Shown: piece by piece, positions 1-64,000 of the stretch
How positions within the stretch are numbered: position 1 is the stretch's first letter
How the letters are laid out: each line of letters opens with the position of its first letter
Assembly (NCBI GenBank): GCA_003574885.1
Contig: PJFC01000009.1
Coordinates: forward strand, 1 to 64,000
Reading direction: 5' to 3'
DNA: 64,000 bases
From: Geobacter sp.
GTDB lineage: Bacteria; Desulfobacterota; Desulfuromonadia; Geobacterales; Geobacteraceae
The notes under the pieces: model-generated
Told to the model about the DNA's origin: nothing
Databases searched by the model: none
Seen by the model: the letters and a program-made list of their open reading frames with translations, nothing else
Translations under genes and position numbers: made by a program

Positions 1-150
1 TGAAGGTTGAAGGTTGAAGGTTGAAGGTTGAAGGTTGAAGGTTGAAGGTTGAAGGTTGAAGGTTGAAGGTTGAAGGTTGAAGGTTGAAGGTTGAAGGTTG
101 AACCGTGAACCGTGACAGGGGTTTAATTCAAAATTCATAATTCAAAATTG
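1..150. repeat. Heptanucleotide tandem repeat (TGAAGGT)n plus AT-rich tail
   Basis: Fourteen perfect copies of TGAAGGT fill 1-98, followed by two variant copies (TGAACCG) to 112. The array may extend upstream of the window. A short AT-rich tract at about 125-150 (AATTCAAAATTCATAATTC and following bases) comes next. The same combination of GGTTGAA-type heptamers and AATTCAAAATTCATAATTC tract recurs at 5385-5462. The period is 7, so the array would break any reading frame, and no gene covers it. The rest of the gap to 250 shows nothing further. Confidence 0.9.
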
Positions 151-250
151 CCTTTCTCCCGCCTTTCGTCGCGTCGTTGCGTCGTCGCGTGAGATCAGAT
201 TTTGGTTCTATGGTTTTCTCTTCAGGCCGATTTGTGGGACTGTGTCCTCT

Positions 251-1744
251 TCACTTCTTTACCCGGTCGAGCGCGGCCTCGATCCGGTTGCAGATGGTCT
301 TCAGGACCTTGATGCGGGCGTAATTCTTGTCGTTTGCCTCCACCAGGGTCCACGGGGCGATCTCGGTGCTGGTGCGGTCGATCATGTCACAGACTGCCTG
401 TTCGTAATCATCCCATTTCTCACGGTTGCGCCAGTCTTCTTCCGTGATCTTGAATCGCTTGAACCCTATTTTTTCCCGTGCATCGAACCGTTTCAGCTGT
501 TCTTTCTTGTCGATTGCCAGCCAGAACTTGACGACAACGGTCTGATGGCGGACCAGCTGCTCCTCGAAATCGTTGATCTCGCCATAGGCACGCATCCAGT
601 CGGCATGGGCGCAATACCCTTCGACCCGTTCCACCAGGACCCGGCCGTACCAGGAGCGGTCGAAGAGAGCAAATCTCCCCCGGTGGGGAATATGCCGCCA
701 GAAGCGCCAGAGATACGGCTGGAGACGTTCTTCTTCCGTCGGGGAAGCAAAGCTGGCAATGCGGTACCGGCGGGCATCCAGCGCCTGGGTGACCCGGCGG
801 ATCGCCCCACCCTTGCCGGCGGCGTCGTTCCCTTCGAAGACCACCACCACCGCAATCTTTCCGAAGTTGTCATGGCGGGACAGGCGGTTCAGTTTACCCT
901 GCCACTTTTCCAGTTCATCCTCGTAGTCCCCCTTGGCGAGCTTTTTCGAGAGGTCAAGGGTCTGGAGAACGCGCAGACCGTCGATAGCCATGGTAGCCGG
1001 GGGGGTCGGTTCCCGGACCTTCGGCGGTTCGGGAGCATCGAGCCGTTCCCGGAGTGACTGGAGGATGGTTTTGCCGATGGTAAGATAGCGGTAGCGGGGA
1101 TCGGTCCCTTCGACGATCAGCCAGGGGGACTCCGCCGTGCTGGTGGCGCGGAGCATCCGCTCTGAGACCTGGTGAAAGCGGTCGTACTTCTTGTAGTGCT
1201 TCCAGTCGCTGTCGGTTACGCGCCAGCGGGTGTCAGGATCCTTTTCAAGGGAGGTAAGGCGCTTTTTTTGCTGGTCCCGGGAAAGATGCAGCCAGAATTT
1301 AAGGAAAAGCGCCCCTTCATCGCAGAGTATCTGCTCGAAGCGGATTATCCGCTCCAGCCGCTGGTCGAGGTCGGCATTGGAGATACGCTTGTAGACATTA
1401 TCCACCAGCGGCTCCGAGTACCAGCTGCCGATGAACATGCCGATCTTCCCCTTTGGCGGCAGGGTGCGCCAGTAGCGCCACATGGGGGGACGCTCCAGTT
1501 CCTCGCCGGTCAGGGGGCGCAGGGCATGGGTCTCAATGTGACGCGGGTCCAGCCATTCGTTGAGTATGTTGACCGTTTCCCCCTTGCCGCCACAATCAAC
1601 GCCGGCAACCAGGATTATGACGGGAAACTTCTTCGACTGGAGCAGGTCGAACTGTGCGTCCAGCAACGCTTCCCGCAGGGGTGGGACTTCCCGCTTGTAC
1701 ACACTCTTGGCGATCTTGTGACCCAGCTCTGCCGATTCGAACAT
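251..1744 (-). CDS. pap: Polyphosphate:AMP phosphotransferase (two-domain PPK2)
   Basis: This protein of about 497 aa carries two PPK2 kinase domains in tandem, the layout of polyP:AMP phosphotransferases, which transfer phosphate from polyphosphate to AMP to give ADP in the cytoplasm. Each half has its own P-loop: GVDCGGKGET at about residues 48-57 and EGNDAAGKGG at about 305. Each half also has the R-SWYG/S-WYSEP type segment (SWYSEPLVDNVY; DRSWYGRVLVERV). The ATG at 1744 is preceded by AAGGAG at good spacing. It lies downstream of ppx on the same strand, separated by a heptamer repeat. Family call is firm; substrate preference (AMP) is inferred from the fused two-domain form. Confidence 0.9.
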   Translation of the reverse strand: MFESAELGHKIAKSVYKREVPPLREALLDAQFDLLQSKKFPVIILVAGVDCGGKGETVNILNEWLDPRHIETHALRPLTGEELERPPMWRYWRTLPPKGKIGMFIGSWYSEPLVDNVYKRISNADLDQRLERIIRFEQILCDEGALFLKFWLHLSRDQQKKRLTSLEKDPDTRWRVTDSDWKHYKKYDRFHQVSERMLRATSTAESPWLIVEGTDPRYRYLTIGKTILQSLRERLDAPEPPKVREPTPPATMAIDGLRVLQTLDLSKKLAKGDYEDELEKWQGKLNRLSRHDNFGKIAVVVVFEGNDAAGKGGAIRRVTQALDARRYRIASFASPTEEERLQPYLWRFWRHIPHRGRFALFDRSWYGRVLVERVEGYCAHADWMRAYGEINDFEEQLVRHQTVVVKFWLAIDKKEQLKRFDAREKIGFKRFKITEEDWRNREKWDDYEQAVCDMIDRTSTEIAPWTLVEANDKNYARIKVLKTICNRIEAALDRVKK

Positions 1745-1785
1745 GGTGAACTCCTTTAAATCAGGGGCTAGGAACTAGTGGCTAC

Positions 1786-1834
1786 TTGCTAGTTGCTACT
1801 TGCTAGTTGCTACTTGCTAGTTGCTACTAGCTAG
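1786..1834. repeat. Heptanucleotide repeat TTGCTAG/TTGCTAC
   Basis: Three alternating pairs of TTGCTAG and TTGCTAC run from 1786 to 1827, then a variant TAGCTAG to 1834. It sits in the gap between the ppx stop and the pap start. The period is again 7 bp, though the unit differs from the TGAAGGT family at 1-112 and 5385. Confidence 0.9.
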
Positions 1835-1844
1835 GGACCGGAAC

Positions 1845-3377
1845 TCAACTCCTTGTCAGCAGCTGGAGCTTGAGCTTGAACGCCGCTTCCAGCAGGTCCC
1901 CCTTGAGCTTGCCGCCAAACAGTTCCACCGACAGGTCCTCCCCCCCCTCCAGCCGAAGGGTGAAAGTTGATGGAGAAAGGGAGCATTCGATCCCCCGGAC
2001 GAAGGAGTTCCGGCGCCGGTCGAGACCGTCGGCAAGGCGGAGTATCCCCCCCAGCCGGCTCACCAGCTGCTGATCCGCCGGGGCAAGACGGATGAAGCTC
2101 TCATGTTTTTTCCGGGGGAGGGACTTGCGGTGATAACGGGCGATATTGGCCATCAGCTCCGTCTCCCGTGGAGTGAAGCCGAACAGGTCGGCGTGGCGGA
2201 TCAGGTGGTAGGAGTGCTTGTGGTGCCGGGAGTAGCTGATGAAGTAGCCGATGTCATGGAGCATGGCGGCACTCTCCAGGAGCTGCCGTTCCCGTTTCCC
2301 CATCCCGGCGGGGGCTGCCAGTGCATCGAAGATCTGCAGCGCCAGCCGCGCCACCTGGAGGGAATGCTCTTCGTCGAAATGGCAGGAACGGGCAAATTCC
2401 AGGACCGACTGCCGCCAGTTTCGCGCCCTGGTCGCCACGGGGAGGAGGTTGTGCTTTTTCAGGCTGCGCAGGATCAAACCCTCCCGGATCCCCCGCTCGT
2501 TGACCTTGAGCACGTTGGCGCCAAAAAACTCCATCAGCTCGTCCACCGCCACCACACCGGCTACGATGATATCGGCCCGATCGGGATTCAGGCCGGGAAC
2601 GCCCCGCCGACCCTTCAGATCCTTACGCAGCAGCATGGCGAGGAGGTGAACCACCTCGGACCGAAGCACCTCGTAGCCATGGACCGAATCGTACCGCTCG
2701 GTGCGCATAGCCATGACCATGGCGGCAATGGAGGTCATGGTCCCTCCCGAGCCGAGGATGGTGCCGAGTGGCGGCTCCTCACCGGCAAAGGTCTCCTTCA
2801 GGCTCCTGCGGACATGCTTGCGCAGCCGGGAATAATCCCGTCGGCTGACCGGGTCGGAGGTGATGAACTTCTCCGTCAGCACCACCGCCCCCAGTTCCAG
2901 GGAGTAGATCTCTTCGATATGGCTGCCGAGGGCCGTGACGATCTCCAGGCTGCCGCCGCCGATGTCGACCATGGCATAGCTCATCCCCTCCATATCGAAA
3001 TTGTTCCGGGCGGAGAGGACCGCCAGCTCCGCCTCCTCCTCGCCACCGATGACGGCAACGTCGATGCCGATATCGGCCTTGATGGCTGCAACGAAGGAGG
3101 GGCCGTTGGTCGCTTTCCGCACTGCGCTGGTGGCGACCGCTTCAACCGTTTCCACCCCGTAGCCGTCGATGATCTTCTTCATCCGGGAAAGCCCGTCCAT
3201 CGCCCGTTGCCAGGCTGCCGAGGAAATGGCGCCGCTCTGGGCAAATCCCTCCCCAAGGCGCACCGTGGCCTTCTCATCGTCGAGAATCCTGAACGTGCCC
3301 CCCTGCCCCACTTCCACCACGATGGAGCGGATGGAGTTGGTCCCGATATCGATGGCGGCCAGTCTGTTGACTTTCAC
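1845..3377 (-). CDS. ppx: Exopolyphosphatase/GppA-family phosphatase with C-terminal HD domain
   Basis: This 510-aa protein belongs to the Ppx/GppA family, which hydrolyses polyphosphate from the ends or removes the 5' phosphate of pppGpp. ASKHA-fold phosphate-binding motifs are visible: AIDIGTNSIR near the N-terminus, VDIGGGSLEI at about residue 138 and LGSGGTMTSI at about 208. The C-terminal third has an HD-type segment (MLHDIGYF with HHKHSYH), as in long Ppx proteins. The start is a GTG that overlaps the TGA of the upstream CHAD gene, which implies translational coupling. CHAD proteins are frequent neighbours of polyP enzymes, supporting the exopolyphosphatase reading over GppA. Confidence 0.9.
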   Translation of the reverse strand: MKVNRLAAIDIGTNSIRSIVVEVGQGGTFRILDDEKATVRLGEGFAQSGAISSAAWQRAMDGLSRMKKIIDGYGVETVEAVATSAVRKATNGPSFVAAIKADIGIDVAVIGGEEEAELAVLSARNNFDMEGMSYAMVDIGGGSLEIVTALGSHIEEIYSLELGAVVLTEKFITSDPVSRRDYSRLRKHVRRSLKETFAGEEPPLGTILGSGGTMTSIAAMVMAMRTERYDSVHGYEVLRSEVVHLLAMLLRKDLKGRRGVPGLNPDRADIIVAGVVAVDELMEFFGANVLKVNERGIREGLILRSLKKHNLLPVATRARNWRQSVLEFARSCHFDEEHSLQVARLALQIFDALAAPAGMGKRERQLLESAAMLHDIGYFISYSRHHKHSYHLIRHADLFGFTPRETELMANIARYHRKSLPRKKHESFIRLAPADQQLVSRLGGILRLADGLDRRRNSFVRGIECSLSPSTFTLRLEGGEDLSVELFGGKLKGDLLEAAFKLKLQLLTRS

Positions 3378-4264
3378 AGGGCTCTCCTTGGCTGTTCATC
3401 CAGAGTTTCCAGTGGATATTCCGTAAGCAGCTGGCGGAATTGTCCGAAAATCCCGTGGCGCTCTGCTGCAATGACTGAAAGCAGGTGCTGCTCCATATCC
3501 GGGGGGAAACCCCAGCGTCGTACCAGGTCGGCAAACACGTCCCGGTCGTGCAGCCAGCCGGTCAGGTCCTGATACTGCTTCAGGTTGGCGATGGCTTCTG
3601 CCGCCCCCCTGCCCATGAGAAACGACAGCAGCTCCAACCGGTAGCGAAAATGCTTGATTGCAATGCGCAACTGGTGCTGGGCGGCGCAGTCTGCCTCGTT
3701 GCGCGCTTTCGGCAGCAGTTCCCGCACCAGTCGAAGCCGTTCATCCAGGGCCTGGCGGGCAAAGGAACCGATGGTTGCGAAGGGGTCGATGCCGCCTTGC
3801 GGGAGGGAAAACAGGAGAGGGTTGTTGAGGGATTTCTCGAAACTGGGGCGCAGGACCTTGACCGATAACGAATCCAGGGCCGATCTCAGACGTTCAGCCT
3901 CATGCTCGCGCTCCTGACACAAGCTGTCCCTCAGCGTGGCGAGGACATCGACGGCGGGTCCATCCAGTTTTCCGGCGAGGGAGGAGAAATACGAGATCGC
4001 TTCATCCGTATTGCGCACGTCACCCAGAAGCCTGGTGACACCTTTCACCCGCCGGCTGACACGGTCCAGGGATTTTGCCGGATAACAGGGGGCTAAAAGG
4101 TCCAGTCCCTCCCTGAAACGACGGGATGCAACCCTCAGGTCGTGGATCGGCTCCGGGTCGAACCCCTTGCGTAGCTGCAGCCAGCAGCGGAAAAACTCTT
4201 TCCGGCGAACCGACATGATGGCCCGCGCGGCAAGCCAGAGCGGTGTGTCGGCGCCGATATCCAC
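3374..4264 (-). CDS. CHAD domain protein
   Basis: A predicted helical protein of about 296 aa with the CHAD layout (conserved histidine alpha-helical domain). Basic and histidine-bearing helices include IHDLRVASRRFREGLDLL near the N-terminus and LRIAIKHFRYRLELLSF near residue 215. CHAD domains bind polyphosphate and are genetically linked to polyP enzymes; here ppx follows with overlapping stop and start. I chose the GTG at 4264, which has GGAG seven bases upstream and begins 4 bp after the preceding gene's stop. An in-frame start at 4357 would overlap that gene by about 90 bp. Start uncertain, family solid. Confidence 0.85.
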   Translation of the reverse strand: MDIGADTPLWLAARAIMSVRRKEFFRCWLQLRKGFDPEPIHDLRVASRRFREGLDLLAPCYPAKSLDRVSRRVKGVTRLLGDVRNTDEAISYFSSLAGKLDGPAVDVLATLRDSLCQEREHEAERLRSALDSLSVKVLRPSFEKSLNNPLLFSLPQGGIDPFATIGSFARQALDERLRLVRELLPKARNEADCAAQHQLRIAIKHFRYRLELLSFLMGRGAAEAIANLKQYQDLTGWLHDRDVFADLVRRWGFPPDMEQHLLSVIAAERHGIFGQFRQLLTEYPLETLDEQPRRAL

Positions 4265-4268
4265 CTGG

Positions 4269-4688
4269 TCACTCCACACCCTCGGGGGGATGGGATATGA
4301 CCCCTGCCCCGACCTTTGCCTTGGAACGCGCCGGTGTTTTACCCTTCTCCTGGGCATCGTTCAGGCCATCCATGAAAGCGCCAATGAGGTGGTCGATATC
4401 CTTCACATCCCGCAGACGCCCCTTGACCGGTTTCACTTTGAGATGGCGCAGGGCACGCAGCCATTCAGGGGCCGTCCCCTTGACCTTGCCGGCAGGGAGT
4501 GTTTCGAGCTGTTCAATGAGGGTCTCTATTTCTCCTTCCCGGCGCAGGATGAAACCCTCTCCAACCTCGCGCAGCAGGCGCCGCAACTGCCGGAGTTCGG
4601 CCGTCAGCTCTGCCTTAAGATCCTTGCCGTTGGACCCTTTATCACCTTTCCCGGCACCCTTCGATGCTTTTCCTTCCCTGCCAAGCAC
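4269..4688 (-). CDS. Small charged protein of unknown function in the polyP cluster
   Basis: A protein of about 139 aa, rich in Lys, Arg and Glu, with a basic Gly/Lys N-terminal tail (KASKGAGKGDKGSNG), a central amphipathic helix region (ELRQLRRLLREVGEGF) and a second helical segment around WLRALRHLKV. No enzyme motif is visible. The GTG start at 4688 lies one base after the stop of the thymidylate-kinase-like gene and has GGAG upstream, so it is probably translated in the same operon with CHAD and ppx. An in-frame upstream start (4712) would overlap the kinase gene. Function not recognised. Confidence 0.65.
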   Translation of the reverse strand: MLGREGKASKGAGKGDKGSNGKDLKAELTAELRQLRRLLREVGEGFILRREGEIETLIEQLETLPAGKVKGTAPEWLRALRHLKVKPVKGRLRDVKDIDHLIGAFMDGLNDAQEKGKTPARSKAKVGAGVISHPPEGVE

Positions 4689-4689
4689 C

Positions 4690-5370
4690 CTACACCTCCA
4701 GTTTCTGTTCAACGAGTGAAACGATTTCTTTTGCGACAGACCGGATGGAAAGATTGCCGCTCACCACATGAAAAGAGTACTCCTCCTGCATCTGGACGAA
4801 TTCCTTCTGGATCAGCCGCTGATAACGGATGAAACTGTCGAAAATATCACGGGAAAGTCCCAGGTCCATCCCTGCCTCCCAGTAATCGAGGGTCGGGTTC
4901 TTGCGGAAGTTCCGCTCCACCAGCTGTGCAGGGCTTACCCGCAGGTAGATGACCAGGTCGGGAACGAGGGCGATACCGTAGAGGGACTGCACCCACTCCC
5001 GGTCGGCACCCCTGACGATATCGCGGGCCATGAGGGTATAGATGTAACGGTCGGCGAGAACAATGAAGCCCGCCCTCAGTGCCGGCATGATGCGGTTTTC
5101 CAGCTGGTCGGCGAAATCGGTGGCGTAGAAGATGCTGCGGGTGATCTCGCTCAGGATGTTCCCCTGTTTTGCCTCCTGGAGTTCCTCCGAAACGAGGGTG
5201 GAACGCCGCAGTCCCATGTTGACCGTGGCATGCCCCATCCCTTCCAGATAATCCCGCAGAAGGTCGATCTGGGTTGATCTCCCCGAGCCGTCAGCTCCCT
5301 CGATCACCACCAGCTTGCCGACCAGTTCCTCCGCGTGTGCCCCCGGTATGCCATCACCATAAAATTTCAT
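4690..5370 (-). CDS. Thymidylate-kinase-like P-loop kinase (copy 1)
   Basis: This 226-aa protein has the thymidylate kinase fold: P-loop IEGADGSGRST at about residues 23-33 and a DRYIYT segment at about 107, the place of the DRY/F motif of TMKs. The lid region is not the canonical dTMP kinase one. A close relative follows upstream at 5469-6155. A dedicated housekeeping tmk would not normally sit in a polyP cluster, so these may act on another nucleotide or a phosphate donor linked to polyP; that is inference. I chose the ATG at 5370 over the TTG one codon before it. Confidence 0.75.
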   Translation of the reverse strand: MKFYGDGIPGAHAEELVGKLVVIEGADGSGRSTQIDLLRDYLEGMGHATVNMGLRRSTLVSEELQEAKQGNILSEITRSIFYATDFADQLENRIMPALRAGFIVLADRYIYTLMARDIVRGADREWVQSLYGIALVPDLVIYLRVSPAQLVERNFRKNPTLDYWEAGMDLGLSRDIFDSFIRYQRLIQKEFVQMQEEYSFHVVSGNLSIRSVAKEIVSLVEQKLEV

Positions 5371-5384
5371 CAAGAAACGTCCTT

Positions 5385-5462
5385 TAAGGTTAAAGGTTAA
5401 AGGTTGAAGGTTAAAGGTTGAAGGTTGAATAATTCAAAATTCATAATTCAAAACTCAAAATT
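5385..5462. repeat. Heptamer repeat TTAAAGG/TTGAAGG plus AT-rich tail
   Basis: Six or so heptamers (TTAAAGG and TTGAAGG mixed) run from about 5385 to 5428, followed by AATTCAAAATTCATAATTC at 5431 and further AT-rich bases. This is the same two-part arrangement seen at 1-150. It separates the two thymidylate-kinase-like genes. Confidence 0.85.
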
Positions 5463-5468
5463 GCTTTT

Positions 5469-6155
5469 CTACCGCATCGTCTTCCAGCGGTAACGGGGAA
5501 GATCGATGGAGGCGCCGACAATGTCCCTGACCACCGCCTGCTGGGTCTCGATAGTCGCGGCGCCGTCAATGACCCGGAAGCCGAACTCGTCCTTCATGGC
5601 CAGATACTCGTTATAAATCCGCTCCTGGAAGAGGCGGAAGCTTTCGTAGGGATCGTTGGCAAGGCCCATATCCATCCCCGCCTCGTGAAACTTCAACTGG
5701 GGACGTCCCGAAAGGATGCGCGACAGGGCAACCTGCAGCGGGGTGTTGAAGAAGAGCGTTATGTCCGGCTGACGGGCGAAGCCGTAAAGGTTGCGCAGCC
5801 AGGTGCGGGAACAGCCGCGAACCGCGTCACGGGCGAAGGCGGTAAAGATGTAACGATCGCACAGCACCAGGTAGCCGGCCTTGAGAAGGGGCAGGATCTG
5901 CCGTTCGTAGCGGTCGGCAAAATCGGTGCAGTGGATGAGGCTGAAGGTGGTCGGGGTGAGGAGCTGCCGCTTCTTCCCCTTGCTCGTTGCTTTCTTTACG
6001 ACAACCGACGAATTCCATTCGGTGAAGAAAACCTTGAAGCCGTTCATCTCCAGCCAGCGCTTGAGGAGGTATATCTGGGTGGATTTACCGGAGCCGTCGA
6101 GCCCTTCGACCGCGATGAGCCTGCCCGGAAGCTCCTTTACGAGACTGGATTTCAT
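5469..6155 (-). CDS. Thymidylate-kinase-like P-loop kinase (copy 2)
   Basis: This 228-aa paralogue of the protein at 4690-5370 has P-loop VEGLDGSGKST at about residues 16-26 and DRYIFTAFARD at about 100. Shared segments include CTDFADRYE / YATDFADQLE and the EAGMDMGL / EAGMDLGL stretch after residue 160. The EAGMD-GL signature, common to both copies, marks them as a subfamily distinct from ordinary dTMP kinases. The ATG directly follows the TAG of the helix-hairpin-helix gene (TAGATG), so the two are probably coupled. Substrate unproven. Confidence 0.75.
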   Translation of the reverse strand: MKSSLVKELPGRLIAVEGLDGSGKSTQIYLLKRWLEMNGFKVFFTEWNSSVVVKKATSKGKKRQLLTPTTFSLIHCTDFADRYERQILPLLKAGYLVLCDRYIFTAFARDAVRGCSRTWLRNLYGFARQPDITLFFNTPLQVALSRILSGRPQLKFHEAGMDMGLANDPYESFRLFQERIYNEYLAMKDEFGFRVIDGAATIETQQAVVRDIVGASIDLPRYRWKTMR

Positions 6156-6683
6156 CTAGGAGAACACCTTCCGGAGAGATTTGCGGGCCTTTTTCAGCCC
6201 CTTTCCCATGTCCTTGAAGCGGGCATCGGTGAGGGAGATGAGACGCTCTTCCGCCCGCACCAGCTCCTTGCCGGTCTTTTTCACCCGTTTGCCCAGTTTG
6301 CTTTCCAGCTTTTCCACCGTCGCCAGGGCCTTGAGGAGTTCCTTTTCCACCTTCCGGCCGGTCTTGCCGGCAAGTTCAGTCTGGAAACGCTCCTTGAGTT
6401 GCAGGGGCATATCCTGCAACCGCTTTTTGAGAAGAGCGGCATGCTGCCTCAACGCTTCAACCTTCTGCTGCCGGTCCTTGTCGACTTCTCCCGCCAGTGT
6501 CTTCGCCTGGGAGATGATGGACGGAATGAAGCGTGGATTGACCCCCTTAATCTTCTCCAACCCGGTCTCACCGGCCTCGACTATCTTGGCAAACGTATCC
6601 AGACCTGCCGTGACAAACCGTTTGGCCAGAATCTCCCCGACTCCCTTCAGCTTCTGTAGTTCCTTTTCCCGTTTACCCGGCAT
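6156..6683 (-). CDS. Helix-hairpin-helix / coiled-coil protein
   Basis: This 175-aa protein starts with a helix-hairpin-helix-type region (LKGVGEILAKRFVTAGL, then IKGVNPRFIPSI), a fold that usually binds DNA non-specifically. A long Lys/Glu-rich helical region follows from about residue 65 to the end, probably coiled coil. No catalytic motif is seen. The ATG at 6683 has AAAGGAA upstream. The stop abuts the start of the kinase-like gene, so it belongs to the polyP operon. A role in DNA or nucleoid binding is inference only. Confidence 0.7.
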   Translation of the reverse strand: MPGKREKELQKLKGVGEILAKRFVTAGLDTFAKIVEAGETGLEKIKGVNPRFIPSIISQAKTLAGEVDKDRQQKVEALRQHAALLKKRLQDMPLQLKERFQTELAGKTGRKVEKELLKALATVEKLESKLGKRVKKTGKELVRAEERLISLTDARFKDMGKGLKKARKSLRKVFS

Positions 6684-6740
6684 ACCAGTTCCTTTCTCTT
6701 CGTGGTTTGTCCTCTAACGACAGTTATAGGAAATCAACTG

Positions 6741-7241
6741 TCAATCGGCGACTTCCGCAAGGTCGGTTCGCACCTTGTTGCCGGCAACGAGCCAGCGGAA
6801 TGTGGCCGGCACCAGCAGTTCTGCATCAAGTTTGAGTGACAGGATCGCCCCTTTTTTCAGGGGCAGCGCATCCTTTCTACCCAACAGTTGTCCCGCCAGC
6901 ATCCCCAGGTCGGGTTCATGCCCTACCAGCACCAGTTCCCGACAGCGTTCGAGCCTGCCGAGAACCGTCCCGAAAGTCGTCATGTCAAAGCCTGGCGCGA
7001 GTTCCTCCGCCACTTCAAGGGGCCCGACGTACGCAATTGCCTGAGCAAGGATTTCGGCCGTCTGTACCGCACGTACCAGCGGGCTGGTAAGTATTAAATC
7101 GGGGGCAAGCCCCTGTTTTAGAGCTTTCAGGGAATTCTTGCGAAACGATTCACGTCCGGAGAGAGTCAGATATCGCCAGGAATCATTTAACCGGCCGGTT
7201 CTCTCCACCGCCTCCCCATGTCGAACCAGACAGAGTTTCAT
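6741..7241 (-). CDS. sixA: Phosphohistidine phosphatase SixA
   Basis: This 166-aa histidine-phosphatase-superfamily protein has the N-terminal catalytic motif LVRHGEAV (RHG) and the second active-site segment LVGHEPDLGML at about residue 108. That short, single-domain form matches SixA, which removes phosphate from histidine phosphotransfer domains. SixA-like proteins commonly sit near CHAD and Ppx genes. I chose the ATG at 7241, which puts the RHG motif in the usual place; an in-frame GTG at 7271 with GAGG upstream is an alternative adding 10 residues. Confidence 0.85.
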   Translation of the reverse strand: MKLCLVRHGEAVERTGRLNDSWRYLTLSGRESFRKNSLKALKQGLAPDLILTSPLVRAVQTAEILAQAIAYVGPLEVAEELAPGFDMTTFGTVLGRLERCRELVLVGHEPDLGMLAGQLLGRKDALPLKKGAILSLKLDAELLVPATFRWLVAGNKVRTDLAEVAD

Positions 7242-7532
7242 GCCTTTACACTGATCAGCATCAATCCACACCTTTTCCCCTCACCGATCATACGTCCCCA
7301 CAGAAAAAAGGAACTGACAAGGAAAATTTTCTGTCTACCGGTACAGTAAACCAGAATTTAGCGGTAAATCAACCTGTGACAGCGTTAAAACAGCCAATCC
7401 ATGCATTGTTTACATGGCTGTAACATCTGTTTACCCACTCCGTGCCGCTTTGTGCCTATCCTGAATCCGGAAGTCAGCCAGAGTGGTCACGGAGGAGACA
7501 GAAGATACCGTTGCGATTTCAGACAAATAAAA
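7242..7532. other. Intergenic region without a gene
   Basis: About 290 bp between the sixA start and the terminator of the metalloprotease gene. Part of it must hold the promoter of the minus-strand polyP cluster. I see no convincing small gene; AT-rich stretches at 7310-7420 are the likely promoter area, but I cannot assign boxes with confidence. Confidence 0.5.
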
Positions 7533-7561
7533 AGGGGGTGCATACCATCTGCACCCCCTTG
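7533..7561 (-). terminator. Rho-independent terminator
   Basis: A perfect 11-bp stem (AAGGGGGTGCA / TGCACCCCCTT) with a 7-base loop, followed on the minus strand by TTTTATTTG. It lies 35 bp downstream of the metalloprotease stop codon. Confidence 0.9.
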
Positions 7562-7595
7562 AAATCACACTTTCCTCGACCGCTGCTATGCGGAA

Positions 7596-8462
7596 TTATT
7601 TCCCTCTTTTCGCGAACCTTTGCGGGACCGTGGCCAGGGAGGCGGCGTTCGGATACTTGGCGAGCTGTGATTCCAGCCGTTCGATCCGTTCATCCAGCGG
7701 CGGATGGGTTGAGAACCAGGACCCCTTCTTGGTGCTGGTCGCCTCGATCTTCTGCAGTTTTTTCAGGACAGTGATCATTGCGCGGGGATCGTAGCCGGTG
7801 CGATACAGGGTTTCCATTGATGCGCTGTCCGCTTCAAACTCCATCCCTTTGTCCAGTCCCTTGTCAAAAAGCACCGACTGCATGTCCCCGATCATGGATT
7901 CATACTGCTTTCCCTTGTCCCCCTTCATGGATGCGGCAGTGATCGTCCCGACACCCGACAGGAACTGGGTGCGACGGATGGTGCTGATGGCGTGCTTGCC
8001 GGCTACGTGCCCCACTTCGTGGGCCAGGACCGCAGCCAGTTCCGCTTCGTTTCCGATGATGCCAACCAGCGCCTTGCTGATGAAGATAATTCCGCCCGGA
8101 ACGGCAAAGGCATTCTGTACCGGGCTGTCGAGCACGACAAAGCGGTAGGGGATGGACGGCCGTTTGCTGTTGGCGGCCACCGCATTGCCGACCAGGTTCA
8201 CGTACTGCTGCAACGATTCTTTCGCAACCGGCTTGCCGAAGCGCTGCATGCTATCCAGGGCCAGGGATTCGCCGATGGTGAGTTCGGTCGGATAATCCAT
8301 GTCTTTGGCACTGGAGAGCACCTGGGTTGCCCCGGAGAGGATTTTACCCTCCTTCGTATCGGGGTTGACTATCTTCTGTACCTCGTCGAAAAAACCAGCC
8401 TGGGCGCTGCCGACAGTAAAGAGTCCCAGGATGAATAGTATCGTAATCTGTATCCGTAGCAT
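7596..8462 (-). CDS. Secreted M48-family metalloprotease
   Basis: This 288-aa protein has an N-terminal signal peptide (hydrophobic ITILFILGLFTVGSAQA) and the zinc-protease motif HEVGH at about residue 147, followed by a downstream Glu-bearing helix (FEADSASMETL), as in M48 peptidases of the LoiP/BepA type. These act on envelope proteins in the periplasm. AGGGGAGG lies upstream of the ATG. The SH3-domain gene is 12 bp upstream on the same strand, so the two are probably co-transcribed. No lipobox is visible, so it is likely soluble periplasmic. Confidence 0.85.
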   Translation of the reverse strand: MLRIQITILFILGLFTVGSAQAGFFDEVQKIVNPDTKEGKILSGATQVLSSAKDMDYPTELTIGESLALDSMQRFGKPVAKESLQQYVNLVGNAVAANSKRPSIPYRFVVLDSPVQNAFAVPGGIIFISKALVGIIGNEAELAAVLAHEVGHVAGKHAISTIRRTQFLSGVGTITAASMKGDKGKQYESMIGDMQSVLFDKGLDKGMEFEADSASMETLYRTGYDPRAMITVLKKLQKIEATSTKKGSWFSTHPPLDERIERLESQLAKYPNAASLATVPQRFAKRGK

Positions 8463-8474
8463 CTTAGCCTCCCC

Positions 8475-8984
8475 TTACGGTGCGTATTCGCCGATTTTGC
8501 CGTCGCGCAGAAATGCCCGCAGTTCCTTGGCGGTCACCTTCCGCGCCAGTACCTTGTCCAGTTCCTTCCTGAAAACCTCAGGGGTCCCGCGCTGTTTGGC
8601 GTACTGGGTTGCTTCCGGCGAAAGGCCGCGGATACTCCGGGCACTGTCGGCCTTGGCGGTCTGGATCTGGCTCTGCTGCATGGTGCCGCCAAAGAGGCCC
8701 GCTTCGCCGGTTACCTCGGCTGCAGGCGGGGCATCGGCAACGCGACCGGCATAGACCCACCCCTCCTTGTGACCAGGCGCCGTCACCTTGAGCCAGCGGC
8801 CGCCTGATTCAATAAGCGTCAGCTCAGTACCGACCGGCAGGGAAGAAATATCCGCCGACGAAATGGATGACTCTTTCTTCAGGGTCGTCCCGTCACTGGC
8901 TACCCAGCGCTTTTCCTGCGCAAATGCCGCTGTGACGGTAAGCGCCAGCAGCAATGCGAATGCAGTGATAAAGGATTTAAGCAT
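8475..8984 (-). CDS. Secreted SH3-like domain protein
   Basis: This 169-aa protein has a clear signal peptide (MLKSFITAFALLLALTV, cleavage near AFA-QE) and a bacterial SH3-type region at about residues 25-85, with the typical pattern TTLKKESSISSADISSLP, then LTLIESGGRWLKV and GWVYAGRV. The C-terminal half is helical with a basic stretch and no recognised domain. Such proteins often bind cell wall. AAGGAGG precedes the ATG. It is the first gene of a two-gene unit with the M48 protease. Confidence 0.8.
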   Translation of the reverse strand: MLKSFITAFALLLALTVTAAFAQEKRWVASDGTTLKKESSISSADISSLPVGTELTLIESGGRWLKVTAPGHKEGWVYAGRVADAPPAAEVTGEAGLFGGTMQQSQIQTAKADSARSIRGLSPEATQYAKQRGTPEVFRKELDKVLARKVTAKELRAFLRDGKIGEYAP

Positions 8985-9085
8985 GTTTGACCTCCTTGTG
9001 AATTCTCGGTCCTGATCGGATCAATTTGCAATAAACCTAACCCCTTCACTATAACGCCACACTTTCTCCATCGCAAACCCTACCC

Positions 9086-12000
9086 CTATTCATAATCACC
9101 AGTCAAGACAAATGCCCCCCAGTAGCCGGGATGAGGATAACGGTTCTTGACATGCAGCATCCCCTTGCGCAGGCTCGCGGCCTTGCCCCCCTGGGTGTAT
9201 TCACGATAGAACTGCTTCATCAGGATCGCGGTGGCAACGTCGCTCACCCGCCAGAGGCTTGATATCAGTGAATGGGTGCCGGCAAAGATGAAGGCCCGGT
9301 TCATCCCCACCACGTCGTCTCCGCTCCGGATATCTCCCAGCCCGGTCTGGCAGGCACTCAGCACCACCAGGTCCGCCTTGATTTTCAGCCCCATAATCTC
9401 GTCGGCCTGCAGCTTGCCATTCGAATTCTTGTCCGGGGCAAGACGCACAGCGGAAAAGAGCGGGTTGACCGGATCGAATTCCCCATGGGAGGCGAGGTGA
9501 ATGATGCCGAACTCGCTGATATGCTCCCGCACCCAGCTCTCCGTGGCACGCTCGCGGGTAAGCGTGGTTACCTCAGGGTAGTTCCAGCGCAGGGTACCGG
9601 CTTCCCGCTCGGCAAACGGAAGGTCAAGGGAGCGGTTCCCCAGGTCGGGGTTGCCGATGGCCAGTACCCGGAGATTTTTGCCGGTCTGTCGCCGGGAAAG
9701 CGTATAGCGCAGGACCGAGGCCGCCGGCAGGTAAAAGAGCTGTTGCCGGTCCACGAGATAATCACGGCCGTCGCTCAGGGTGGCAAAGGCGAGGTAATGC
9801 AGTGAGCCGTGGGGGATGATGCCGATTGCCCTGGCCTGAGTCACACCGGCCAGCGGCTCGGCCAGGAGCCGGTCGTACAGCTCCCGGGACTGTTTCTCCA
9901 GCGGTTCCAGGTTCTGGAGCATCCGGCGGTAGACGGCAATGGTCTCGTTCAGCTCACGGGCCGGCACCTTCAGGATGAACAGTCTGGCCTGGTCCCGTTC
10001 GATTCGCCAGCAGAGGAGCCGCTCCGGCAGCTGGTAGTAGGAAAGGATCACCACCCCCGGCTCCAGCTCCTGTCGGATCTCTGCCAGCGTCACCGGATTG
10101 ACCTTCACCAGGGCCAGCAGTTCGGGACGCTTGCGCTCGATATCCAGCAACAGGTCCTGGTAATCGGCCCGCAGCCGTTCCAGCGCCTGGGCGTACATGG
10201 CACGCTCCTCGGGCTTGGCCGCCTGCAGGGCCAGGGACTCCTGCTCCTGAATCTGTTCCTTCAGCCGGTTCTGGCGGTCATACAGCTCCTGATCCCCTGC
10301 CCCTGTCAGCGTAAGCCGCTGTCGGCCGAGGATGTCGATCAGGTTCCTGGCCCGTGAGCGCTCCGCCACGGCAAACGCCTCGTCATCCCGGTTCAGGTCC
10401 ACCAGGAGACCTGCCATCCCGGCATAGAGATCCATCTTGTTTGCCAGGAAACCATCCTTCAGTTGATCCAGGCGGATCTCGGCCCTCAATTCCTCTACCG
10501 TTTCGATTGCCTGGCGGTATGACTCTACGGCCGCACCAGTATCGCCACCCGCCTGCTGCAAGCGGGCAATGCCGAACAGCGCTCGCCATCGCACCTCGCG
10601 CAGGAGCATCCTGTCGGCCGCTTCCAGAGCCCGGCGATAGCTCGCCGTTGCTGCAACCGGGTTTTTCAGGGCGGCCTCGGCATCCCCCCGGGCCAGATAG
10701 ATCTTGGCCAGGTTGACCTGGTCGCCGATCTTCTCCGCCATGGCACCGGCCTCGGTCAACTGGGCAATCGCAGTTGCAGCATCCCCCATTTTGAGGCGGG
10801 TCTGGGCCAGGTTGCGCAGGTCATAGGCCATGGCCCAGCGGGAACCGAGTTTGCGATCGATGACGAGCGCCTTGTCCAATGTCGCCAGCGCCTCCGGGTA
10901 ATCGCCCGATTCCCGCTGCACCAGACCGATATTGTTCAGGGTCGTCGCCACCTCGTCACGGCGCACCTCAAGCTTTTCCGCTTTTACCAGTGCGTCCCCC
11001 AGTTCCAGCAACGCCCGCTTGTTGTCTCCCAGGGTCCACCAGATCAGGCCTCCGGTGTTCTTGGCCATCACCTGCTCAAGAGCCCAGCGCTCCTTGATGG
11101 CACTCTTCTCCACCTGTTCACGCAGGTCGAACGCCTCCTGGTAACGCCCCTGGAACCAGGCGTTATTGGCCTGTTCCAGCACTACCCGCATCCGTGTGCG
11201 CAGCTCCTTATCCCCTGCCTTGGCCATAGCCTGGCGGTAGAAGTTATCCGCCGAGGGGAAATTGCCGAGCAGTCGCTGGCAACGTCCCCGTTCCAGCAGG
11301 GTTTCGGCCTCCAGCCCGGCGCTGCCCGCCTTGGAGTAAATTTCCCCAGCCTGGGCGTAAAAGCGTTCGGCCACGGCATACTGATTCAGACGCAGGTCAT
11401 AGAGCCGGCCGAGGTTACGGTACTGCTCGGCCAGCGGAAGGTCGTCCTTCAGGGTCCGACGGATGCCGGCCGACTCCTCGAACAGGGAGCGGGCGGTCGG
11501 ATAATCGACCGCGTTCTCCATCACCACGCCGAAATCGGCCAGAGCCGCCGCCTGCTCCCTGGCCAGTCCGAGATCGGCGAAAATGGCAACCCCTTCCTTA
11601 AGGGATGCAGCGGCTGCGGCAAACTGCTCCGCCCTCCCCTGCAGGAGGCCGAGCCGCAAATATGCATCGGCATGCTCCGCCGAATACGGTTTTTCTTTTG
11701 CCACCAGCTGCAACAATCCTTCCGCATGACTGATCGCCCGTTCGGTCAGACCGGCAGCATAGGCGCTTTCCCGGGCATAGCGGTGCAGGGTGGAGCGTTG
11801 CCGGGCAAGATCGGCATTCTCCTCAGCAATGGCCAGGGCATTCTCGAACAGCGCCAGCGCCTCGACGTAGCGTTGGCCGTTATGGGCCTGCACCCCCGCC
11901 TTGCCGTACTCGACGAACTGTTTTTTCCCGAGGCTGGCCGCTTCGGCTGCATCAGGTCCCCAGTCGCCGAGCAGCAACCAGCCGGCCGGCAACATTGTAC

Positions 12001-15000
12001 GCGCCGTGCTGACCGATCCAACGGCATAGGCGGTGGCAAATGACACCGGTGCCGGTACAGAACGATCAGCCAGGAGCAGTGACGGCACCCCTGACAACGC
12101 CAGCAGATGGCCGAGGGAGTAAGACTGTTCCATGCCGGCCTGGGGGGCCACCACCAGAGACAGGCCATTCGTTGTGGCCAGATCGTACAGGTAGCGTCGC
12201 GCACCGGTCTGCTCCTCCCAGAGTGGGGCAAGGGCTTCCGCCCTCCCCGGTTCGGACGGAACCTGGGGCAACAGACCGGCCCGCGACGGCAGCACGAGGG
12301 TATGGACAAAGGGGAGCTGGTCGGCCATATGTTCTGCAGGGAGCTTGGCAAACGGCGCCTGGACCGGCCACCAGCCGGAAGGATCGAGCACCTTGCGCCG
12401 GAATGGGCGTCGCTGCTCGAAGCTTTTCATGAGATGGGTGGCGCTCAAGCCCCAGGTTGCCACCGGTGCGGAGCTGAACCGTTGCGGCTCCTCGTAGGCA
12501 GCAAGAACCGGAGGCGTTACCGCAAGACGGGCATCAAGCGCAGCCCGGTCAACCGCCTCGGCCTTGATCCCATCCTTGCCTCCCAGGGTAAAAAGGAGCC
12601 AGCGCCGGTCGTCAAGTTGGGTGAAGCGGAGCAGTGTCCGGCCGGGGAGTTTTTCGAGGATGTCGATCGCCTCGACCGGCAACGGGGTAAGGAGCCGGCA
12701 GAGCCGCCCCCCCTTGCCGCCGGAACATTCCTTGACGTAACCGTTCTGCACGTCAGTGAAGCGCTGCCGGAGAGCGGTGTAAGCATCCGCTGCGCCATTA
12801 TTCGCCGCTTCATCCAGTGCCGCGGCGGCTGCGGCAAGCCTCACGCTGCCGGCACCTGCCGCGGGATAAAAGGCCGGGAGCCGCTCGAACTTTGTACCCA
12901 GCAGGTTATCGACCAGGGTCTGCTCCTGCCGCAGACGCAGGGAGAGGTATTCCTGGTCGGCGGCCGGTGCCGTCGCCGCTTTGGCCCGGGTCCGGTCCAG
13001 TTCCGCCAGGTGGGGTGCGGCTGCCGACAGCTGCGACCGGGTAGCCGGGTCGTCAAGTCCCAGGACGCTCCGGCCGAGGATCTGCACCCGTTCCAGCTCG
13101 CTCAATCGCTCCAGCAGAGCAAAGGCGCCTTCAGCGTCAGTGGCGGCCAGCTGTGCCAGACGGGGCGCAAAACGCTCCAGGATCTCTCCCCTCGCCACGC
13201 CGTAATCGGTGGGGGGAAGCTGGTCCAGCAGTTTCAGAGCGGCATCATACTGGCCGAGGCTGGCCAGGGCACGCCAGGCATAAGCGTCGGCACGGGCAGT
13301 CCGGGCTTCGTCCAGGGCCGATGTCCCTGCAGTTTCCGCTGCCTCGCCGAGATCGAGTGCTGCCAGCACTGCTCCCCTGTTCAGCTGAACCGCGGCCCGG
13401 AGCATGAGGCGACTCCGTTCGGTTGAACGGTCATCCTTGGTGAGGACAAGAGACTGGTCCCAATGCCCCATTGCCTTGATCAGGATCGCCTGCCTGCCGC
13501 CATCAGCCGGCAGTGCGGTGGCCAGGCGGGTCAGGATGGCTCCGATATCGTTATGATACCTGGCCAGGGCCAGTGGCGGGAGCGTCTCGCGAAAGGTGCC
13601 GGCCAGCTGCGACGTCTGCCCCTCGATCTTCAGAAAGTCAGCCGGATCCGGTTGCGTAAGATCATGGGCGAGCAATTCCCCCCAGTTGGCCAGGTTGAGC
13701 ATGGCGCTGACCGGATTGCCGGCCTGAAGGGAGAGGAGGGTCGAGCGCCGAAACCCGGCGGCGGCTGCGGTGCGGTCGCCCAGGGCATAGTCGATGTGGG
13801 CGGTGCGGTGGGTCAACAGGCCGACGCCGTAAACGTCGCGGACGGCAACCTTGTTGTTCTCCGCCGGATAGCGACCGAGCTGTCCCCGCAACAGGACGGC
13901 TGCGGCAGCAGGTTCACCCAGTTCGGACAGGATGCGTGCCAGATAGGTCTCGGCCAGACGCCGCTCCTGTATGGCCGAGAAACCGAAAGCCGCCTCGGTG
14001 GACGCCCCCTTGTCCAGCGCCACGGTGGCGCCGATGTTCAGCAGGCCGCCGCTGCGCCTGGCTGCTTCCTTTGGCTTGGGGGGATAAAGTTCGATCAGTG
14101 AGAGCAGTTCGCGGAAGCCGTCGCGCCCCTTGCGAAGCAGTTCCAGCCGTTTCTCGCCCGCGGCGGTCTGTGCCTCGCGGTAGGCAGCAATGCTGGCAGA
14201 GCGGCGATTGGCGACAAGATTCCCTGTCTGGCCCAGCCCCTTGTTCAGCCGGAACGCCGTATCGAACTGTTCGCGGGCCGGACCGAAGCGCTCCGCCTCC
14301 AGCAGGGCGAGTCCCAGCCGGTCATGGAGTTCGGCGCTGGTTTCCACCAGCCGGGGAAGATCGTCCAGACTCTTTTCAACCCCCTTCAGCATCGCCTCCA
14401 GTTCAACCCCATGGCTGGCCATGCCGTCGCGGTTCCAGGAATCGGCAGCCGACAGCAGTGAGCTCTCCCGTGCCAGCAATTTTCCCATGCTCCCGGCAAA
14501 ACTGTCCCAACTCTTGGATGGTGGTGCTTCCGGCACCGCATTGCCGAGCCGCTCCAGTTCCTCCGTTATCCCCTGCTGTTGCTGCAGCGCCTTCTTTGCC
14601 TCACTGCTTAGTTCCTTTGCGGTGAACAGGCGCTCCACCACGCGGCGGGTCAGGCGTCCGAACATCTCCAGCGGCCGGGCTGGGTCGAGCCGTCCTTCGG
14701 TCAGCTGCAGAGCCCGGGTATATCCCGTGATTGGCGCTTCCTTTTCCCGCATCTGGAAGGCTACCGCTGCGTAACGTTGCTGAAAGATCAGCTCCGTATC
14801 CGGATTATCGAACGCAATTCCCGCGGCAAGCCGTCGGCTGTAGTGACTCCAAGCCGTTGCATTGCTGCCGAGAAGATAGGCGATGTTGCCGATATTGAGA
14901 TCCAGGTTGGCGCGGTTCTCGGGATTCTCCCGTCCCCGGTTCAGGAGCCAGGCGCGCCGGTAGAATTGCATTGCCCGCTCCAGCCCGCCCCGCTCGCCGT

Positions 15001-17455
15001 GAACGGTCTCAATGATTTCAGCAATGTAGCCGCGGGTCTGGGGCGGGTATTCCGATTCCGGCATCCGCTCTGATGCCCGGGCAATGAGCCGGTCGGCTTC
15101 GGCCAGGCGCTCCTTCCCCGGCAGATAGGTTTCCGTGAGGCCCGTTGCATAGAGGAGAACCGGGTCATCCGGATAACCGGCCAGCAGTTTGCCGTACAAC
15201 GCCAGCAATTCAGGGGCCTGCCCCTGGGCGGCGACCGACTTGATGTAGCCGCGATGTGCCTCCAGGCTGCGGCCGTCATAGCGGATCAGGTCCAGGAACA
15301 GCGCGCGGGCGGCGGCAACTTCGCCGGTCCGGTACAGCGTTTCGCCGGCGGCGAGGGTCTTGCGGATGTAGGCTGCTCTGGCCAGCTGATAGAGCGGTGC
15401 GTCCTCGGCCTGGCCGGCCATTTCCTTTTCGTAGAGGGCCACTGCTTCGGCATACCGTTCTTCCCGGTAGAGGATCTCGGCCAGGGCAAAGCGGGCCGCC
15501 GCCGTCGGCGTCGGCAGCGGTGAAAACTTTTCCAGAACAGTCCGGTAGGCATCCTTTGCCGTGGCCCATTCGTTGGCCCGGTACGCCAGATCGCCGATCC
15601 GGTTCCAGGCTCCCATGGCAAGGCGTGGGAGTGCGGTGCGGTACCGTTCGGCCAGGGCGGCATAGCCGGTCTGTTCGCCTCCTTCGCCCGGGGCAACCTG
15701 CTCAAGAATCGCGGCAATGGCGGCCTCGGCCCAGGTTTCCTGGTCACCGTAGTCACGCACCACCGCCACCAACGCCCTCAGTGCCCCCTCCCCCTTTTCG
15801 AGCCGGGCCAGCAGAGCAGCCCGCCGATACGCCGCCTCGGCCCGCAGGGGACGTTCGACATCAGACACGGAAAGAGACTGTTCAAGCAGTCCGATGGCCG
15901 AAAGTTGGTCCTGCGCCCCGGAGCCATAGTCGGTCAGAAGCCTGGCGGTATCGGTCAGCGACCGCGCCGTGGCATCCCCCCCCCTTCCCCTGGCGGCAGC
16001 GGACATGGCCTGTTGCGCATCAGTCAGCAGAGATTTGCGCGCTGTTGCCTCCTTCTCCCTGGTACAACGCTCAGCAGTCTGTACGCGTATCCGGGCAATT
16101 TCGGCAAGTGCAGCTTCCCGCGGAAAGGCGCCCGACTTCCGGACCACCGACCCATAGGCAGCAGCTGCCCGGGTCAGGTCCCCCCCCTTCTCCAGCAGTT
16201 CGCCAAGGGCGATCCCGGCCAGTGCACCTTCGCGGGTGGGGGCATCCTCGCGAGCCAGGACCCGCTGTACCGCCAGCTTGGCGTAGGGAGGATCCGCAGG
16301 CTGCCGGTTGATGATCAGCTGTGCCAGCTCCCACTGAACGGCAACTGTCTCCCGCTTCGGAATCTCCCCGGCCCCGGGAAGTGACAGGAGCTGTCCGCCG
16401 CTTCCCTGGCCGGCAACGAAGAGAAAGCCGTCACTGGTCGGAATCGGCGCCAGTGACGACAGGGTGCCGGCAGTCAAGGGGAAGAGCAGTGGCCGGCCGT
16501 CGATGTCGGGTCGGTCGAGATGGGCACGATAGATCTGCCCACCCGCGTTCTCGATGCCGGCGTCGAAGCGGGTGAACAGGATAGTGCCCTTCGCTTCCCA
16601 GGCCGGATAGAGGTCGCGGTCGGTACCGCTGGTGAGCTGCTGCAGGGCGCCGCTTTTTTCATTCCAGAGCCAGAGGTCACCACCGGGATCGTCCTTGCGG
16701 GAGACCAGCACCCACCGGATGCCATCGGCGGCCGGTGCGGCAAACCCCGCATCGATACCGACCGGCAGCACCCGGCTGGCACCGGTCGTGTAGTCGAGGC
16801 GGACCAGTTCCCGCAGTTCCTGGCCCGGGAGCTGGCGATGGTAAACCAGTGCCGTGCCGTCGGCGGTAAAGACCGGTGCGTCATCCGCAGCTTCCCGGCC
16901 GGTCAGACGGCGCGGTTCCCTGGCACCGGCGGCAAGATCGATGAGCCAGATATCACCCTTGACGTCGTCACGTGCATCGACAAAGGCCAGCAGGCTCCCG
17001 TCGCGATTGAGAGCGGGCGCGGCAAGCCGCACCGGGCTGGTCCAGAGCAGGCGGGGGAGTTCCGGGGAATTGCCGGTCGGCTGCAGCCAGAGTTCGTCGC
17101 CGTTGTCCCCCTTTTCCACCGTGGCAATCCATCTGCCGTCCGCCGACCGGGCAGCATAGACCAGCGACCGGGCCGTAAAGATGGCAGGCCGGGGGGCGAT
17201 TTCGGGGCGTGAGCGTGGCGCCGGCCGCGGGGCCGCCGGGGCCAGCAGCTCGTCACCGAGAGGGGTGGCGTGGACGGCGGTAATACTGGCAATAAGGAGT
17301 GTCGTTGTAATAAGCAGAACGGCAAATACGCCACGGAGACACAGAGACACAGGGGAAACCCAAAAGATCGTGGAACCTGCAAACAATCCCTTTGCGGTGC
17401 TGTTCTGCGTATCTCCAAGTCTCTGTGCCTCTGTGGCAGATTTTTTAGCCGTCAT
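9086..17455 (-). CDS. Giant beta-propeller/TPR/CHAT-domain protein
   Basis: This 2789-aa protein has a hydrophobic signal-type segment (residues about 43-63, ending AVHA), a WD40/TolB-like propeller (about 65-370; SADGRWIATV, NRDGSLLAFVDA), long helical repeat arrays (about 380-1560 and 1840-2330) including many TPR motifs, and a C-terminal CHAT domain (about 2440-2789). The CHAT cysteine-protease dyad is intact: His in HLASHGEF (about 2655) and Cys in LSACQTGLGD (about 2702). Residues about 1580-1835 look like a second, degenerate CHAT domain. The ATG at 17455 overlaps the lipoprotein stop (ATGA). A palindromic repeat encodes residues about 7-42. The likely location is periplasm or membrane; substrate unknown. 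Confidence 0.85.
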   Translation of the reverse strand: MTAKKSATEAQRLGDTQNSTAKGLFAGSTIFWVSPVSLCLRGVFAVLLITTTLLIASITAVHATPLGDELLAPAAPRPAPRSRPEIAPRPAIFTARSLVYAARSADGRWIATVEKGDNGDELWLQPTGNSPELPRLLWTSPVRLAAPALNRDGSLLAFVDARDDVKGDIWLIDLAAGAREPRRLTGREAADDAPVFTADGTALVYHRQLPGQELRELVRLDYTTGASRVLPVGIDAGFAAPAADGIRWVLVSRKDDPGGDLWLWNEKSGALQQLTSGTDRDLYPAWEAKGTILFTRFDAGIENAGGQIYRAHLDRPDIDGRPLLFPLTAGTLSSLAPIPTSDGFLFVAGQGSGGQLLSLPGAGEIPKRETVAVQWELAQLIINRQPADPPYAKLAVQRVLAREDAPTREGALAGIALGELLEKGGDLTRAAAAYGSVVRKSGAFPREAALAEIARIRVQTAERCTREKEATARKSLLTDAQQAMSAAARGRGGDATARSLTDTARLLTDYGSGAQDQLSAIGLLEQSLSVSDVERPLRAEAAYRRAALLARLEKGEGALRALVAVVRDYGDQETWAEAAIAAILEQVAPGEGGEQTGYAALAERYRTALPRLAMGAWNRIGDLAYRANEWATAKDAYRTVLEKFSPLPTPTAAARFALAEILYREERYAEAVALYEKEMAGQAEDAPLYQLARAAYIRKTLAAGETLYRTGEVAAARALFLDLIRYDGRSLEAHRGYIKSVAAQGQAPELLALYGKLLAGYPDDPVLLYATGLTETYLPGKERLAEADRLIARASERMPESEYPPQTRGYIAEIIETVHGERGGLERAMQFYRRAWLLNRGRENPENRANLDLNIGNIAYLLGSNATAWSHYSRRLAAGIAFDNPDTELIFQQRYAAVAFQMREKEAPITGYTRALQLTEGRLDPARPLEMFGRLTRRVVERLFTAKELSSEAKKALQQQQGITEELERLGNAVPEAPPSKSWDSFAGSMGKLLARESSLLSAADSWNRDGMASHGVELEAMLKGVEKSLDDLPRLVETSAELHDRLGLALLEAERFGPAREQFDTAFRLNKGLGQTGNLVANRRSASIAAYREAQTAAGEKRLELLRKGRDGFRELLSLIELYPPKPKEAARRSGGLLNIGATVALDKGASTEAAFGFSAIQERRLAETYLARILSELGEPAAAAVLLRGQLGRYPAENNKVAVRDVYGVGLLTHRTAHIDYALGDRTAAAAGFRRSTLLSLQAGNPVSAMLNLANWGELLAHDLTQPDPADFLKIEGQTSQLAGTFRETLPPLALARYHNDIGAILTRLATALPADGGRQAILIKAMGHWDQSLVLTKDDRSTERSRLMLRAAVQLNRGAVLAALDLGEAAETAGTSALDEARTARADAYAWRALASLGQYDAALKLLDQLPPTDYGVARGEILERFAPRLAQLAATDAEGAFALLERLSELERVQILGRSVLGLDDPATRSQLSAAAPHLAELDRTRAKAATAPAADQEYLSLRLRQEQTLVDNLLGTKFERLPAFYPAAGAGSVRLAAAAAALDEAANNGAADAYTALRQRFTDVQNGYVKECSGGKGGRLCRLLTPLPVEAIDILEKLPGRTLLRFTQLDDRRWLLFTLGGKDGIKAEAVDRAALDARLAVTPPVLAAYEEPQRFSSAPVATWGLSATHLMKSFEQRRPFRRKVLDPSGWWPVQAPFAKLPAEHMADQLPFVHTLVLPSRAGLLPQVPSEPGRAEALAPLWEEQTGARRYLYDLATTNGLSLVVAPQAGMEQSYSLGHLLALSGVPSLLLADRSVPAPVSFATAYAVGSVSTARTMLPAGWLLLGDWGPDAAEAASLGKKQFVEYGKAGVQAHNGQRYVEALALFENALAIAEENADLARQRSTLHRYARESAYAAGLTERAISHAEGLLQLVAKEKPYSAEHADAYLRLGLLQGRAEQFAAAAASLKEGVAIFADLGLAREQAAALADFGVVMENAVDYPTARSLFEESAGIRRTLKDDLPLAEQYRNLGRLYDLRLNQYAVAERFYAQAGEIYSKAGSAGLEAETLLERGRCQRLLGNFPSADNFYRQAMAKAGDKELRTRMRVVLEQANNAWFQGRYQEAFDLREQVEKSAIKERWALEQVMAKNTGGLIWWTLGDNKRALLELGDALVKAEKLEVRRDEVATTLNNIGLVQRESGDYPEALATLDKALVIDRKLGSRWAMAYDLRNLAQTRLKMGDAATAIAQLTEAGAMAEKIGDQVNLAKIYLARGDAEAALKNPVAATASYRRALEAADRMLLREVRWRALFGIARLQQAGGDTGAAVESYRQAIETVEELRAEIRLDQLKDGFLANKMDLYAGMAGLLVDLNRDDEAFAVAERSRARNLIDILGRQRLTLTGAGDQELYDRQNRLKEQIQEQESLALQAAKPEERAMYAQALERLRADYQDLLLDIERKRPELLALVKVNPVTLAEIRQELEPGVVILSYYQLPERLLCWRIERDQARLFILKVPARELNETIAVYRRMLQNLEPLEKQSRELYDRLLAEPLAGVTQARAIGIIPHGSLHYLAFATLSDGRDYLVDRQQLFYLPAASVLRYTLSRRQTGKNLRVLAIGNPDLGNRSLDLPFAEREAGTLRWNYPEVTTLTRERATESWVREHISEFGIIHLASHGEFDPVNPLFSAVRLAPDKNSNGKLQADEIMGLKIKADLVVLSACQTGLGDIRSGDDVVGMNRAFIFAGTHSLISSLWRVSDVATAILMKQFYREYTQGGKAASLRKGMLHVKNRYPHPGYWGAFVLTGDYE
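17331..17436. repeat. Imperfect palindromic repeat inside the CHAT gene
   Basis: Two 17-bp arms (minus strand CCACAGAGGCACAGAGA and TCTCTGTGTCTCCGTGG) form an imperfect inverted repeat of about 106 bp within codons 7-42 of the giant CHAT gene. It is in frame and encodes ATEAQRLGD...SLCLRG, directly before the hydrophobic signal segment. The sequence resembles CCACAGAGGCACAGAG-type dispersed palindromes seen in intergenic regions of many genomes. Confidence 0.75.
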
Positions 17456-18045
17456 AGGTTGCCCCACGAGCCGTCGTCAGCCTGCACCCTGGTCCCCGGA
17501 GCGCTGTTCTGGCGGTTAATCCTGGCAAACACCTTGCGAATGGCGGGAAGGTCCTTGTCGGTAAAATTCTCGTTGGTCTGCACCACACGCCGCACCAGGA
17601 CTTCACGGGACTGATTTACCTCGTCGATGACCTGACGGAACTCGGCCTCGGTGTAGAGGGTGGCGAAAGCCTGAAGATCCTTGTCAATGTTCTTCGGGAT
17701 CTCACGGGTAAACGGGGTGAGCAGACCCTCGCGATTCTCGCCGACCCAGCCGAGCCGTTTGAACGATTCAACATCGTCGGCATGAAAAGAAATCGTTTCC
17801 AGTGCAGTGGTCGCATCCTGCTGCTCAGGGGAGCGGCGAGGCGGAGCATCAATCTTGCCGGTCGGCGACACCCCCCGCACCGAGGCCACCAGCAGCAGAT
17901 CCTCGCTCAGGCTGTTGTAGGTACCGAGCACCTGGTTCTCCAGCGAAGTCCGCTCGCTCACCACGTTCACGTCGACTTTTGCCAGAGTGCAGCCGCCAAG
18001 CAGGAGTGCGGCCAGCAGGTATCCGATTCGTTTCACGTTACTCAT
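17452..18045 (-). CDS. Outer-membrane-type lipoprotein (DUF1318/YdbL-like C-terminus)
   Basis: This 197-aa protein has a lipoprotein signal: hydrophobic IGYLLAALLLGG, then lipobox LLGGC with Cys at about residue 19, and no Asp at +2, so outer-membrane sorting is expected. The region just after the Cys (KVDVNVVSERTSLENQVLG) recalls YnbE-type lipoproteins. The C-terminal segment (LPAIRKVFARINRQ, then APGTRVQADDGSW) resembles YdbL/DUF1318. It overlaps the AsmA-like gene by 8 bp and the CHAT gene by 4 bp, so the three are one coupled operon. Lipoprotein call is firm, family call moderate. Confidence 0.75.
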   Translation of the reverse strand: MSNVKRIGYLLAALLLGGCTLAKVDVNVVSERTSLENQVLGTYNSLSEDLLLVASVRGVSPTGKIDAPPRRSPEQQDATTALETISFHADDVESFKRLGWVGENREGLLTPFTREIPKNIDKDLQAFATLYTEAEFRQVIDEVNQSREVLVRRVVQTNENFTDKDLPAIRKVFARINRQNSAPGTRVQADDGSWGNL

Positions 18046-21000
18046 GTCCCCTCCTGGTCAACTCGATCTTCCCTTGTGGCCCGACAAGCAGCGTGTCTGC
18101 CCGCACAAGGTCCAGTGCCTTGCGAGCCGCGGCTACCGCGGTGAGGGTTTTCGCCATCTGTTTCTGGAACGGCAGCTCCGACAGGCGAATCCGCTCCACT
18201 TTGGGCAATGCAATATCCACTCCCTCGACCTGCACGTCTCCCTCCAGACTGAATGCGCCATCCAGCGTGCTTGCCTGCAGGTTCTTCAATCTACCATGTC
18301 GCAGCAGCTTGCGCTGTGCCACCAGCTGTTCGTTCCGCTCGTAGGGATCGAGGCTGAAGAGTGCCCGTTCGAGGGTATCAGGGCCGATCTTCCTCAGATT
18401 CAACCGCATCCTGATCCCCTCCAGCAGTTCGCGCTGGCCAGTCAGAAGCGGCGCTTCGAGCGAGACTTCGCCGGTGATCTCAGTTTCCTGGCCTGTTTTG
18501 CGGCTCTGCTTCCGGATCTCGGGCGGCAGCAGCAGGAATGTTTCCAGGTTGGTAAACGAGCAGGACGCCGATACGGCCGGCACTTCCGGCCTCAAGTCTA
18601 TCAGACCGCGCAGCCGAACCGTGCCACCAAGAACCTCGGCCTGGAAGAAACTCAGTCCCATTTCCTCCGGGGTCAGCAACAGGTCCCCCTCCAGAGACGT
18701 CAGTTCAAGCGGGGTTTTGGTGCTCGTCGTGGCAATCCGCCGGATCGTGAACTTGCGGCTGTCGCGCTCCTGCCCGCGTAGGTCCTCGCGGACCCGGTCC
18801 TTGATCTCAGCACCCCCGGTCGAAAGTACCTGTGCGGGTGCAGGTCGAACCAGCGAGAGCGACAGGGGGGTCCAGCCGACTGCTTCCCCTTTTGCCAGGG
18901 CATAGGTCCGGTCGAGCAACAGGTCGGCGCGTACCCCTTCGACCGTGGTGCCATCTTTGAGTCGGAGACCGAAATCCCGGGTCGTTGCCGTGGCCCGTAC
19001 CCGCAGGGTTCGCCCGGCGTCAAGATTGACCCGTATCCCGGTACTCCCCTCACCTGACACCTCTACCCCGCCGGGCACAGGTGTCAGCTTGGCGGGGAAT
19101 TTCGCCGAAGCCTCCGTGGTCAGCGTCGCGTCCAGTCGTTGCAGCAACGCGGCGGCGGTGATGGTGTCCGACTTCTCCATCAGTGCGTCGATCCGGCTGA
19201 TCGTGGCATCCGCCTGCTGGCTCAAACCGAGCGGATGGATACGCAACTCTTCGTGCAGCTGCAGCATCTGCCAGTCGGCAAGCTCGCCAAGCAGCGTGAG
19301 TGAGCCGCTCTGTGCCGGAAGCTCTCCACCCTTGCCGGGGAGTCCGCTCAACCCCGCGAAAGCGATACCCCCATCGATCCTGATTTTCCCGCCTTTGCCC
19401 GGCACGGTCAACCGGAGCGGTCGTGTGGTGCGCAGGTCGTCTACCTTAATCCTTTCATTGAGCAACGGCCAGGTAATAGCCCGATTCGCCAGCATAATAC
19501 TGATATCAGCCCGCTCGATCATCGACTGAGCCGCCTTGGCCGTACGGAGAGGGTTCTTCTCCCTGGCAAATGGCTGCTGTTTGACCGGTGCGACCAGGTT
19601 CCAGGTTAGGGTGGTGACACCGCCGGCGGTAACTCCTTTCGGGAGAAACGGTGCGGCCAGGGGAAGGGTACGCTCCAGGTCCACCTTGAGGGAACCCTCG
19701 GTGGTCGCCAGTTGCGGCGTTCCGTTCGACAGGCCCCCTTTGGCCGCCAGCAGCAGATAGTCGCCCCCTTTTACCGTGCAGGTTGCACTTTCGACCGTCG
19801 GCGGTGCTCCTTTTGCTGCCGGCAACCTGATCCCGGCGGCCGTCAGGTCGGCTGTCAGCGGCAGCTGTTTGAGCTCTTTGCCGGCAGCAACCGCTTTAAC
19901 TGCAGCAGCGGTTACTTTCAGCTCAGGCAGCGACAGTTCAATCTCGCCGCTCTCTTTTGCCGTGATCCGGGCGGCAAGCTGCTCATGCAGAGTATCGACG
20001 GTCAGCTTCCGCTCAAGGCCGACCCGCTGCAGATCGAGCGACTGTTTCAGGTCGACGGTAGCCGCAATCCTGCGCGGCGAGCGGCTCTGGAGATCCAGAT
20101 CCTTGAGCGCAAGTTGCAGGACGCCGTGCAGGCCGTCGACAGAAAGCGGCTGGGACCCGGTGACGGCACATTTCCGAATCCCATAGGATAGTGCAGCTTC
20201 AATTTGGGTAGGCTTAAGAGCTGCCAGGGGCACCGTCGCCCGATCGACAGTTACGTCGATACCATCTGCGGCAAAGCCCCCCTTGGCCAAAGCTAACCGC
20301 AACCGGGGGAGACTTATGCCAAGACCGGCAAGCGTAATGACACCATGGTTCTTGCGCCCCTGCAGGCGGGCCGAAAGCTCCCGCAGGATGAGTTCGCCGC
20401 TTATCTCCTTTACCGGGAACCGCGGCGGCAGCAGAGGAGAAGCAAGGTCAACGGCCTGCCGGAGATCGATCCTGACCGGGCCAAGCCGCGCTGTCAGGTC
20501 GCGGTCCCTGCTGGCAGGCCGGTCGACGGTTGCGTCCCAGGCGCCGGTCAAAAGTGTGCCGATGGCGACGGAGCCATCCGTAAACCGCACCTGCTGACGC
20601 TGATAATCGGAAACAATTTTCTGGCGCACGCGAAGATCGAGCGGACCTACCCGCCCCTGCCGCAGCTTCCCGCCGGTCAGGACAAGCCGTGAACCGTTCA
20701 GTGCAATGTCCGCATGGATATTGTGCCCGGTGTCCGTTCTGGCCTGCAGGTCGAGTATCATCTCCCCCTGCATCTTTGGCGCGGTCAATGGGAGAAACGG
20801 CCCGGCCGCGGTCATCAGTCGGGGGAGATCGACCCTTGTCCGGGCGACAAAACCTGCCGGCTCATGCAGCCCCCCCTGTACGGACAGGGAAGTGCCGGGC
20901 AAGGAAGCCCTGATTGCCACGAGCGCCCCGGCCGGTTGAACATGCCGGCTGGCGGTGACGAGCCGCTGCAGGTCAGCTGTAACTTCAAGTGGCTCAAGCC

Positions 21001-21640
21001 GGTGGCCGTCAACAGTCAGACCTCCGCGGAGTTCTGCCTTGATCGGCTTATCCGCCAACGACGGCATGTCGAAACGGAGCCTGAGATTGTCGAGGGTCAT
21101 TGTGCGACCGGACCGCGGATCGGTATAGGCAAGTTTGACCGGATCGATTGCCACCTTCACCCCAAGATCAAGCGGCAGCGGCCAGGACATTTTTTCAAAT
21201 TTTTGCAGTACCTCTGCAATGGCGGTCAACGGTTCTTTGTACGGCTTGGGGGGCGTGGGCGGGCCCGGCGCCAGGTCGGCGGTGACAGTGCGGATACGCA
21301 CGTCCAGATCGACCCGCACACTGCCATGTTCATAGCCGATCCTTGGGACAATACTCGTATCACCCACGGCCGCCTTGAGCAGCGGGGCAGGACCTGTTCC
21401 GAGCGAAAGCCCCTTGAGAGCCAGTCCGTCGGACCAGGAAATGGCCAAGTCAGACCAGGTCACCTGCCGTTTGAGCGATCTGGACAGCACGTTGCGCAAA
21501 TAAGTCTGTCCAGATCCGGAGGAGATTATCGTCGGCAGAGCCACGACCAGTGCCACGGCGAGCAACAGGCTGACTAAACCGGCAAGACACCCCCAGAGCA
21601 GAACGCGGCGTATGCGATATTTGTAGAAAAATGCTTGTAT
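18038..21640 (-). CDS. AsmA/YdbH-like inner-membrane-anchored envelope protein
   Basis: A protein of about 1200 aa with one N-terminal membrane segment and then a long beta-rich periplasmic body with repeating amphipathic strand patterns, typical of AsmA-like/YdbH bridge proteins that span the periplasm and move phospholipid. The C-terminus (FFQAEVLGGTVRLRGLIDL and following) is also AsmA-like. The conventional start would be a TTG at 21565, which cuts the membrane segment short and has no Shine-Dalgarno. An AUA codon at 21640 has AAGGGG six bases upstream and gives QAFFYKYRIRRVLLWG plus a full hydrophobic helix, so I use it. The next gene is a lipoprotein, as in E. coli ydbH-ynbE-ydbL. Confidence 0.7.
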   Translation of the reverse strand: MQAFFYKYRIRRVLLWGCLAGLVSLLLAVALVVALPTIISSGSGQTYLRNVLSRSLKRQVTWSDLAISWSDGLALKGLSLGTGPAPLLKAAVGDTSIVPRIGYEHGSVRVDLDVRIRTVTADLAPGPPTPPKPYKEPLTAIAEVLQKFEKMSWPLPLDLGVKVAIDPVKLAYTDPRSGRTMTLDNLRLRFDMPSLADKPIKAELRGGLTVDGHRLEPLEVTADLQRLVTASRHVQPAGALVAIRASLPGTSLSVQGGLHEPAGFVARTRVDLPRLMTAAGPFLPLTAPKMQGEMILDLQARTDTGHNIHADIALNGSRLVLTGGKLRQGRVGPLDLRVRQKIVSDYQRQQVRFTDGSVAIGTLLTGAWDATVDRPASRDRDLTARLGPVRIDLRQAVDLASPLLPPRFPVKEISGELILRELSARLQGRKNHGVITLAGLGISLPRLRLALAKGGFAADGIDVTVDRATVPLAALKPTQIEAALSYGIRKCAVTGSQPLSVDGLHGVLQLALKDLDLQSRSPRRIAATVDLKQSLDLQRVGLERKLTVDTLHEQLAARITAKESGEIELSLPELKVTAAAVKAVAAGKELKQLPLTADLTAAGIRLPAAKGAPPTVESATCTVKGGDYLLLAAKGGLSNGTPQLATTEGSLKVDLERTLPLAAPFLPKGVTAGGVTTLTWNLVAPVKQQPFAREKNPLRTAKAAQSMIERADISIMLANRAITWPLLNERIKVDDLRTTRPLRLTVPGKGGKIRIDGGIAFAGLSGLPGKGGELPAQSGSLTLLGELADWQMLQLHEELRIHPLGLSQQADATISRIDALMEKSDTITAAALLQRLDATLTTEASAKFPAKLTPVPGGVEVSGEGSTGIRVNLDAGRTLRVRATATTRDFGLRLKDGTTVEGVRADLLLDRTYALAKGEAVGWTPLSLSLVRPAPAQVLSTGGAEIKDRVREDLRGQERDSRKFTIRRIATTSTKTPLELTSLEGDLLLTPEEMGLSFFQAEVLGGTVRLRGLIDLRPEVPAVSASCSFTNLETFLLLPPEIRKQSRKTGQETEITGEVSLEAPLLTGQRELLEGIRMRLNLRKIGPDTLERALFSLDPYERNEQLVAQRKLLRHGRLKNLQASTLDGAFSLEGDVQVEGVDIALPKVERIRLSELPFQKQMAKTLTAVAAARKALDLVRADTLLVGPQGKIELTRRGHE

Positions 21641-21870
21641 GCTGAACCCCTTGCAAACGCCCTGTTTATCCTCCGGCCAGCTTGCGACGAACGGGCTCGG
21701 GCCGCCCTGTCAAATCACTCCTTCATCGTGGGCCTATCGAACCATGAACGCAAGTTTTTTGCAAGGTCCAGACTACCAGAAATTTCACCTAACGAGCGAA
21801 AATCTGCGCGGACCGGACGTTCTGCGAAGGTGCAAGCGCCTCTTGAGCAACGGACTGGCTCGTGACAATG

Positions 21871-23640
21871 TTAATGGATTGTGGTGTTTTGAGGCAGATC
21901 AGGCCGCCAGTGGAGTTTATTCATAAGAACGGGGAATTCCGCTGCGTTGAGGGGTCGACTGAAGAAATAGCCCTGCATTTCAGGGCATTCCAGTGAATCG
22001 AGGAGCCTTGCCTGCCCCTCATCCTCGACCCCCTCTGCGATCACGTTCAGCCTGAGGCTCTGTGCCATGGTAATCACCGCCGTGGCAATCGCCGCATCGT
22101 CAGGGTTGCTGGTTATATCGTTCACGAAGGATTGATCGATCTTGAGGGTGTTGATCGGGAGCTTCTTGATATAGGAAAGTGATGAGTAGCCGGTGCCGAA
22201 ATCGTCGATCGAGATATGAACCCCCAGATCGCTCAGGCGTTGCAGCGTCGTGATGGTATTATCCATGTTCTGAAGCATGATCCCCTCGGTGACCTCAAGT
22301 TCAAGCCAGCAGGGGGCAAGGCCCGTTTCGGCGAGGACCCTTTCCACCATGTCCGCCAGCCGGAGAATCTGGAACTGCCGCGGTGAAAAATTGACTGCAA
22401 CGCGCATGGCTGGGTACCTGGCATCCTGCCATGCCCGGTTCTGGGCACATGCGGTACGCAGCACCCATTCACCGAGCTGGACTATAAATCCGGTTTCTTC
22501 CGCAAGGGGAATGAACTGTTTCGGTTCGACCAGGCCTAATTCCTCGTTCCGCCAACGCACCAGTGCCTCGAAACTGACGACCCGCCCTGTTTTGACATTC
22601 ACCTTTGGCTGATAATTGAGATAAAACTCCTGCCGTTCCATCGCCCTGCGCAGGTTGGTCTCCAGGGACAGCCGCCGGGAAGCCCTGGCATTCATGGACT
22701 GGTTGTAGAGGTGGTACTGGTTTCTGCCATGCTCCTTGGCACGATACATGGCCATATCGGCATTTCTGATGAGAGTGTCACTATCGGCACCATCGTCGGG
22801 AAAGATGCTTATACCGATACACGTACTGACAAACAACTCGTGGTCGGGAAGAACGAAGGCATGGGCAAAAGCGTCTATGACCTTCTGGGCAACCCTGGTC
22901 GCTTCCTGAACGGTATCGAGCTCGGGCAGAAGGATGATGAATTCGTCGCCTCCCCGGCGGGCTACAACGTCACCGTGACGCCGGCAGCACTCCTTCAGAC
23001 GAAGGGCCACCGCCTGCAGCAGCTGGTCTCCCACACCATGACCGAGGGTGTCATTGATGACCTTGAACCTGTCGAGATCGAGGAAGAGTACGGCAAGGAG
23101 CCTGTTCTGGCTGTGGCGCTGTGCCTGGGCCAGCTCAAGATGGAGGAGTTCATTGAATAGTTCCCTGTTAGGGAGACGCGTCAGGGGGTCATAATAGGCA
23201 ATGTGCCGGATGTATTCTTCCTGCTGACGGAGCTGGTTTTCCAGTCGAATGCCATCAAGGCATTGCTCGATTGCAGAGAAGAGCTTCTCGATCTTGACCG
23301 GCTTCAACACATAGTGACGGATTCCAATATCGATGGCCTCGATGATACTGTCGGTGTTGTCGGTTGCTGTCAGCACGATAATGCGGGCGCTCTTGTCAAG
23401 CGACTTGATCTCCCGGGACATGCAGATACCGTCCATCTCGGGCATCAGGATGTCGGTCAAAATAATTTCAGGCTTGTGGATGGCGAAAAGTTCAAGCCCT
23501 CTTCGGCCATTTTCAGCTACGATGATGTCAAGCTCGGGGAATTTCCGGGTAAGAAAGAGGGTAGTTGCCTCCCGTGACGAATCGTCATCCTCAACATAAA
23601 GGAGTGTCGTTTTCCGTATCTGGGCGGCAGGAATAGACAT
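21871..23640 (-). CDS. Response regulator with GGDEF and EAL domains
   Basis: This 589-aa cytoplasmic regulator has an N-terminal receiver domain (LYVEDDD acid pocket; phospho-acceptor Asp in ILTDILMPEMDG, about residue 60), then GGDEF (RRGGDEF at about 228, an intact cyclase active site) and EAL (FEALVRW at about 356; the DDFGTGYSSL loop is also intact). It may both make and break c-di-GMP under phosphorelay control. I chose the ATG at 23640, with AGAAGG upstream; an in-frame start 34 codons earlier has no conserved sequence. No partner kinase is adjacent. Two PilZ genes lie just upstream, suggesting local c-di-GMP signalling. Confidence 0.9.
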   Translation of the reverse strand: MSIPAAQIRKTTLLYVEDDDSSREATTLFLTRKFPELDIIVAENGRRGLELFAIHKPEIILTDILMPEMDGICMSREIKSLDKSARIIVLTATDNTDSIIEAIDIGIRHYVLKPVKIEKLFSAIEQCLDGIRLENQLRQQEEYIRHIAYYDPLTRLPNRELFNELLHLELAQAQRHSQNRLLAVLFLDLDRFKVINDTLGHGVGDQLLQAVALRLKECCRRHGDVVARRGGDEFIILLPELDTVQEATRVAQKVIDAFAHAFVLPDHELFVSTCIGISIFPDDGADSDTLIRNADMAMYRAKEHGRNQYHLYNQSMNARASRRLSLETNLRRAMERQEFYLNYQPKVNVKTGRVVSFEALVRWRNEELGLVEPKQFIPLAEETGFIVQLGEWVLRTACAQNRAWQDARYPAMRVAVNFSPRQFQILRLADMVERVLAETGLAPCWLELEVTEGIMLQNMDNTITTLQRLSDLGVHISIDDFGTGYSSLSYIKKLPINTLKIDQSFVNDITSNPDDAAIATAVITMAQSLRLNVIAEGVEDEGQARLLDSLECPEMQGYFFSRPLNAAEFPVLMNKLHWRPDLPQNTTIH

Positions 23641-23872
23641 TGTAACCTTCTGAAAAAAACGGTTGAACGGATTGGACTGAATACGTGCATGGGATTCGGG
23701 TAAAACCCCTTTCGCTATTTTATCACTACCCCCACCATTCACAATCAGGCGAAAGCGGCAATATCAAAAAGGAAGTTCACCTTCAGGGAAGTATGGGGCA
23801 GCACCATCGTACGGGGTAAAAGAAAAAACCGGGAACCCGAAACTGGGAACACGGCTTTAACAGTTTGCGGAT

Positions 23873-24160
23873 TCAGTGCAAGACAGCTTTAAGTTTGTTT
23901 ATGCCGGTAAACTTTAACGCAATATTTGCATCATCTACCCGTACAATTTCACAAGAATATTCACCAAGGTAATCTCCATCCATACTGATACTGACTTCAC
24001 AGTAATCGCCAACGTGAAGCTCCGGAGGCGGCACGTAAAAATTCACCAGAGCACCATCAAACGAAATATTTTTCAGCCTGGCCAGGTAATACCAATTTCC
24101 CAGGCGCAGTTGACAGTTCTTTTCGTAATCCATCCTGCTGTTATTTCTATGTTCTGGCAT
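23873..24160 (-). CDS. PilZ domain protein (copy 1)
   Basis: This 95-aa single-domain protein has the c-di-GMP-binding signature: RNNSR (RxxxR, residues 5-9) and, after a strand, NISFDGALV (D/NxSxxG). GGGAGA lies upstream of the ATG. A paralogue with nearly the same core (WYYLAR/WYYPAK, HVGDYCEV/HVGDNCEV, IALKFTG/IAIMFTG) lies at 25744-26010, and both share upstream promoter DNA. It probably binds c-di-GMP and acts on an unknown partner. Confidence 0.8.
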   Translation of the reverse strand: MPEHRNNSRMDYEKNCQLRLGNWYYLARLKNISFDGALVNFYVPPPELHVGDYCEVSISMDGDYLGEYSCEIVRVDDANIALKFTGINKLKAVLH

Positions 24161-24504
24161 GGCACGTCTCCCAGCTAGGAAACAATTAGTTAAATAGCAT
24201 TAATACTTTTGTACCATAGTAGCAAATTATAGCAACTCACCGAGCAAAAAGACCGGGGCCTGGGTGGGACCCTAAGTTTTCAAAGGAAGCCCCAAAACTG
24301 GCAGAGCAGGAAACGAGGGTGTACTATAGATTGTGTAAGTGGCTAAAATCGGTAAAAACCCAAGATAAAGGAGTTCGGCAGGGGGCAAAAGGGTCGGTGG
24401 ATATTTACAACGAAGCAGCTTCAAATAGCCAATATCAATCCAGACTCCATAGGACGACGCTTGATGGCCTGGCAAAATGAGATGCACTAAACGGAGGAAC
24501 GTGT
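24161..24504. other. Divergent intergenic region between PilZ copy 1 and cytosine-deaminase-like gene
   Basis: About 344 bp. The left part holds the PilZ promoter block (24211-24260), which is shared with copy 2. The middle (24270-24480) has no convincing gene or structured RNA. The deaminase RBS (GGAGG) is at about 24493. A short piece (TTTTCAAAGGAAGCCCC at about 24277) is echoed at about 24937 near the deaminase stop, but its meaning is unclear. Confidence 0.5.
24211..24260 (-). promoter_or_regulatory. Conserved promoter block of PilZ copy 1
   Basis: The stretch GTACCATAG ... ATTATAGCAACT matches the one upstream of PilZ copy 2 (26063-26110) almost base for base. On the minus strand it gives GTTGC followed by TATAAT (24226-24231), a good -10 box. 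No convincing -35 is seen, so an activator may be needed. The shared 'GCAACT...ACAAAAAG.CCGGG' tail extends the similarity upstream. Confidence 0.5.
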
Positions 24505-24957
24505 ATGGACCAATTCATGGCAGCAGCAGTGGCCGAGGCGAAACAGGGGCTGGCCGAAGGGGGTATCCCCATCGGTTCGGTGCTTGTCCACAAAGGGACG
24601 ATCATCGGGCGGGGCCACAACCGCCGAGTGCAGCAAGGTAGCGTAATTCTTCATGGCGAGATGGATGCTCTGGAAAACGCCGGACGACAACCTGCAGAAG
24701 TTTACCGTGATGCCGTTCTCTACACTACCCTCTCCCCCTGCGCCATGTGCAGCGGTGCCATAATCCTCTATGGCATTCCCCGGGTCGTCGTTGCGGAGAA
24801 CAGGACATTCATGGGAGAGGAAGAGCTGCTTAACTTTCGGGGCGTGGCCGTAGAGGTGCTACAGGATGAAACCTGCATTGCCCTGATGAACGACTTCATC
24901 AGGTTGAACCCCGAATTGTGGAACGAAGATATCGGGGTTTCAAAGGAAAGCCCATAA
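24505..24957 (+). CDS. Cytosine deaminase-like enzyme (yeast FCY1 type)
   Basis: This 150-aa zinc-dependent deaminase has ligands in HGEMDALEN (HxE, about residue 50) and SPCAMCSGA (PCxxC, about 78). Its sequence is strikingly like the small fungal cytosine deaminase: EGGIPIGSVLV, GRGHNRR, LHGEMDALENAGR, YTTLSPCAMCSGAI, YGIPR, and the WNEDIG C-terminal end are all in the same order. Cytosine to uracil is therefore the likely reaction, unlike the unrelated E. coli CodA. GGAGG precedes the ATG. The next gene is a second deaminase, 35 bp downstream, likely in the same operon. Confidence 0.85.
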   Translation: MDQFMAAAVAEAKQGLAEGGIPIGSVLVHKGTIIGRGHNRRVQQGSVILHGEMDALENAGRQPAEVYRDAVLYTTLSPCAMCSGAIILYGIPRVVVAENRTFMGEEELLNFRGVAVEVLQDETCIALMNDFIRLNPELWNEDIGVSKESP

Positions 24958-24992
24958 GTTTCCCTCATTTTGCATAACCCAGCGAGGACATC

Positions 24993-25646
24993 ATGTATCT
25001 GCCTGAAATAGCCATTCGTTTACCTGCCTGGGTCAAGCCCTTTCTTGACGGACAGCCGCAAATATTCCCCTCGCGGGAGGATCGGATGCGGCTGACGATC
25101 GGGCTTTCCAATCTCAATGTGCTCCATGCCAGCGGTGGTCCTTTCGGTGCGGCAGTCTTTGATAAAGCGGGAAGACTGGTAGCGCCAGGAATGAATTTGG
25201 TAGTCAGCTCCGGCTGTTCCCTTTTCCATGCAGAGACTGTAGCGCTGGCCTTTGCTCAGAAGGTGCTGGGGCGCTATGACCTTGGCGCCGGGGGAACACT
25301 GCAGTACGAATTGTATGCCTCAACCGAACCGTGTGCCATGTGTTTTGGAGCCATCCCCTGGTCCGGGGTGAGCGCACTATTCTGCGGGGCGCGGAGTGAG
25401 GATGCCCGAGCTGTTGGTTTTGATGAAGGGGACAAGCTTGGCGACTGGACAGCTTCGCTTGAGAAACGGGGGATCAAGGTGGAATTGGATCTGTTGCGGC
25501 TGGAGGCGGTAGCGGCGCTACAGGATTATGCATCTTCTGGTGGAGAGCTCTACAATCCTCGGAATCCAACTCCCCGTATGCCACCTACCCCACCGCATCG
25601 GCCACCCCCGGGGGGGAAAGAGGAGGGGGATGAACCGACCAAATAA
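24993..25646 (+). CDS. Nucleoside/base deaminase of the CMP/dCMP deaminase superfamily
   Basis: This 217-aa protein has the same zinc motifs: FHAETVAL (HAE, about residue 77) and STEPCAMCFGAI (PCxxC, about 112). It is longer than the first deaminase and has GPFGAAVFD, typical of guanine-deaminase or tRNA/adenine-deaminase relatives; the exact base is not clear. GAGG lies upstream of the ATG. The last 30 residues are Pro-rich (PTPRMPPTPPHRPPPGG) and look like low-complexity tail rather than domain. Co-directional with the cytosine-deaminase-like gene; a purine/pyrimidine salvage unit is inferred. Confidence 0.75.
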   Translation: MYLPEIAIRLPAWVKPFLDGQPQIFPSREDRMRLTIGLSNLNVLHASGGPFGAAVFDKAGRLVAPGMNLVVSSGCSLFHAETVALAFAQKVLGRYDLGAGGTLQYELYASTEPCAMCFGAIPWSGVSALFCGARSEDARAVGFDEGDKLGDWTASLEKRGIKVELDLLRLEAVAALQDYASSGGELYNPRNPTPRMPPTPPHRPPPGGKEEGDEPTK

Positions 25647-25743
25647 AAAATAAACGGCTTAACCTGTCGAAAAGGGAGCCGGTTTCTTGTGTAACGCGAA
25701 TGGTAATTCGCATCCCAGTTCTCCATTGGAAGGGTATTTCGCT

Positions 25744-26010
25744 CTAAAGATTGCGAACACCAGTAAACATTATGGCGATATCAGAAGACTCAACCCGTAC
25801 AACTTTACAGGAATATTCGCGAAGGGAATTTACATCCAATCTGACTTCACAGTTATCCCCAACATGAATGTCCGCATAGGGGACGGATATATTTACAAGA
25901 GCGCCACTATAAGAAACATTTTTGATCTTGGCAGGGTAATACCAATCTGCTAGGTACAGTCTGCATTTCTCTTCGCAATCAACCCTATATCGAAGCCTAG
26001 GATCCTGCAT
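25744..26010 (-). CDS. PilZ-like protein (copy 2)
   Basis: This 88-aa paralogue of the PilZ protein at 23873-24160 shares WYYPAKIKNVSYSGALV, HVGDNCEV and REYSCKVVRV. The NxSxxG motif is kept (NVSYSG), and RLRYR replaces RNNSR as the RxxxR element. I chose the ATG at 26010, with GGAGAGG upstream; earlier in-frame starts lie inside the leader. It is next to the left att site of the island, on the host side. The two copies flank the two deaminase genes. Confidence 0.75.
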   Translation of the reverse strand: MQDPRLRYRVDCEEKCRLYLADWYYPAKIKNVSYSGALVNISVPYADIHVGDNCEVRLDVNSLREYSCKVVRVESSDIAIMFTGVRNL

Positions 26011-26062
26011 GGCACACCTCTCCATTTCTGTGTCTTTATGATTGGCAAATATCAATATTTAT

Positions 26063-26110
26063 GTACCATAGAATAAAACTATAGCAACTTACGGGACAAA
26101 AAGGCCGGGA
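26063..26110 (-). promoter_or_regulatory. Conserved promoter block of PilZ copy 2
   Basis: GTACCATAG ... CTATAGCAACT, matching the block at 24211-24260. On the minus strand the -10 candidate is TATAGT at 26078-26083, with GTTGC directly before it as in copy 1. The block ends in a GGCCGGG run that also forms part of the terminator hairpin. Confidence 0.45.
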
Positions 26111-26135
26111 ACCCCTGAGGGAACCCGGCCTTTTT
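26098..26135. terminator. Strong bidirectional-looking terminator hairpin
   Basis: A 12-bp stem AAAAAGGCCGGG / CCCGGCCTTTTT with a short inner loop, followed by GTTTTT on the plus strand. It lies between the PilZ copy 2 promoter and the left att site and could end transcription in either direction. Confidence 0.75.
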
Positions 26136-26154
26136 GTTTTTACTCTTGCCCAGC

Positions 26155-26177
26155 AAAACGTTCACTAAAACGTTCAC
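26155..26177. repeat. Direct repeat AAAACGTTCAC x2
   Basis: Two perfect copies of AAAACGTTCAC with a period of 12 bp, 46 bp outside the left att repeat. Their role is unknown; they could be a protein-binding site or a remnant of recombination. Confidence 0.6.
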
Positions 26178-26186
26178 GCAATAATA

Positions 26187-26217
26187 AAGGGGAAAAGCCG
26201 TAACAGCTTAACCCCTT
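26187..26217 (-). terminator. tRNA-type terminator hairpin at left island end
   Basis: Imperfect stem AAGGGG...AAGC / GCTT...CCCCTT. It sits next to the truncated tRNA-Arg 3' end, just as a hairpin (49257-49284) sits next to the intact one. It is most simply the original terminator of the host tRNA-Arg gene, displaced by integration. Confidence 0.6.
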
Positions 26218-26222
26218 GTTTT

Positions 26223-26270
26223 TTATGGCGTCCCCGAGACGATTCGAACGTCCGGCCCCTTCCTTAGGAG
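26223..26270. other. Left attachment site: 3' fragment of tRNA-Arg(CCU)
   Basis: 48 bp that match 49291-49338 at 46 positions. It is the 3' part of tRNA-Arg(CCU) on the minus strand: anticodon loop, 3' anticodon stem, variable loop, T arm, acceptor 3' strand and CCA. The two differences are the two partners of one T-stem base pair. Confidence 0.9.
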
Positions 26271-26412
26271 TAAAGGTTCCTAGCTGTTTCAGATCAATGC
26301 AGTCCTCACCAGCCTTACCCCCATAAGTAATAAATTCATTGACATTTCAGCCTAATAGCCCTAAAAATCCATCCATCGTGTTTCGTGAAACACCACTCTA
26401 TCCCAGCTATTT

Positions 26413-26432
26413 ACTACGGCACTACTACGGCA
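26413..26432. repeat. Left arm-type repeats ACTACGGCA x2
   Basis: ACTACGGCA at 26413-26421 and 26424-26432, 11 bp apart, between the left att and the integrase start. A further near-copy, GACTACGGAG, lies at about 26459, close to the integrase RBS. The same 9-mer is paired at the right end (49226-49246). The place fits integrase arm-binding sites, which could also regulate the integrase gene. Confidence 0.7.
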
Positions 26433-26475
26433 TGCCGTGCTTGGCTGCCATTCCTGGCCGACTACGGAGTACTCC

Positions 26476-27747
26476 ATGAAAATCACAAGATTTACGGACA
26501 AGATGATTCAGAACCTCAAACGCAGCAATCGCAAGTACATGCGTGGTGAAGGTTATGGTTTTAACATCCGTGTAACACCATCAGGCTCCAAAACGTGGCT
26601 TTACATTTACACATTCGACGAAAAGCGGAAGGAGCTAAATCTCGGCGGGTATCCAGAGGTGACCCTTGAAACAGCGCGAAGCAAATTCGAGGAGGCAAGA
26701 AAACTGGTTAAAAACGGCATTGATCCTTCAGCGGCAGCAGAACAGGCCAAAGAGGAACGTCGGAAGACCCCTACAGTTGATGACCTCATTTCGGAATATA
26801 TTGCTCGGCATGCTAAGGTCTTTAAGAAGTGCTGGGAGGAAGACGAACGTCTATTAAGAAAAGAGATCAGCCCGGACTGGGGTAAGAAAAAAGCAGTTGA
26901 GATAACAAAACGCGACGTGATTCTTCTGCTTGAAAAAATCGTAGACCGTGGTTCGCCTGCGATGTCAAACCAAGTTCTTAAAATAGCACGTAAAATGTTC
27001 AACTTTGCTATAGAACGTGACATTCTGCAGCACACCCCATTTTTTCGCGTCAAGGCCCTTGCACCAAACACCCGCCGCGAGCGCAACTTGACTGAAGCTG
27101 AGATCAAGACCTTTTGGTCAAGTATCGAAGATGCCGCCATGAGCGATGAGATCAGGCGGGCGCTCAAACTGGTACTTGTGACAGCTCAAAGGCCTGGGGA
27201 GGTGTCGGGAATACACCCACGGGAGATTGACGGTCGTTGGTGGACTATACCGGCAGAGAGAGCCAAGAATGGGCAGGCGCATCGCGTATATTTGACGGAT
27301 ACGGCGCTAGAACTTATTGGGGACACCAAAGGAGAGGGTTTTATTTTCCCCTGCCCCCATAAAAAGAAAGAGAAGCCAATTGATTCGCACGCCTTGCCAG
27401 TTGCTGTACGCCGCAATATTAAATGGCCTTTGATCGATAAAGATGGTTCTCCGCTCCATGGTAAGAGCGGGGAACCAGTCACAGAGAACAGGTTTAAGAT
27501 TGAGCCGTTCACTCCCCACGATCTTAGGCGCACGGCCTCAACCTTCATGGGCGAATTAGGATTCATCGATGAAGTAATCGATGCTGTCCTTAATCATGTC
27601 AAGTCCGGTATGATCGGCATATATAATCGCTACAAATATGACAAAGAAAAACAGGAAGCGCTTGAATCATGGGAGCGCAAATTGCTCGGTATCATCACCG
27701 GCAAGAGGTGCAACGTAATCCCCCTCACCAGGGCGTTCGTGTCATAG
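26476..27747 (+). CDS. int: Tyrosine recombinase / island integrase (P4 type)
   Basis: This 423-aa protein has the DUF4102-type N-terminal domain of P4-like integrases (RVTPSGSKTWLYIY; LGGYPEVTLETAR), a core-binding domain (about 95-195) and a catalytic domain with Arg in TAQRPGEV (about 237), HDLRRT (about 349), His in LNH (about 373) and the Tyr in GIYNRY (about 382). It catalyses excision and integration at the tRNA-Arg att site. The ATG at 26476 has GGAG upstream and lies just inside the left att site; an in-frame start 13 codons earlier has no Shine-Dalgarno. All catalytic residues are present, so it should be active. Confidence 0.92.
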   Translation: MKITRFTDKMIQNLKRSNRKYMRGEGYGFNIRVTPSGSKTWLYIYTFDEKRKELNLGGYPEVTLETARSKFEEARKLVKNGIDPSAAAEQAKEERRKTPTVDDLISEYIARHAKVFKKCWEEDERLLRKEISPDWGKKKAVEITKRDVILLLEKIVDRGSPAMSNQVLKIARKMFNFAIERDILQHTPFFRVKALAPNTRRERNLTEAEIKTFWSSIEDAAMSDEIRRALKLVLVTAQRPGEVSGIHPREIDGRWWTIPAERAKNGQAHRVYLTDTALELIGDTKGEGFIFPCPHKKKEKPIDSHALPVAVRRNIKWPLIDKDGSPLHGKSGEPVTENRFKIEPFTPHDLRRTASTFMGELGFIDEVIDAVLNHVKSGMIGIYNRYKYDKEKQEALESWERKLLGIITGKRCNVIPLTRAFVS

Positions 27748-27786
27748 CATCGTTTCCCGAAGCCGTTGGTGAAGTTCTGTGTTCAT

Positions 27787-28107
27787 TCATCTTGCCATCA
27801 CCCGCGCGATCCGGTACAGCAACTTGCGATTGGCCTCGTCAATATCTTCCAAGCTTTTTCCCAATTCTTTCGGCGCGACCCTCTCTGGGTCCAGGTGCAT
27901 GTAGTCGAATAAATCCTGCAACTCCACTTCTAGTGTGCTGGCGATGTTCTCGATGGTTTCCAAGGATGGCGAACTCCGGCCAACCTCGATCAAGCTGATG
28001 TACCTTGTCGCCAAGTCAACTTTCTCTGCCAGTTGCTCCTGGGTAAGCCCCTTGCGTTTGCGTAGCTCCTTGATCCGTGCTCCGAGCAGTTCCCGAGTTG
28101 TTTTCAT
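27787..28107 (-). CDS. XRE-family helix-turn-helix regulator
   Basis: This 106-aa protein has a Cro/C1-type HTH at about residues 5-60 (LRKRKGLTQEQLAEKV, then YISLIEVGRSSPSLETIENIA), and a short helical tail. It is a DNA-binding repressor candidate. The ATG at 28107 has AGGAGG upstream. It is divergent from the DUF1232 gene, and a palindrome lies between the two (28279-28300). It probably controls the island's left module. Confidence 0.85.
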   Translation of the reverse strand: MKTTRELLGARIKELRKRKGLTQEQLAEKVDLATRYISLIEVGRSSPSLETIENIASTLEVELQDLFDYMHLDPERVAPKELGKSLEDIDEANRKLLYRIARVMAR

Positions 28108-28278
28108 GCCGCCTCCTAAAAACCTCATAGTCAGCTTATTGGAGCGGGATTAGAACGAAACGTGGGTTCTGTTATCTTGACAAAATCACATAATCAGTTA
28201 GAGTGACCAAGCTTTGAGATTGATTTATTGCCTAAAGTCACATACTGGGATTGTTTTTGTGGTCAAGTTCAGGATGTT

Positions 28279-28300
28279 TGTCAGTTACAGCTTACTGACA
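28279..28300. promoter_or_regulatory. Palindromic operator candidate
   Basis: Perfect 7-bp arms TGTCAGT / ACTGACA with an 8-bp spacer, 26 bp before the DUF1232 start and in the divergent gap with the XRE regulator gene. The symmetry fits a dimeric XRE repressor site; this is inference. Confidence 0.4.
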
Positions 28301-28325
28301 TTCAATTAAATCTAGGGGGTTACTG

Positions 28326-28658
28326 ATGAGTGCTGATTTTTCTGTGAGTTATGATGAGGGAAGCTTCTGGGAGAAAATCAAGAACTTTGCCAAGAAGGCT
28401 GGCAAGGAACTTATCGAGAAGGCCTTGATCCTGTTCTATACGTTGCAAGATCCTGCAACGCCTATGTGGGCAAAGACGGTAATTGTTGGCGCTCTTGGGT
28501 ACTTCATCTCTCCGGTTGATGCAATACCGGATTTTATCCCTGGCGTTGGCCTCACTGACGATCTTGCTGTGCTGGCTGGGGCTATGGTAACGGTCGCTAC
28601 ATGCATTACCCCTGAGCATCAGGCAAAAGCTCAGAGCAAGATTGCTGAATGGTTTTAG
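28326..28658 (+). CDS. DUF1232 (YkvA-like) membrane protein (copy 1)
   Basis: This 110-aa protein has the DUF1232 core YFISPVDAIPDFIPGVGLTDD with the SPVDxIPDxxP signature, flanked by hydrophobic helices (TVIVGALG; VLAGAMVTV). The function of the family is unknown; they are small membrane proteins. A second copy lies at the other end of the island (46867-47184). It is divergent from the XRE gene and may be under its control. Confidence 0.8.
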   Translation: MSADFSVSYDEGSFWEKIKNFAKKAGKELIEKALILFYTLQDPATPMWAKTVIVGALGYFISPVDAIPDFIPGVGLTDDLAVLAGAMVTVATCITPEHQAKAQSKIAEWF

Positions 28659-28713
28659 CTTTACTGCGAAGAATTAACTGAATCTAGGGAATCTCCAAGG
28701 AGGCAGATTAATA

Positions 28714-29130
28714 ATGAAAAAACTTATCGCTACGATAGCGGTTACAATGATTATGACAACCAGCGCATGGGCGCTAGAACCTTCTGGGACTTACACGTAC
28801 AAGGAAAAGGGCTACTCTGGTGATATGACTGTAACACGACCAGATCCAAACCTCGCCAGTTGGAACGTAAAGATCCTCACTGTCGAATCTCGTGACGCAC
28901 ATCTTTGTGAAGTTGAGGGGGTCATCGGCAACATCGTCAGTGACGACAATAGTGTGGAAACTGTTTTCATGGCGGAAGAAGGTCAGGGAAAGTTTACCGT
29001 TAATTTCACCAAGACCGGTGCGGTGATAGATGTTTCAGAAAGTGGCGGGTTTTGCGGTATGAATGGTAACTTCGGAGGCAAGTGGTCGAAAGGTACTGCC
29101 AAGTCGAAGTCCAAAAAGGTGAAAAAATAA
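28714..29130 (+). CDS. Secreted protein of unknown function
   Basis: This 138-aa protein has a clear signal peptide (MKKLIATIAVTMIMTTSAWA, cut before LEPSG). The body is beta-rich (GTYTYKEKGYSGDMTV), with two Cys (in HLCEVEG and GFCGMNG) that could form a disulfide in the periplasm, and a Lys-rich C-terminus. The pattern resembles lysozyme-inhibitor-like or similar small secreted folds, but I cannot assign one. GGAGG precedes the ATG. Likely co-transcribed with the DUF1232 gene and the next secreted protein. Confidence 0.65.
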   Translation: MKKLIATIAVTMIMTTSAWALEPSGTYTYKEKGYSGDMTVTRPDPNLASWNVKILTVESRDAHLCEVEGVIGNIVSDDNSVETVFMAEEGQGKFTVNFTKTGAVIDVSESGGFCGMNGNFGGKWSKGTAKSKSKKVKK

Positions 29131-29162
29131 ATCTCTATAAGATGTTTTAAGGAGGAGTGCGT

Positions 29163-29594
29163 ATGTTACGAATATTCATCATAATCGCAATTATGGCTGT
29201 CGCAGCATCAGCAAGCGCAAGCGGCATCAACATCAGCAAGAGCCAACTCATTGAGGCCGGTAAAAACGATAAGATCACCGCATATGTGATTAAGGAGTCC
29301 CGTACAGTCAACGCCGATGGCAGCATAGGTTTCGACGCGCTCTATCAGTACTCACCCGCTGGAAGCAAGATCCTCTTCGCCAGCGTGAAAAAAGCTGACC
29401 GCCCCGTCGTGAGCGTCACTACCTTCCACGTGAAGTGCGACCAGAGCAAGATGAAAGCAGTGTACTCGAAGATGTATTCCCAGACCAAGGACGTGTTCGA
29501 TGGTCCTGTCAAGGGTGGCAAGTACAGCAAGATCGGGGATGGCTCTGTTGAGAGCGCAGTGGCAGAAGTCGCATGCAGGCCAGACTTCGAGTAA
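29163..29594 (+). CDS. Secreted protein of unknown function
   Basis: This 143-aa protein has a signal peptide (MLRIFIIIAIMAVAASASAS) and a mixed body with Cys in FHVKCDQSK and EVACRPD. No recognised domain. I chose the ATG at 29163, 7 bases after AAGGAGG; an in-frame GTG lies two codons earlier. It follows the other secreted gene by 32 bp and is followed by a strong terminator, so the DUF1232-secreted-secreted set is one transcription unit. Confidence 0.65.
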   Translation: MLRIFIIIAIMAVAASASASGINISKSQLIEAGKNDKITAYVIKESRTVNADGSIGFDALYQYSPAGSKILFASVKKADRPVVSVTTFHVKCDQSKMKAVYSKMYSQTKDVFDGPVKGGKYSKIGDGSVESAVAEVACRPDFE

Positions 29595-29619
29595 TCTGGT
29601 GAATTCAAAAAAACGAATC

Positions 29620-29654
29620 AAGGGGTTTGGCGATACAGCCAAACCCCTTTTTTT
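29620..29654 (+). terminator. Rho-independent terminator
   Basis: Stem AAGGGGTTTGGC / GCCAAACCCCTT with a 6-base loop and a T-run directly after it on the plus strand, 25 bp after the secreted-protein stop. Confidence 0.9.
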
Positions 29655-29968
29655 GCTTCAAGATCAATCGTCAACGGCGGTCCTTGGAACTTCGAGCGGC
29701 ATAACCGCCGCCGGTTTCCTCTTTCCTGTGAGTCGATTGTATTAGATCACTAGGAATTTTGTTTTGTGGGTATCAGTGGTATCCAGCGACCCACCTAAAA
29801 AAGTATCCCTGCGAAGTTGGTAACCATACGTTATCATAATTGATTATCTTAATCGGTGTAATAAAGCTTATAAAGATTAATATTTAATTTTTCAATTTTG
29901 TAATAGACATGTAAACCCTTAAGGGACGGGCTTACCCATCCCTTTCCATTCGGAGTGATTGATAGATT
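29655..29968. other. Convergent intergenic region with a hairpin at the end of the PolB operon
   Basis: About 310 bp without a gene, very AT-rich from 29830 to 29910. A hairpin AAGGGA-GGG / CCC-TCCCTT lies at 29921-29944, 25 bp downstream of the last gene of the minus-strand operon, and may act as its terminator, but there is no good T-run after it. Confidence 0.5.
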
Positions 29969-30421
29969 TTAAAACCCTGTGAAAGGCCCTGGTATTGTTT
30001 GAGCTTCCAAGAGGAGCCTGCTGAAGGTATCTTTCTGTTTCATCATCTGGTCGATACTGGCCTTGAAGTGGGCCAGCTCGGTCTTCGGGAAGGAGAATTT
30101 CTGGGTGTCGATGACGTTAAGGAGTTCGCCGCTATCCTGGTCGTATCGTAGATTGTCCTTCAGGGGGCCGAAGAACAGGCTGATCAGGCAGGTTTCAGCG
30201 ATATTCTCCGATGCCCCCCAGATGTCTCCCCCATGATAGGCGATGGCCTTCTCGGGTTTTCTATCCCGCCTCTTAACCAGAATGTATTCTTCCGGTTTCT
30301 CAAGCATCATCACCAACGACTCAGCGAACAGGAAGAACTGCTGCTGGTGCGGGTTTACCATGAGTAACCCGAGACGTCCCTGCCTCCACTGGATTTGTCC
30401 GTAAGACCTCGATTCCATCAT
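29969..30421 (-). CDS. PolB-operon small protein 3, unknown
   Basis: This 150-aa protein is not recognised. It has a beta-type start (IQWRQGRLGLLMVNP), a helical SLVMMLEKPEEY, and a C-terminal helix TELAHFKASIDQMMKQ. The layout (strand, then 'F-x-MLE' helix, then strand and Phe/Ala-rich helix) parallels the two other small proteins of the operon. It overlaps the preceding gene by 4 bp (ATGA), so it is translationally coupled. It is the last gene of the operon. Confidence 0.7.
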   Translation of the reverse strand: MMESRSYGQIQWRQGRLGLLMVNPHQQQFFLFAESLVMMLEKPEEYILVKRRDRKPEKAIAYHGGDIWGASENIAETCLISLFFGPLKDNLRYDQDSGELLNVIDTQKFSFPKTELAHFKASIDQMMKQKDTFSRLLLEAQTIPGPFTGF

Positions 30422-31050
30422 TTGCCCTGCTGTACCATGTCGTTAGTTGCGTCAATATCGTAAGGATCAAGCGGGTTTAGTGGCACATCGAATGCTTTCC
30501 ACCCATCGAACGCTGCAATCATTGATTCCAGGGTGTCGGCGTTGGATATCTGCGCCTTGGCGGCTAGGTAGAAAGCGGTCATGTCCTTTCTGTCGATGTA
30601 ATAAACATCGAAAAGAGCGATGTCGGATGGCCCTCTGATGATACGACCTGAAACCCCTTGAATGATGGTGATAGCGGAACACTGGGCATTGATGCGCCCA
30701 AGAACCTGGCCGCGTGCCGATCGCTTATCGTCCTGCTCCTGGAAGTTCTCCAGCATGATGGTCGCTGTTCGTGGGTCGTGAAGATTTTCCACCATGGCGA
30801 TGAATTTCCCGAGGTCGATGTATCGGACCATGTTTTTACCGCACGCTACGGCCAATTGCAGGCCCCGGCCAGTCCTTCGGAAGCCCATGACACCAGGTGA
30901 AAACTCCTTGCCTGGTACCGGTTGCACTTTTTCATACTCCGGTAACGTGGCAAGGTTCTTCAAACCCTGATCCAGGGCCGTTGCGTCCTTCTCGTTGCTG
31001 CCGAAGATCTCAGGTAATTGGTCGATTCCATCTTCCTTATCTTTGCTCAT
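30418..31050 (-). CDS. PolB-operon small protein 2, unknown
   Basis: This 210-aa protein has an acidic N-terminus of about 60 residues, then a folded core: LQLAVACGKNMVRYIDLGKF, MVENL, GQVLGRINAQCSAITIIQG, and FDVYYIDRKDMTAFYLAAKA. The two short overlaps (ATGA at both ends) bind it to its neighbours. It shares the strand/'F-x-MVEN'/strand/'F-x-AA' pattern with the other small proteins, so a common fold is possible. No catalytic motif is visible. Function not recognised. Confidence 0.7.
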   Translation of the reverse strand: MSKDKEDGIDQLPEIFGSNEKDATALDQGLKNLATLPEYEKVQPVPGKEFSPGVMGFRRTGRGLQLAVACGKNMVRYIDLGKFIAMVENLHDPRTATIMLENFQEQDDKRSARGQVLGRINAQCSAITIIQGVSGRIIRGPSDIALFDVYYIDRKDMTAFYLAAKAQISNADTLESMIAAFDGWKAFDVPLNPLDPYDIDATNDMVQQGK

Positions 31051-32132
31051 AACGCCTCCATGGATTGAAATATTTTGTCGAACGGATCGTGTTCAATCGT
31101 GTTTTCTGCCTTCTCTTTCAGTCGGTTGAATCGCTCTTTGTCATCTCTAAGTCGTTTTACCGCTGCATACACACATAGTGCATAGTCGATGTCGATAACG
31201 AAGGTAGCCCTGTCGCTTACAGAATTATCGGAATCTTGAAGGCAGACCACCTCGATTGTAGACCTTGCCGGAATAAACCTGCCGAAAACCTTGCCCTTCT
31301 TGTTGAGATTGAACACAAGCACTTGGCACTGTTCCCGGAATCCTGTCGTGAGGTCTGCCAGCCGGAGTGCCGTACCCTGATTTTCCAGGAGATTGACAAA
31401 ATTCCACGCCTCCATCCTGATTTTCTGGCCGTGGATGTTGACCAGGGTCACACAGAGTTCGTCATCTTCCGATGTCACGGATATCGCCGCGAGATGCTCT
31501 CTGTTTCTGGTCCCTCCCAGCACTCGAAGTACCCGATCACTCTCATCCGGGGCCATTTGCTCGATCTGGGCCTTTATCTTCTCAAGAAGATCCGGGTAGA
31601 TTGGCCCTGGATGTTGGGTTTGCAGGCGCTCAAGAAGTTGCTGGCATCGCTCATTGGGGGCAGCGTTAATAACCTTGTAGGTGATCTCGTAGGAATACTC
31701 TACCGGATTTCCAGCGTCGATCTTGAGTTCTGCCCGGACTGCATCCAGCCCGGACTTCAGCAGTTCCATCAATCTTTCTTTCTGCATTTGGGTTATCTTC
31801 CTGTAAGGGTTTTCAGTGTCAAATGTTGTTCTGGCATAGCTCCAGATGGTATCAAGCTGCATGACGATATTGCGGCTGTTGCGGCGGCTGATACGCTTAA
31901 TAACTTCCCTGTGCTGCTTCTCCCCTTGTTCCATCAGTAACGATGCCTGGTGAAAAAGTACTCCCCAACCGTTTTCAGCCGATTGGAGATCTAACGCCTC
32001 ACACAGGAGGTGAGTCCATGATACAGTTATTATCTTGATAGGGAGACTATTCCTGTTAACCCTATAGAGGCAATACGTTTCTGCGTCTCTTCTGAAAAGA
32101 TAGATATGGGGGTCTGTTCCAACGTCATCCAT
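31047..32132 (-). CDS. PolB-operon protein 1, unknown
   Basis: This 361-aa protein has an N-terminal part of mixed strands and helices (residues 1-130), a helical middle and a C-terminal domain (about 215-330) with LCVTLVNIHGQKIRMEAWNF, NLLENQ, VFGRFIPAR and FVIDIDYALCVYAAVKRL. That C-terminal pattern parallels the two smaller proteins downstream. A charged tail ends it. Overlaps the polymerase gene by 8 bp and the next gene by 4 bp. Function not recognised; no nuclease or ATPase motif seen. Confidence 0.7.
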   Translation of the reverse strand: MDDVGTDPHIYLFRRDAETYCLYRVNRNSLPIKIITVSWTHLLCEALDLQSAENGWGVLFHQASLLMEQGEKQHREVIKRISRRNSRNIVMQLDTIWSYARTTFDTENPYRKITQMQKERLMELLKSGLDAVRAELKIDAGNPVEYSYEITYKVINAAPNERCQQLLERLQTQHPGPIYPDLLEKIKAQIEQMAPDESDRVLRVLGGTRNREHLAAISVTSEDDELCVTLVNIHGQKIRMEAWNFVNLLENQGTALRLADLTTGFREQCQVLVFNLNKKGKVFGRFIPARSTIEVVCLQDSDNSVSDRATFVIDIDYALCVYAAVKRLRDDKERFNRLKEKAENTIEHDPFDKIFQSMEAL

Positions 32133-35100
32133 CGATAAGCGCCTCCAGCAGTGGCACAGGGTCCTTGTAGAGAGCTTTCGCCATCTTCTCGATCAGCTGC
32201 CTGTTGGCTGGCGTATCGTTGATACAGTGCGGGGTGAACTTGTTGTGTTTCAGCGCATAGTACTGATTACGACTTAGCCCGTAACGCTTCAGCTTTTTGA
32301 GAATTTCTGCCGTTTTTATCCCTTCGGCATTGATGTCCGGTTGCTGTAGTGCCATCACCAGATGATCCAGGCAGCGTTTCTGGGCCGGATTCCTGGGCAA
32401 GCGTTTTCTTTCCTCCGCAGGCGTGGGGGCGATCAGCAGAGCGCACTTCCCGGCATCCTTCGGCGGGAGTCCCGCCTTGTAGAATAACCGCTCAAGCTTT
32501 GCACGATCCTTCGCAGGGCGAAGCCCTGGGACGAAAGTCCCGGTCCGGTACAGTACCATCAGCCGCTCCGTAAGGTGCGGCCGGAAGGCGAGCAACAGTC
32601 CCCGTGTATCCGGGAGAAGTCTTGTATCGAACAGCTTGCGGAAAGGTTGGATGCCTAATCTTGGTCCGTGGATAATCCCTCTTACGACCTGCTCCAGGAG
32701 GGCGCTGTTCGTTTCCTCATGAACCTCTCCAGTGAATATCAGTGTCCTGACCTGCTCATGGGCGGCACCGAATTCCGCTGTTAATGTCTCCACCAGAGTA
32801 TCCAGCGTTGCGTTCGGCATAATGCAGCCCGGTTCCCAGTTTCCACGTGAGGCGCTTTGCAGGTCATTCTTGCTCCAGGTCTTCGGGTATGCCTCAGTGA
32901 GTTCCTGGGCCTCCCAGACCTTGTTCATCCTATCAGCCATCTCGGCGAAACACTCATCTGGAAGCTGCACCTGTATATGCTTCTGTACCACTCCCCGCAG
33001 AAATAGGCGAGCCACCATCAGCGGTTGGCCTCCCCGGAAACGTAACGAGTTTCCTTTGACTTGCACCCGGTGGAGAACCATCTGAGGCTGCGCGGTTTGG
33101 CCGTTCTTGCGAATCGTCTCCACCTGGCCCCGGTGAAGCAACATATCACTCACAGTCTGGTAGGGTAAGGAAAAATGCGATATTTTGCCGGTTGATTCAT
33201 CTTCAACCAGTTTCCGTTTCCAGTCGAAGTCGGTATTGATCTTGCGCTTGCTGATCTGCTTTACCATGTCCATCTGGCCGTTGCTGTCGATCATCTTCCG
33301 AAAAGTCGAAAGTGTGATGAAGGAATACGTGTCCAGGTCTTCCCGACCCTGCGCGATGCGCTCCATCTGCTTGATGATCCACTTGCTGTCCTCGGTGTTG
33401 CGGACGATTCCCCCCGCCTCCATGACTCGCCGATATTCTTCAGGATCTTCAATCTCTTCGCTCAACGGCGGCTTGTGTCCGAAGCGGGCCAGTATCGTGG
33501 CATGCTGTTCCGGGGTGTCGAGCAAGCCTATCTGTCCACGGGTCTTGACGCTGATAACCTCATCAGCCATGTTTTTTATCTCAAGGAATTCCTGCTTTTC
33601 GGTCAGCTCATATCGAGCATTGCACATCTGGCGGTTCGGCAGGTAGGCCATGATCTTCTTCATCAAGTCCGCACAACCGAACGCGTCCAGCACGTTTTCC
33701 AGGGAAATTTCCTCGCCCTCGATCAGCTCCAGCCGGTCATCCTTGCCGTCCGCTTGCTTCCACACGTAATAATCGGATGCCGTGGCGTACCCCTTCGGGT
33801 TAGGTAATCCGATGAGCAGACCATCTGTGGTCGCTGAAATTACGTGAATCTGTGAATGAGGCGTGTCCTTCCTCTCCTTGTTGTAGTCTTCAACCGCCAT
33901 TAGTGTTGCGGATAGAGCAGCACGGGCCAACCCAGTCGTAAGTGCTGCAATGTACGGCTCAGTGATGGCCGATGGTCCAAGCGATCTCATCTCGCCCGTT
34001 GTCGGCTGGTAGATACTGCGGGGGTTGATACCTTGCGCGAACTTACCGTAGAAGCTGTTGACGAATTCCTTGAGCAGTTTCTCCAGGATCTGGGATGAGG
34101 GGTTGCCTTTGTCTTTCTTGTATTTGCCGCGTTCGGTGGTCATTTCCCTGAGATGGGGGAGAAAAAATCTTTCAGGTAGCCCCGATTCATCCGTGACCAT
34201 CGGGAACGACAGGCTTGTCACGGCCTTGATCTCGGCACCGGCTTCCACGGCCAGCATGATTTCCGGTGCGGTGGCTACGGTTTCTCCCTCCAGCGGGTAG
34301 ATAAGGCCATAGCGATAATGTTTGACCGGAAGACAGGGGAAACGGGTTCCGCCGGGAAACTTGAAACGTACCCGTGCGAATCCAGGAATCGCGAACTGAT
34401 CAAGGAACTGGTACGTGCCTTTCTGGGGGTCTGGGTCTTCTGGATTCTCCAGGTTTCGCTTAAATTTTTTCCAGTCGGTCATCCAGCGCCTGATCAGTCG
34501 GTTGTCGATAACGGTCGCTTCATACCGGATTGTCGCGGCGTGGGACTTGTTTATCATCTCCCGGAGTACTCGGTTGAATGCCTCCGGTGAATACGCTAGG
34601 GCTTCTCTGGCCTCCCTGATCGCTTCAGGCGGGATGTGTTTGTCAGTCAGGATCTTCGCAATCTTATCGTCAATCTTGTAGGTGAGTGGGATGTAGTCGA
34701 ATTTACCGAAAACGTCGATCTTCGGACAGCGGGCCATGGCAGTTGGGTAACAGCCGGAATAATCCACATCGACCCAGATTCTGTCCTTGGTGGCGGGATT
34801 GTGTGTGGTGCGCCCGACAAAGTAACCTTCGTTTCTGCCACCATGGTAGGCCCGTTTGATGAGCTTATAGACTTCACTGAACTTGCCAACCAGTTCAGGC
34901 GGTAGTTGCCGTTTCTTCGGGGCTTTTTTCAAGCCGAGATGCTCTCGGTAGACCACGAATGATGGGTTCTTGCTCAGGAATCCCTCCACCCCGGCTGAAG
35001 CCAGAGTGCGGAAGAGTTTCACGATCACGCCGTTCCATATACCCTTGTCGTCCCGGTATACCAACTCGTTAAGGGATCTCTGGAGCAGGAAGAAGAGCTT

Positions 35101-35751
35101 GATGGTTACTTCCGTGTCCTTCAGCGCGTATCGCTCGAATTCCTCGGGTTGATCCCGAAGGAAAATGTTCATGTGCTCGATGTGGAACTGACTGACCGGT
35201 CTTTTTTCTTCTTCTTCATCGCCGATCAGTGAGGAGAGTTTTTTCAGGCTTTGGTGGCTGGCAGGGGCCAGGAGCATGGTATCAAAGACTTTGACCCATA
35301 CGGGGTATTTCTTTGCGATGGTGATGTCGATGAAGTCATTACCTGTCACGGGCGACCGGCGGATTAGAGTCAACTTCTTCGTGAGGTAGGGTTCATCCCG
35401 GTCGGCCAGCACGCTCCATTCCGCCGCCACGTTGTGCGACACCAGTACGACCAGAATTTTGCTCTTCTGGTGGTCTTCAGGGATGCTGCCGCCATTGACG
35501 GAGGCGATACCCAGGCCCACCAGTTCTGGCAGGGTGAGGCGTTTAGCTGCGGGTACATACTTTATGATATTTGCGCTGGTGGTGCGGGATACGGTGGCAA
35601 GCTGGTAGGAGAGGACTACATTCCGCCCCCTGGATTCATACCACTCCGCATCGATCGCCATGTAATAGACTTGATCGCAACGGTACTGGGGCTTGGGTAA
35701 CGTCTCGAAGAGATCGAAGAAGGGTTTATATGTCTCTGGGAGGTTCTGCAC
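32125..35751 (-). CDS. B-family DNA polymerase with 3'-5' exonuclease domain
   Basis: This 1208-aa protein has a DEDD-type exonuclease: Exo I MAIDAEWY (D34, E36), Exo II SHNVAAEWS (N107; E111 in place of Asp), Exo III YALKD (Y207, D211). It also has YHGGR (301-305), the linker motif of phage-type PolBs. The polymerase motifs are A VDVDYSGCYPTAM (D327/D329, Y334), B KEFVNSFYGKF (K561-N565) and C SATTDGLLIG (T641-T642-D643). More than 550 residues follow motif C, ending in a helical C-terminus. GTG start. Motif A to B is unusually long (about 235 residues), implying an insert. It is the core of a five-gene operon; a terminal-protein partner is not seen. Confidence 0.9.
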   Translation of the reverse strand: MQNLPETYKPFFDLFETLPKPQYRCDQVYYMAIDAEWYESRGRNVVLSYQLATVSRTTSANIIKYVPAAKRLTLPELVGLGIASVNGGSIPEDHQKSKILVVLVSHNVAAEWSVLADRDEPYLTKKLTLIRRSPVTGNDFIDITIAKKYPVWVKVFDTMLLAPASHQSLKKLSSLIGDEEEEKRPVSQFHIEHMNIFLRDQPEEFERYALKDTEVTIKLFFLLQRSLNELVYRDDKGIWNGVIVKLFRTLASAGVEGFLSKNPSFVVYREHLGLKKAPKKRQLPPELVGKFSEVYKLIKRAYHGGRNEGYFVGRTTHNPATKDRIWVDVDYSGCYPTAMARCPKIDVFGKFDYIPLTYKIDDKIAKILTDKHIPPEAIREAREALAYSPEAFNRVLREMINKSHAATIRYEATVIDNRLIRRWMTDWKKFKRNLENPEDPDPQKGTYQFLDQFAIPGFARVRFKFPGGTRFPCLPVKHYRYGLIYPLEGETVATAPEIMLAVEAGAEIKAVTSLSFPMVTDESGLPERFFLPHLREMTTERGKYKKDKGNPSSQILEKLLKEFVNSFYGKFAQGINPRSIYQPTTGEMRSLGPSAITEPYIAALTTGLARAALSATLMAVEDYNKERKDTPHSQIHVISATTDGLLIGLPNPKGYATASDYYVWKQADGKDDRLELIEGEEISLENVLDAFGCADLMKKIMAYLPNRQMCNARYELTEKQEFLEIKNMADEVISVKTRGQIGLLDTPEQHATILARFGHKPPLSEEIEDPEEYRRVMEAGGIVRNTEDSKWIIKQMERIAQGREDLDTYSFITLSTFRKMIDSNGQMDMVKQISKRKINTDFDWKRKLVEDESTGKISHFSLPYQTVSDMLLHRGQVETIRKNGQTAQPQMVLHRVQVKGNSLRFRGGQPLMVARLFLRGVVQKHIQVQLPDECFAEMADRMNKVWEAQELTEAYPKTWSKNDLQSASRGNWEPGCIMPNATLDTLVETLTAEFGAAHEQVRTLIFTGEVHEETNSALLEQVVRGIIHGPRLGIQPFRKLFDTRLLPDTRGLLLAFRPHLTERLMVLYRTGTFVPGLRPAKDRAKLERLFYKAGLPPKDAGKCALLIAPTPAEERKRLPRNPAQKRCLDHLVMALQQPDINAEGIKTAEILKKLKRYGLSRNQYYALKHNKFTPHCINDTPANRQLIEKMAKALYKDPVPLLEALIDG

Positions 35752-35770
35752 AATTATCTCTGAATGGTCG

Positions 35771-36793
35771 TTAAGTTGGTTCTTCCTGTAACCGTGAACA
35801 GACGTTATACAGAAACATGTAAATCCCTAGTAGCCCCTGCTTCGCCTCCGGTGCAGTTACGTCGGTATGAACGCCTTTTGAAGCTACATCATTGAGCCTG
35901 CGGGCAAAGACAGCCAGATAGTCCAACTCAGTTTTCATGAGGTCACGTGACGTGGATTTTTTGAAAGTAACTGATAAGAACTCATGCAAACGATTCAGAT
36001 ATTGTTCATCTCCCAGATCTCGCTCGGCTCCATCCGAACACTTTACAGGCTCTGTTACAGGTGGATAGAAGAAGTCAGCTGCTGCCTTGATAGCGCGTCG
36101 AACTTGTGTGAGAAGAAGTGATAGATCTTCTGGATCATTGGAGTCAATAAGCTGCGCTGCTTTCTGTAACTTGACGTACACATCATCAGAGTGCGCCTTG
36201 AAATAGTTGTTAACGTCGTTATGGATCTGATCTAAGAAACTTTTTGATTTGCTCTGGGCCTGTAATTGACGCTCAATGCGAATTGCATAGTTGAGGCATC
36301 TTGTCTTAATCCGCTCCTTGACCGTGTGAATTGCTTTGATGCGGAGTCGAATCTGTGATTTCCGGCCAGTATATCGATCCGTGAAGGCGGCAGTATCGAA
36401 CTCTCCCATTCCCGGAGGAAGTGCCAAGTCTTGAATGGAACGTTCCCACTGCTCAAGTTCGGGATTTATCTCTCCTACTGCTATGGTAAGTACATTCCTG
36501 GCATCACCATCCTCGCTTGTGCCGAGACTGTAATCGAGGGTGTGGGTATCTATCCAATAGGTAAAAGAATTTTCATACAAGAACTTTTGAGTTTCCTTCT
36601 TTAGGTGATTTGTGTCGTCATACAGAATGCGCATAAATTCCCGGTCAACAGGGTACATCTCCCGTAAAAAGATTGCAGCATATAGGTAGTCGTTGAGGTT
36701 TCTGGCTATACGAAGACATGTCATCGCGGCCTTGTCAACATGCCCGCCTTCAAGGTGCTCATAAACACGTTCAATTGCCGAAGGATAATCCAT
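35771..36793 (-). CDS. Helical protein at head of the PolB operon, abortive-infection-like candidate
   Basis: This 340-aa, almost all-helical protein has an N-terminal helical bundle (residues 1-80; KAAMTCLRIARNLNDYLYA) and a C-terminal segment RRLNDVASKGVHTDVTAPEA. That KGVH-type ending is found in several uncharacterised defence-linked proteins; a HEPN or Abi-type role is only a guess. GGAAA lies upstream of the ATG. It ends 19 bp before the polymerase GTG, so it should be part of the same transcript and could be the sensor or regulator of the polymerase module. Confidence 0.65.
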   Translation of the reverse strand: MDYPSAIERVYEHLEGGHVDKAAMTCLRIARNLNDYLYAAIFLREMYPVDREFMRILYDDTNHLKKETQKFLYENSFTYWIDTHTLDYSLGTSEDGDARNVLTIAVGEINPELEQWERSIQDLALPPGMGEFDTAAFTDRYTGRKSQIRLRIKAIHTVKERIKTRCLNYAIRIERQLQAQSKSKSFLDQIHNDVNNYFKAHSDDVYVKLQKAAQLIDSNDPEDLSLLLTQVRRAIKAAADFFYPPVTEPVKCSDGAERDLGDEQYLNRLHEFLSVTFKKSTSRDLMKTELDYLAVFARRLNDVASKGVHTDVTAPEAKQGLLGIYMFLYNVCSRLQEEPT

Positions 36794-36937
36794 GCTATTT
36801 TCCTAGATTCTCTTGTCCCACTTAGATGTAGCTACTCGCTAAGTCTTAGTCCGTCATCTGCGTGAAACTATGCTCTGATTGTCTGTTGGCGTTCTTCAGC
36901 CACTCACAAAAAAGCTGCCGATCGGCCACAAGACATG

Positions 36938-38284
36938 TCAGTGGTTTCCCGCTGTCTGAGATGACACAAAAAGCGCTGAGATATCAATATCTCCCGCCTT
37001 GGCGGCAATCAGACGTACTTTTTTTGCTTGGAGTGCGTCATGTCCATTAATTTTGACTTTGCTGTATTGACTGGCCGCAACGCCAAAGACTTTTTCCATG
37101 CGGTCAAGGAACGCGGGGCTCATTGCTTCAGGGACGACAATATCCACACGCCGGTCCGGGTGCGAACGCAAAATGTCGTTGAAGTGCTCATCAGCGTTGT
37201 TGAAAGAGTAGCCAACCACAACGATATGCTTTGCCTCCTTCACCCAGTGCGATGCCTGGCTCCAGAGCTCGATATAACGATGTGACAAGATAGGCTTCAA
37301 ACGTAGGGGAGGCACCAGCGCCGGAATGACATGTTTCTGTTGGCGTGGATCTTCATGACGGACATCTGTATTAGGTGCTACGATCTCGCGAATAAAATTG
37401 GCGGGGTCACAATCGAGAATGTTCTCAATTGGCAGGAGGTCTCTGGTGTCCATACGAACATAATCAGCTAATCCGCCGTGGAAGTAGATGGTCTGTGCAT
37501 CGCCGAGCTGGTTTTGCAGAAAAGCGGTGTAGTTAAGCGTGATGGCCCGGAGACCCTGTGGTAGCACGCCGTAGAAAGGTAGGATACCGCTGACGTGTGC
37601 CGCGATCACCTCTCGCTGTTTTGCCACGAGGTAGGCCCACAGCGCCCATGAAATATAGATGTAATTTTTGATGTCCGGCAGTTTTTCGTTGTAAAAGCCG
37701 AGGAATTTCTCGATCAGCAGGGTCTCGATATTCAGCATGTCCGCACCGAGTGCGGCGGCGACTTCGTGCCTTTCAGCAGACAGTCCCAACTTGAGAGTGC
37801 GTTTCAAAACTGTCTTGAAGGTGTCTGAGAGCGAAAGCTTGTGGATATCAAGGATCGAATCGCTGTCGATTAGGTCGTCTGCGTCGGTCGGAAAAACCTC
37901 CCGAATCAGGGCCTCCGTTTCCTCGTCAAGGATGCTGTGTTCAGCTATCGTGGCCAGTTTATTGAAAAGGCGGATAATAAGTTCGCCATGTTTCCTGACA
38001 TGTTCCTGATCCGGAGGTAGGTGCGCAATGGCCTCCTGAACGCGCTGCACCATCGCTTTCTGTTCGTGGGTTTCGCGGGTGGCGATCTTGTCCACAGCGC
38101 GAGCGATCATACTATTGAACGTGAAGCGCAGCCCTGGCAGCATATCCCTAAGGGCGTCGTCTACCGCTTTGCCGGGGCCATCTAGATAGCGAGTGACATC
38201 TGCCAGCAGGGTATTAGCGAGTGGAAAATCAATACCTCCAGTGCGGTCTACCCCTGCGCCGAGAATGAGTAACTTGTCAGTCAT
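36938..38284 (-). CDS. SIR2-like domain protein
   Basis: This 448-aa protein has the N-terminal NAD-binding pattern LLILGAGVDRTGG, a helical insert (about 45-245), then LNYTAFLQNQLG and YFHGGLADY (about 270; the HG of the SIR2 active site) and VVVGYSFNNADEHF (about 375), typical of defence-type SIR2-like proteins that degrade NAD. It follows hsdS by 29 bp with a good Shine-Dalgarno (GGAGGG), so it is probably in the R-M operon. NADase activity is inferred. Whether it belongs to the R-M module or to the PolB operon downstream (144-bp gap) is open. Confidence 0.8.
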   Translation of the reverse strand: MTDKLLILGAGVDRTGGIDFPLANTLLADVTRYLDGPGKAVDDALRDMLPGLRFTFNSMIARAVDKIATRETHEQKAMVQRVQEAIAHLPPDQEHVRKHGELIIRLFNKLATIAEHSILDEETEALIREVFPTDADDLIDSDSILDIHKLSLSDTFKTVLKRTLKLGLSAERHEVAAALGADMLNIETLLIEKFLGFYNEKLPDIKNYIYISWALWAYLVAKQREVIAAHVSGILPFYGVLPQGLRAITLNYTAFLQNQLGDAQTIYFHGGLADYVRMDTRDLLPIENILDCDPANFIREIVAPNTDVRHEDPRQQKHVIPALVPPLRLKPILSHRYIELWSQASHWVKEAKHIVVVGYSFNNADEHFNDILRSHPDRRVDIVVPEAMSPAFLDRMEKVFGVAASQYSKVKINGHDALQAKKVRLIAAKAGDIDISALFVSSQTAGNH

Positions 38285-38313
38285 GCGAACCCTCCATTGA
38301 ATATATTCCCCTG

Positions 38314-39651
38314 TCAGTGTGTCTCAACCGGTCGAGTGCCGAGAATCATTTTTTCGATCTCTTTTTTCCGCTGGAGCAGCTTTTCATTGGCAGTTGTGAT
38401 GTTTGTCAGAATCACTTGCAGCTGGTCCGCAAACCTTTTTTGTACGTCCACCGGAATTTCGGGAAGTCTGATTTCGGCCAGATTCGCGTAGTACATGCGC
38501 TGTTTCACGCCGCCGACACGGTTAAAAGCTACCAGCGCGAGGAAGTAATCCGTCCTCAGTATGAGCGCCATGAAGTCATGCAGAAAACCGCCTTTCAGCC
38601 TCCATACCTGATATTCGGGACTGGTTATCGCATCCTCTGGAACTTCTGGTACGATGCCGAGCGAGCCGACATTGGCGCGTGTGGGGTTATGAAAGAACCA
38701 GTCTTTCTCTATTTTCTTGTACGGCGCGTTGAACTCTTTCCCGACCTGCATGGAGCTCAGAAAAACGCCTTCCTTGTTGTTGACCCCGTAGATGGGCCAT
38801 TCCTTTTCTGGTTCTTCCCAGGGCCTAACGGTTTCGGTGCATTCATTGGTGTAATCGCCCAACCGGATAAAGTCCGGATTTGCAGTAACGAACGCGGCGG
38901 CGCGACCGGCCTTGACATCCCATTGCTGAATATTCTCGTAATTGGCGAGGAACACCTTGGAACGAGTCACCTGGTTAAAGCCTATAGTTTGGTTGATGAG
39001 CCACGAATTGAGTTCTGCCACCAAGGCAGATAAAGCGGTTTCCGCCGATGCTCGTTCCAGTTGCGCAGCCTCCCAATACGCCACAACTTTCTGCTGGATC
39101 GGCAGCGGCGGGATTGGGACTTTAAAACCAAGGAAATCGGATTCCTTGAATCTGTTTCTGCTGATAGCTGCCGATCCAATGGATGCGGCATTCACAGCAC
39201 CAATAATTTTCTTGGTCGTTAAAAGCAGATAGATGTATGTGGGTAGAGCTATTGACTGATCTATTTCAAATTGCGGGAACTCGTTTGAAACATAAAAACC
39301 ATCCAACTCATCAGGAACTACAGCAAACGATTCCTTCCATGCAAACAGCCGGTTATAAATGATTGATCCAGGTTTTAATGGATACAGGTAGTTCGCACTT
39401 TGCTCTTTCCCTAAGACAGTTTCACGATGAAATACCCCCTCGCCATACCATCTGACTCCGGCCATTTTGTATTCGCCTTCGGGGGTAACACGCTCCTTGT
39501 TTTCAAGTTGAGCGGCAAATTTGCACACTGGTAAAAGTTGCCAGCCATCGGGCAGCTTTCCAAAGCGAAGATGAATGGATTCAGGCGTCCACTTTTCAAT
39601 TTCCGACCAGAATATACAGCTTGGCCGCCTGGAGATAGAAGCCGCCATCAT
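38314..39651 (-). CDS. hsdS: Restriction-modification specificity subunit
   Basis: This 445-aa protein has two target-recognition domains, each followed by a conserved helical region; PIPPLPIQQKVVAYWEAAQ (about 180-200) and LPEIPVDVQKRFADQLQVI near the end mark the typical 'P-I/L-P-x-P-I-Q' helix starts. It sets the DNA sequence bound by the methylase-nuclease subunit. It overlaps the nuclease-methylase gene (ATGA). Two in-frame ATG codons lie at its start; I keep the first. Confidence 0.9.
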   Translation of the reverse strand: MMAASISRRPSCIFWSEIEKWTPESIHLRFGKLPDGWQLLPVCKFAAQLENKERVTPEGEYKMAGVRWYGEGVFHRETVLGKEQSANYLYPLKPGSIIYNRLFAWKESFAVVPDELDGFYVSNEFPQFEIDQSIALPTYIYLLLTTKKIIGAVNAASIGSAAISRNRFKESDFLGFKVPIPPLPIQQKVVAYWEAAQLERASAETALSALVAELNSWLINQTIGFNQVTRSKVFLANYENIQQWDVKAGRAAAFVTANPDFIRLGDYTNECTETVRPWEEPEKEWPIYGVNNKEGVFLSSMQVGKEFNAPYKKIEKDWFFHNPTRANVGSLGIVPEVPEDAITSPEYQVWRLKGGFLHDFMALILRTDYFLALVAFNRVGGVKQRMYYANLAEIRLPEIPVDVQKRFADQLQVILTNITTANEKLLQRKKEIEKMILGTRPVETH

Positions 39652-41855
39652 TCAACCTCTCCCGCCACTGCGAATGCCTTGGGATCGGTCAGAAATTCCC
39701 GGTACCACTCCAGACAGGTCTTCTCGCAGTCCGCAGGCTGGCGGTCATTGGGGTAGAGCTCGTTCTGATCCTCATCGCCGGTGGCGGAGATACCGACCTT
39801 CTCGGCCTCGTACATGAAGATGGGGTAGTCGAAACGCTCCTTGAGCAGTTGCCGCGTCTCGGCAATCTGCCGGGTTTCCATCTCCTTCAGGTAGTCCTTG
39901 AGTTCCTTTTGCAGGGCCTTGCGCCGCTCGGCGTCCTTTGCCTGCTTGGCCGATTCGATTTCTCTGCCCAACCGCTCCAGTTCGGCCTGGATTTCGTCGG
40001 TGTACCTGGTTTCGATCTCGGATTTGGCGGCGGAATAGGTGTCGTCGAAACGCTGCTGTTCCTCTTCGGTGAATTTCTGCAGGAAGAGCAAAGAGCATTT
40101 CACACTGGCCCCGGAGCTGATGAAGGTTTCCTGCGGCAAGCTTACCACGGCGCGGAGAAAGGCCCGGTCTTCGGTGAACTCGCGCACATAAGTAAGCGAG
40201 GGGTTGTTGAAGATGCCCTCCGGCAGCACTATGCCGAGGCGGCCGCCGGGTGCGAGCAGGTCGAGGCATCGCTCAATAAATAGCACTTCAGTCTTGATCT
40301 TAGCTGTGTTGCTTTTGGGCAGGTCGAACAGGCTGGCGATGGGTTTGTTAAGCGCTGCCTTCACCCGGTTCTGAGCCTCGCGGTAGAGGTTGCCATACTC
40401 CTTCAGATAACGCTCTTCCGCCGCCGGATTCACCTTGATATCCACCTCCAGAACCTTGTCGGTGGGCTCGACGTTGGCCCCAAAAGGTGGATTGGTGAGG
40501 ATGATATCGAAACGCCCCTCGAAGATACCGTTGACGTTGAGAAAGCCGTCGTGGTGGTGGACGCCGCCGTGGCCGTCGCCGTGCATGATCATATTCATCT
40601 TGCTGGTGCGGGCCATGCGGTCGTTGGCGTCGGTGCCGTAGATGCAACGGTTAGAGAGCTTCCACAGGCGCGAGCCTTCGCGCTTCTGGTCTATGAGGGT
40701 CTGCACCTCGGTGAATTTGTCCTGAAGCTTCTTCGCCCGCTGCTCCTCGGTGAGTGACTTGTCCTTTTCGACTTTAGCCTTGAAAGTATTGTATTCGCGG
40801 TCGGCGTCGGCAAGTACCTTCTCCCGCACGATCTCAAACACGCGGATGAGAAAACCGCCCGAGCCGCTGGCCGGGTCACAGACGATCTCGTCCTCTTGGG
40901 GATCGACCATGTGAACCATGAATTCGACGATGGTGCGCGGGGTGAAAAACTGGCCAATCTCGCCCCGGAAGGTACGACCGAGGAACCGCTCAAAGGCGAC
41001 GCCCTTCACATCCTCACTGGTATCGGATAGATTGTATTTCTCCAACTCCTTGACGATGGCCTCCCCGGTGGCAGGTTTGAGGTTGATGCGCTCGTCATCC
41101 TCGAAAATTTTATCGGTGGCGTAGGCCCGCTTGGTTTCCTGAAATAGGTTGTCGAGCGGATTTTCGGCGATTTGGTTTTTGAGCACATCGACGGTGAACA
41201 GGTTGGTCTTGTTGCGCCGAGTGAGCAGCGACCGTTCCACATAGACCTTGATGAACAGCACCTTCGCGATTTCATCGAAGGCCGCCGCCGGATCTTTCTT
41301 TTCCCGGTTGCGTATGATGTTGTGGCACTTGTGCAGTAGGTCGGCGAACTCCTTTTCCTTGAAGGCGCGGAGTTTGGAGAGCAACTCCTCGATGTCCTTG
41401 TCTGAAGCGTCGCCATGAGGAATGTTCTCTATCTCTTCCGTGTAGCCGGGCACCTTGTCTTTCTTGACCCGCCAGTATTTGGTTTCCCGTGAGTTGTGGG
41501 TGACGAAAAACGGTGTGCCGCAGATGCGGGCGTAGTTTTCACCCTGACTATAGTCTTGTGGCTTGATGGTGACGTTATCAGATTTGCATTCGACGATGAT
41601 GAAGGGGGCGTTATCGTCGGCCTTGTCCTGGGTAGTGCGCCAGATAACAAAGTCCGCACGGGCGGAAGCCGAACCACGGCCAGTCAGGTCCATCTCCTCG
41701 GCGATTTGATCAATGGCAAAACTGTATTCATTAACAAGGACCAGTAAGTATTCCTGGCGTACCGTTTCTTCGGGTGTTTCCACTAACCACTTGCTTCGAA
41801 TGTGGCTCCAGATTTTCCCTTTTTTTTCATCGCGCTTAATTTGTAGCTCACTCAT
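39648..41855 (-). CDS. Fused PD-(D/E)xK nuclease - N6-adenine methyltransferase
   Basis: This 735-aa protein has an N-terminal domain like the start of type I HsdR (PEETVRQEYLLVLVNEY; catalytic D68, E89-C-K91 in VECKS), a linker, and a HsdM-type methyltransferase with SAM motif CDPASGSGGF (about 325) and catalytic NPPF (about 455). A coiled-coil C-terminal part (about 600-680) follows. With a separate HsdS and no helicase, this resembles BcgI-type IIB systems or a nuclease-fused type I M subunit. I chose the ATG at 41855, with GGAG upstream. Adenine methylation plus cleavage by one subunit is inferred from the motifs. Confidence 0.85.
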   Translation of the reverse strand: MSELQIKRDEKKGKIWSHIRSKWLVETPEETVRQEYLLVLVNEYSFAIDQIAEEMDLTGRGSASARADFVIWRTTQDKADDNAPFIIVECKSDNVTIKPQDYSQGENYARICGTPFFVTHNSRETKYWRVKKDKVPGYTEEIENIPHGDASDKDIEELLSKLRAFKEKEFADLLHKCHNIIRNREKKDPAAAFDEIAKVLFIKVYVERSLLTRRNKTNLFTVDVLKNQIAENPLDNLFQETKRAYATDKIFEDDERINLKPATGEAIVKELEKYNLSDTSEDVKGVAFERFLGRTFRGEIGQFFTPRTIVEFMVHMVDPQEDEIVCDPASGSGGFLIRVFEIVREKVLADADREYNTFKAKVEKDKSLTEEQRAKKLQDKFTEVQTLIDQKREGSRLWKLSNRCIYGTDANDRMARTSKMNMIMHGDGHGGVHHHDGFLNVNGIFEGRFDIILTNPPFGANVEPTDKVLEVDIKVNPAAEERYLKEYGNLYREAQNRVKAALNKPIASLFDLPKSNTAKIKTEVLFIERCLDLLAPGGRLGIVLPEGIFNNPSLTYVREFTEDRAFLRAVVSLPQETFISSGASVKCSLLFLQKFTEEEQQRFDDTYSAAKSEIETRYTDEIQAELERLGREIESAKQAKDAERRKALQKELKDYLKEMETRQIAETRQLLKERFDYPIFMYEAEKVGISATGDEDQNELYPNDRQPADCEKTCLEWYREFLTDPKAFAVAGEVE

Positions 41856-41885
41856 CAATTTCTCCAGCCTATATTTTTCATTAAA

Positions 41886-42608
41886 TTACAGTGCTATCAC
41901 TTGCCGACATTTGGGGTAAGCAGAGCATGCCCAGAACCAATCACCCGCATGGGAACCATTCTTCGCCTGGCGCTTCACCATAACTGAAGCACACTTTGGG
42001 CAGACCGGTGCAGCCTCCTCGGGCTTTGCTGGAAGTGGGTCAACCTTTGTCTGTTGAACCGGTTGTACAGTCGGAGGCGCTTGCATGGACATGTCGGATG
42101 CAACAGGGTTGAATGCCAGCTTCAAGGATTCGTTAAGCGTCGCCCGGACATCCTGAATCGCATACGTTCTCTTTGCGGAGAAGTGAACTATCGGAATCTT
42201 GGCAGTTGCCAACGCCTGATCGACGAACGCATCCCGACCGGCCCGGTCTTCACGCCCGTGAGATTGATCGTCCAACTCCACCACGCCGATAACAGCCAAG
42301 TCTGCTGCCGAGCAGATAACAAAATCCAAGTGTTTCTGGTTGCTCTTGTTCAAGGCCGTAGTGCGCTTACTGTTGGATAACCCCTTTGCCGGTTTGACCA
42401 AGTCTCCGAGCCGTACCTTGCCGAATACCCGGAATCGGCTATCGAGAGACTGCTCCAGGACGCCCAGAAATGACCGCTCAGCCGGAGAAAACAGGGTATC
42501 CCTGCTGTCGAAGGCGAGTTCACCGACTTTGGCGGGTTGTTTGGCCTTCAAGGCGGTCAGGACAGCCAGGATTATGACGATAACTGCAACAATGATGAGA
42601 ATATTCAT
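41886..42608 (-). CDS. DUF2726 membrane-anchored protein with zinc ribbon
   Basis: This 240-aa protein has an N-terminal membrane helix (ILIIVAVIVIILAVLTAL), a DUF2726 domain (about 40-160; FVICSAADLAVIGVVELDD fits the nuclease-like DUF2726 fold), a Pro/Gln-rich linker, and a C-terminal topoisomerase-type zinc ribbon (CPKCASVMVKR, then WACSAYPKC). The ATG at 42608 has GGGAG upstream. It ends 30 bp before the nuclease-methylase gene. A role in DNA handling at the membrane is inference. Confidence 0.8.
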   Translation of the reverse strand: MNILIIVAVIVIILAVLTALKAKQPAKVGELAFDSRDTLFSPAERSFLGVLEQSLDSRFRVFGKVRLGDLVKPAKGLSNSKRTTALNKSNQKHLDFVICSAADLAVIGVVELDDQSHGREDRAGRDAFVDQALATAKIPIVHFSAKRTYAIQDVRATLNESLKLAFNPVASDMSMQAPPTVQPVQQTKVDPLPAKPEEAAPVCPKCASVMVKRQAKNGSHAGDWFWACSAYPKCRQVIAL

Positions 42609-42722
42609 TCGTGGCCACTCCCGGTTGGCAAGATTCACTTGCCGCGAATAACAAGCAAAAGCTACACACTCTGATGCCTTTGCATTTCAGTTACGATTTT
42701 GGCGTTGTAATCTCAAAAAAAG

Positions 42723-43679
42723 TTAACGCTGAAGCGGTTCGATCAACAGTGTCCATAGGTACTCTGCTGCGCCTTCTTCAGTAAGCTGTTTTGCTGGTGG
42801 GTTGCCTAAGTGTGGCATGCCGAAAGGTTTGAGATATTGTGTGTATCCATCATTTTCAGCTGAGACTGATTCATTGTATGATTCATCGGTGGTGGCGTCG
42901 GCATTACTGGAGTAGAGAATGCCGCTTGAAAAAGATGATCTGCCGCCATACCAGATTCTACAACCTGTGATCTGCCGCCCTTCACGGTAAATCTTTGCAG
43001 AGAAGTGGCGCAGATCGATGCGTGCCCCTCGCGTTTGGATGCCAGGATTCCGCCTTTCCAGTTCCCGCAGGGACTCCTCGAAGTAATTGCAGATAAAGTT
43101 GAAAGCTTCTTCGAGGAAAACATCCTGATCATGGTCGGAAAATTTCCTGGTGATTCTCAGATTGCTTGTACGAGGAGTATCTACAGTTGAGGGGTGTGAT
43201 AAAGCTGCCGGTCTGGTAGCAGGGGCAGGCGTTACTTGCATCGGAATTTCTCGCACAACTTTTTCGATGGCAGAAGTCACCTCCAGAAAGCCATCGTCAA
43301 GGGTCGGAAACTTTGTAATTGCTCTTCCATCTTTCGTTGCGGCAAGAATCTTTCCGAATGGAGCACCATGCCAGCTGCAGGGGCGTAAAATGACAGGTAT
43401 AACTACGGCCTCGCCCCGTTCATGTCTATCCATCGCTCGCTTCATTTCGATGTCATAGCAATAGTCGGATGCCAGGAAGTCAGCACTGACAAGAAGTAAG
43501 ATTATTTCGGCATCTTCAAGATGGCTGCTGATCTCATGACTGAAATCTCCGCCTGCTCCAATTCGCCGATCATGCCACGTTTCGATCAGCCCTTGTCGCT
43601 TCAAGATGGAAAGATGCTTTTCAAGCTCGTCACGTAGAGATTCATCTGCATGTGAGTAAGAGAAAAAAACTTTTGCCAT
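42723..43679 (-). CDS. TIR domain protein
   Basis: This 318-aa protein starts with a TIR domain (VFFSYSHADESLRDEL; WHDRRIGAGGDF; LLLVSADFLASDYCYDIEM). The Glu at about residue 78 takes the position of the catalytic Glu in NAD-cleaving TIRs. A variable linker follows (TPAPATRPAALSHP), then a domain of about 140 residues with no recognised family (FRKFSDHD...; YGGRSSFSSGILY). It is coupled to the 103-aa protein upstream by a TAATG overlap. A defence effector is likely; the trigger is unknown. Confidence 0.85.
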   Translation of the reverse strand: MAKVFFSYSHADESLRDELEKHLSILKRQGLIETWHDRRIGAGGDFSHEISSHLEDAEIILLLVSADFLASDYCYDIEMKRAMDRHERGEAVVIPVILRPCSWHGAPFGKILAATKDGRAITKFPTLDDGFLEVTSAIEKVVREIPMQVTPAPATRPAALSHPSTVDTPRTSNLRITRKFSDHDQDVFLEEAFNFICNYFEESLRELERRNPGIQTRGARIDLRHFSAKIYREGRQITGCRIWYGGRSSFSSGILYSSNADATTDESYNESVSAENDGYTQYLKPFGMPHLGNPPAKQLTEEGAAEYLWTLLIEPLQR

Positions 43680-43990
43680 TACAGAATCCTTTGCAGCTGA
43701 CTCAGAAAAGCGACAACCTCACCACCGCCAAGGTGGCCTTCCTTGCCGCCATGTTGCTGCCAAAGGTCAAGAATCCGTAGCTCATTCGGATTTGCCTGAC
43801 GTGCTCCTCCGCCAGTGGATGGACAGCCTGCTGATCGGAGCCTTAGATTGACGTCACCTTTTTCGATAATGATTTGGACGCACACACTGCCATTGTCGCT
43901 CTGCTGATCTCTAATTTGGCTGGTAATCCAGTGCTTGTCGGCCTGCGCGAGATCATGCTCTTGATTCCCAATCTTTACTCTTACGGACAT
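43679..43990 (-). CDS. Small partner protein of the TIR gene
   Basis: This 103-aa protein has strands VRVKIGNQEHDL and VCVQIIIEKGDVNLRL, a Gly-rich stretch (STGGGARQ) and a C-terminal helix. Its stop and the TIR start overlap by one base (TAATG), so the two are translated together. No family recognised. It could sense or regulate the TIR effector; that is inference from the coupling. Confidence 0.7.
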   Translation of the reverse strand: MSVRVKIGNQEHDLAQADKHWITSQIRDQQSDNGSVCVQIIIEKGDVNLRLRSAGCPSTGGGARQANPNELRILDLWQQHGGKEGHLGGGEVVAFLSQLQRIL

Positions 43991-44041
43991 TTGACCCTCC
44001 TAGAGCAGCAATGTGTTGAACCTACATAGAATTCTGGCTGG

Positions 44042-45199
44042 TTATCGCAGTGGTTCCGTTCCCTCATTCAATATCTTCAGATACTCGTCATAGACGAACA
44101 GTCGATGCCGCTCTTTGCCGGTCAGCTCCCGGACAATCCCCAAGTCGGTCAGATGTTTTACCGAAGTTGCCACAGTGGGGCGGGTCATGCCGGTTTCATC
44201 CGCTACCTTCTGGATGGTAATTAACGGTTTCCGTTGCAGGTACTGGTGCAGCCTCAGTGCCGACCCTGCCGGGCGGCCCAGTTGCTCGATGCGCTGCCGG
44301 TCATGCTCGAATACCTGGAGTATGGCTTGTGCCGTGGTGACAGCCTGTTGTGAGGTTTCCAGAACTCCCTCCAGGAAGAATAACAGCCATTCCTCCCAGG
44401 CTCCCTTAACCCGGACCTTCTGCAGGAGGTCATAATACTCCGACCGATTCGCCTTGAAAAACAAGCTCAGGTAAAGCATGGGCTGGGTGAGCGCACCTTG
44501 TGCGCAGAGAAGCAGGGTGATCAAGAGCCGACCCAGCCTGCCGTTGCCGTCCAGGAACGGGTGGATCGTCTCGAACTGGACGTGAGCCAGAGCCGCCTTG
44601 ATGAGAACCGGCGTATGCTCGGCGTGGAGGTACTTTTCCAGGTCGCCCATGCAGGTGATAACCTGCTCGGGTGGTGGAGGTACGAACCGGGCATTGCCGG
44701 GGCGGGTGCCACCGATCCAGTTCTGGCTGCGGCGGAATTCACCGGGATCTTTGGTGCTCCCTCTCCCTTTGGAGAGGAGTACTTCATGGATCTCCTTGAT
44801 CAGGCGTAACGATATCGGAAAACCCTCTTGCAGGCGCTTCAGGCCGTGGTTCATGGCGGCGACGTAGTTGGAAACTTCCACCACATCATCCAGCGGCACG
44901 CCGGGGGCTTCATTGCTCTCGAATAACAGCAGGTCGGATAGTGACGACTGGGTGCCTTCGATCTGGGAGGACAGGAGGGCTTCTTTGCGGACGTAGAAGT
45001 ATAGGAAGAGAGAGGTGTCGGGTAACAGGGCTGCCACGCCATCCAGGCGGCCCAGCGCCCAGTTGGCTTTTTCCATCAGCTCGAAGTGTCGAGCTTTCAG
45101 GTTCAGTGCCGATTGGGCCGGTAACGGATCAGGGACGAAGGCCTTGAACTGCTCGCCTGCCGTGGCTGTTGTCACATAATGACCGGTTGTTTTCGCCAC
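44042..45199 (-). CDS. Fic family AMPylator-type protein with winged helix
   Basis: This 385-aa protein has the Fic core motif HPFLDGNGRLGR (about 208) and the N-terminal inhibitory motif SSQIEGT (about 76), so it is a class II Fic that inhibits itself. A Fic-N region precedes the core, and a C-terminal winged helix (about 315-375; ADETGMTRPTVATSVKHL) could bind DNA. I chose the GTG at 45199, with GGAGGG upstream; an upstream in-frame start at 45232 has none. Palindromic sites just upstream (45220-45288) fit autoregulation. Confidence 0.88.
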   Translation of the reverse strand: MAKTTGHYVTTATAGEQFKAFVPDPLPAQSALNLKARHFELMEKANWALGRLDGVAALLPDTSLFLYFYVRKEALLSSQIEGTQSSLSDLLLFESNEAPGVPLDDVVEVSNYVAAMNHGLKRLQEGFPISLRLIKEIHEVLLSKGRGSTKDPGEFRRSQNWIGGTRPGNARFVPPPPEQVITCMGDLEKYLHAEHTPVLIKAALAHVQFETIHPFLDGNGRLGRLLITLLLCAQGALTQPMLYLSLFFKANRSEYYDLLQKVRVKGAWEEWLLFFLEGVLETSQQAVTTAQAILQVFEHDRQRIEQLGRPAGSALRLHQYLQRKPLITIQKVADETGMTRPTVATSVKHLTDLGIVRELTGKERHRLFVYDEYLKILNEGTEPLR

Positions 45200-45219
45200 G
45201 TTCCCTCCACGGTAAAAAA

Positions 45220-45288
45220 GTTTCGTTACCATACACCTTGCGAAAAAATATTACCAGAACTTTTCGTTACTCCTGGCTTGCGAAAAGT
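45220..45288 (-). promoter_or_regulatory. Tandem palindromic operator candidates upstream of fic
   Basis: Two copies of TTTCGTTAC-N6-CTTGCGAAAA lie 38 bp apart, at 45220-45246 and 45259-45288. The second has perfect 8-bp arms (ACTTTTCG / CGAAAAGT). They sit directly before the fic start, and a third half-site (ACTTTTCGC) lies at about 48590. They suit a dimeric winged-helix regulator, perhaps Fic itself. Confidence 0.55.
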
Positions 45289-45449
45289 TTTTTCCTCTGT
45301 GGATTCCAATCTTGCCCTGAAAAAAAGTTTTGAAGATTTGCATGGTCCGGTGGTGGCCCTGATTCGCATCACTTTTTGATTTTTTATGTTGAACAAAACT
45401 ATTGAACCTGAATTCCAGGAAAATAATTTTCGTAGAAAAGGAGAAAATC

Positions 45450-45974
45450 ATGGCGAAGATGATCAGAAAAAAAGTGGGGCAGCCGAGCAGCAGTTTTGTG
45501 GAAACGATGAATCGGCTATCTGCGGAGCAGGCCATGGGCAAAGTGAATGGCGTAGATGACGATATTGATTTTGGCTTCAACAATGGACCCGATTATGACG
45601 ACGGGGATGACGAAATCGATGGACCTCCGTTTGAGCCAGAGGATCATGATCCGTCTCATTATGTTACTTCTCAAGGAATGGTACATGCCCCTGTCCCGTC
45701 GAGACCGCCACTTATGAAGCCCTTGATGCGCTCAAAAACCACCACCATAGAAGAAACGCCCCCTGCTACCACGCCCATGTCTGCACTGCAAGCGCTACCG
45801 CAGCCCCAACCCAAGAAACAGGTTCCCGCCTCGGAAACTATTCAACTCAGTTGCAAGCTGTCTGTTTCGCACCACAAGCGGTTAAAGATGGTTGCACTGC
45901 TGTCAGGCCGGAGCGTCCTTGAGATTCTTCAAAGTTGGATTGACGAGCATTGCCCGCCTCTGCCGGAACCGTAA
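45450..45974 (+). CDS. Protein with acidic low-complexity region and ribbon-helix-helix-like C-terminus
   Basis: This 174-aa protein has a basic start (MAKMIRKKVG), an acidic stretch (residues about 33-70; DYDDGDDEIDGPPFEPED), a Pro/Thr-rich linker and a C-terminal segment IQLSCKLSVSHHKRLKMVAL that fits a ribbon-helix-helix DNA-binding fold (strand, then two helices), as in some plasmid partition or relaxosome proteins. The ATG has AAAGGAG upstream. First gene of the plus-strand right module. Confidence 0.65.
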   Translation: MAKMIRKKVGQPSSSFVETMNRLSAEQAMGKVNGVDDDIDFGFNNGPDYDDGDDEIDGPPFEPEDHDPSHYVTSQGMVHAPVPSRPPLMKPLMRSKTTTIEETPPATTPMSALQALPQPQPKKQVPASETIQLSCKLSVSHHKRLKMVALLSGRSVLEILQSWIDEHCPPLPEP

Positions 45975-46035
45975 CTATCAGAATATGGTGAAGATATTAC
46001 CCTCCTGGAGTTCAATTCAGTTCAGGAGGGTAATC

Positions 46036-46443
46036 ATGCTTGCTTTTCGATCAATGGAGGATATCCCAAAGGCCCGGTTGCCAACACATCTGGTATCGCC
46101 GGTCACCAAGTTGATGCGAGGCATTTACGCTGCTCATGGGGCAGGCTATCAACCTGACGATGACGGCTATGTGATCCTCGTGACACCGACCGACACGGAC
46201 AAGAGTCTGGCCGAGCGGCTGGGTACTCGCTGGAATGAAAGTTGTTTCGAAGGGGTGAGCTACGATAAGGCGTCTCGCCTGTACCATGCCGTGATACTTC
46301 GGAATAACCAGTTCACGCTTTCAATCTTGGTACCCGATGAGCCTTGGCTTGATCAAGCTATCCGCACCCGAATGTTGCACGAGATGGAGGATGAGGAGCG
46401 CACCGAGTGTATCAATACCCAGGGAGGGGGGGCTCAACCATGA
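46036..46443 (+). CDS. Hypothetical protein with DEPWL motif (copy 1)
   Basis: This 135-aa protein is not recognised. It has YVILVTPTDTD, then LSILVPDEPWLDQAIRTRML near the C-terminus. The next gene encodes a related 'ADEPWL...FRTRL' segment, so the two look like tandem, diverged copies. AGGAGGG precedes the ATG, and the stop overlaps the next start (ATGA). Confidence 0.65.
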   Translation: MLAFRSMEDIPKARLPTHLVSPVTKLMRGIYAAHGAGYQPDDDGYVILVTPTDTDKSLAERLGTRWNESCFEGVSYDKASRLYHAVILRNNQFTLSILVPDEPWLDQAIRTRMLHEMEDEERTECINTQGGGAQP

Positions 46444-46877
46444 TCAAGATCAGGAATTTGCGGGAGCTAAGAGCAATGTCCGACGGCGTGGTCAAGAGGG
46501 CGATGGAGGCCCGAGCCGTCCTGTGTCACGACGGTGACGAAGAATTATTGATGGAGATGGAAGAAGAGTTCAATGGCTCACTCGGTGGCGATTGGTACCT
46601 GTTTGAGATGGGAGATGATCCCCAAAACTTCGCATTCGACGAGGGCTATCCAGTCGATCTGTTGAGCAATGAATGGAACTGGTGCGACTCGGCTACCTTG
46701 GAAAACGGCTGTTTCTTCATATTCTGGGGTACCAACAACGCGGGTGGTCCGTGCCTGTTTGTGGCGGATGAGCCTTGGCTCCCGATGGAGTTCAGGACAA
46801 GGTTGGAAGATCTCATCGCGAGGGATGCCGTCCAAGCTGGTCTGTTGCAAGACACAGGAAGTGCCTATGTCAAATAA
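46440..46877 (+). CDS. Hypothetical protein with DEPWL motif (copy 2)
   Basis: This 145-aa protein has two acidic stretches (DGDEELLMEMEEEF; GDDPQNFAFDEG), FFIFWGTNNAGG and LFVADEPWLPMEFRTRL. It shares the DEPWL-x-RTR element with its upstream neighbour. It overlaps that gene by 4 bp and the DUF1232 gene by 11 bp, so the three are coupled. Function not recognised. Confidence 0.65.
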   Translation: MIKIRNLRELRAMSDGVVKRAMEARAVLCHDGDEELLMEMEEEFNGSLGGDWYLFEMGDDPQNFAFDEGYPVDLLSNEWNWCDSATLENGCFFIFWGTNNAGGPCLFVADEPWLPMEFRTRLEDLIARDAVQAGLLQDTGSAYVK

Positions 46878-47184
46878 TAATTACAGTAAATACCGTCGGC
46901 ACTTTTCCGAATCTGCGTTTAAGCGGAAACTTTCAAAGATCAGCGGCGAAGTTTGCGAGAAGGCAATGGTGCTGTATCTGGTCTTTCAAAATCCTCAGAC
47001 CCCGGTCTGGGTGAAAATTTTGATTGTCTCGGTACTCGCATATCTGATCGCGCCGATGGATGCTATACCAGATGCATTGCCGATTATCGGCTACGTCGAT
47101 GACTTGGCAGCCATTGCCGCACTGTTGGCAAGAATAGAGCACTTAATCACTCCGGAAATCAGGCAGAAAGCGCGCCAGAAGTAA
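46867..47184 (+). CDS. DUF1232 (YkvA-like) membrane protein (copy 2)
   Basis: This 105-aa protein has the YLIAPMDAIPDALPIIGYVDD core and hydrophobic helices, like the protein at 28326-28658 on the other end of the island. The two share EKA, the TPVW/TPMW stretch and the ITPE C-terminal segment. The ATG at 46867 has AGGAAG upstream and overlaps the previous gene's stop. A hairpin (47210-47235) follows. Confidence 0.8.
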   Translation: MSNNNYSKYRRHFSESAFKRKLSKISGEVCEKAMVLYLVFQNPQTPVWVKILIVSVLAYLIAPMDAIPDALPIIGYVDDLAAIAALLARIEHLITPEIRQKARQK

Positions 47185-47209
47185 GATATTATCAGCTATC
47201 ACATTGACC

Positions 47210-47235
47210 GCCCATACCCTTACAGGGGTATGGGC
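47210..47235 (+). terminator. Terminator-like hairpin
   Basis: Stem GCCCATACCC / GGGTATGGGC with a short loop, followed by ATTCTTGTTTT. It lies 25 bp after the DUF1232 stop. The T-run is broken, so termination may be partial. Confidence 0.6.
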
Positions 47236-47261
47236 ATTCTTGTTTTCAGGAGGTAACAACT

Positions 47262-47666
47262 ATGAACCTTAGAACCGACAACTTGCCTTGGCCGATCAGC
47301 GACACGCTCTACCATCTCATACAGGACACATTGACCACGGCAGGGATTGCCCAGGAAACCGGGGCGATTATCTCGTTCCGCGACCCTGGCTATTGCCCCG
47401 ATAAAGGAGGATTTCACCCCGTGGAGATTGCTGTTGGACCTGGTGGATGCATCGAGTACATCACGGACTTCTCCTACTTCGGCAGGTTGCCTCACTGTGA
47501 GTTGGGCAAGGAATTGGACTTCGATTTTTCTCTGGGTCTGTTCCAGCACTTCGGCGTCGAATATCCCATCTCCAGCGGGCGGGAGTTGTTCTCGCTCTGG
47601 GAGTCCAACTTCTTGGCGTATCACCAGATGAAGTCCTACACCGTCTCCATCGAGCCGATGGGCTGA
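47262..47666 (+). CDS. DUF2787 family protein
   Basis: This 134-aa protein matches DUF2787, a family of mobile-element proteins: FRDPGYCPDKGGFHPVEI, then YITDFSYFG and ELDFDFSLGLFQ. Its function is unknown. The spacing from AGGAGG to the ATG is good. Together with RadC and AlpA it forms a set often seen in proteobacterial islands. Confidence 0.8.
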   Translation: MNLRTDNLPWPISDTLYHLIQDTLTTAGIAQETGAIISFRDPGYCPDKGGFHPVEIAVGPGGCIEYITDFSYFGRLPHCELGKELDFDFSLGLFQHFGVEYPISSGRELFSLWESNFLAYHQMKSYTVSIEPMG

Positions 47667-47676
47667 GGGGGGGTAT

Positions 47677-47940
47677 ATGTCACACGAAAAGATTGTAACC
47701 CAGCTGTCACTCCGTCTGATCGAGGTTGCGGACAGCCCTTCGGAGATCGTTTTCGCTATCTCCATGCAGAGCGTCCTTGCTGAAATTGCTCGAAGGTTGG
47801 GCGAGGAGGCACTAAAGCTGTCGATCGAAGACATCCGCCTGGCTCGTGATGAGGTTCGGGCCGCCATCGGTCATCACCTGGACGAGCGGGATTTTATCGG
47901 CATCGGCTTGGACACATGGGAGATCACCAGAAATCTATGA
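47677..47940 (+). CDS. Small hypothetical protein
   Basis: This 87-aa protein is mainly helical (SVLAEIARRLGEEALKLS; IRLARDEVRAAIGHHL). A G-rich Shine-Dalgarno (GGGGGGG) precedes the ATG, 10 bp after the DUF2787 stop. No family recognised. It probably moves with DUF2787 and RadC. Confidence 0.55.
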   Translation: MSHEKIVTQLSLRLIEVADSPSEIVFAISMQSVLAEIARRLGEEALKLSIEDIRLARDEVRAAIGHHLDERDFIGIGLDTWEITRNL

Positions 47941-47984
47941 TCCAAACGTATTAGCCATCTTTAGGACTATTGAAGGAGCGACAT

Positions 47985-48485
47985 ATGACCGTAATCCAGC
48001 GTCTTATCGGTGAAGAGGAGAAGATGGAAGCTACCAAAATCATCCGCCTCCGCTCAATTAAATCTGTTTTCGAGCGCCAAGTTATCCGTGAGGATGCGCC
48101 TGGATACATAATTACAACCCGGTTCACCTCTCCCCAACAGGTCTTTGAAATGTTCCTGGAGCTTCAGTGTGAAGCACGTGAGCACTTCATTGCTCTGCAC
48201 CTGGATGGAAAGAACCGGATCGTTTGTTTTGACCGAGTATCTGTTGGCAGTCTGAATCAAAGCATTGTCCACCCTCGGGAAGTGTTCAAGAATGCGCTCC
48301 TCTCCACCGCTGCATCCATTATCCTGATTCACAACCATCCAACTGGCGACCCTACCCCGAGCAGTGAAGACATACAGATCACTCAACGCCTTGTAGAAGG
48401 AGGTAAGCTGCTTGGCGTCCAGGTGTTGGATCACATCATCATCGGAGCTCAATATTTGTCGTTTGCTGAAAGAGGTCTGTTGTGA
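47985..48485 (+). CDS. RadC-like JAB/MPN domain protein
   Basis: This 166-aa protein has the JAMM metal-site motif HNHPTGDPTPSSED (about residue 116) and the preceding ALHLDGKNRIV strand, as in RadC. Short RadC proteins are common in mobile islands, and their role in DNA handling is unclear. The ATG at 47985 has AAGGAG upstream. It lacks the long N-terminal HhH part of chromosomal RadC. Confidence 0.85.
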   Translation: MTVIQRLIGEEEKMEATKIIRLRSIKSVFERQVIREDAPGYIITTRFTSPQQVFEMFLELQCEAREHFIALHLDGKNRIVCFDRVSVGSLNQSIVHPREVFKNALLSTAASIILIHNHPTGDPTPSSEDIQITQRLVEGGKLLGVQVLDHIIIGAQYLSFAERGLL

Positions 48486-48622
48486 ATTCGCAGCAGAAAA
48501 CCTCTAACCGCTGAAAAAACCAGCTCTCCACTCCTTCAGACCTTTACTCCACGTAGTTCCATCAATTGTCTGTTCCCTTGCCGCCAAAACTTTTCGCAGA
48601 TCTACGAACAATACCTTGACAG

Positions 48623-48680
48623 AGTCGCGTTAAGCGCGACTGAATTTCCAGGCCCGCCGGGTTTCATCCCGTGCGGGCCT
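48623..48680. other. Two palindromes before the AlpA gene
   Basis: The first, at 48623-48641, has arms AGTCGCG / CGCGACT. The second, at 48650-48680, has GGCCCGC-GGG / CCC-GCGGGCC with CTTTAATGG after it. The second could be a terminator for the RadC operon or a regulatory leader for alpA. The gap from 48486 to 48696 is otherwise empty. Confidence 0.5.
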
Positions 48681-48696
48681 CTTTAATGGAGGCGAT

Positions 48697-49035
48697 ATGC
48701 GAATATCGTATGACCCGCAGGATATTCAGGAGATGGCACGTCAGGTGGCGAAGGAGATCATGCCGCTGTTGCTGGCCGAGATGCGGGCCGTTGTGAAGCA
48801 CCAGCCCACTCCAGTCTCGAAGCCGGAACAGCCCAAGGCGGTAATCACCCCGAGTGCCGCAGGCGCTGTGGTGGCGCGTACGGGGTTGAAGGCGCTCACC
48901 GGGCTCTCTCCAACGACCCTGTGGCGTATGGAGAAAAAGGGGCAATTCCCACGCCGAGTGGCGCTCTCATCCGGTCGGGTCGGCTGGATGCGTGCCGAAA
49001 TCGAGGCGTGGTTAGAAACGCGAGCAGCCGCGTAG
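48697..49035 (+). CDS. alpA: AlpA-family regulator
   Basis: This 112-aa protein has a C-terminal AlpA/MerR-like HTH (LKALTGLSPTTLWRMEKKG, FPRRVAL, GWMRAEIEAWL). The N-terminal 60 residues are an extra helix (MARQVAKEIMPLLLAEM) that ordinary AlpA proteins lack. AlpA proteins promote excision or regulate integrase genes, and it sits near the right att site, which fits. Confidence 0.85.
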   Translation: MRISYDPQDIQEMARQVAKEIMPLLLAEMRAVVKHQPTPVSKPEQPKAVITPSAAGAVVARTGLKALTGLSPTTLWRMEKKGQFPRRVALSSGRVGWMRAEIEAWLETRAAA

Positions 49036-49085
49036 GGGGTATGCAGGCGTTGCGGGAGTGTCTACTCTGATTGCGGGAAAATAAA

Positions 49086-49113
49086 CGGTGATGGCCCTCA
49101 AAGGCCATCACCG
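49086..49113 (+). terminator. Terminator hairpin after alpA
   Basis: 11-bp stem CGGTGATGGCC / GGCCATCACCG with a small loop. TCTGGTTTTT follows at some distance. It lies about 50 bp after the alpA stop. Confidence 0.65.
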
Positions 49114-49225
49114 CCCGAGTCTGGTTTTTGATTTTTGGGGGGGATGAAAGAAGCACGGTGGGCTGTGAACCCAGTTGGGAGCGGGTGTGAAACGCTATAG
49201 GGGGATTATTTTAACTCACGACTTT

Positions 49226-49246
49226 ACTACGGCATTTACTACGGCA
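49226..49246. repeat. Right arm-type repeats ACTACGGCA x2
   Basis: ACTACGGCA at 49226-49234 and 49238-49246, 12 bp apart and 45 bp inside the right att repeat. Matches the pair at 26413-26432. Candidate integrase or excisionase arm-binding sites. Confidence 0.7.
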
Positions 49247-49256
49247 TCACAAGAAA

Positions 49257-49284
49257 GGGGGTTAGCCATATCTGGCTAACCCCC
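49257..49284 (-). terminator. Terminator of tRNA-Arg
   Basis: Perfect 11-bp stem GGGGGTTAGCC / GGCTAACCCCC with a 6-base loop, followed on the minus strand by TTTCTTGTG. It sits 10 bp downstream of the tRNA-Arg 3' end. It is island-derived, because integration replaced the original tRNA 3' flank. Confidence 0.8.
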
Positions 49285-49290
49285 TGTATT

Positions 49291-49338
49291 TTATGGCGTC
49301 CCCGAGTCGATTCGAACGACCGGCCCCTTCCTTAGGAG
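49291..49338. other. Right attachment site (within tRNA-Arg 3' half)
   Basis: 48 bp identical at 46 positions to 26223-26270. It ends in the anticodon loop (CTCCTAAG on the minus strand). The tRNA stays whole because the element brought a matching 3' half. Confidence 0.9.
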
Positions 49339-49370
49339 GGAAGTGCTCTATCCGGCTGAGCTACGGGGAC
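49294..49370 (-). tRNA. tRNA-Arg(CCU)
   Basis: 77 nt including encoded CCA. Acceptor GTCCCCG pairs with CGGGGAC; D arm AGCTCAGCCGGATAGAGC; anticodon arm CTTCC-CTCCTAA-GGAAG gives anticodon CCT; T arm GGTCG-TTCGAAT-CGACT. It is the integration target of the island, whose right end is its 3' half. Confidence 0.95.
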
Positions 49371-49483
49371 ATGAGCTATTCTTTATACCCCACCCTTCCC
49401 CGCTTTTCAAGCTTAAAAGCCGGGGATCAGGGACTTGGGACTCGATGGTCGGATTCCGGCGACCTTTAACCTTTCACAGCCTT

Positions 49484-49999
49484 TCAGAATGTCAAAAGAG
49501 AGAAGACCTTACCTTCGGGAAGCTTCTTCCTGCCGTTCAGAAACTCCAGTTCGGCCATGAAGCAGCATTCGACGATTTCTCCCCCCATGCTGTTCACCAT
49601 ATCCACCACCGCCCCCATGGTACCGCCCGTGGCGAGGAGGTCGTCGGCGATCAGTATCCGTTCCCCCTTCGTGATGGCATCTTTGTGCATCTCCAGGGTA
49701 TCGGTGCCATATTCGAGGTCGTAGCTCTTCTTGAAGGTCTCGGCAGGGAGTTTGCCCGGCTTGCGGACAAGGACGATCCCCGCGTTCAGTTTGTAGGCAA
49801 GAGCGGCACCGATGATGAATCCCCGGGCCTCTACCCCCACGACTTTGTCGATCCGCTGCCCCACATACCGGTTGGCGATGGAGTCGACCATTCGTTGAAA
49901 CGATTTTGCATCAGCCAGCAGGGTCGTGATGTCTTTAAAGATAATCCCCTTTTTAGGGAAATCGGGGATATCGCGGATTATGTTCTTCAGTTCTTCCAT
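49484..49999 (-). CDS. apt: Adenine phosphoribosyltransferase
   Basis: This 171-aa enzyme converts adenine plus PRPP to AMP in purine salvage. The PRPP motif is [14 protein letters not shown] (about 118-131), and the N-terminal [15 protein letters not shown] and [10 protein letters not shown] segments match type I APRT. It has the usual length. An AAGGAGAATG-type Shine-Dalgarno is present. Downstream of rpoS on the same strand, first gene outside the island. Confidence 0.95.
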
Positions 50000-50144
50000 G
50001 TGATCATTCTCCTTGGTAGATTAATCTCCGTAAGGGGCATGCGCCCCCTTTCGCTCTCTTTGAAGATCAAGGTTCTTGCAAAAACGTTCCCTCACCCTGG
50101 TCACACGAGGGAGAGGGAATAAATAAACTCAATTGAGAAGGGAA

Positions 50145-51173
50145 CTATTCCTGCCGCTGGGGCAACTCGTGTGACTCTACGATCTTGCGCAGCTTTTCCA
50201 GGGATTTGGCCTCGATCTGACGAATCCTCTCCCGGGTGACGCCAAAACTGCGTCCAATTGTATCCAGAGTCTGGGGTTCCTTGTCATCCAGACCGAACCG
50301 AAGAGTGAGAATCTTTTTCTCACTTTCCGACAGGGTCCCGAACCAGGCAGAGAGCAGCTCATACTTGTTCAGGTCCTCCAGAAGGTCGGCCGGCGAGACA
50401 TTAGAGGTATCCTCGATGGTGTCGATGAGGAAATAGTCGTTGTTTTCACCCATGGGTCGTTCTATGGAGTAGGTCTTCTTGAGAAGCACCATAAGTCGGC
50501 GAACATAGGCAGAATTGACGTTCATGGCAGTGGCAACCTCCTTGATGGAGGGCTCCCTGTTCATGCTCTGGACCAGTTCGCGCGTAACCCGGAGCATTTT
50601 ATTGATGTCATCGGATACGTGGACGGGGAGGCGGATGGTGCGGGACTGGTTTACCAGCGCCCGCTCGATGGACTGGCGGATCCACCAGGTGGCATAGGTT
50701 GAGAACCGGCACTCTTTGGAGAGCTTGAACCGTTCCACCGCTTTGATCAGCCCCATGTTGCCCTCTTCGATGAGATCGAGGAAAGGGAGACCACGGTTGA
50801 TATACCGCTTGGCGATCTTTACTACGAGTCGCAGGTTCGACTCGATCATCTTGTCCCGGGCTGCCTTCTCTCCATTGGCGATACGTCCCGCAAGCTCCTT
50901 TTCCTCGTCGGCGGTAAGAAGCCGGGTGCGCTGGATTTCACGGAGGTAGAGCTTGATGGCGTCGTCGAAATGTTCCTCGACGGCAACCTTTTTTATGACC
51001 TCTTCCGCCTCTTCCTCTTCCTCCTCGGATTCTTCCTCCGCCTCCGCTGTCGCGAAATCGAGAGGGCCCGGCTCAGCCTCAGCCTCCCCATCTCCCTCAA
51101 GCAGGTCGTCTTCCGGCTCCAAAGGCTCAGCTTTTATCAATTCGGCATCTTCCCGCAGTTCGCTCTTTTTCAT
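50145..51173 (-). CDS. rpoS: RNA polymerase sigma factor RpoS
   Basis: This 342-aa sigma-70 family factor has a highly acidic N-terminal stretch (about residues 12-60; [11 protein letters not shown]), then regions 1.2 ([13 protein letters not shown]), 2 ([32 protein letters not shown]), 3 and 4 ([12 protein letters not shown]-type [23 protein letters not shown]). The placement between pcm/surE and apt matches rpoS of Geobacter. It has AGGGGAG upstream of the ATG. The acidic extension is unusual compared with enteric RpoS. Confidence 0.93.
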
Positions 51174-51284
51174 TGCGCTCCCCTGGTCGGCTGAAATTTC
51201 CGCACTACAGCTCTGAGTAGACGTCTGGTTGTTTCGCTGTCAATTCAAAATCCACAACTCAATGTTAAACAGTGGGATGACAGG

Positions 51285-51941
51285 TTATTCTTCGCTGAGC
51301 CACCCGCTTTTCCCGATCAATTTGACGAAGCGGCAGCCGACAGATTCTTCACGGACAAACGTCCCGTCAAAGTTGCGGGTAACACGCACGAGAACCTGCT
51401 CGTACTGGCTGCCGACGGGGATGACCAGCCGCCCCCCCGGTGCCAGTTGCTGCACCAGTGATTCCGGGACGTCCGGAGCACCTGCGGTGACAATGATGGC
51501 ATCGAATGGGGCCTCACCTTCCCAACCGCCGCTGCCGTCGTCAATTTTCAGATTTATGGTGAGATAGCCAAGGCTGTCGAGCACCTTGCGGGCACGCAAG
51601 GCCAGCGGACGGATCCGTTCCACGGTGTAGACACGCCCCGCAGTTTCGGCAAGAATCGCTGCCTGGTAACCGGAGCCAGTGCCGATTTCCAATACCTTCT
51701 CTGTTCCCTTCAGCTGCAGCAACTCGGTCATGAGTGCCACCATGTAGGGTTGGGAGATAGTTTGCTTCTCACCAATGGGAAGGGCAGAATCGCTGTAGGC
51801 CTGGGCTGCCATGGCCTCTTCCACAAACAGATGGCGCGGCACCTTGAGCATCGCCTCGATGACACGCCGGTCGGTTATACCCCGTTTGGCTATCTGAGCG
51901 TCAACCATACGTTTTCTGGCTATATCGAAATTGATCAACAT
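51285..51941 (-). CDS. pcm: Protein-L-isoaspartate O-methyltransferase
   Basis: This 218-aa SAM-dependent repair enzyme methylates L-isoaspartyl residues in damaged proteins. The SAM motif is [12 protein letters not shown] (about 81-92), with the family start [17 protein letters not shown] and [17 protein letters not shown] substrate loop. The ATG has AGGGGAG upstream. surE and rpoS flank it, the usual stress-survival set. Confidence 0.95.
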
Positions 51942-52084
51942 CTATCTCCCCTGCCGGCGGGACTATACCAAATGGAGTGGGAAAAGTCCAGATGGACAGT
52001 GAATAATGAAAAGTTAAAGGTGAAACACCGTCCCAAAAAAGCTTTTAATATTACACTTTTTACTTATTGCCACAGAGAACTGCT

Positions 52085-52831
52085 TTACTCAATATTCCAC
52101 GCCTCAATAGCGGCGAAGGAGGCGTAGTTGGTGAGATCGAGGTGGAGAGGGGTGACGGAGATGTGGCGACGGGAGACGGCAGCATAGTCACTCCCCGGTA
52201 TATCGAGAAAATTGAGTTCAACGGTGCCGATCCAGTAATAATTGCGGCCACGGGGATCGACTTTGTCGATGATCATCCCTTCGTAGCGCCTTTTCCCCTG
52301 GCTGGTTATACGGGACGGCTGGAGCTGGTCGGCAGGAAGGTCGGGAACATTAACATTGAGAAAGGTGTCGGCCGGCAACCCCTGCCGCTGGATATGGCGG
52401 GCGAGTCGTGCTGCGAACGCACCGGCGGCGGCATAATTCGCCCCCTCGTTGTCAGTGGCAAGGGAGATGGCAAAGGCGGGTATCCCCATGAGTGTCGCTT
52501 CAAGGGCCGCGGAAACCGTTCCCGAGTAGGTGATATCCTCTCCCAGGTTGGCGCCGCGGTTGATTCCCGAGACGACGAGGTCGGGCTTGAATGGAAGAAG
52601 TGTGTGGATACCGAGGTTGACGCAATCAGTGGGGGTGCCGTCGATGGCAAAACGGTCATTACCGAGCGGAGTTGCGCGGAGGGGGTGGTGGAGTGTGAGG
52701 GCGTGGCCGACGGCGCTCCGTTCCCGGTCCGGAGCGACAACGCCCACCCTGCCGACAGCGGCAAGGGCGCCAGCAAGCGCAGTGATTCCCGGGGCGTTAA
52801 TACCGTCGTCATTGGTGACCAGGATGTTCAT
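52085..52831 (-). CDS. surE: 5'-nucleotidase SurE
   Basis: This 248-aa metal-dependent nucleotidase/exopolyphosphatase has the N-terminal metal motif NDDGINAPG (about 6-14), [12 protein letters not shown] and [19 protein letters not shown], all typical. The ATG at 52831 places the motif correctly, with GAGG upstream; an in-frame start 11 codons earlier has no such site. SurE can also cut short polyphosphate, linking it loosely to the polyP cluster. Confidence 0.95.
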
Positions 52832-52931
52832 GGAGGCCTCATTACAGTGAACACAATAACGCATTTACCACAGATGGACATTCGAGGATAACACCGCTGG
52901 CGGAAGATCAATGGTACTTGTCATACAAAAA

Positions 52932-52967
52932 ACAAAGGGCCTGCAAATCTCTCTGCAAACCCTTTGT
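52932..52967 (-). terminator. Terminator of tRNA-Pro
   Basis: Stem ACAAAGGG...GCA / TGC...CCCTTTGT with inner mismatches, followed on the minus strand by TTTTTTG. It lies 5 bp after the tRNA-Pro 3' end. Confidence 0.85.
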
Positions 52968-52971
52968 AATA

Positions 52972-53050
<79 letters not shown>

Positions 53051-53069
53051 ATATATATCTGGCCGGAAT

Positions 53070-53417
53070 TCAGAGGATATCCCTTATCCGCTCCAGTTCC
53101 GTTTTTATCTCCCGGAGAAGGCCGCGGGAACCGTCATCGACAGCCACCGGTTCTTCCTTCTTTGTGGCGCTCATCGGCAACGCCAGTTTGTTCCGTGCTC
53201 CTTCTATGGTTAACTTCTCAACATACAACAGCCGCTTGATATCCTGGATCAGCACCAGGTTCTCCAGGCTGTAAAGACGTTGCCCGCTACGGCTTTTACG
53301 CGGCTGCAACATCCCAAACTCTGTTTCCCAGAACCTGAGTACCGACGGTCTGAGAGAGGTAAGGGCCGCTACCTCGCCAATCCGGTAGTACAGTTTATCG
53401 GGACTGACGGCTGGCAT
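53070..53417 (-). CDS. MerR family transcriptional regulator
   Basis: This 115-aa protein has the Mer[29 protein letters not shown] and the second wing [20 protein letters not shown]. The C-terminal effector part is short (about 35 residues), so no metal-binding site is seen. It follows ihfA by 20 bp, a pairing widely conserved. Regulator of unknown targets. Confidence 0.9.
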
Positions 53418-53437
53418 CCTTCCCCCTCCGCCGAACG

Positions 53438-53716
53438 CTACTTGTCGTTGATGGAGGCCTTGAGGACCTGGCTTGGCTTGAAGGTGAGAATCCTGCGGGC
53501 GGCAATGATGATCTCGTCGCCTGTCTGGGGGTTCCTGCCACGGCGATCGGCCTTTTCCTTGACGACAAAGTTGCCAAAGCCGGCAATTTTTATCTTGTCC
53601 CCGCCTTCCAGAGTGTCTTTGATGATGTCAAAGACGAGTTCAACCAGTTCAGCCGATTCTTTTTTGGAGAAGCCGACTTTTTCGTATATTTTCTCAACTA
53701 TATCAGCTTTGGTCAT
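53438..53716 (-). CDS. ihfA: Integration host factor alpha subunit
   Basis: This 92-aa HU/IHF family protein binds and bends DNA as a heterodimer with IHF-beta. Family motifs are MTKADIVEKIYEKVG, KIKIAGFGNFVVKEKADR, GRNPQTGDEI and LTFKPSQVLK. I chose the ATG at 53716, with GAGG upstream; an in-frame start 13 codons earlier is outside the family length. Placed after pheT, as usual. Confidence 0.95.
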   Translation of the reverse strand: MTKADIVEKIYEKVGFSKKESAELVELVFDIIKDTLEGGDKIKIAGFGNFVVKEKADRRGRNPQTGDEIIIAARRILTFKPSQVLKASINDK

Positions 53717-53808
53717 AACTACCTCAATACATTGAATAATCACCAGCAGGGTCATACAGACAACGAGGTTGGTTTATACCATACAGGTTGAAGATAATCA
53801 ACTCATTT

Positions 53809-56214
53809 TTACCGCACCGTAATATTTAATTTGGCAGTCAAAGCATCGATAACGCGCTGATGCGAGCGGGTCACCTCGTCATCGGTCAAGGTACGTTCAG
53901 GTGAACGGTAGCGGACCCTGATGGCAAGGCTCTTCTGTCCGGCGGGGACGTGCTCCCCTTTGTAGAGATCGAAGATGGTAACGTTATCCAGCTCTTTGAG
54001 TCGCAGTCCATGGATGCACTCAAGCACCCGGGTCGCCGGGGTCTCTTCGGCCAGCAGCATGGCGATATCTCGTGCCACATCGGGATAGCGGGAAGGAGCC
54101 TGGACTGACCCCCGTTCATGAACGTGACTGAGCAGCCTGTTGAAGTCAAGCTCCAGATAGTAAACCGGCTGGGAAAGGCTGAAGTTTTCCTGCACGTCCG
54201 GATGGATTTCACCCAGGGTACCGACCGGTCTGCCCCCCGACAGAATGGTACAGCATTTGCCCGGATGATAGAAGGGTTCCGGGGCTTCCTTGCTATACTC
54301 CATCGGCGGCATCTGTAGCGAGGAGAGAAGTGTTTCGGCGATCCCCTTGGCATCGTAGAAGTCCACCATGTCACTTCCCTGACACCATCCCTCGGGTTCA
54401 CGTCGACCGGTCATGATCGCCGCAATGTGGAGGGGTTCGGCGGGAAGCTCCTCGCCAGGCCGGGGATGGTAGACGCGGCGTAATTCGAACAGGCGCAGGT
54501 TGAGCTCGCGGTGACTGATATTTGCGGCGGCGGTCTCAAGAAGGCTTGGCAGCAGCGTGGTGCGCATGACCGACTGTTCGGCTACCAGGGGATTGAGCAG
54601 TTTCACCGCTGAGCGGCGCGGGTCGTCCGGGGGAAGAAGAAGCCTTTCATAAGCGTCCGGCGCGATGAAGCTGAAATTGATCACTTCATTGAACCCTTGT
54701 GCCACCAGGAGCGAACGTACATCCCTCTCCATCCGCTGTGAGCGTGGGGGACGATCGGAAAAGACACGAGCCTTGGGCATGGTGGCAGGGATGTTCTCGA
54801 AACCATGCAGACGGGCGACTTCCTCGATCAGATCGATCTCCCGCTCCAGATCGACCCGGAACAGGGGGACCGTGACCGCCATGATCCCCGGTTCGGTCTG
54901 GGTAACGGCAAACTCCAGATTGTGGAAAATAGTTATGACCTGGTCCGCCGTGAGCGTGATGCCGAGTGTCCGGTTTATCCTGTCAAGGTGTGCCGTGATG
55001 GTCCGCGGAAGGACCGGCGACGGATGAACGTCGATGAGGCCTTGGGCGATGGTGCCCCCTGCCAGTTCGGCAATGAGCGCAGCCGCCCGATCCAGAACGC
55101 GGGCCAGTACGGCAATGTCCGCACCCCGTTCGAACCGGTGGGATGACTCGGTGTGAAGACCGAGGCGCTTGCTCGTCAACCTGATGGCAGTCGGGTTGAA
55201 ATAGGCGCTCTCCAGCAGAATATTGGTGGTGTTATCCTTGATCTCGGAGTTCTCACCCCCCATAATGCCGGCGAGAGCGACGCCCCGCGAGGCATCCCGG
55301 ATAGTAAGGTCATTTGCAGTAAGCGTCCGTTCCTGGCCGTCCAGGGTGGTGAATTTCTCCCCTTCCCCTGCCCGTTTGACAATGATTTTTCCCCCCGCGA
55401 GCAGGTTAAAATCGAAAGCGTGGAGCGGATGTCCATACTCAAGGAGCACGTAATTGGTCACGTCCACCACATTGTTAATAGAGCGCATTCCCACGGCATT
55501 GAGACGGTTGACGAGCCAACGGGGAGACGGCGCGATCCTGCAACCTTCAATGTAGCGGGCCGTATAGCGCGGGCAGAGCTGGGGATCTTCAATGACGACG
55601 CTGGCCTTGTCGTTGATGGAGGGGCCGTTGTCAGTCAGAGTAAAGGCCGGATGGCTGATCTTCGTACCGAGCTTGGCAGCGATCTCCCGCGCTATCCCGA
55701 TAACGCTGAGACAGTCGGCCCGATTGGGGGTCAGCCCGATCTCGAAGATAGTATCCTTAAGCCCAAGGGCGGCAAAGACGGGAAGGCCGAGGGGAAGATC
55801 GGCAGGCAGAATCATGATGCCGGCCGATTCGTCGGCCAGGCCCAACTCCTTTTCGGAGCAGAGCATACCGCAGGACTCCTCCCCCCTGATCTTGGAACGC
55901 TTGATCTTGAAGTCACCGGGGAGGGTGGCACCGATCTGGGCAAGGGCAACTTTGTCCCCGGCCTTGAAATTCTGGGCTCCACAGACAATGCTCAGGACCT
56001 CTTTCCCGTTATTGACCCGGCAGAGTGAGAGCTTGTCGGCATTGGGGTGCTGGGCACGCTCTTCCACCAAAGCAACTACCACGTCATCCATTCCCTCGCC
56101 GCAGGGGGTCACCCCTTCAACTTCGAGACCAAGCATGGTCAGCAGGTCTGCCAACTTCGAGGGGGGAAGATCAAAATCCACGAATTCCTTGAGCCAGTTA
56201 TAGGTTACTATCAT
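53809..56214 (-). CDS. pheT: Phenylalanine-tRNA ligase beta subunit
   Basis: This 801-aa subunit of phenylalanyl-tRNA synthetase has the N-terminal tRNA-binding domain (about 40-150), B3/B4 editing domain (about 215-390), B5 (about 400-475), core and C-terminal ferredoxin-fold anticodon-binding domain (about 705-801; SRYPDVARDIAMLL). All in normal order and length. It follows pheS by 39 bp. The Shine-Dalgarno is weak (AGAGCG). Confidence 0.97.
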   Translation of the reverse strand: MIVTYNWLKEFVDFDLPPSKLADLLTMLGLEVEGVTPCGEGMDDVVVALVEERAQHPNADKLSLCRVNNGKEVLSIVCGAQNFKAGDKVALAQIGATLPGDFKIKRSKIRGEESCGMLCSEKELGLADESAGIMILPADLPLGLPVFAALGLKDTIFEIGLTPNRADCLSVIGIAREIAAKLGTKISHPAFTLTDNGPSINDKASVVIEDPQLCPRYTARYIEGCRIAPSPRWLVNRLNAVGMRSINNVVDVTNYVLLEYGHPLHAFDFNLLAGGKIIVKRAGEGEKFTTLDGQERTLTANDLTIRDASRGVALAGIMGGENSEIKDNTTNILLESAYFNPTAIRLTSKRLGLHTESSHRFERGADIAVLARVLDRAAALIAELAGGTIAQGLIDVHPSPVLPRTITAHLDRINRTLGITLTADQVITIFHNLEFAVTQTEPGIMAVTVPLFRVDLEREIDLIEEVARLHGFENIPATMPKARVFSDRPPRSQRMERDVRSLLVAQGFNEVINFSFIAPDAYERLLLPPDDPRRSAVKLLNPLVAEQSVMRTTLLPSLLETAAANISHRELNLRLFELRRVYHPRPGEELPAEPLHIAAIMTGRREPEGWCQGSDMVDFYDAKGIAETLLSSLQMPPMEYSKEAPEPFYHPGKCCTILSGGRPVGTLGEIHPDVQENFSLSQPVYYLELDFNRLLSHVHERGSVQAPSRYPDVARDIAMLLAEETPATRVLECIHGLRLKELDNVTIFDLYKGEHVPAGQKSLAIRVRYRSPERTLTDDEVTRSHQRVIDALTAKLNITVR

Positions 56215-56253
56215 GTTTTCACGCTCTTTATTCTGACTTGTTAAAGTAATGCT

Positions 56254-57270
56254 TTAGAATTGCCGCAGGAAACGAAGATCGTTCTCAAACAGGAGGCGCA
56301 TATCGCCGATCCCGTACTTGAGCATGGCGATCCGCTCTATTCCCATGCCGAAGGCGAAACCCGAAATGGAAGCCGGGTCGTACTGTACATGCCGGAACAC
56401 CTCGGGATCAACCATGCCGGCGCCCAGAATCTCCAGCCAGCCGGTGTTCTTGCAGACCCGGCACCCCTTTCCCTTGCAGATGACACAGGCGATGTCCACC
56501 TCGGCGGACGGCTCGGTGAAAGGGAAAAAACTCGGCCGGAGGCGAACGCCTGTCCCCGAACCGAACAACTGGGTGACAAAAATGGTAAGGATGCCTTTCA
56601 GATCGCCGAACGTGATCCCTTTGTCCACCATAAGCCCCTCCACCTGATGGAACATGGGTGAGTGCGTGGCGTCGGAATCGCAGCGGTAGACGGTGCCGGG
56701 GGCGATGATCCGGACAGGGGGGGCGTGCTTGAGCATGGTCCGGATCTGGACCGGCGAGGTATGGGTTCGAAGGAGAACGTTGTCATCGACAAAGAAGGTA
56801 TCCTGCATGTCCCGGGCAGGATGATCCTTGGGGAAATTGAGGGCCTCGAAGTTATAATAGTCGAGCTCGATCTCCGGCCCTTCCGCCACCTGAAAGCCAA
56901 GTCCGGCAAAAATGTCGGCAATCTCTTCAGTAACAAGGGTGACGGGATGCTTCGTCCCCATGGGACGGAGACGACCGGGCATGGTAACGTCAAGTCGCTC
57001 CGACTGGAGGCGAAGTGCCTTGCTCCGGCTGCGCACCGTAGCAAGAGCGGCGGAAAGGCACTCTTCCAACTGGTCACGAACCGTGTTGACGACCTGGCCG
57101 ATGAGGGGACGCTCCTCGGGAGAGAGGGCTCCGATCCCCTTCATGACAGCGGTGAGTTCACCCTTCTTTCCCAGGTACCTGACCCGCAATTCCTGGACGG
57201 CGTCTTCACTGTCGGCCAGGGCAAGATCGGCAGTGGCCTGGACAAGCAATGCTTCGAGTTTATCCTTCAT
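56254..57270 (-). CDS. pheS: Phenylalanine-tRNA ligase alpha subunit
   Basis: This 338-aa catalytic subunit has an N-terminal coiled coil (about 1-95) and a class II core: HPVTLVTEEIADIF, DTFFVDDNVLLRTHTSPVQ, APGTVYRCDSDATHSPMFHQ and FAFGMGIERIAMLKYGI. I chose the ATG at 57270, with AGAAGG upstream. Operon with pheT, ihfA and merR downstream, and with rplT upstream. Confidence 0.97.
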   Translation of the reverse strand: MKDKLEALLVQATADLALADSEDAVQELRVRYLGKKGELTAVMKGIGALSPEERPLIGQVVNTVRDQLEECLSAALATVRSRSKALRLQSERLDVTMPGRLRPMGTKHPVTLVTEEIADIFAGLGFQVAEGPEIELDYYNFEALNFPKDHPARDMQDTFFVDDNVLLRTHTSPVQIRTMLKHAPPVRIIAPGTVYRCDSDATHSPMFHQVEGLMVDKGITFGDLKGILTIFVTQLFGSGTGVRLRPSFFPFTEPSAEVDIACVICKGKGCRVCKNTGWLEILGAGMVDPEVFRHVQYDPASISGFAFGMGIERIAMLKYGIGDMRLLFENDLRFLRQF

Positions 57271-57347
57271 GGGTGACAACCTTCTGATAAAAAAAAGAAA
57301 TGAGATACTGCTATCCCATTTCTTTTTCTATCCGTCAATGTTTTCAG

Positions 57348-57701
57348 TTAGATATTTGCCTTGGCTATTCCGGCAATCTCCGCGAAGCCGCGGGGGTCTG
57401 AAACCGCCAGGTCAGCCAGCACCTTCCGGTCGATTTCGACCTTGGCCTGCTTGAGGCCGAAGATGAGCTTGCTGTAGGAAAGTCCGTTGATACGTGACGC
57501 AGCGTTGATCCGGGCGATCCAGAGTGCCCGGAAATCGCGTTTCTTGACACGGCGATCACGAAACGCGTAGTTGAGTGCGCGGTCGACCGCTTCGGTGGCG
57601 CTCCTGAAAAGTTTGCTCCGCGCACCACGGTACCCCTTGGCCAACTTGAGTACCTTGTTTCTTCTCTGTCTCGCTTTAAAACCTCGTTTAACTCTTGGCA
57701 T
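57348..57701 (-). CDS. rplT: 50S ribosomal protein L20
   Basis: This 117-aa basic protein matches L20 throughout: [40 protein letters not shown] and [14 protein letters not shown]20 binds 23S rRNA early in assembly and, in many bacteria, represses its own operon. AAGGAG precedes the ATG. Same strand as rpmI and infC. Confidence 0.98.
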
Positions 57702-57782
57702 ACACTACTCCTTTGGGTGTTATTTGCCGGATCCGCAAGGGGAGACGTTTCCTCGCGGTTCACGGACTTAAAAGGCGGAACT

Positions 57783-57832
57783 GGGGACTAGGGACTAGTG
57801 AAAACCTTTATCACTAACCAGTCCCTAGCCCC
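57783..57832 (-). other. Large hairpin between rpmI and rplT built from GGGACTA heptamers
   Basis: Left arm GGGGACTAGGGACTAGTGA and right arm TCACTAACCAGTCCCTAGCC pair along most of their length, forming a hairpin just after the rpmI stop. The arms contain the heptamer GGGACTA. No T-run follows on the minus strand, so it is not a standard terminator; it may slow or protect the mRNA, or be a repeat insertion. Confidence 0.6.
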
Positions 57833-57837
57833 TGTTT

Positions 57838-58035
57838 TTACATGTACGGAATCAATCTTGCGATATTCTTGTGGTCAACCGCTTCGACGACAGCGCTCTT
57901 ACGCAGATTGCGCTTACGCTTGCGTGTTTTGCTGGTCAGAATATGACTGGTGAAGGCGTGGCTCCGCTTGATCTTGCCGGAACCGGTCTTTTTGAAGCGC
58001 TTTGCTGCGCCCCTGTTGGTCTTGATCTTTGGCAT
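57838..58035 (-). CDS. rpmI: 50S ribosomal protein L35
   Basis: This 65-aa, very basic protein matches L35: [36 protein letters not shown] and the RLIPYM C-terminus. AAGGAG precedes the ATG. It is between infC and rplT, the conserved order. Confidence 0.98.
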
Positions 58036-58060
58036 ACTATTCTCCTTGGAGGTCGTTATC

Positions 58061-58588
58061 TTATTTAACGGGGGGTTTCACCTTGGGGGCGACGATCATG
58101 AACATGCTTCGCCCTTCCATCTTCGCCCTTACTTCGATGACCGCAACGTCTTCCAGTTCGGTTATGAACCGTTCCAGCGCCTTCTGTCCAAGTTCCATAT
58201 GGGTGATTTCCCGGCCGCGGAACATCACGGTGATCTTGGCCTTGTTCCCTTCTTCAAGGAAACGGCGGACGTGCTTGATTTTAAATTCCAGGTCATGGTC
58301 GTCGGTCTTGGGACGGAGCTTCACTTCCTTCACCACGACATGTACCTGCTTTTTTTTGGCTTCCTGCAGTTTCTTGCTCTGCTGGTATTTGAACTTGCCG
58401 AAGTCCATGATCCTGCAGACCGGCGGTACCGCCGTCGGCGAAACCTCTACCAGGTCCAACTGCTGGGACTCCGCCAATGCAAGTGCCTCCTGAATGGTCA
58501 GGATGCCAAGCTGCTCGCTTTCAGCCCCGATGACCCGGACTTCTCTTGCCCGAATGGTCTGATTGATGTTAACGGTCGGTTTAGCTAT
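58061..58588 (-). CDS. infC: Translation initiation factor IF-3
   Basis: This 175-aa factor binds the 30S subunit and checks start-codon pairing. IF3-N ([18 protein letters not shown]), the linker and IF3-C ([18 protein letters not shown]) are complete. The only start that gives the full N-terminus is AUA at 58588, seven bases after AGGAGGT; the next in-frame canonical start lies in the linker region. A rare start codon on infC is the basis of its self-control in E. coli (AUU), so AUA is credible. thrS ends 11 bp upstream. Confidence 0.93.
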
Positions 58589-58599
58589 GGTGCCACCTC

Positions 58600-60510
58600 C
58601 TAGTGGAAACTCGCCACTTCGCGGGCAAGATATTCAGCAAAAGCAGCCGGATCCATGGACGACAGGTTGCTGCCGTCACGGAACCGCGGGGTTACCGTGC
58701 CGCTTTCAACTTCCTTGTCGCCGATGACCAGCATGTAAGGGATCTTCTGTAACTGTGCCTCGCGGATCTTGAAGCCGAGCTTCTCGTTCCGGATATCCTT
58801 CTGCACCCTGATGCCAGCTGCCCGCAGGGTGTCGAATACCTTTTCCGCGTAGGGGACCTGGTTCTCGGTGACCGTCAGGACGGTAGCCTGCACCGGCGCA
58901 AGCCAGACCGGGAAGTTCCCGGCAAAGTGCTCTATAAGGACGCCGATGAAACGTTCGATGGAACCGAGGATGACCCGGTGGACCATGACAGGGCGCTTTT
59001 TCTCACCATCTGCATCGATGTAGGTAAGGTCGAACCGCTCGGGGAGCGTAAAATCGCACTGGATTGTAGCACACTGCCATCTCCTGTCAAGGGAGTCGCG
59101 CAGCTTGATGTCTATTTTGGGGCCATAGAATGCGCCGTCACCCTCATTGATATCGAAGGGGCGACCGGAATCCTTCAATGCGCCGAGCAGGGCATTGGTG
59201 GCGCGCTCCCAGTCCTCGTCCGATCCGATGGATTTCTCGGGGCGGGTGGAGAGTTCCATTTCGAACTCGAACCCGAAGACGCCCATGACATCCTTCACGA
59301 AGGAAAGGACACCCTTGATCTCGGCGTCCAGCTGCTCTGGAGTACAGAGGATATGGGCATCGTCCTGGGTGAAGCAGCGTACCCGCATGAGGCCGTGCAA
59401 CACGCCGGCACGCTCATGGCGATGAACCGTCCCCAGTTCGAAGAACCGGAGGGGAAGATCGCGGTAGCTGCGCAGGTGCGACTTGTAGATCATCATGTGG
59501 GCAAGACAGTTCATCGGCTTGATGCCGAAGGACTGCTCATCCACCTCGGTGAAATACATGTTCTCGCGGTAGTTGTCGTAATGGCCGGAACGCTGCCACA
59601 GTTCGGTCTTGAGAATCTGGGGCCCGACGACAATGTCGTAACCGCGCTTCAGATGCTCCCGACGCTCGAAGTCCTCGATGACAGTCCGGAGCATGGCCCC
59701 TTTCGGATGCCAGATGGCAAAACCGGCACCGACCTCATCGTTGAAGGAGAAAAGGTCGAGTTCACGACCGAGCTTCCGATGGTCGCGGCGTTTCGCCTCT
59801 TCCAGGCGTTCCAGGTACTCGTCAAGCTGCTTTTTGTCGGGAAAGGCCGTGCCATACACCCGCTGCAGCATCTTGCGCTTTTCGTCGCCACGCCAGTATG
59901 CGCCGGCAATGGAGGTAATCTTGAATGCCTTGCACCCGGCAGTTGAAGGGAGGTGGGGGCCCCGGCAGAGGTCGACAAAATCACCCTGGCGATAGAGGGA
60001 AACATGGTCAACGCCGAGATCTTCGATCAACTCGACCTTGTACTCCTCCCCCATCTCCCTGAAGAGCTTGACGGCATCGGCGCTCGACAGTTCCTGGCGC
60101 TCTATCTTCAGGCCGGCCTTCGCCAGCTCTCCCATTTTCTTTTCGATCTTTTCCAGATCTTCCGGCGTAAAGGGGTGGTCGACATCGAAATCGTAATAGA
60201 AACCGGACTCGATGGCCGGACCGATGGTCACTTTCGCTTCCGGGAAGAGGCTCTTCACCGCCTGGGCCATGAGGTGGGACGTGGAGTGCCGGATGATCTC
60301 CAGCGCCTCGGGGCTCTTCTCGGTGATGATTTCCACACGACTGCCGTCAACCAGCTTCGTACCCAGATCGACGAGGGTACCGTCAATCCGGCCGGCGATG
60401 GCGGCCTTGGCCAGCCCGGTACCGATGGCTGCGGCAAGATCGTACACCGTCGCCCCTTGGGGGAGGGTTCGTGCCGAACCATCGGGAAGTGTCACGCTGA
60501 TGTCTGCCAT
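58600..60510 (-). CDS. thrS: Threonine-tRNA ligase
   Basis: This 636-aa class II synthetase has an N-terminal TGS domain (about 1-62), the SAD editing domain (about 65-240; [15 protein letters not shown]), catalytic core ([45 protein letters not shown]) and the anticodon-binding domain (about 530-636; [15 protein letters not shown]). Normal length. It leads the thrS-infC-rpmI-rplT operon. Confidence 0.97.
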
Positions 60511-60581
60511 ATCGGCCCCTTAACGGAAAGAGGCATCGAACATCGATGCCCCTGTCAGATCTACCTGCGGCATGGTTTTTC

Positions 60582-60655
60582 TGGTAGGCGCGGGCGGTTT
60601 CGAACCGCCGACCCCTAGCGTGTCGAGCTAGTGCTCTACCCCTGAGCTACGCGCC
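60582..60655 (-). tRNA. tRNA-Val(GAC)
   Basis: 74 nt including encoded CCA. Acceptor GGCGCGT pairs (with the G-rich 3' strand) with the GCGCC 3' strand; anticodon arm CTAGC-TCGACAC-GCTAG gives anticodon GAC; T arm GGCGG-TTCGAAA-CCGCC. It lies upstream of thrS on the same strand. Confidence 0.95.
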
Positions 60656-60774
60656 TTCGTAAAAACTCTACTTAGATACCAATTCAAGCGGGGGAAGTCA
60701 AGGGTTTTATTGAACATCACGTTTTTTCCCACTCCCCGCCGGGTGACTCCACATGTTTGGATTGGCGGAAAAGG

Positions 60775-61635
60775 TTACTTATCTTCCTTGTGTCTCAAGT
60801 CGCTGGTGGTTTTTACGGCTCCGTCTTCATCCAGATAAAACGTGCCGCCGTAAGGGTCAACGGGTATCTGCCTGAGCAACCGTCGCTCAACCAGCGCATT
60901 CAGCGACGCGGGCGGCTTACCGAACGAAGCGTTATAAGACGCCACCGCCTTTTCCAGCACCCAGATACCCTTCAGAGCCTTGAGCCGGACTTTATACTCC
61001 TTCTTGATCTCTTCATCCTTTTCCTGCGTCAACAGCTGTTCAAGAAAAACAATCGCGGTCTCGGTCCTGTCGCCTTTGACAGCCAGACGCGTCGCCAGAC
61101 TCGCAATAGTGACGCTGGACCCTGGTCTTTTGGACGCCTCCATCAGGTAGGTGCTGGCCTGGGCATTATCCTGCAGGAAATAAAAGTGATTGAAACCTAC
61201 ATAGAACGGCATCAACCAGTCCCAGTCCCGGAATTTACTCCCCTTTTCCAGCAGGAGATTGGTCTCGTTGACCAGGTGCCCGTCCCAGGGGAGAGTCCCC
61301 TCTGCAAAGTAGTACGGGTCACGGAAATAGGGGTCCAGATCGGTGGCGGCGGTGAGCTCGCGGTACAGGCGCTGCCACTCCCAATCCTTAACCCTCGGCT
61401 TTTCTTTGCGTTCATAGGTGCTGCCGTAAAATACCAGCGCACGGAGGAACATGAGATCCGAAGCCAGGCCGTCGAATTCCAGCGAGGTGATCTTCAGGAT
61501 CGGCCCGGGGATGGCATAGGCGGCTTCTTCCCTCCCCTGGGGCAGGGCTTTCCGGGCCTGTGCGGCGTACCGCAGGCTGACCGCATGGAGGGGAAGCAGC
61601 GCACATAACAGGATGATCGGCACAACCCGGCGCAT
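60775..61635 (-). CDS. Membrane-anchored TPR-like protein beside the pilus ABC module (PilG-like)
   Basis: This 286-aa protein has an N-terminal signal/membrane segment (RRVVPIILLCALLPLHA) and a helical repeat body (ALVFYGSTYERK; LYRELTAATDLDPYFRDPYY). It starts one base after the permease stop. Its place in a pilin-ABC-ATPase-permease string matches pilGHI of Myxococcus, where PilG works with an ABC pair in pilus function; the match is by position, so the call is moderate. Confidence 0.6.
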   Translation of the reverse strand: MRRVVPIILLCALLPLHAVSLRYAAQARKALPQGREEAAYAIPGPILKITSLEFDGLASDLMFLRALVFYGSTYERKEKPRVKDWEWQRLYRELTAATDLDPYFRDPYYFAEGTLPWDGHLVNETNLLLEKGSKFRDWDWLMPFYVGFNHFYFLQDNAQASTYLMEASKRPGSSVTIASLATRLAVKGDRTETAIVFLEQLLTQEKDEEIKKEYKVRLKALKGIWVLEKAVASYNASFGKPPASLNALVERRLLRQIPVDPYGGTFYLDEDGAVKTTSDLRHKEDK

Positions 61636-61636
61636 C

Positions 61637-62446
61637 TTAGGGGAACTCCCTTTTACTGAAGATCAGGCTGGCCAGGATCATGACGATGGCGGTGTAGCCG
61701 AGGCCGTAGACAACCGTCCAGCAGATCGAGGCGAGAGGCACGGCCAGACCGTGCGCAGCCTGGGTTTTGATGTCGAACAGGGAGAGGTTGGGAAAGAAGT
61801 AATAGGCACCCTGCACCAGCTTGACGGTCAAGGGGGCCACCTGGATCCCTACCGCCTGCGGCGTTTCCACCAGGGCCTTCACGTCGCTGATGGCATGGCC
61901 GATAAGATAGGAGCAGATGGTCAGGACCAGGGTAATGAACGACGTCGAGACAAGGGAGGCAAAGAGAAAGCTCAGGGCAGTCAGCAGGATCAGTGACAGC
62001 GTCGTATAGGCGATGGAGAGAAAGACCAGCCACCAGGTAAACTGCCCGAAAAAGTTGGGGAAGCGCAGCTTGGTCAGCACGATCGCGGCGACGGCAAAGA
62101 AGCCGACCAAGGCGACCGTCGTGATAATGAGCAGCGCCATGCCGAGAAACTTGCCGAACAGGTACTGGGAGCGCGAAATCGGCCGGGACAGGACCATGTA
62201 TATGGTGCGCCGGTCAAGATCCTTGGCCATGAGATTGATCCCGACAAAAAGTACCAGCAGCAGGCCGCTGAAAGAGACGGTAGAGAGGGCCATGTCGACC
62301 ACCACCTTGCCGACATCCTGCATGATCATCCCGGAAACAAGCTGGCTGGCGACCAGAAAGAGAAGGGCAAAGAGGGAGATGCCGTAAATGGCCCTGTTCC
62401 TGATCCCCTCTTTAAATGTGACTGCAGCAACCGGCCACAGGTTCAT
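61637..62446 (-). CDS. ABC transporter permease
   Basis: This 269-aa protein has six membrane helices (AIYGISLFALLFLVASQLV; FSGLLLVLFVGINLMA; MALLIITTVALVGFFAVAAI and others), as in ABC-2/NosY-type permeases. The first gene-overlap (ATGA) with the ATPase shows coupling. Together with the ATPase and the TPR protein downstream it forms a three-gene export-type ABC module. Confidence 0.85.
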   Translation of the reverse strand: MNLWPVAAVTFKEGIRNRAIYGISLFALLFLVASQLVSGMIMQDVGKVVVDMALSTVSFSGLLLVLFVGINLMAKDLDRRTIYMVLSRPISRSQYLFGKFLGMALLIITTVALVGFFAVAAIVLTKLRFPNFFGQFTWWLVFLSIAYTTLSLILLTALSFLFASLVSTSFITLVLTICSYLIGHAISDVKALVETPQAVGIQVAPLTVKLVQGAYYFFPNLSLFDIKTQAAHGLAVPLASICWTVVYGLGYTAIVMILASLIFSKREFP

Positions 62447-63186
62447 GACATCACCCCTTCACTCGCTTTTTCCACTTCGTCCAGAAAGACCTGTTCCAGG
62501 GTGAGCTGACTGGCCAAAAGCTCCTCCACCCGTTCCACCCGTCGCAAGCGGCCGCTGACGATGATTCCGTAGCGGTCGCAGAAGCGCTCGATATCGGCCA
62601 GGATGTGGGAAGAGAAAAAGACCGTCTTCCCCTCCCCCTTCAACTCGACGATCAGGTCGCCGACCATCTTCCGGCCGATCGGGTCGAGCCCACTCATCGG
62701 TTCGTCGAGGATCACCACCTGTGGGTCGTGTATCAGCGCCAGCGCCAGCCCGGCCCGCTGCACCATCCCCTTGGAATAGGTGCGCAACGGGCGCTTGCGG
62801 GCGTTATACAGATCGACCTTATGCAGAAGGGTTTCGCTTCGTTCCCTGACAAGCCGGGAAGAAAGGCCGGCTGCCCTGCCACCGAACCACAACAGCTCCT
62901 CTGCGGTAAGGTAGTCATAAAAATAGGGGTTTTCCGGCAGGTAGCCGACGTGCCGGCGAGTCTCCTTGTCCCGCACATCCAACCCGTTGATCGAAGCCTG
63001 GCCCGTATCAGGGAAAATCAGATTGATGAGAATTTTAATGGTAGTCGATTTGCCGGCACCGTTGGGGCCGAGAAAACCGAACACCTCACCTTGTGCGACA
63101 GAAAGCGCAAGGTCCTGCAGCGCCTGCACCTTGCGCCCGCGAAAACCTTCCTTGAACATCTTGGAAACTGATTCTATCTGTATCAT
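62443..63186 (-). CDS. ABC transporter ATP-binding protein
   Basis: This 247-aa ATPase has Walker A GPNGAGKSTTIK (about 40-51), signature YSKGMVQRAGLALAL (YSKGM in place of LSGGQ), Walker B VVILDEPMSGLDP (about 157) and the switch His in FFSSHIL (about 193). It drives the permease at 61637. The gap to the pilin gene contains a terminator, so it has its own promoter. Confidence 0.93.
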   Translation of the reverse strand: MIQIESVSKMFKEGFRGRKVQALQDLALSVAQGEVFGFLGPNGAGKSTTIKILINLIFPDTGQASINGLDVRDKETRRHVGYLPENPYFYDYLTAEELLWFGGRAAGLSSRLVRERSETLLHKVDLYNARKRPLRTYSKGMVQRAGLALALIHDPQVVILDEPMSGLDPIGRKMVGDLIVELKGEGKTVFFSSHILADIERFCDRYGIIVSGRLRRVERVEELLASQLTLEQVFLDEVEKASEGVMS

Positions 63187-63295
63187 GAATGAAATTCCCG
63201 TGTCTGCATTGGCTCCCGCATCCAGTAAGTCTCTGCACCCACCAGGATTTTCCAGGGGAGTGCATAGTAGAGTAACAACAAAGTATTCACAAATT

Positions 63296-63323
63296 AAAAG
63301 GTCGGGAAAAATCCCGACCTTTT
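63296..63323 (-). terminator. Terminator of the pilin gene
   Basis: Stem AAAAGGTCGGG / CCCGACCTTTT with a 6-base loop and AATTTG after it on the minus strand, about 25 bp after the pilin stop. It separates pilA from the ABC module. Confidence 0.85.
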
Positions 63324-63348
63324 AATGCAAAACTAAGCACGTACCGTA

Positions 63349-63969
63349 TTACATGACAGAATAGGCAGTGCATTGCCCGGCACCAGCCGTAAACTCAACA
63401 GAATCCGCCACAGCAGTAGGAACATCACCAGCAACAAGGCCGGTAACAGAAGGGTCAGTCGGAACAAAGACAGACTTGAACATCGCGGTGCTGTCGGAAT
63501 CACGACCATAGCAGGAATCGCCCTGGGTATGCTTGGAGACGAGGACATACGTCGTACCGATGGCTTCGGCAGCGGGCACAGTCTGATTTACCACGGTCGA
63601 TCCAACGCCGACACCGTTACTGACCGAGAACGGTACTGCGCCACGGACATTATGAATAAAAGCACCAGCAGTAGTCGAAGTCGCACCATTGAGCGGACCA
63701 GCCAGAACGGTAGCGGCCTCAACGGCATCGGCAGCACCCAGTTTTGCACTAGCATCAATGACCGAACCATAGCCCTGGCTATCGGCAAAAAGGGCCTCTT
63801 CGGCAGTCGCAACGTTACGCACGTCGGAATTTGCGGAAGAGTTGTAGCCGCGGATACGGTAGGCGGCGAACTGCGGGATGGCGATGGCCGCCAGGATGCC
63901 GATGATCGCGACGACGATCAAGAGCTCGATGAGGGTAAAACCTTTTTCACTTCTGATTTTGCTAAACAT
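63349..63969 (-). CDS. pilA: Type IV pilin (long geopilin-type)
   Basis: This 206-aa prepilin has the short leader MFSKIRSEKG and then FTLIELLIVVAIIGILAAIA, the type IV-a cleavage site (G/F) and Glu at +5. The first about 50 residues are nearly those of short Geobacter pilins, but the protein continues with a globular domain of about 145 residues (Cys in DSCYGRD and GAGQCTAYSVM, a likely disulfide loop). AAAGGAG precedes the ATG. The upstream promoter is beyond the window. Confidence 0.93.
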   Translation of the reverse strand: MFSKIRSEKGFTLIELLIVVAIIGILAAIAIPQFAAYRIRGYNSSANSDVRNVATAEEALFADSQGYGSVIDASAKLGAADAVEAATVLAGPLNGATSTTAGAFIHNVRGAVPFSVSNGVGVGSTVVNQTVPAAEAIGTTYVLVSKHTQGDSCYGRDSDSTAMFKSVFVPTDPSVTGLVAGDVPTAVADSVEFTAGAGQCTAYSVM

Positions 63970-64000
63970 GTGTTTCTCCTTTCGTGGTGTAGTACAACGT

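Follow-up and report, generated by a model that had tools for sequence, protein, structure and literature searches.

The polymerases of pipolins (piPolBs) are marked by a K[TAS]RG motif. One pipolin plasmid of Staphylococcus epidermidis is presumably pSE-12228-03, reportedly recognised as such by Redrejo-Rodriguez in 2017, and pipolins are said to have been presented in a 2024 paper as carriers of defence systems. The species itself is among the carriers of plasmid pipolins (PMC9710591). The nearest working analogue of the locus described here is found in the PolA-SSB primases of SCC elements (PMC10061031).

We analysed a 64,000-nt stretch of DNA from Geobacter sp. (GCA_003574885.1, contig PJFC01000009.1), hereafter the window, to which all coordinates refer. 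It contains a B-family DNA polymerase gene followed by three partner genes. We regard the four as the probable replication/priming module of an integrative element that resembles pipolins and has exchangeable defence cargo. Five ORFs were found intact on the minus strand, located and spaced as the initial annotation had described, with a gap of 19 bp between the 340-aa gene and polB and overlaps of 8, 4 and 4 bp at the next three junctions:

35771..36793, minus strand: helical 340-aa protein; read as variable cargo, outside the conserved unit
32125..35751, minus strand: PolB, 1208 aa; B-family DNA polymerase of a piPolB-like assemblage ("piPolB-like" with reference to the Staphylococcus plasmid polymerase, not to E. 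coli piPolB), with intact exonuclease and palm motifs and a clade-specific C-terminal extension
31047..32132, minus strand: partner 1, 361 aa; N-terminal part helical, C-terminal domain (~residues 205-350) with homology to partners 2 and 3
30418..31050, minus strand: partner 2, 210 aa; domain common to all partners, with Whirly and PUR-alpha as top PDB matches of its model
29969..30421, minus strand: partner 3, 150 aa; shared partner domain alone

These ORFs had been interpreted as a five-gene operon. The four genes PolB-361-210-150 do form a real unit, but the 340-aa gene lies outside it. The unit is beyond chance, because the four-gene order recurs in divergent genomes and is under purifying selection, with dN/dS values of 0.07, 0.21, 0.15 and 0.15 for the four genes in the comparison of the window with locus L010.

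A search for PolB over 97 related genomes led to two further genomes, and a scan of genome contigs added a third relative, L010 (genome G108), whose PolB is 93% identical. When the 210-aa profile was used over the whole class (277 genomes), seven genomes with eight loci were found, all beside PolB. Homologues of PolB, the 361-aa protein and the 210-aa protein followed each other in this order at all eight loci, and a 150-aa homologue was present at seven; in L010, the 150-aa homologue is cut by the contig end. Across 395 genomes of the phylum, the 361-aa profile matched only its own genome and G514, beside PolB in both. Moreover, divergence of the partners tracked that of PolB (r 0.98 for the 361-aa protein and 0.93 for the 210-aa protein; permutation p < 0.001). 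The partners had been called obligate-looking, and none was met without PolB in the genomes searched, these searches being samples, and the pattern-based scan (84,980 genomes) being able to pick up close relatives only. No recognisable partner homologues were seen at the nine partner-less PolB loci examined. Viral contigs gave no match to the 210-aa and 361-aa profiles, and distant loci only with the PolB profile.

The polymerase may well be functional, as was first proposed: its motifs A and B and its exonuclease motifs are intact and kept across the eight loci. The motifs recognised were DxE (exonuclease I), YxxxD (exonuclease III), YxGG, motif A (DVDYSGCYP), motif B (KEFVNSFYG) and motif C (TTDG); together with K[TAS]RG, they are conserved throughout with few single substitutions. 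The K[TAS]RG motif was present in PolB at 8/8 loci, and KTRG was also found in the Staphylococcus pipolin polymerase, but not in phi29 or PRD1. PolB is divergent, with a match to Pfam DNA_pol_B_2 (8.7e-5) that falls under the cut-off and matches to PHROG polymerase families of 3e-6 and weaker. A profile of the window clade matched the polymerase of S. epidermidis pSE-12228-03 at 7.6e-27, and had no significant match to phi29 or PRD1. In the tree, the window PolB clade (100/100) was placed within a group holding the Staphylococcus plasmid polymerases, as well as integrase-associated polymerases of Aromatoleum, SZAS-77 and one viral contig; this group was separate from phi29/PRD1 (100/99; long branches). 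A protein-primed polymerase of the phi29/PRD1 type was rejected on these two grounds. Judged by its sequence, the window PolB belongs to a divergent clade close to the piPolBs of pipolins and is not of the phi29/PRD1 type.

Two segments were distinguished in the C-terminal part of PolB, one common to relatives in the tree group (P 1.8e-5), the other weakly similar and specific to the window clade (P 0.006). A PDB sequence search with the PolB profile returned nothing useful. PolB was split into pieces at three partner-bearing loci (two ORFs at G540 C57, three at G540 C98 and two at G553), and was also broken in an SZAS-77 relative (L014) and in L002, there by IS66.

The 361-, 210- and 150-aa proteins had been noted as matching no family, and none of them scored above the cut-off in Pfam, PHROGs, NCBIfam or PADLOC. 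They are not, however, three unrelated novelties: profile comparison resolved them into one domain family in three copies. This comparison was made at the domain level with 6-8 sequences each, and gave P values of 4.1e-6 (361-aa C-terminal domain versus 210-aa), 1.6e-5 (361-aa C-terminal domain versus 150-aa) and 9.7e-6 (210-aa versus 150-aa), with alignments of 123-126 columns and scores of 38-44 versus a maximum of 22.7 in the controls (50 column shuffles each). An earlier comparison with 3-4 sequences was weak, and the relationship became clear after domain cropping and with 6-8 sequences. The N-terminal part of the 361-aa protein matched nothing.

The 361-aa and 210-aa proteins, modelled separately with AlphaFold, had a common order of three strands, a helix, four strands and a helix, which in the 361-aa protein corresponds to its C-terminal domain. 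PC4/PUR/Whirly had been set down as the candidate fold before the structure-search result for the 210-aa protein. The best PDB match of the 210-aa model was Whirly PBF-2 (1l3a; prob 0.94, E 7e-3), followed by human PUR-alpha (8chv; prob 0.90), with further Whirly and PUR entries and one MRP entry below, all of these being weak matches (E 7e-3, TM ~0.3-0.4, model pLDDT 65). The structure prediction suggested for the small proteins thus pointed to Whirly/PUR-alpha for the 210-aa protein, weakly, and to nothing significant for the whole chain of the 361-aa protein, in which PBF-2 appeared at rank 35. For these reasons, we grade a PUR/Whirly-type ssDNA-binding fold of the partners, as predicted from the models, as probable. 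Profile searches with the partners against PDB sequences and Pfam gave no match to solved PUR/Whirly/MRP members, and a viral fold library searched with the 210-aa protein gave nothing convincing. The window partners are slightly acidic (pI 4.9-6.3), and each has a handful of invariant sites, with no obvious nuclease or NTPase motif among them. No description of partners of this kind was found in the open-access literature searched. The new part of the locus is this partner family.

The module lies within an att-bounded element, delimited by the following features:

26221..26270: attL; 50-bp repeat in direct orientation (48/50), corresponding to the 3' half of tRNA-Arg(CCT)
26437..27747, plus strand: tyrosine-recombinase integrase, ~170 bp inside attL; Pfam Arm-DNA-bind_3 8.8e-22 and Phage_integrase 5.4e-14
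48697..49035, plus strand: AlpA-type regulator/excisionase, adjoining attR; Pfam Phage_AlpA 5.4e-11
49289..49338: attR, within tRNA-Arg(CCT) at 49294-49370 (minus strand); with attL, bounds a 23.1-kb element

The integrase is 2.2 kb from the four-gene module and not operonic with it. Matches to the left flank of the window (around 25.66-25.71 kb) were located in two of the three congeners compared, at most ~60 bp from the region matching tRNA-Arg, versus 23.6 kb from tRNA-Arg in the window; these two congeners are without the 23-kb element at this site. In the third, tRNA-Arg is present with other sequence to its left, and the left flank of the window was not found. The comparison shows the absence of the element and no clean empty site, because the tRNA-Arg region of the congeners carries other short inserts. 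A further partial tRNA copy is present in one congener (L060:5423-5467), and this tRNA-Arg looks like a hotspot of insertion.

No helicase, primase or ParB was present among the genes scanned in the window element. Such genes adjoin the module in relatives, where the following arrangements were observed:

G514, gene order: D5_N helicase, Toprim primase (overlapping polB), PolB, 361, 225, 154
G553, gene order: integrase, D5_N helicase, PolB (two pieces), 366, 221, 156
G540 C57, gene order: integrase, PolB (two ORFs), 353, 237, ParB
G540 C98, gene order: integrases, PolB (three pieces), 346, 254, 146, ParB
G040 and G095, neighbours: ParB divergent from the module; AlpA adjoins at G040

The integrase directly precedes polB at both G540 loci and is near it at G553. 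D5 helicase, Toprim primase, integrase and ParB are genes for the replication and maintenance of mobile elements. The upstream gene at G040 and G095 (287 and 267 aa, respectively) resembled a DDE/IS481 remnant by eye; this assignment had no Pfam support and was rejected.

Further genes of the window element include:

36938..38284, minus strand: SIR2-like protein; read as cargo; PADLOC SIR2 models, best 1.3e-4
38314..39651, minus strand: type I RM specificity; read as cargo
39648..41858, minus strand: type I RM methyltransferase; read as cargo
42723..43679, minus strand: ThsB-like TIR protein; PADLOC 1.2e-122; 94% to the copy in a related element
47970..48485, plus strand: RadC-like JAB protein; Pfam 2.6e-44; in two other elements at 49-56%

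The module therefore does lie among defence genes, as had been remarked, and defence systems are near at least five of the eight loci (ThsB, SIR2 and type I RM in the window; ThsB, type I RM and Kiwa at G108; BREX at G040; type III RM and GmrSD at G514; type I RM homologues at G540 C57). Their identity changes between close copies: between PolB and ThsB, the window has the 340-aa gene, SIR2 and one set of type I RM genes, whereas L010 has in their place Kiwa (KwaA and KwaB), a different type I RM set and a 247-aa gene that is unrelated. The G540 elements share with the window RadC and small genes (45.9-48.5 kb). The 340-aa gene is beside PolB in the window only, and is absent from L010 and every other PolB locus. 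Its homologues were found in four other genomes of the class, three of which are without any 210-aa gene; in G540 the homologue is on a different contig from the PolB units, and in G126 a 79% homologue has no PolB or SIR2 nearby. It was rejected as a fifth operon member because it is beside PolB nowhere else and is found elsewhere without PolB. The defence genes are best read as exchangeable cargo of the element.

The initial annotation had left a choice between a polymerase-based defence system and an unusual self-replication module; the latter fits, whereas the former found no support beyond its neighbourhood. As anti-phage defence, PolB would make DNA, or copy or sequester invading DNA, with three accessory proteins, and there is a precedent in the reverse-transcriptase defence with untemplated synthesis known for AbiA/AbiK (PMC11077055). 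The closeness of defence genes at five loci, which also speaks for it, is expected if such genes are cargo. PADLOC, however, has no match for PolB or the 361-, 210- and 150-aa proteins, near-identical copies of the unit carry different genes just upstream of PolB, the partners have few invariant sites and lack obvious catalytic motifs of the nuclease or NTPase kind, and three loci retain the partners with a fragmented PolB. Defence lost its place as first choice through the genes that relatives have next to the module (D5 helicase, primase, integrase and ParB), and we now regard it as unlikely.

Replication could also be primer-dependent, with a Toprim primase of the host or the element supplying the primers that PolB extends, and the partners acting as processivity or ssDNA-coating factors. 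The arrangement in G514, with primase and D5 helicase directly upstream of polB, and the retained exonuclease motifs would suit such a replicase; as the other loci examined showed no primase, and both the position of PolB in the tree and its K[TAS]RG motif align it with the piPolB-like group, we find this improbable. That the module is left over from a former element, through decay or domestication, and has lost mobility or activity, is scarcely credible for the window, where the genes are intact and under purifying selection and the att sites and integrase are intact, even though PolB is fragmented at G540 C98, G553, L014 and L002.

Under the preferred reading of a replication/priming module, the integrase would excise the element, after which PolB would start DNA synthesis without a terminal protein and copy the circular element. 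The three paralogous partners might hold the single-stranded template and present it, or else bind the polymerase, a part perhaps akin to that of the OB-fold SSB subunit in the PolA-SSB primases of SCC elements, and the helicase could come from the element (as with the D5 helicase of two relatives) or from the host. Points that speak against this reading are the weak fold matches, with nothing significant for the 361-aa model, the slight acidity of the window partners, the absence of helicase, primase and ParB from the genes scanned in the window element, the distance of its integrase from the module and the defence systems near at least five of the eight loci. More tentatively, and as something possible rather than likely, the unit might be a B-family counterpart of these primases, namely a self-priming replicase complexed with three paralogous PUR/Whirly-type subunits; if so, the complex would be a multi-subunit piPolB-type replisome. 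A clade with constant ssDNA-binding-like paralogues, and sometimes a D5 helicase, would take pipolins beyond a single-enzyme curiosity towards an element replisome, and the polymerase-SSB primase idea would become testable in a second polymerase family. The element would also be another integrative vehicle for exchangeable defence genes, an aspect that is already known if the reported 2024 account of pipolins holds.

Among known systems, phi29/PRD1 PolBs are likewise B-family enzymes that have motifs of the exonuclease and of the YxGG type, and whose motifs A and B are separated by a long insertion; the window PolB differs in its lack of a significant profile match and its separate place in the tree, and no terminal-protein gene was recognised among the genes scanned, terminal proteins being poorly conserved. 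The initial judgement that the element is neither a casposon nor a phage agrees with the island genes scanned: Pfam recognised no Cas1 endonuclease, the mark of casposons, among them, and no phage structural genes were found in this set, which covered part of the small ORFs. The PUR-alpha/Whirly/MRP superfamily provides the top structural matches of the 210-aa model (weak E-value), but the partners have no detectable sequence similarity to solved members. The SCC-type PolA-SSB primases (CcPol-MP; PMC10061031) resemble the window unit in having an element-borne polymerase beside small beta-rich ssDNA-binding-like protein(s), with a D5/COG3378 helicase and a recombinase nearby; they combine an A-family polymerase with one OB-fold partner and a large serine recombinase, whereas the window unit has B-family motifs, three partners predicted to be PUR/Whirly-like and a tyrosine recombinase. 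Finally, the element had been set apart as unlike pipolins (PMC7385651, PMC9710591). The window clade does differ in its three paralogous partner genes tied to polB and its clade-specific C-terminal extension, as well as in the target of the window element, tRNA-Arg(CCT), and in the D5 helicase, Toprim primase or ParB of relatives; primer-independent synthesis is putative for the window PolB. The contrast was nevertheless drawn too sharply, since PolB is kin to the polymerase of a pipolin plasmid and the element in the window is flanked by att sites and encodes a tyrosine integrase: both have polymerases of one assemblage with polB as the constant gene, a tyrosine integrase, direct repeats (att) located at a tRNA, an excisionase-like gene and mosaic cargo.

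Two ORFs together encode the polymerase at G540 C57 (L051:6447-10025), one of the partner-bearing PolB loci. Their junction reads TAG|ATG, with a Shine-Dalgarno-like GAGGAGG immediately 5', and the break falls in the insertion separating motif A from the conserved 'YIPLTY'. This arrangement looks like a natural split and not a random stop. Related polymerases were also observed elsewhere: on a viral contig (L024:1-3598), where PolB is followed by the gene of a 265-aa protein that matched no Pfam family, and on a Pseudosulfitobacter plasmid (L002:6694-13362), where PolB is broken by IS66 and adjoins an integrase, MobC and a relaxase.

At 35771-38284 of the window, a SIR2-like gene is followed after 144 bp by the gene of the helical 340-aa protein, which showed weak similarity to AbiTii. 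The two might form a two-gene defence system, although a homologue of the 340-aa protein (79%) was found without SIR2. Two adjoining deaminase-family genes (24505-25646) were located just outside the element. A congener carries a second partial copy of tRNA-Arg (L060:5423-5467), which suggests that this tRNA gene is an integration hotspot.

The genes immediately preceding PolB at L012:9145-10008 and L007:11557-12360 are mutual homologues, with a distant relative at G540 C57 located upstream of the integrase in divergent orientation. Finally, some 2.4 kb separates the PolB module from the gene of a divergent 571-aa A-family polymerase and an adjoining gene for a 216-aa protein (L007:7534-9896); these two may represent a pair of the PolA-SSB type known from SCC elements.
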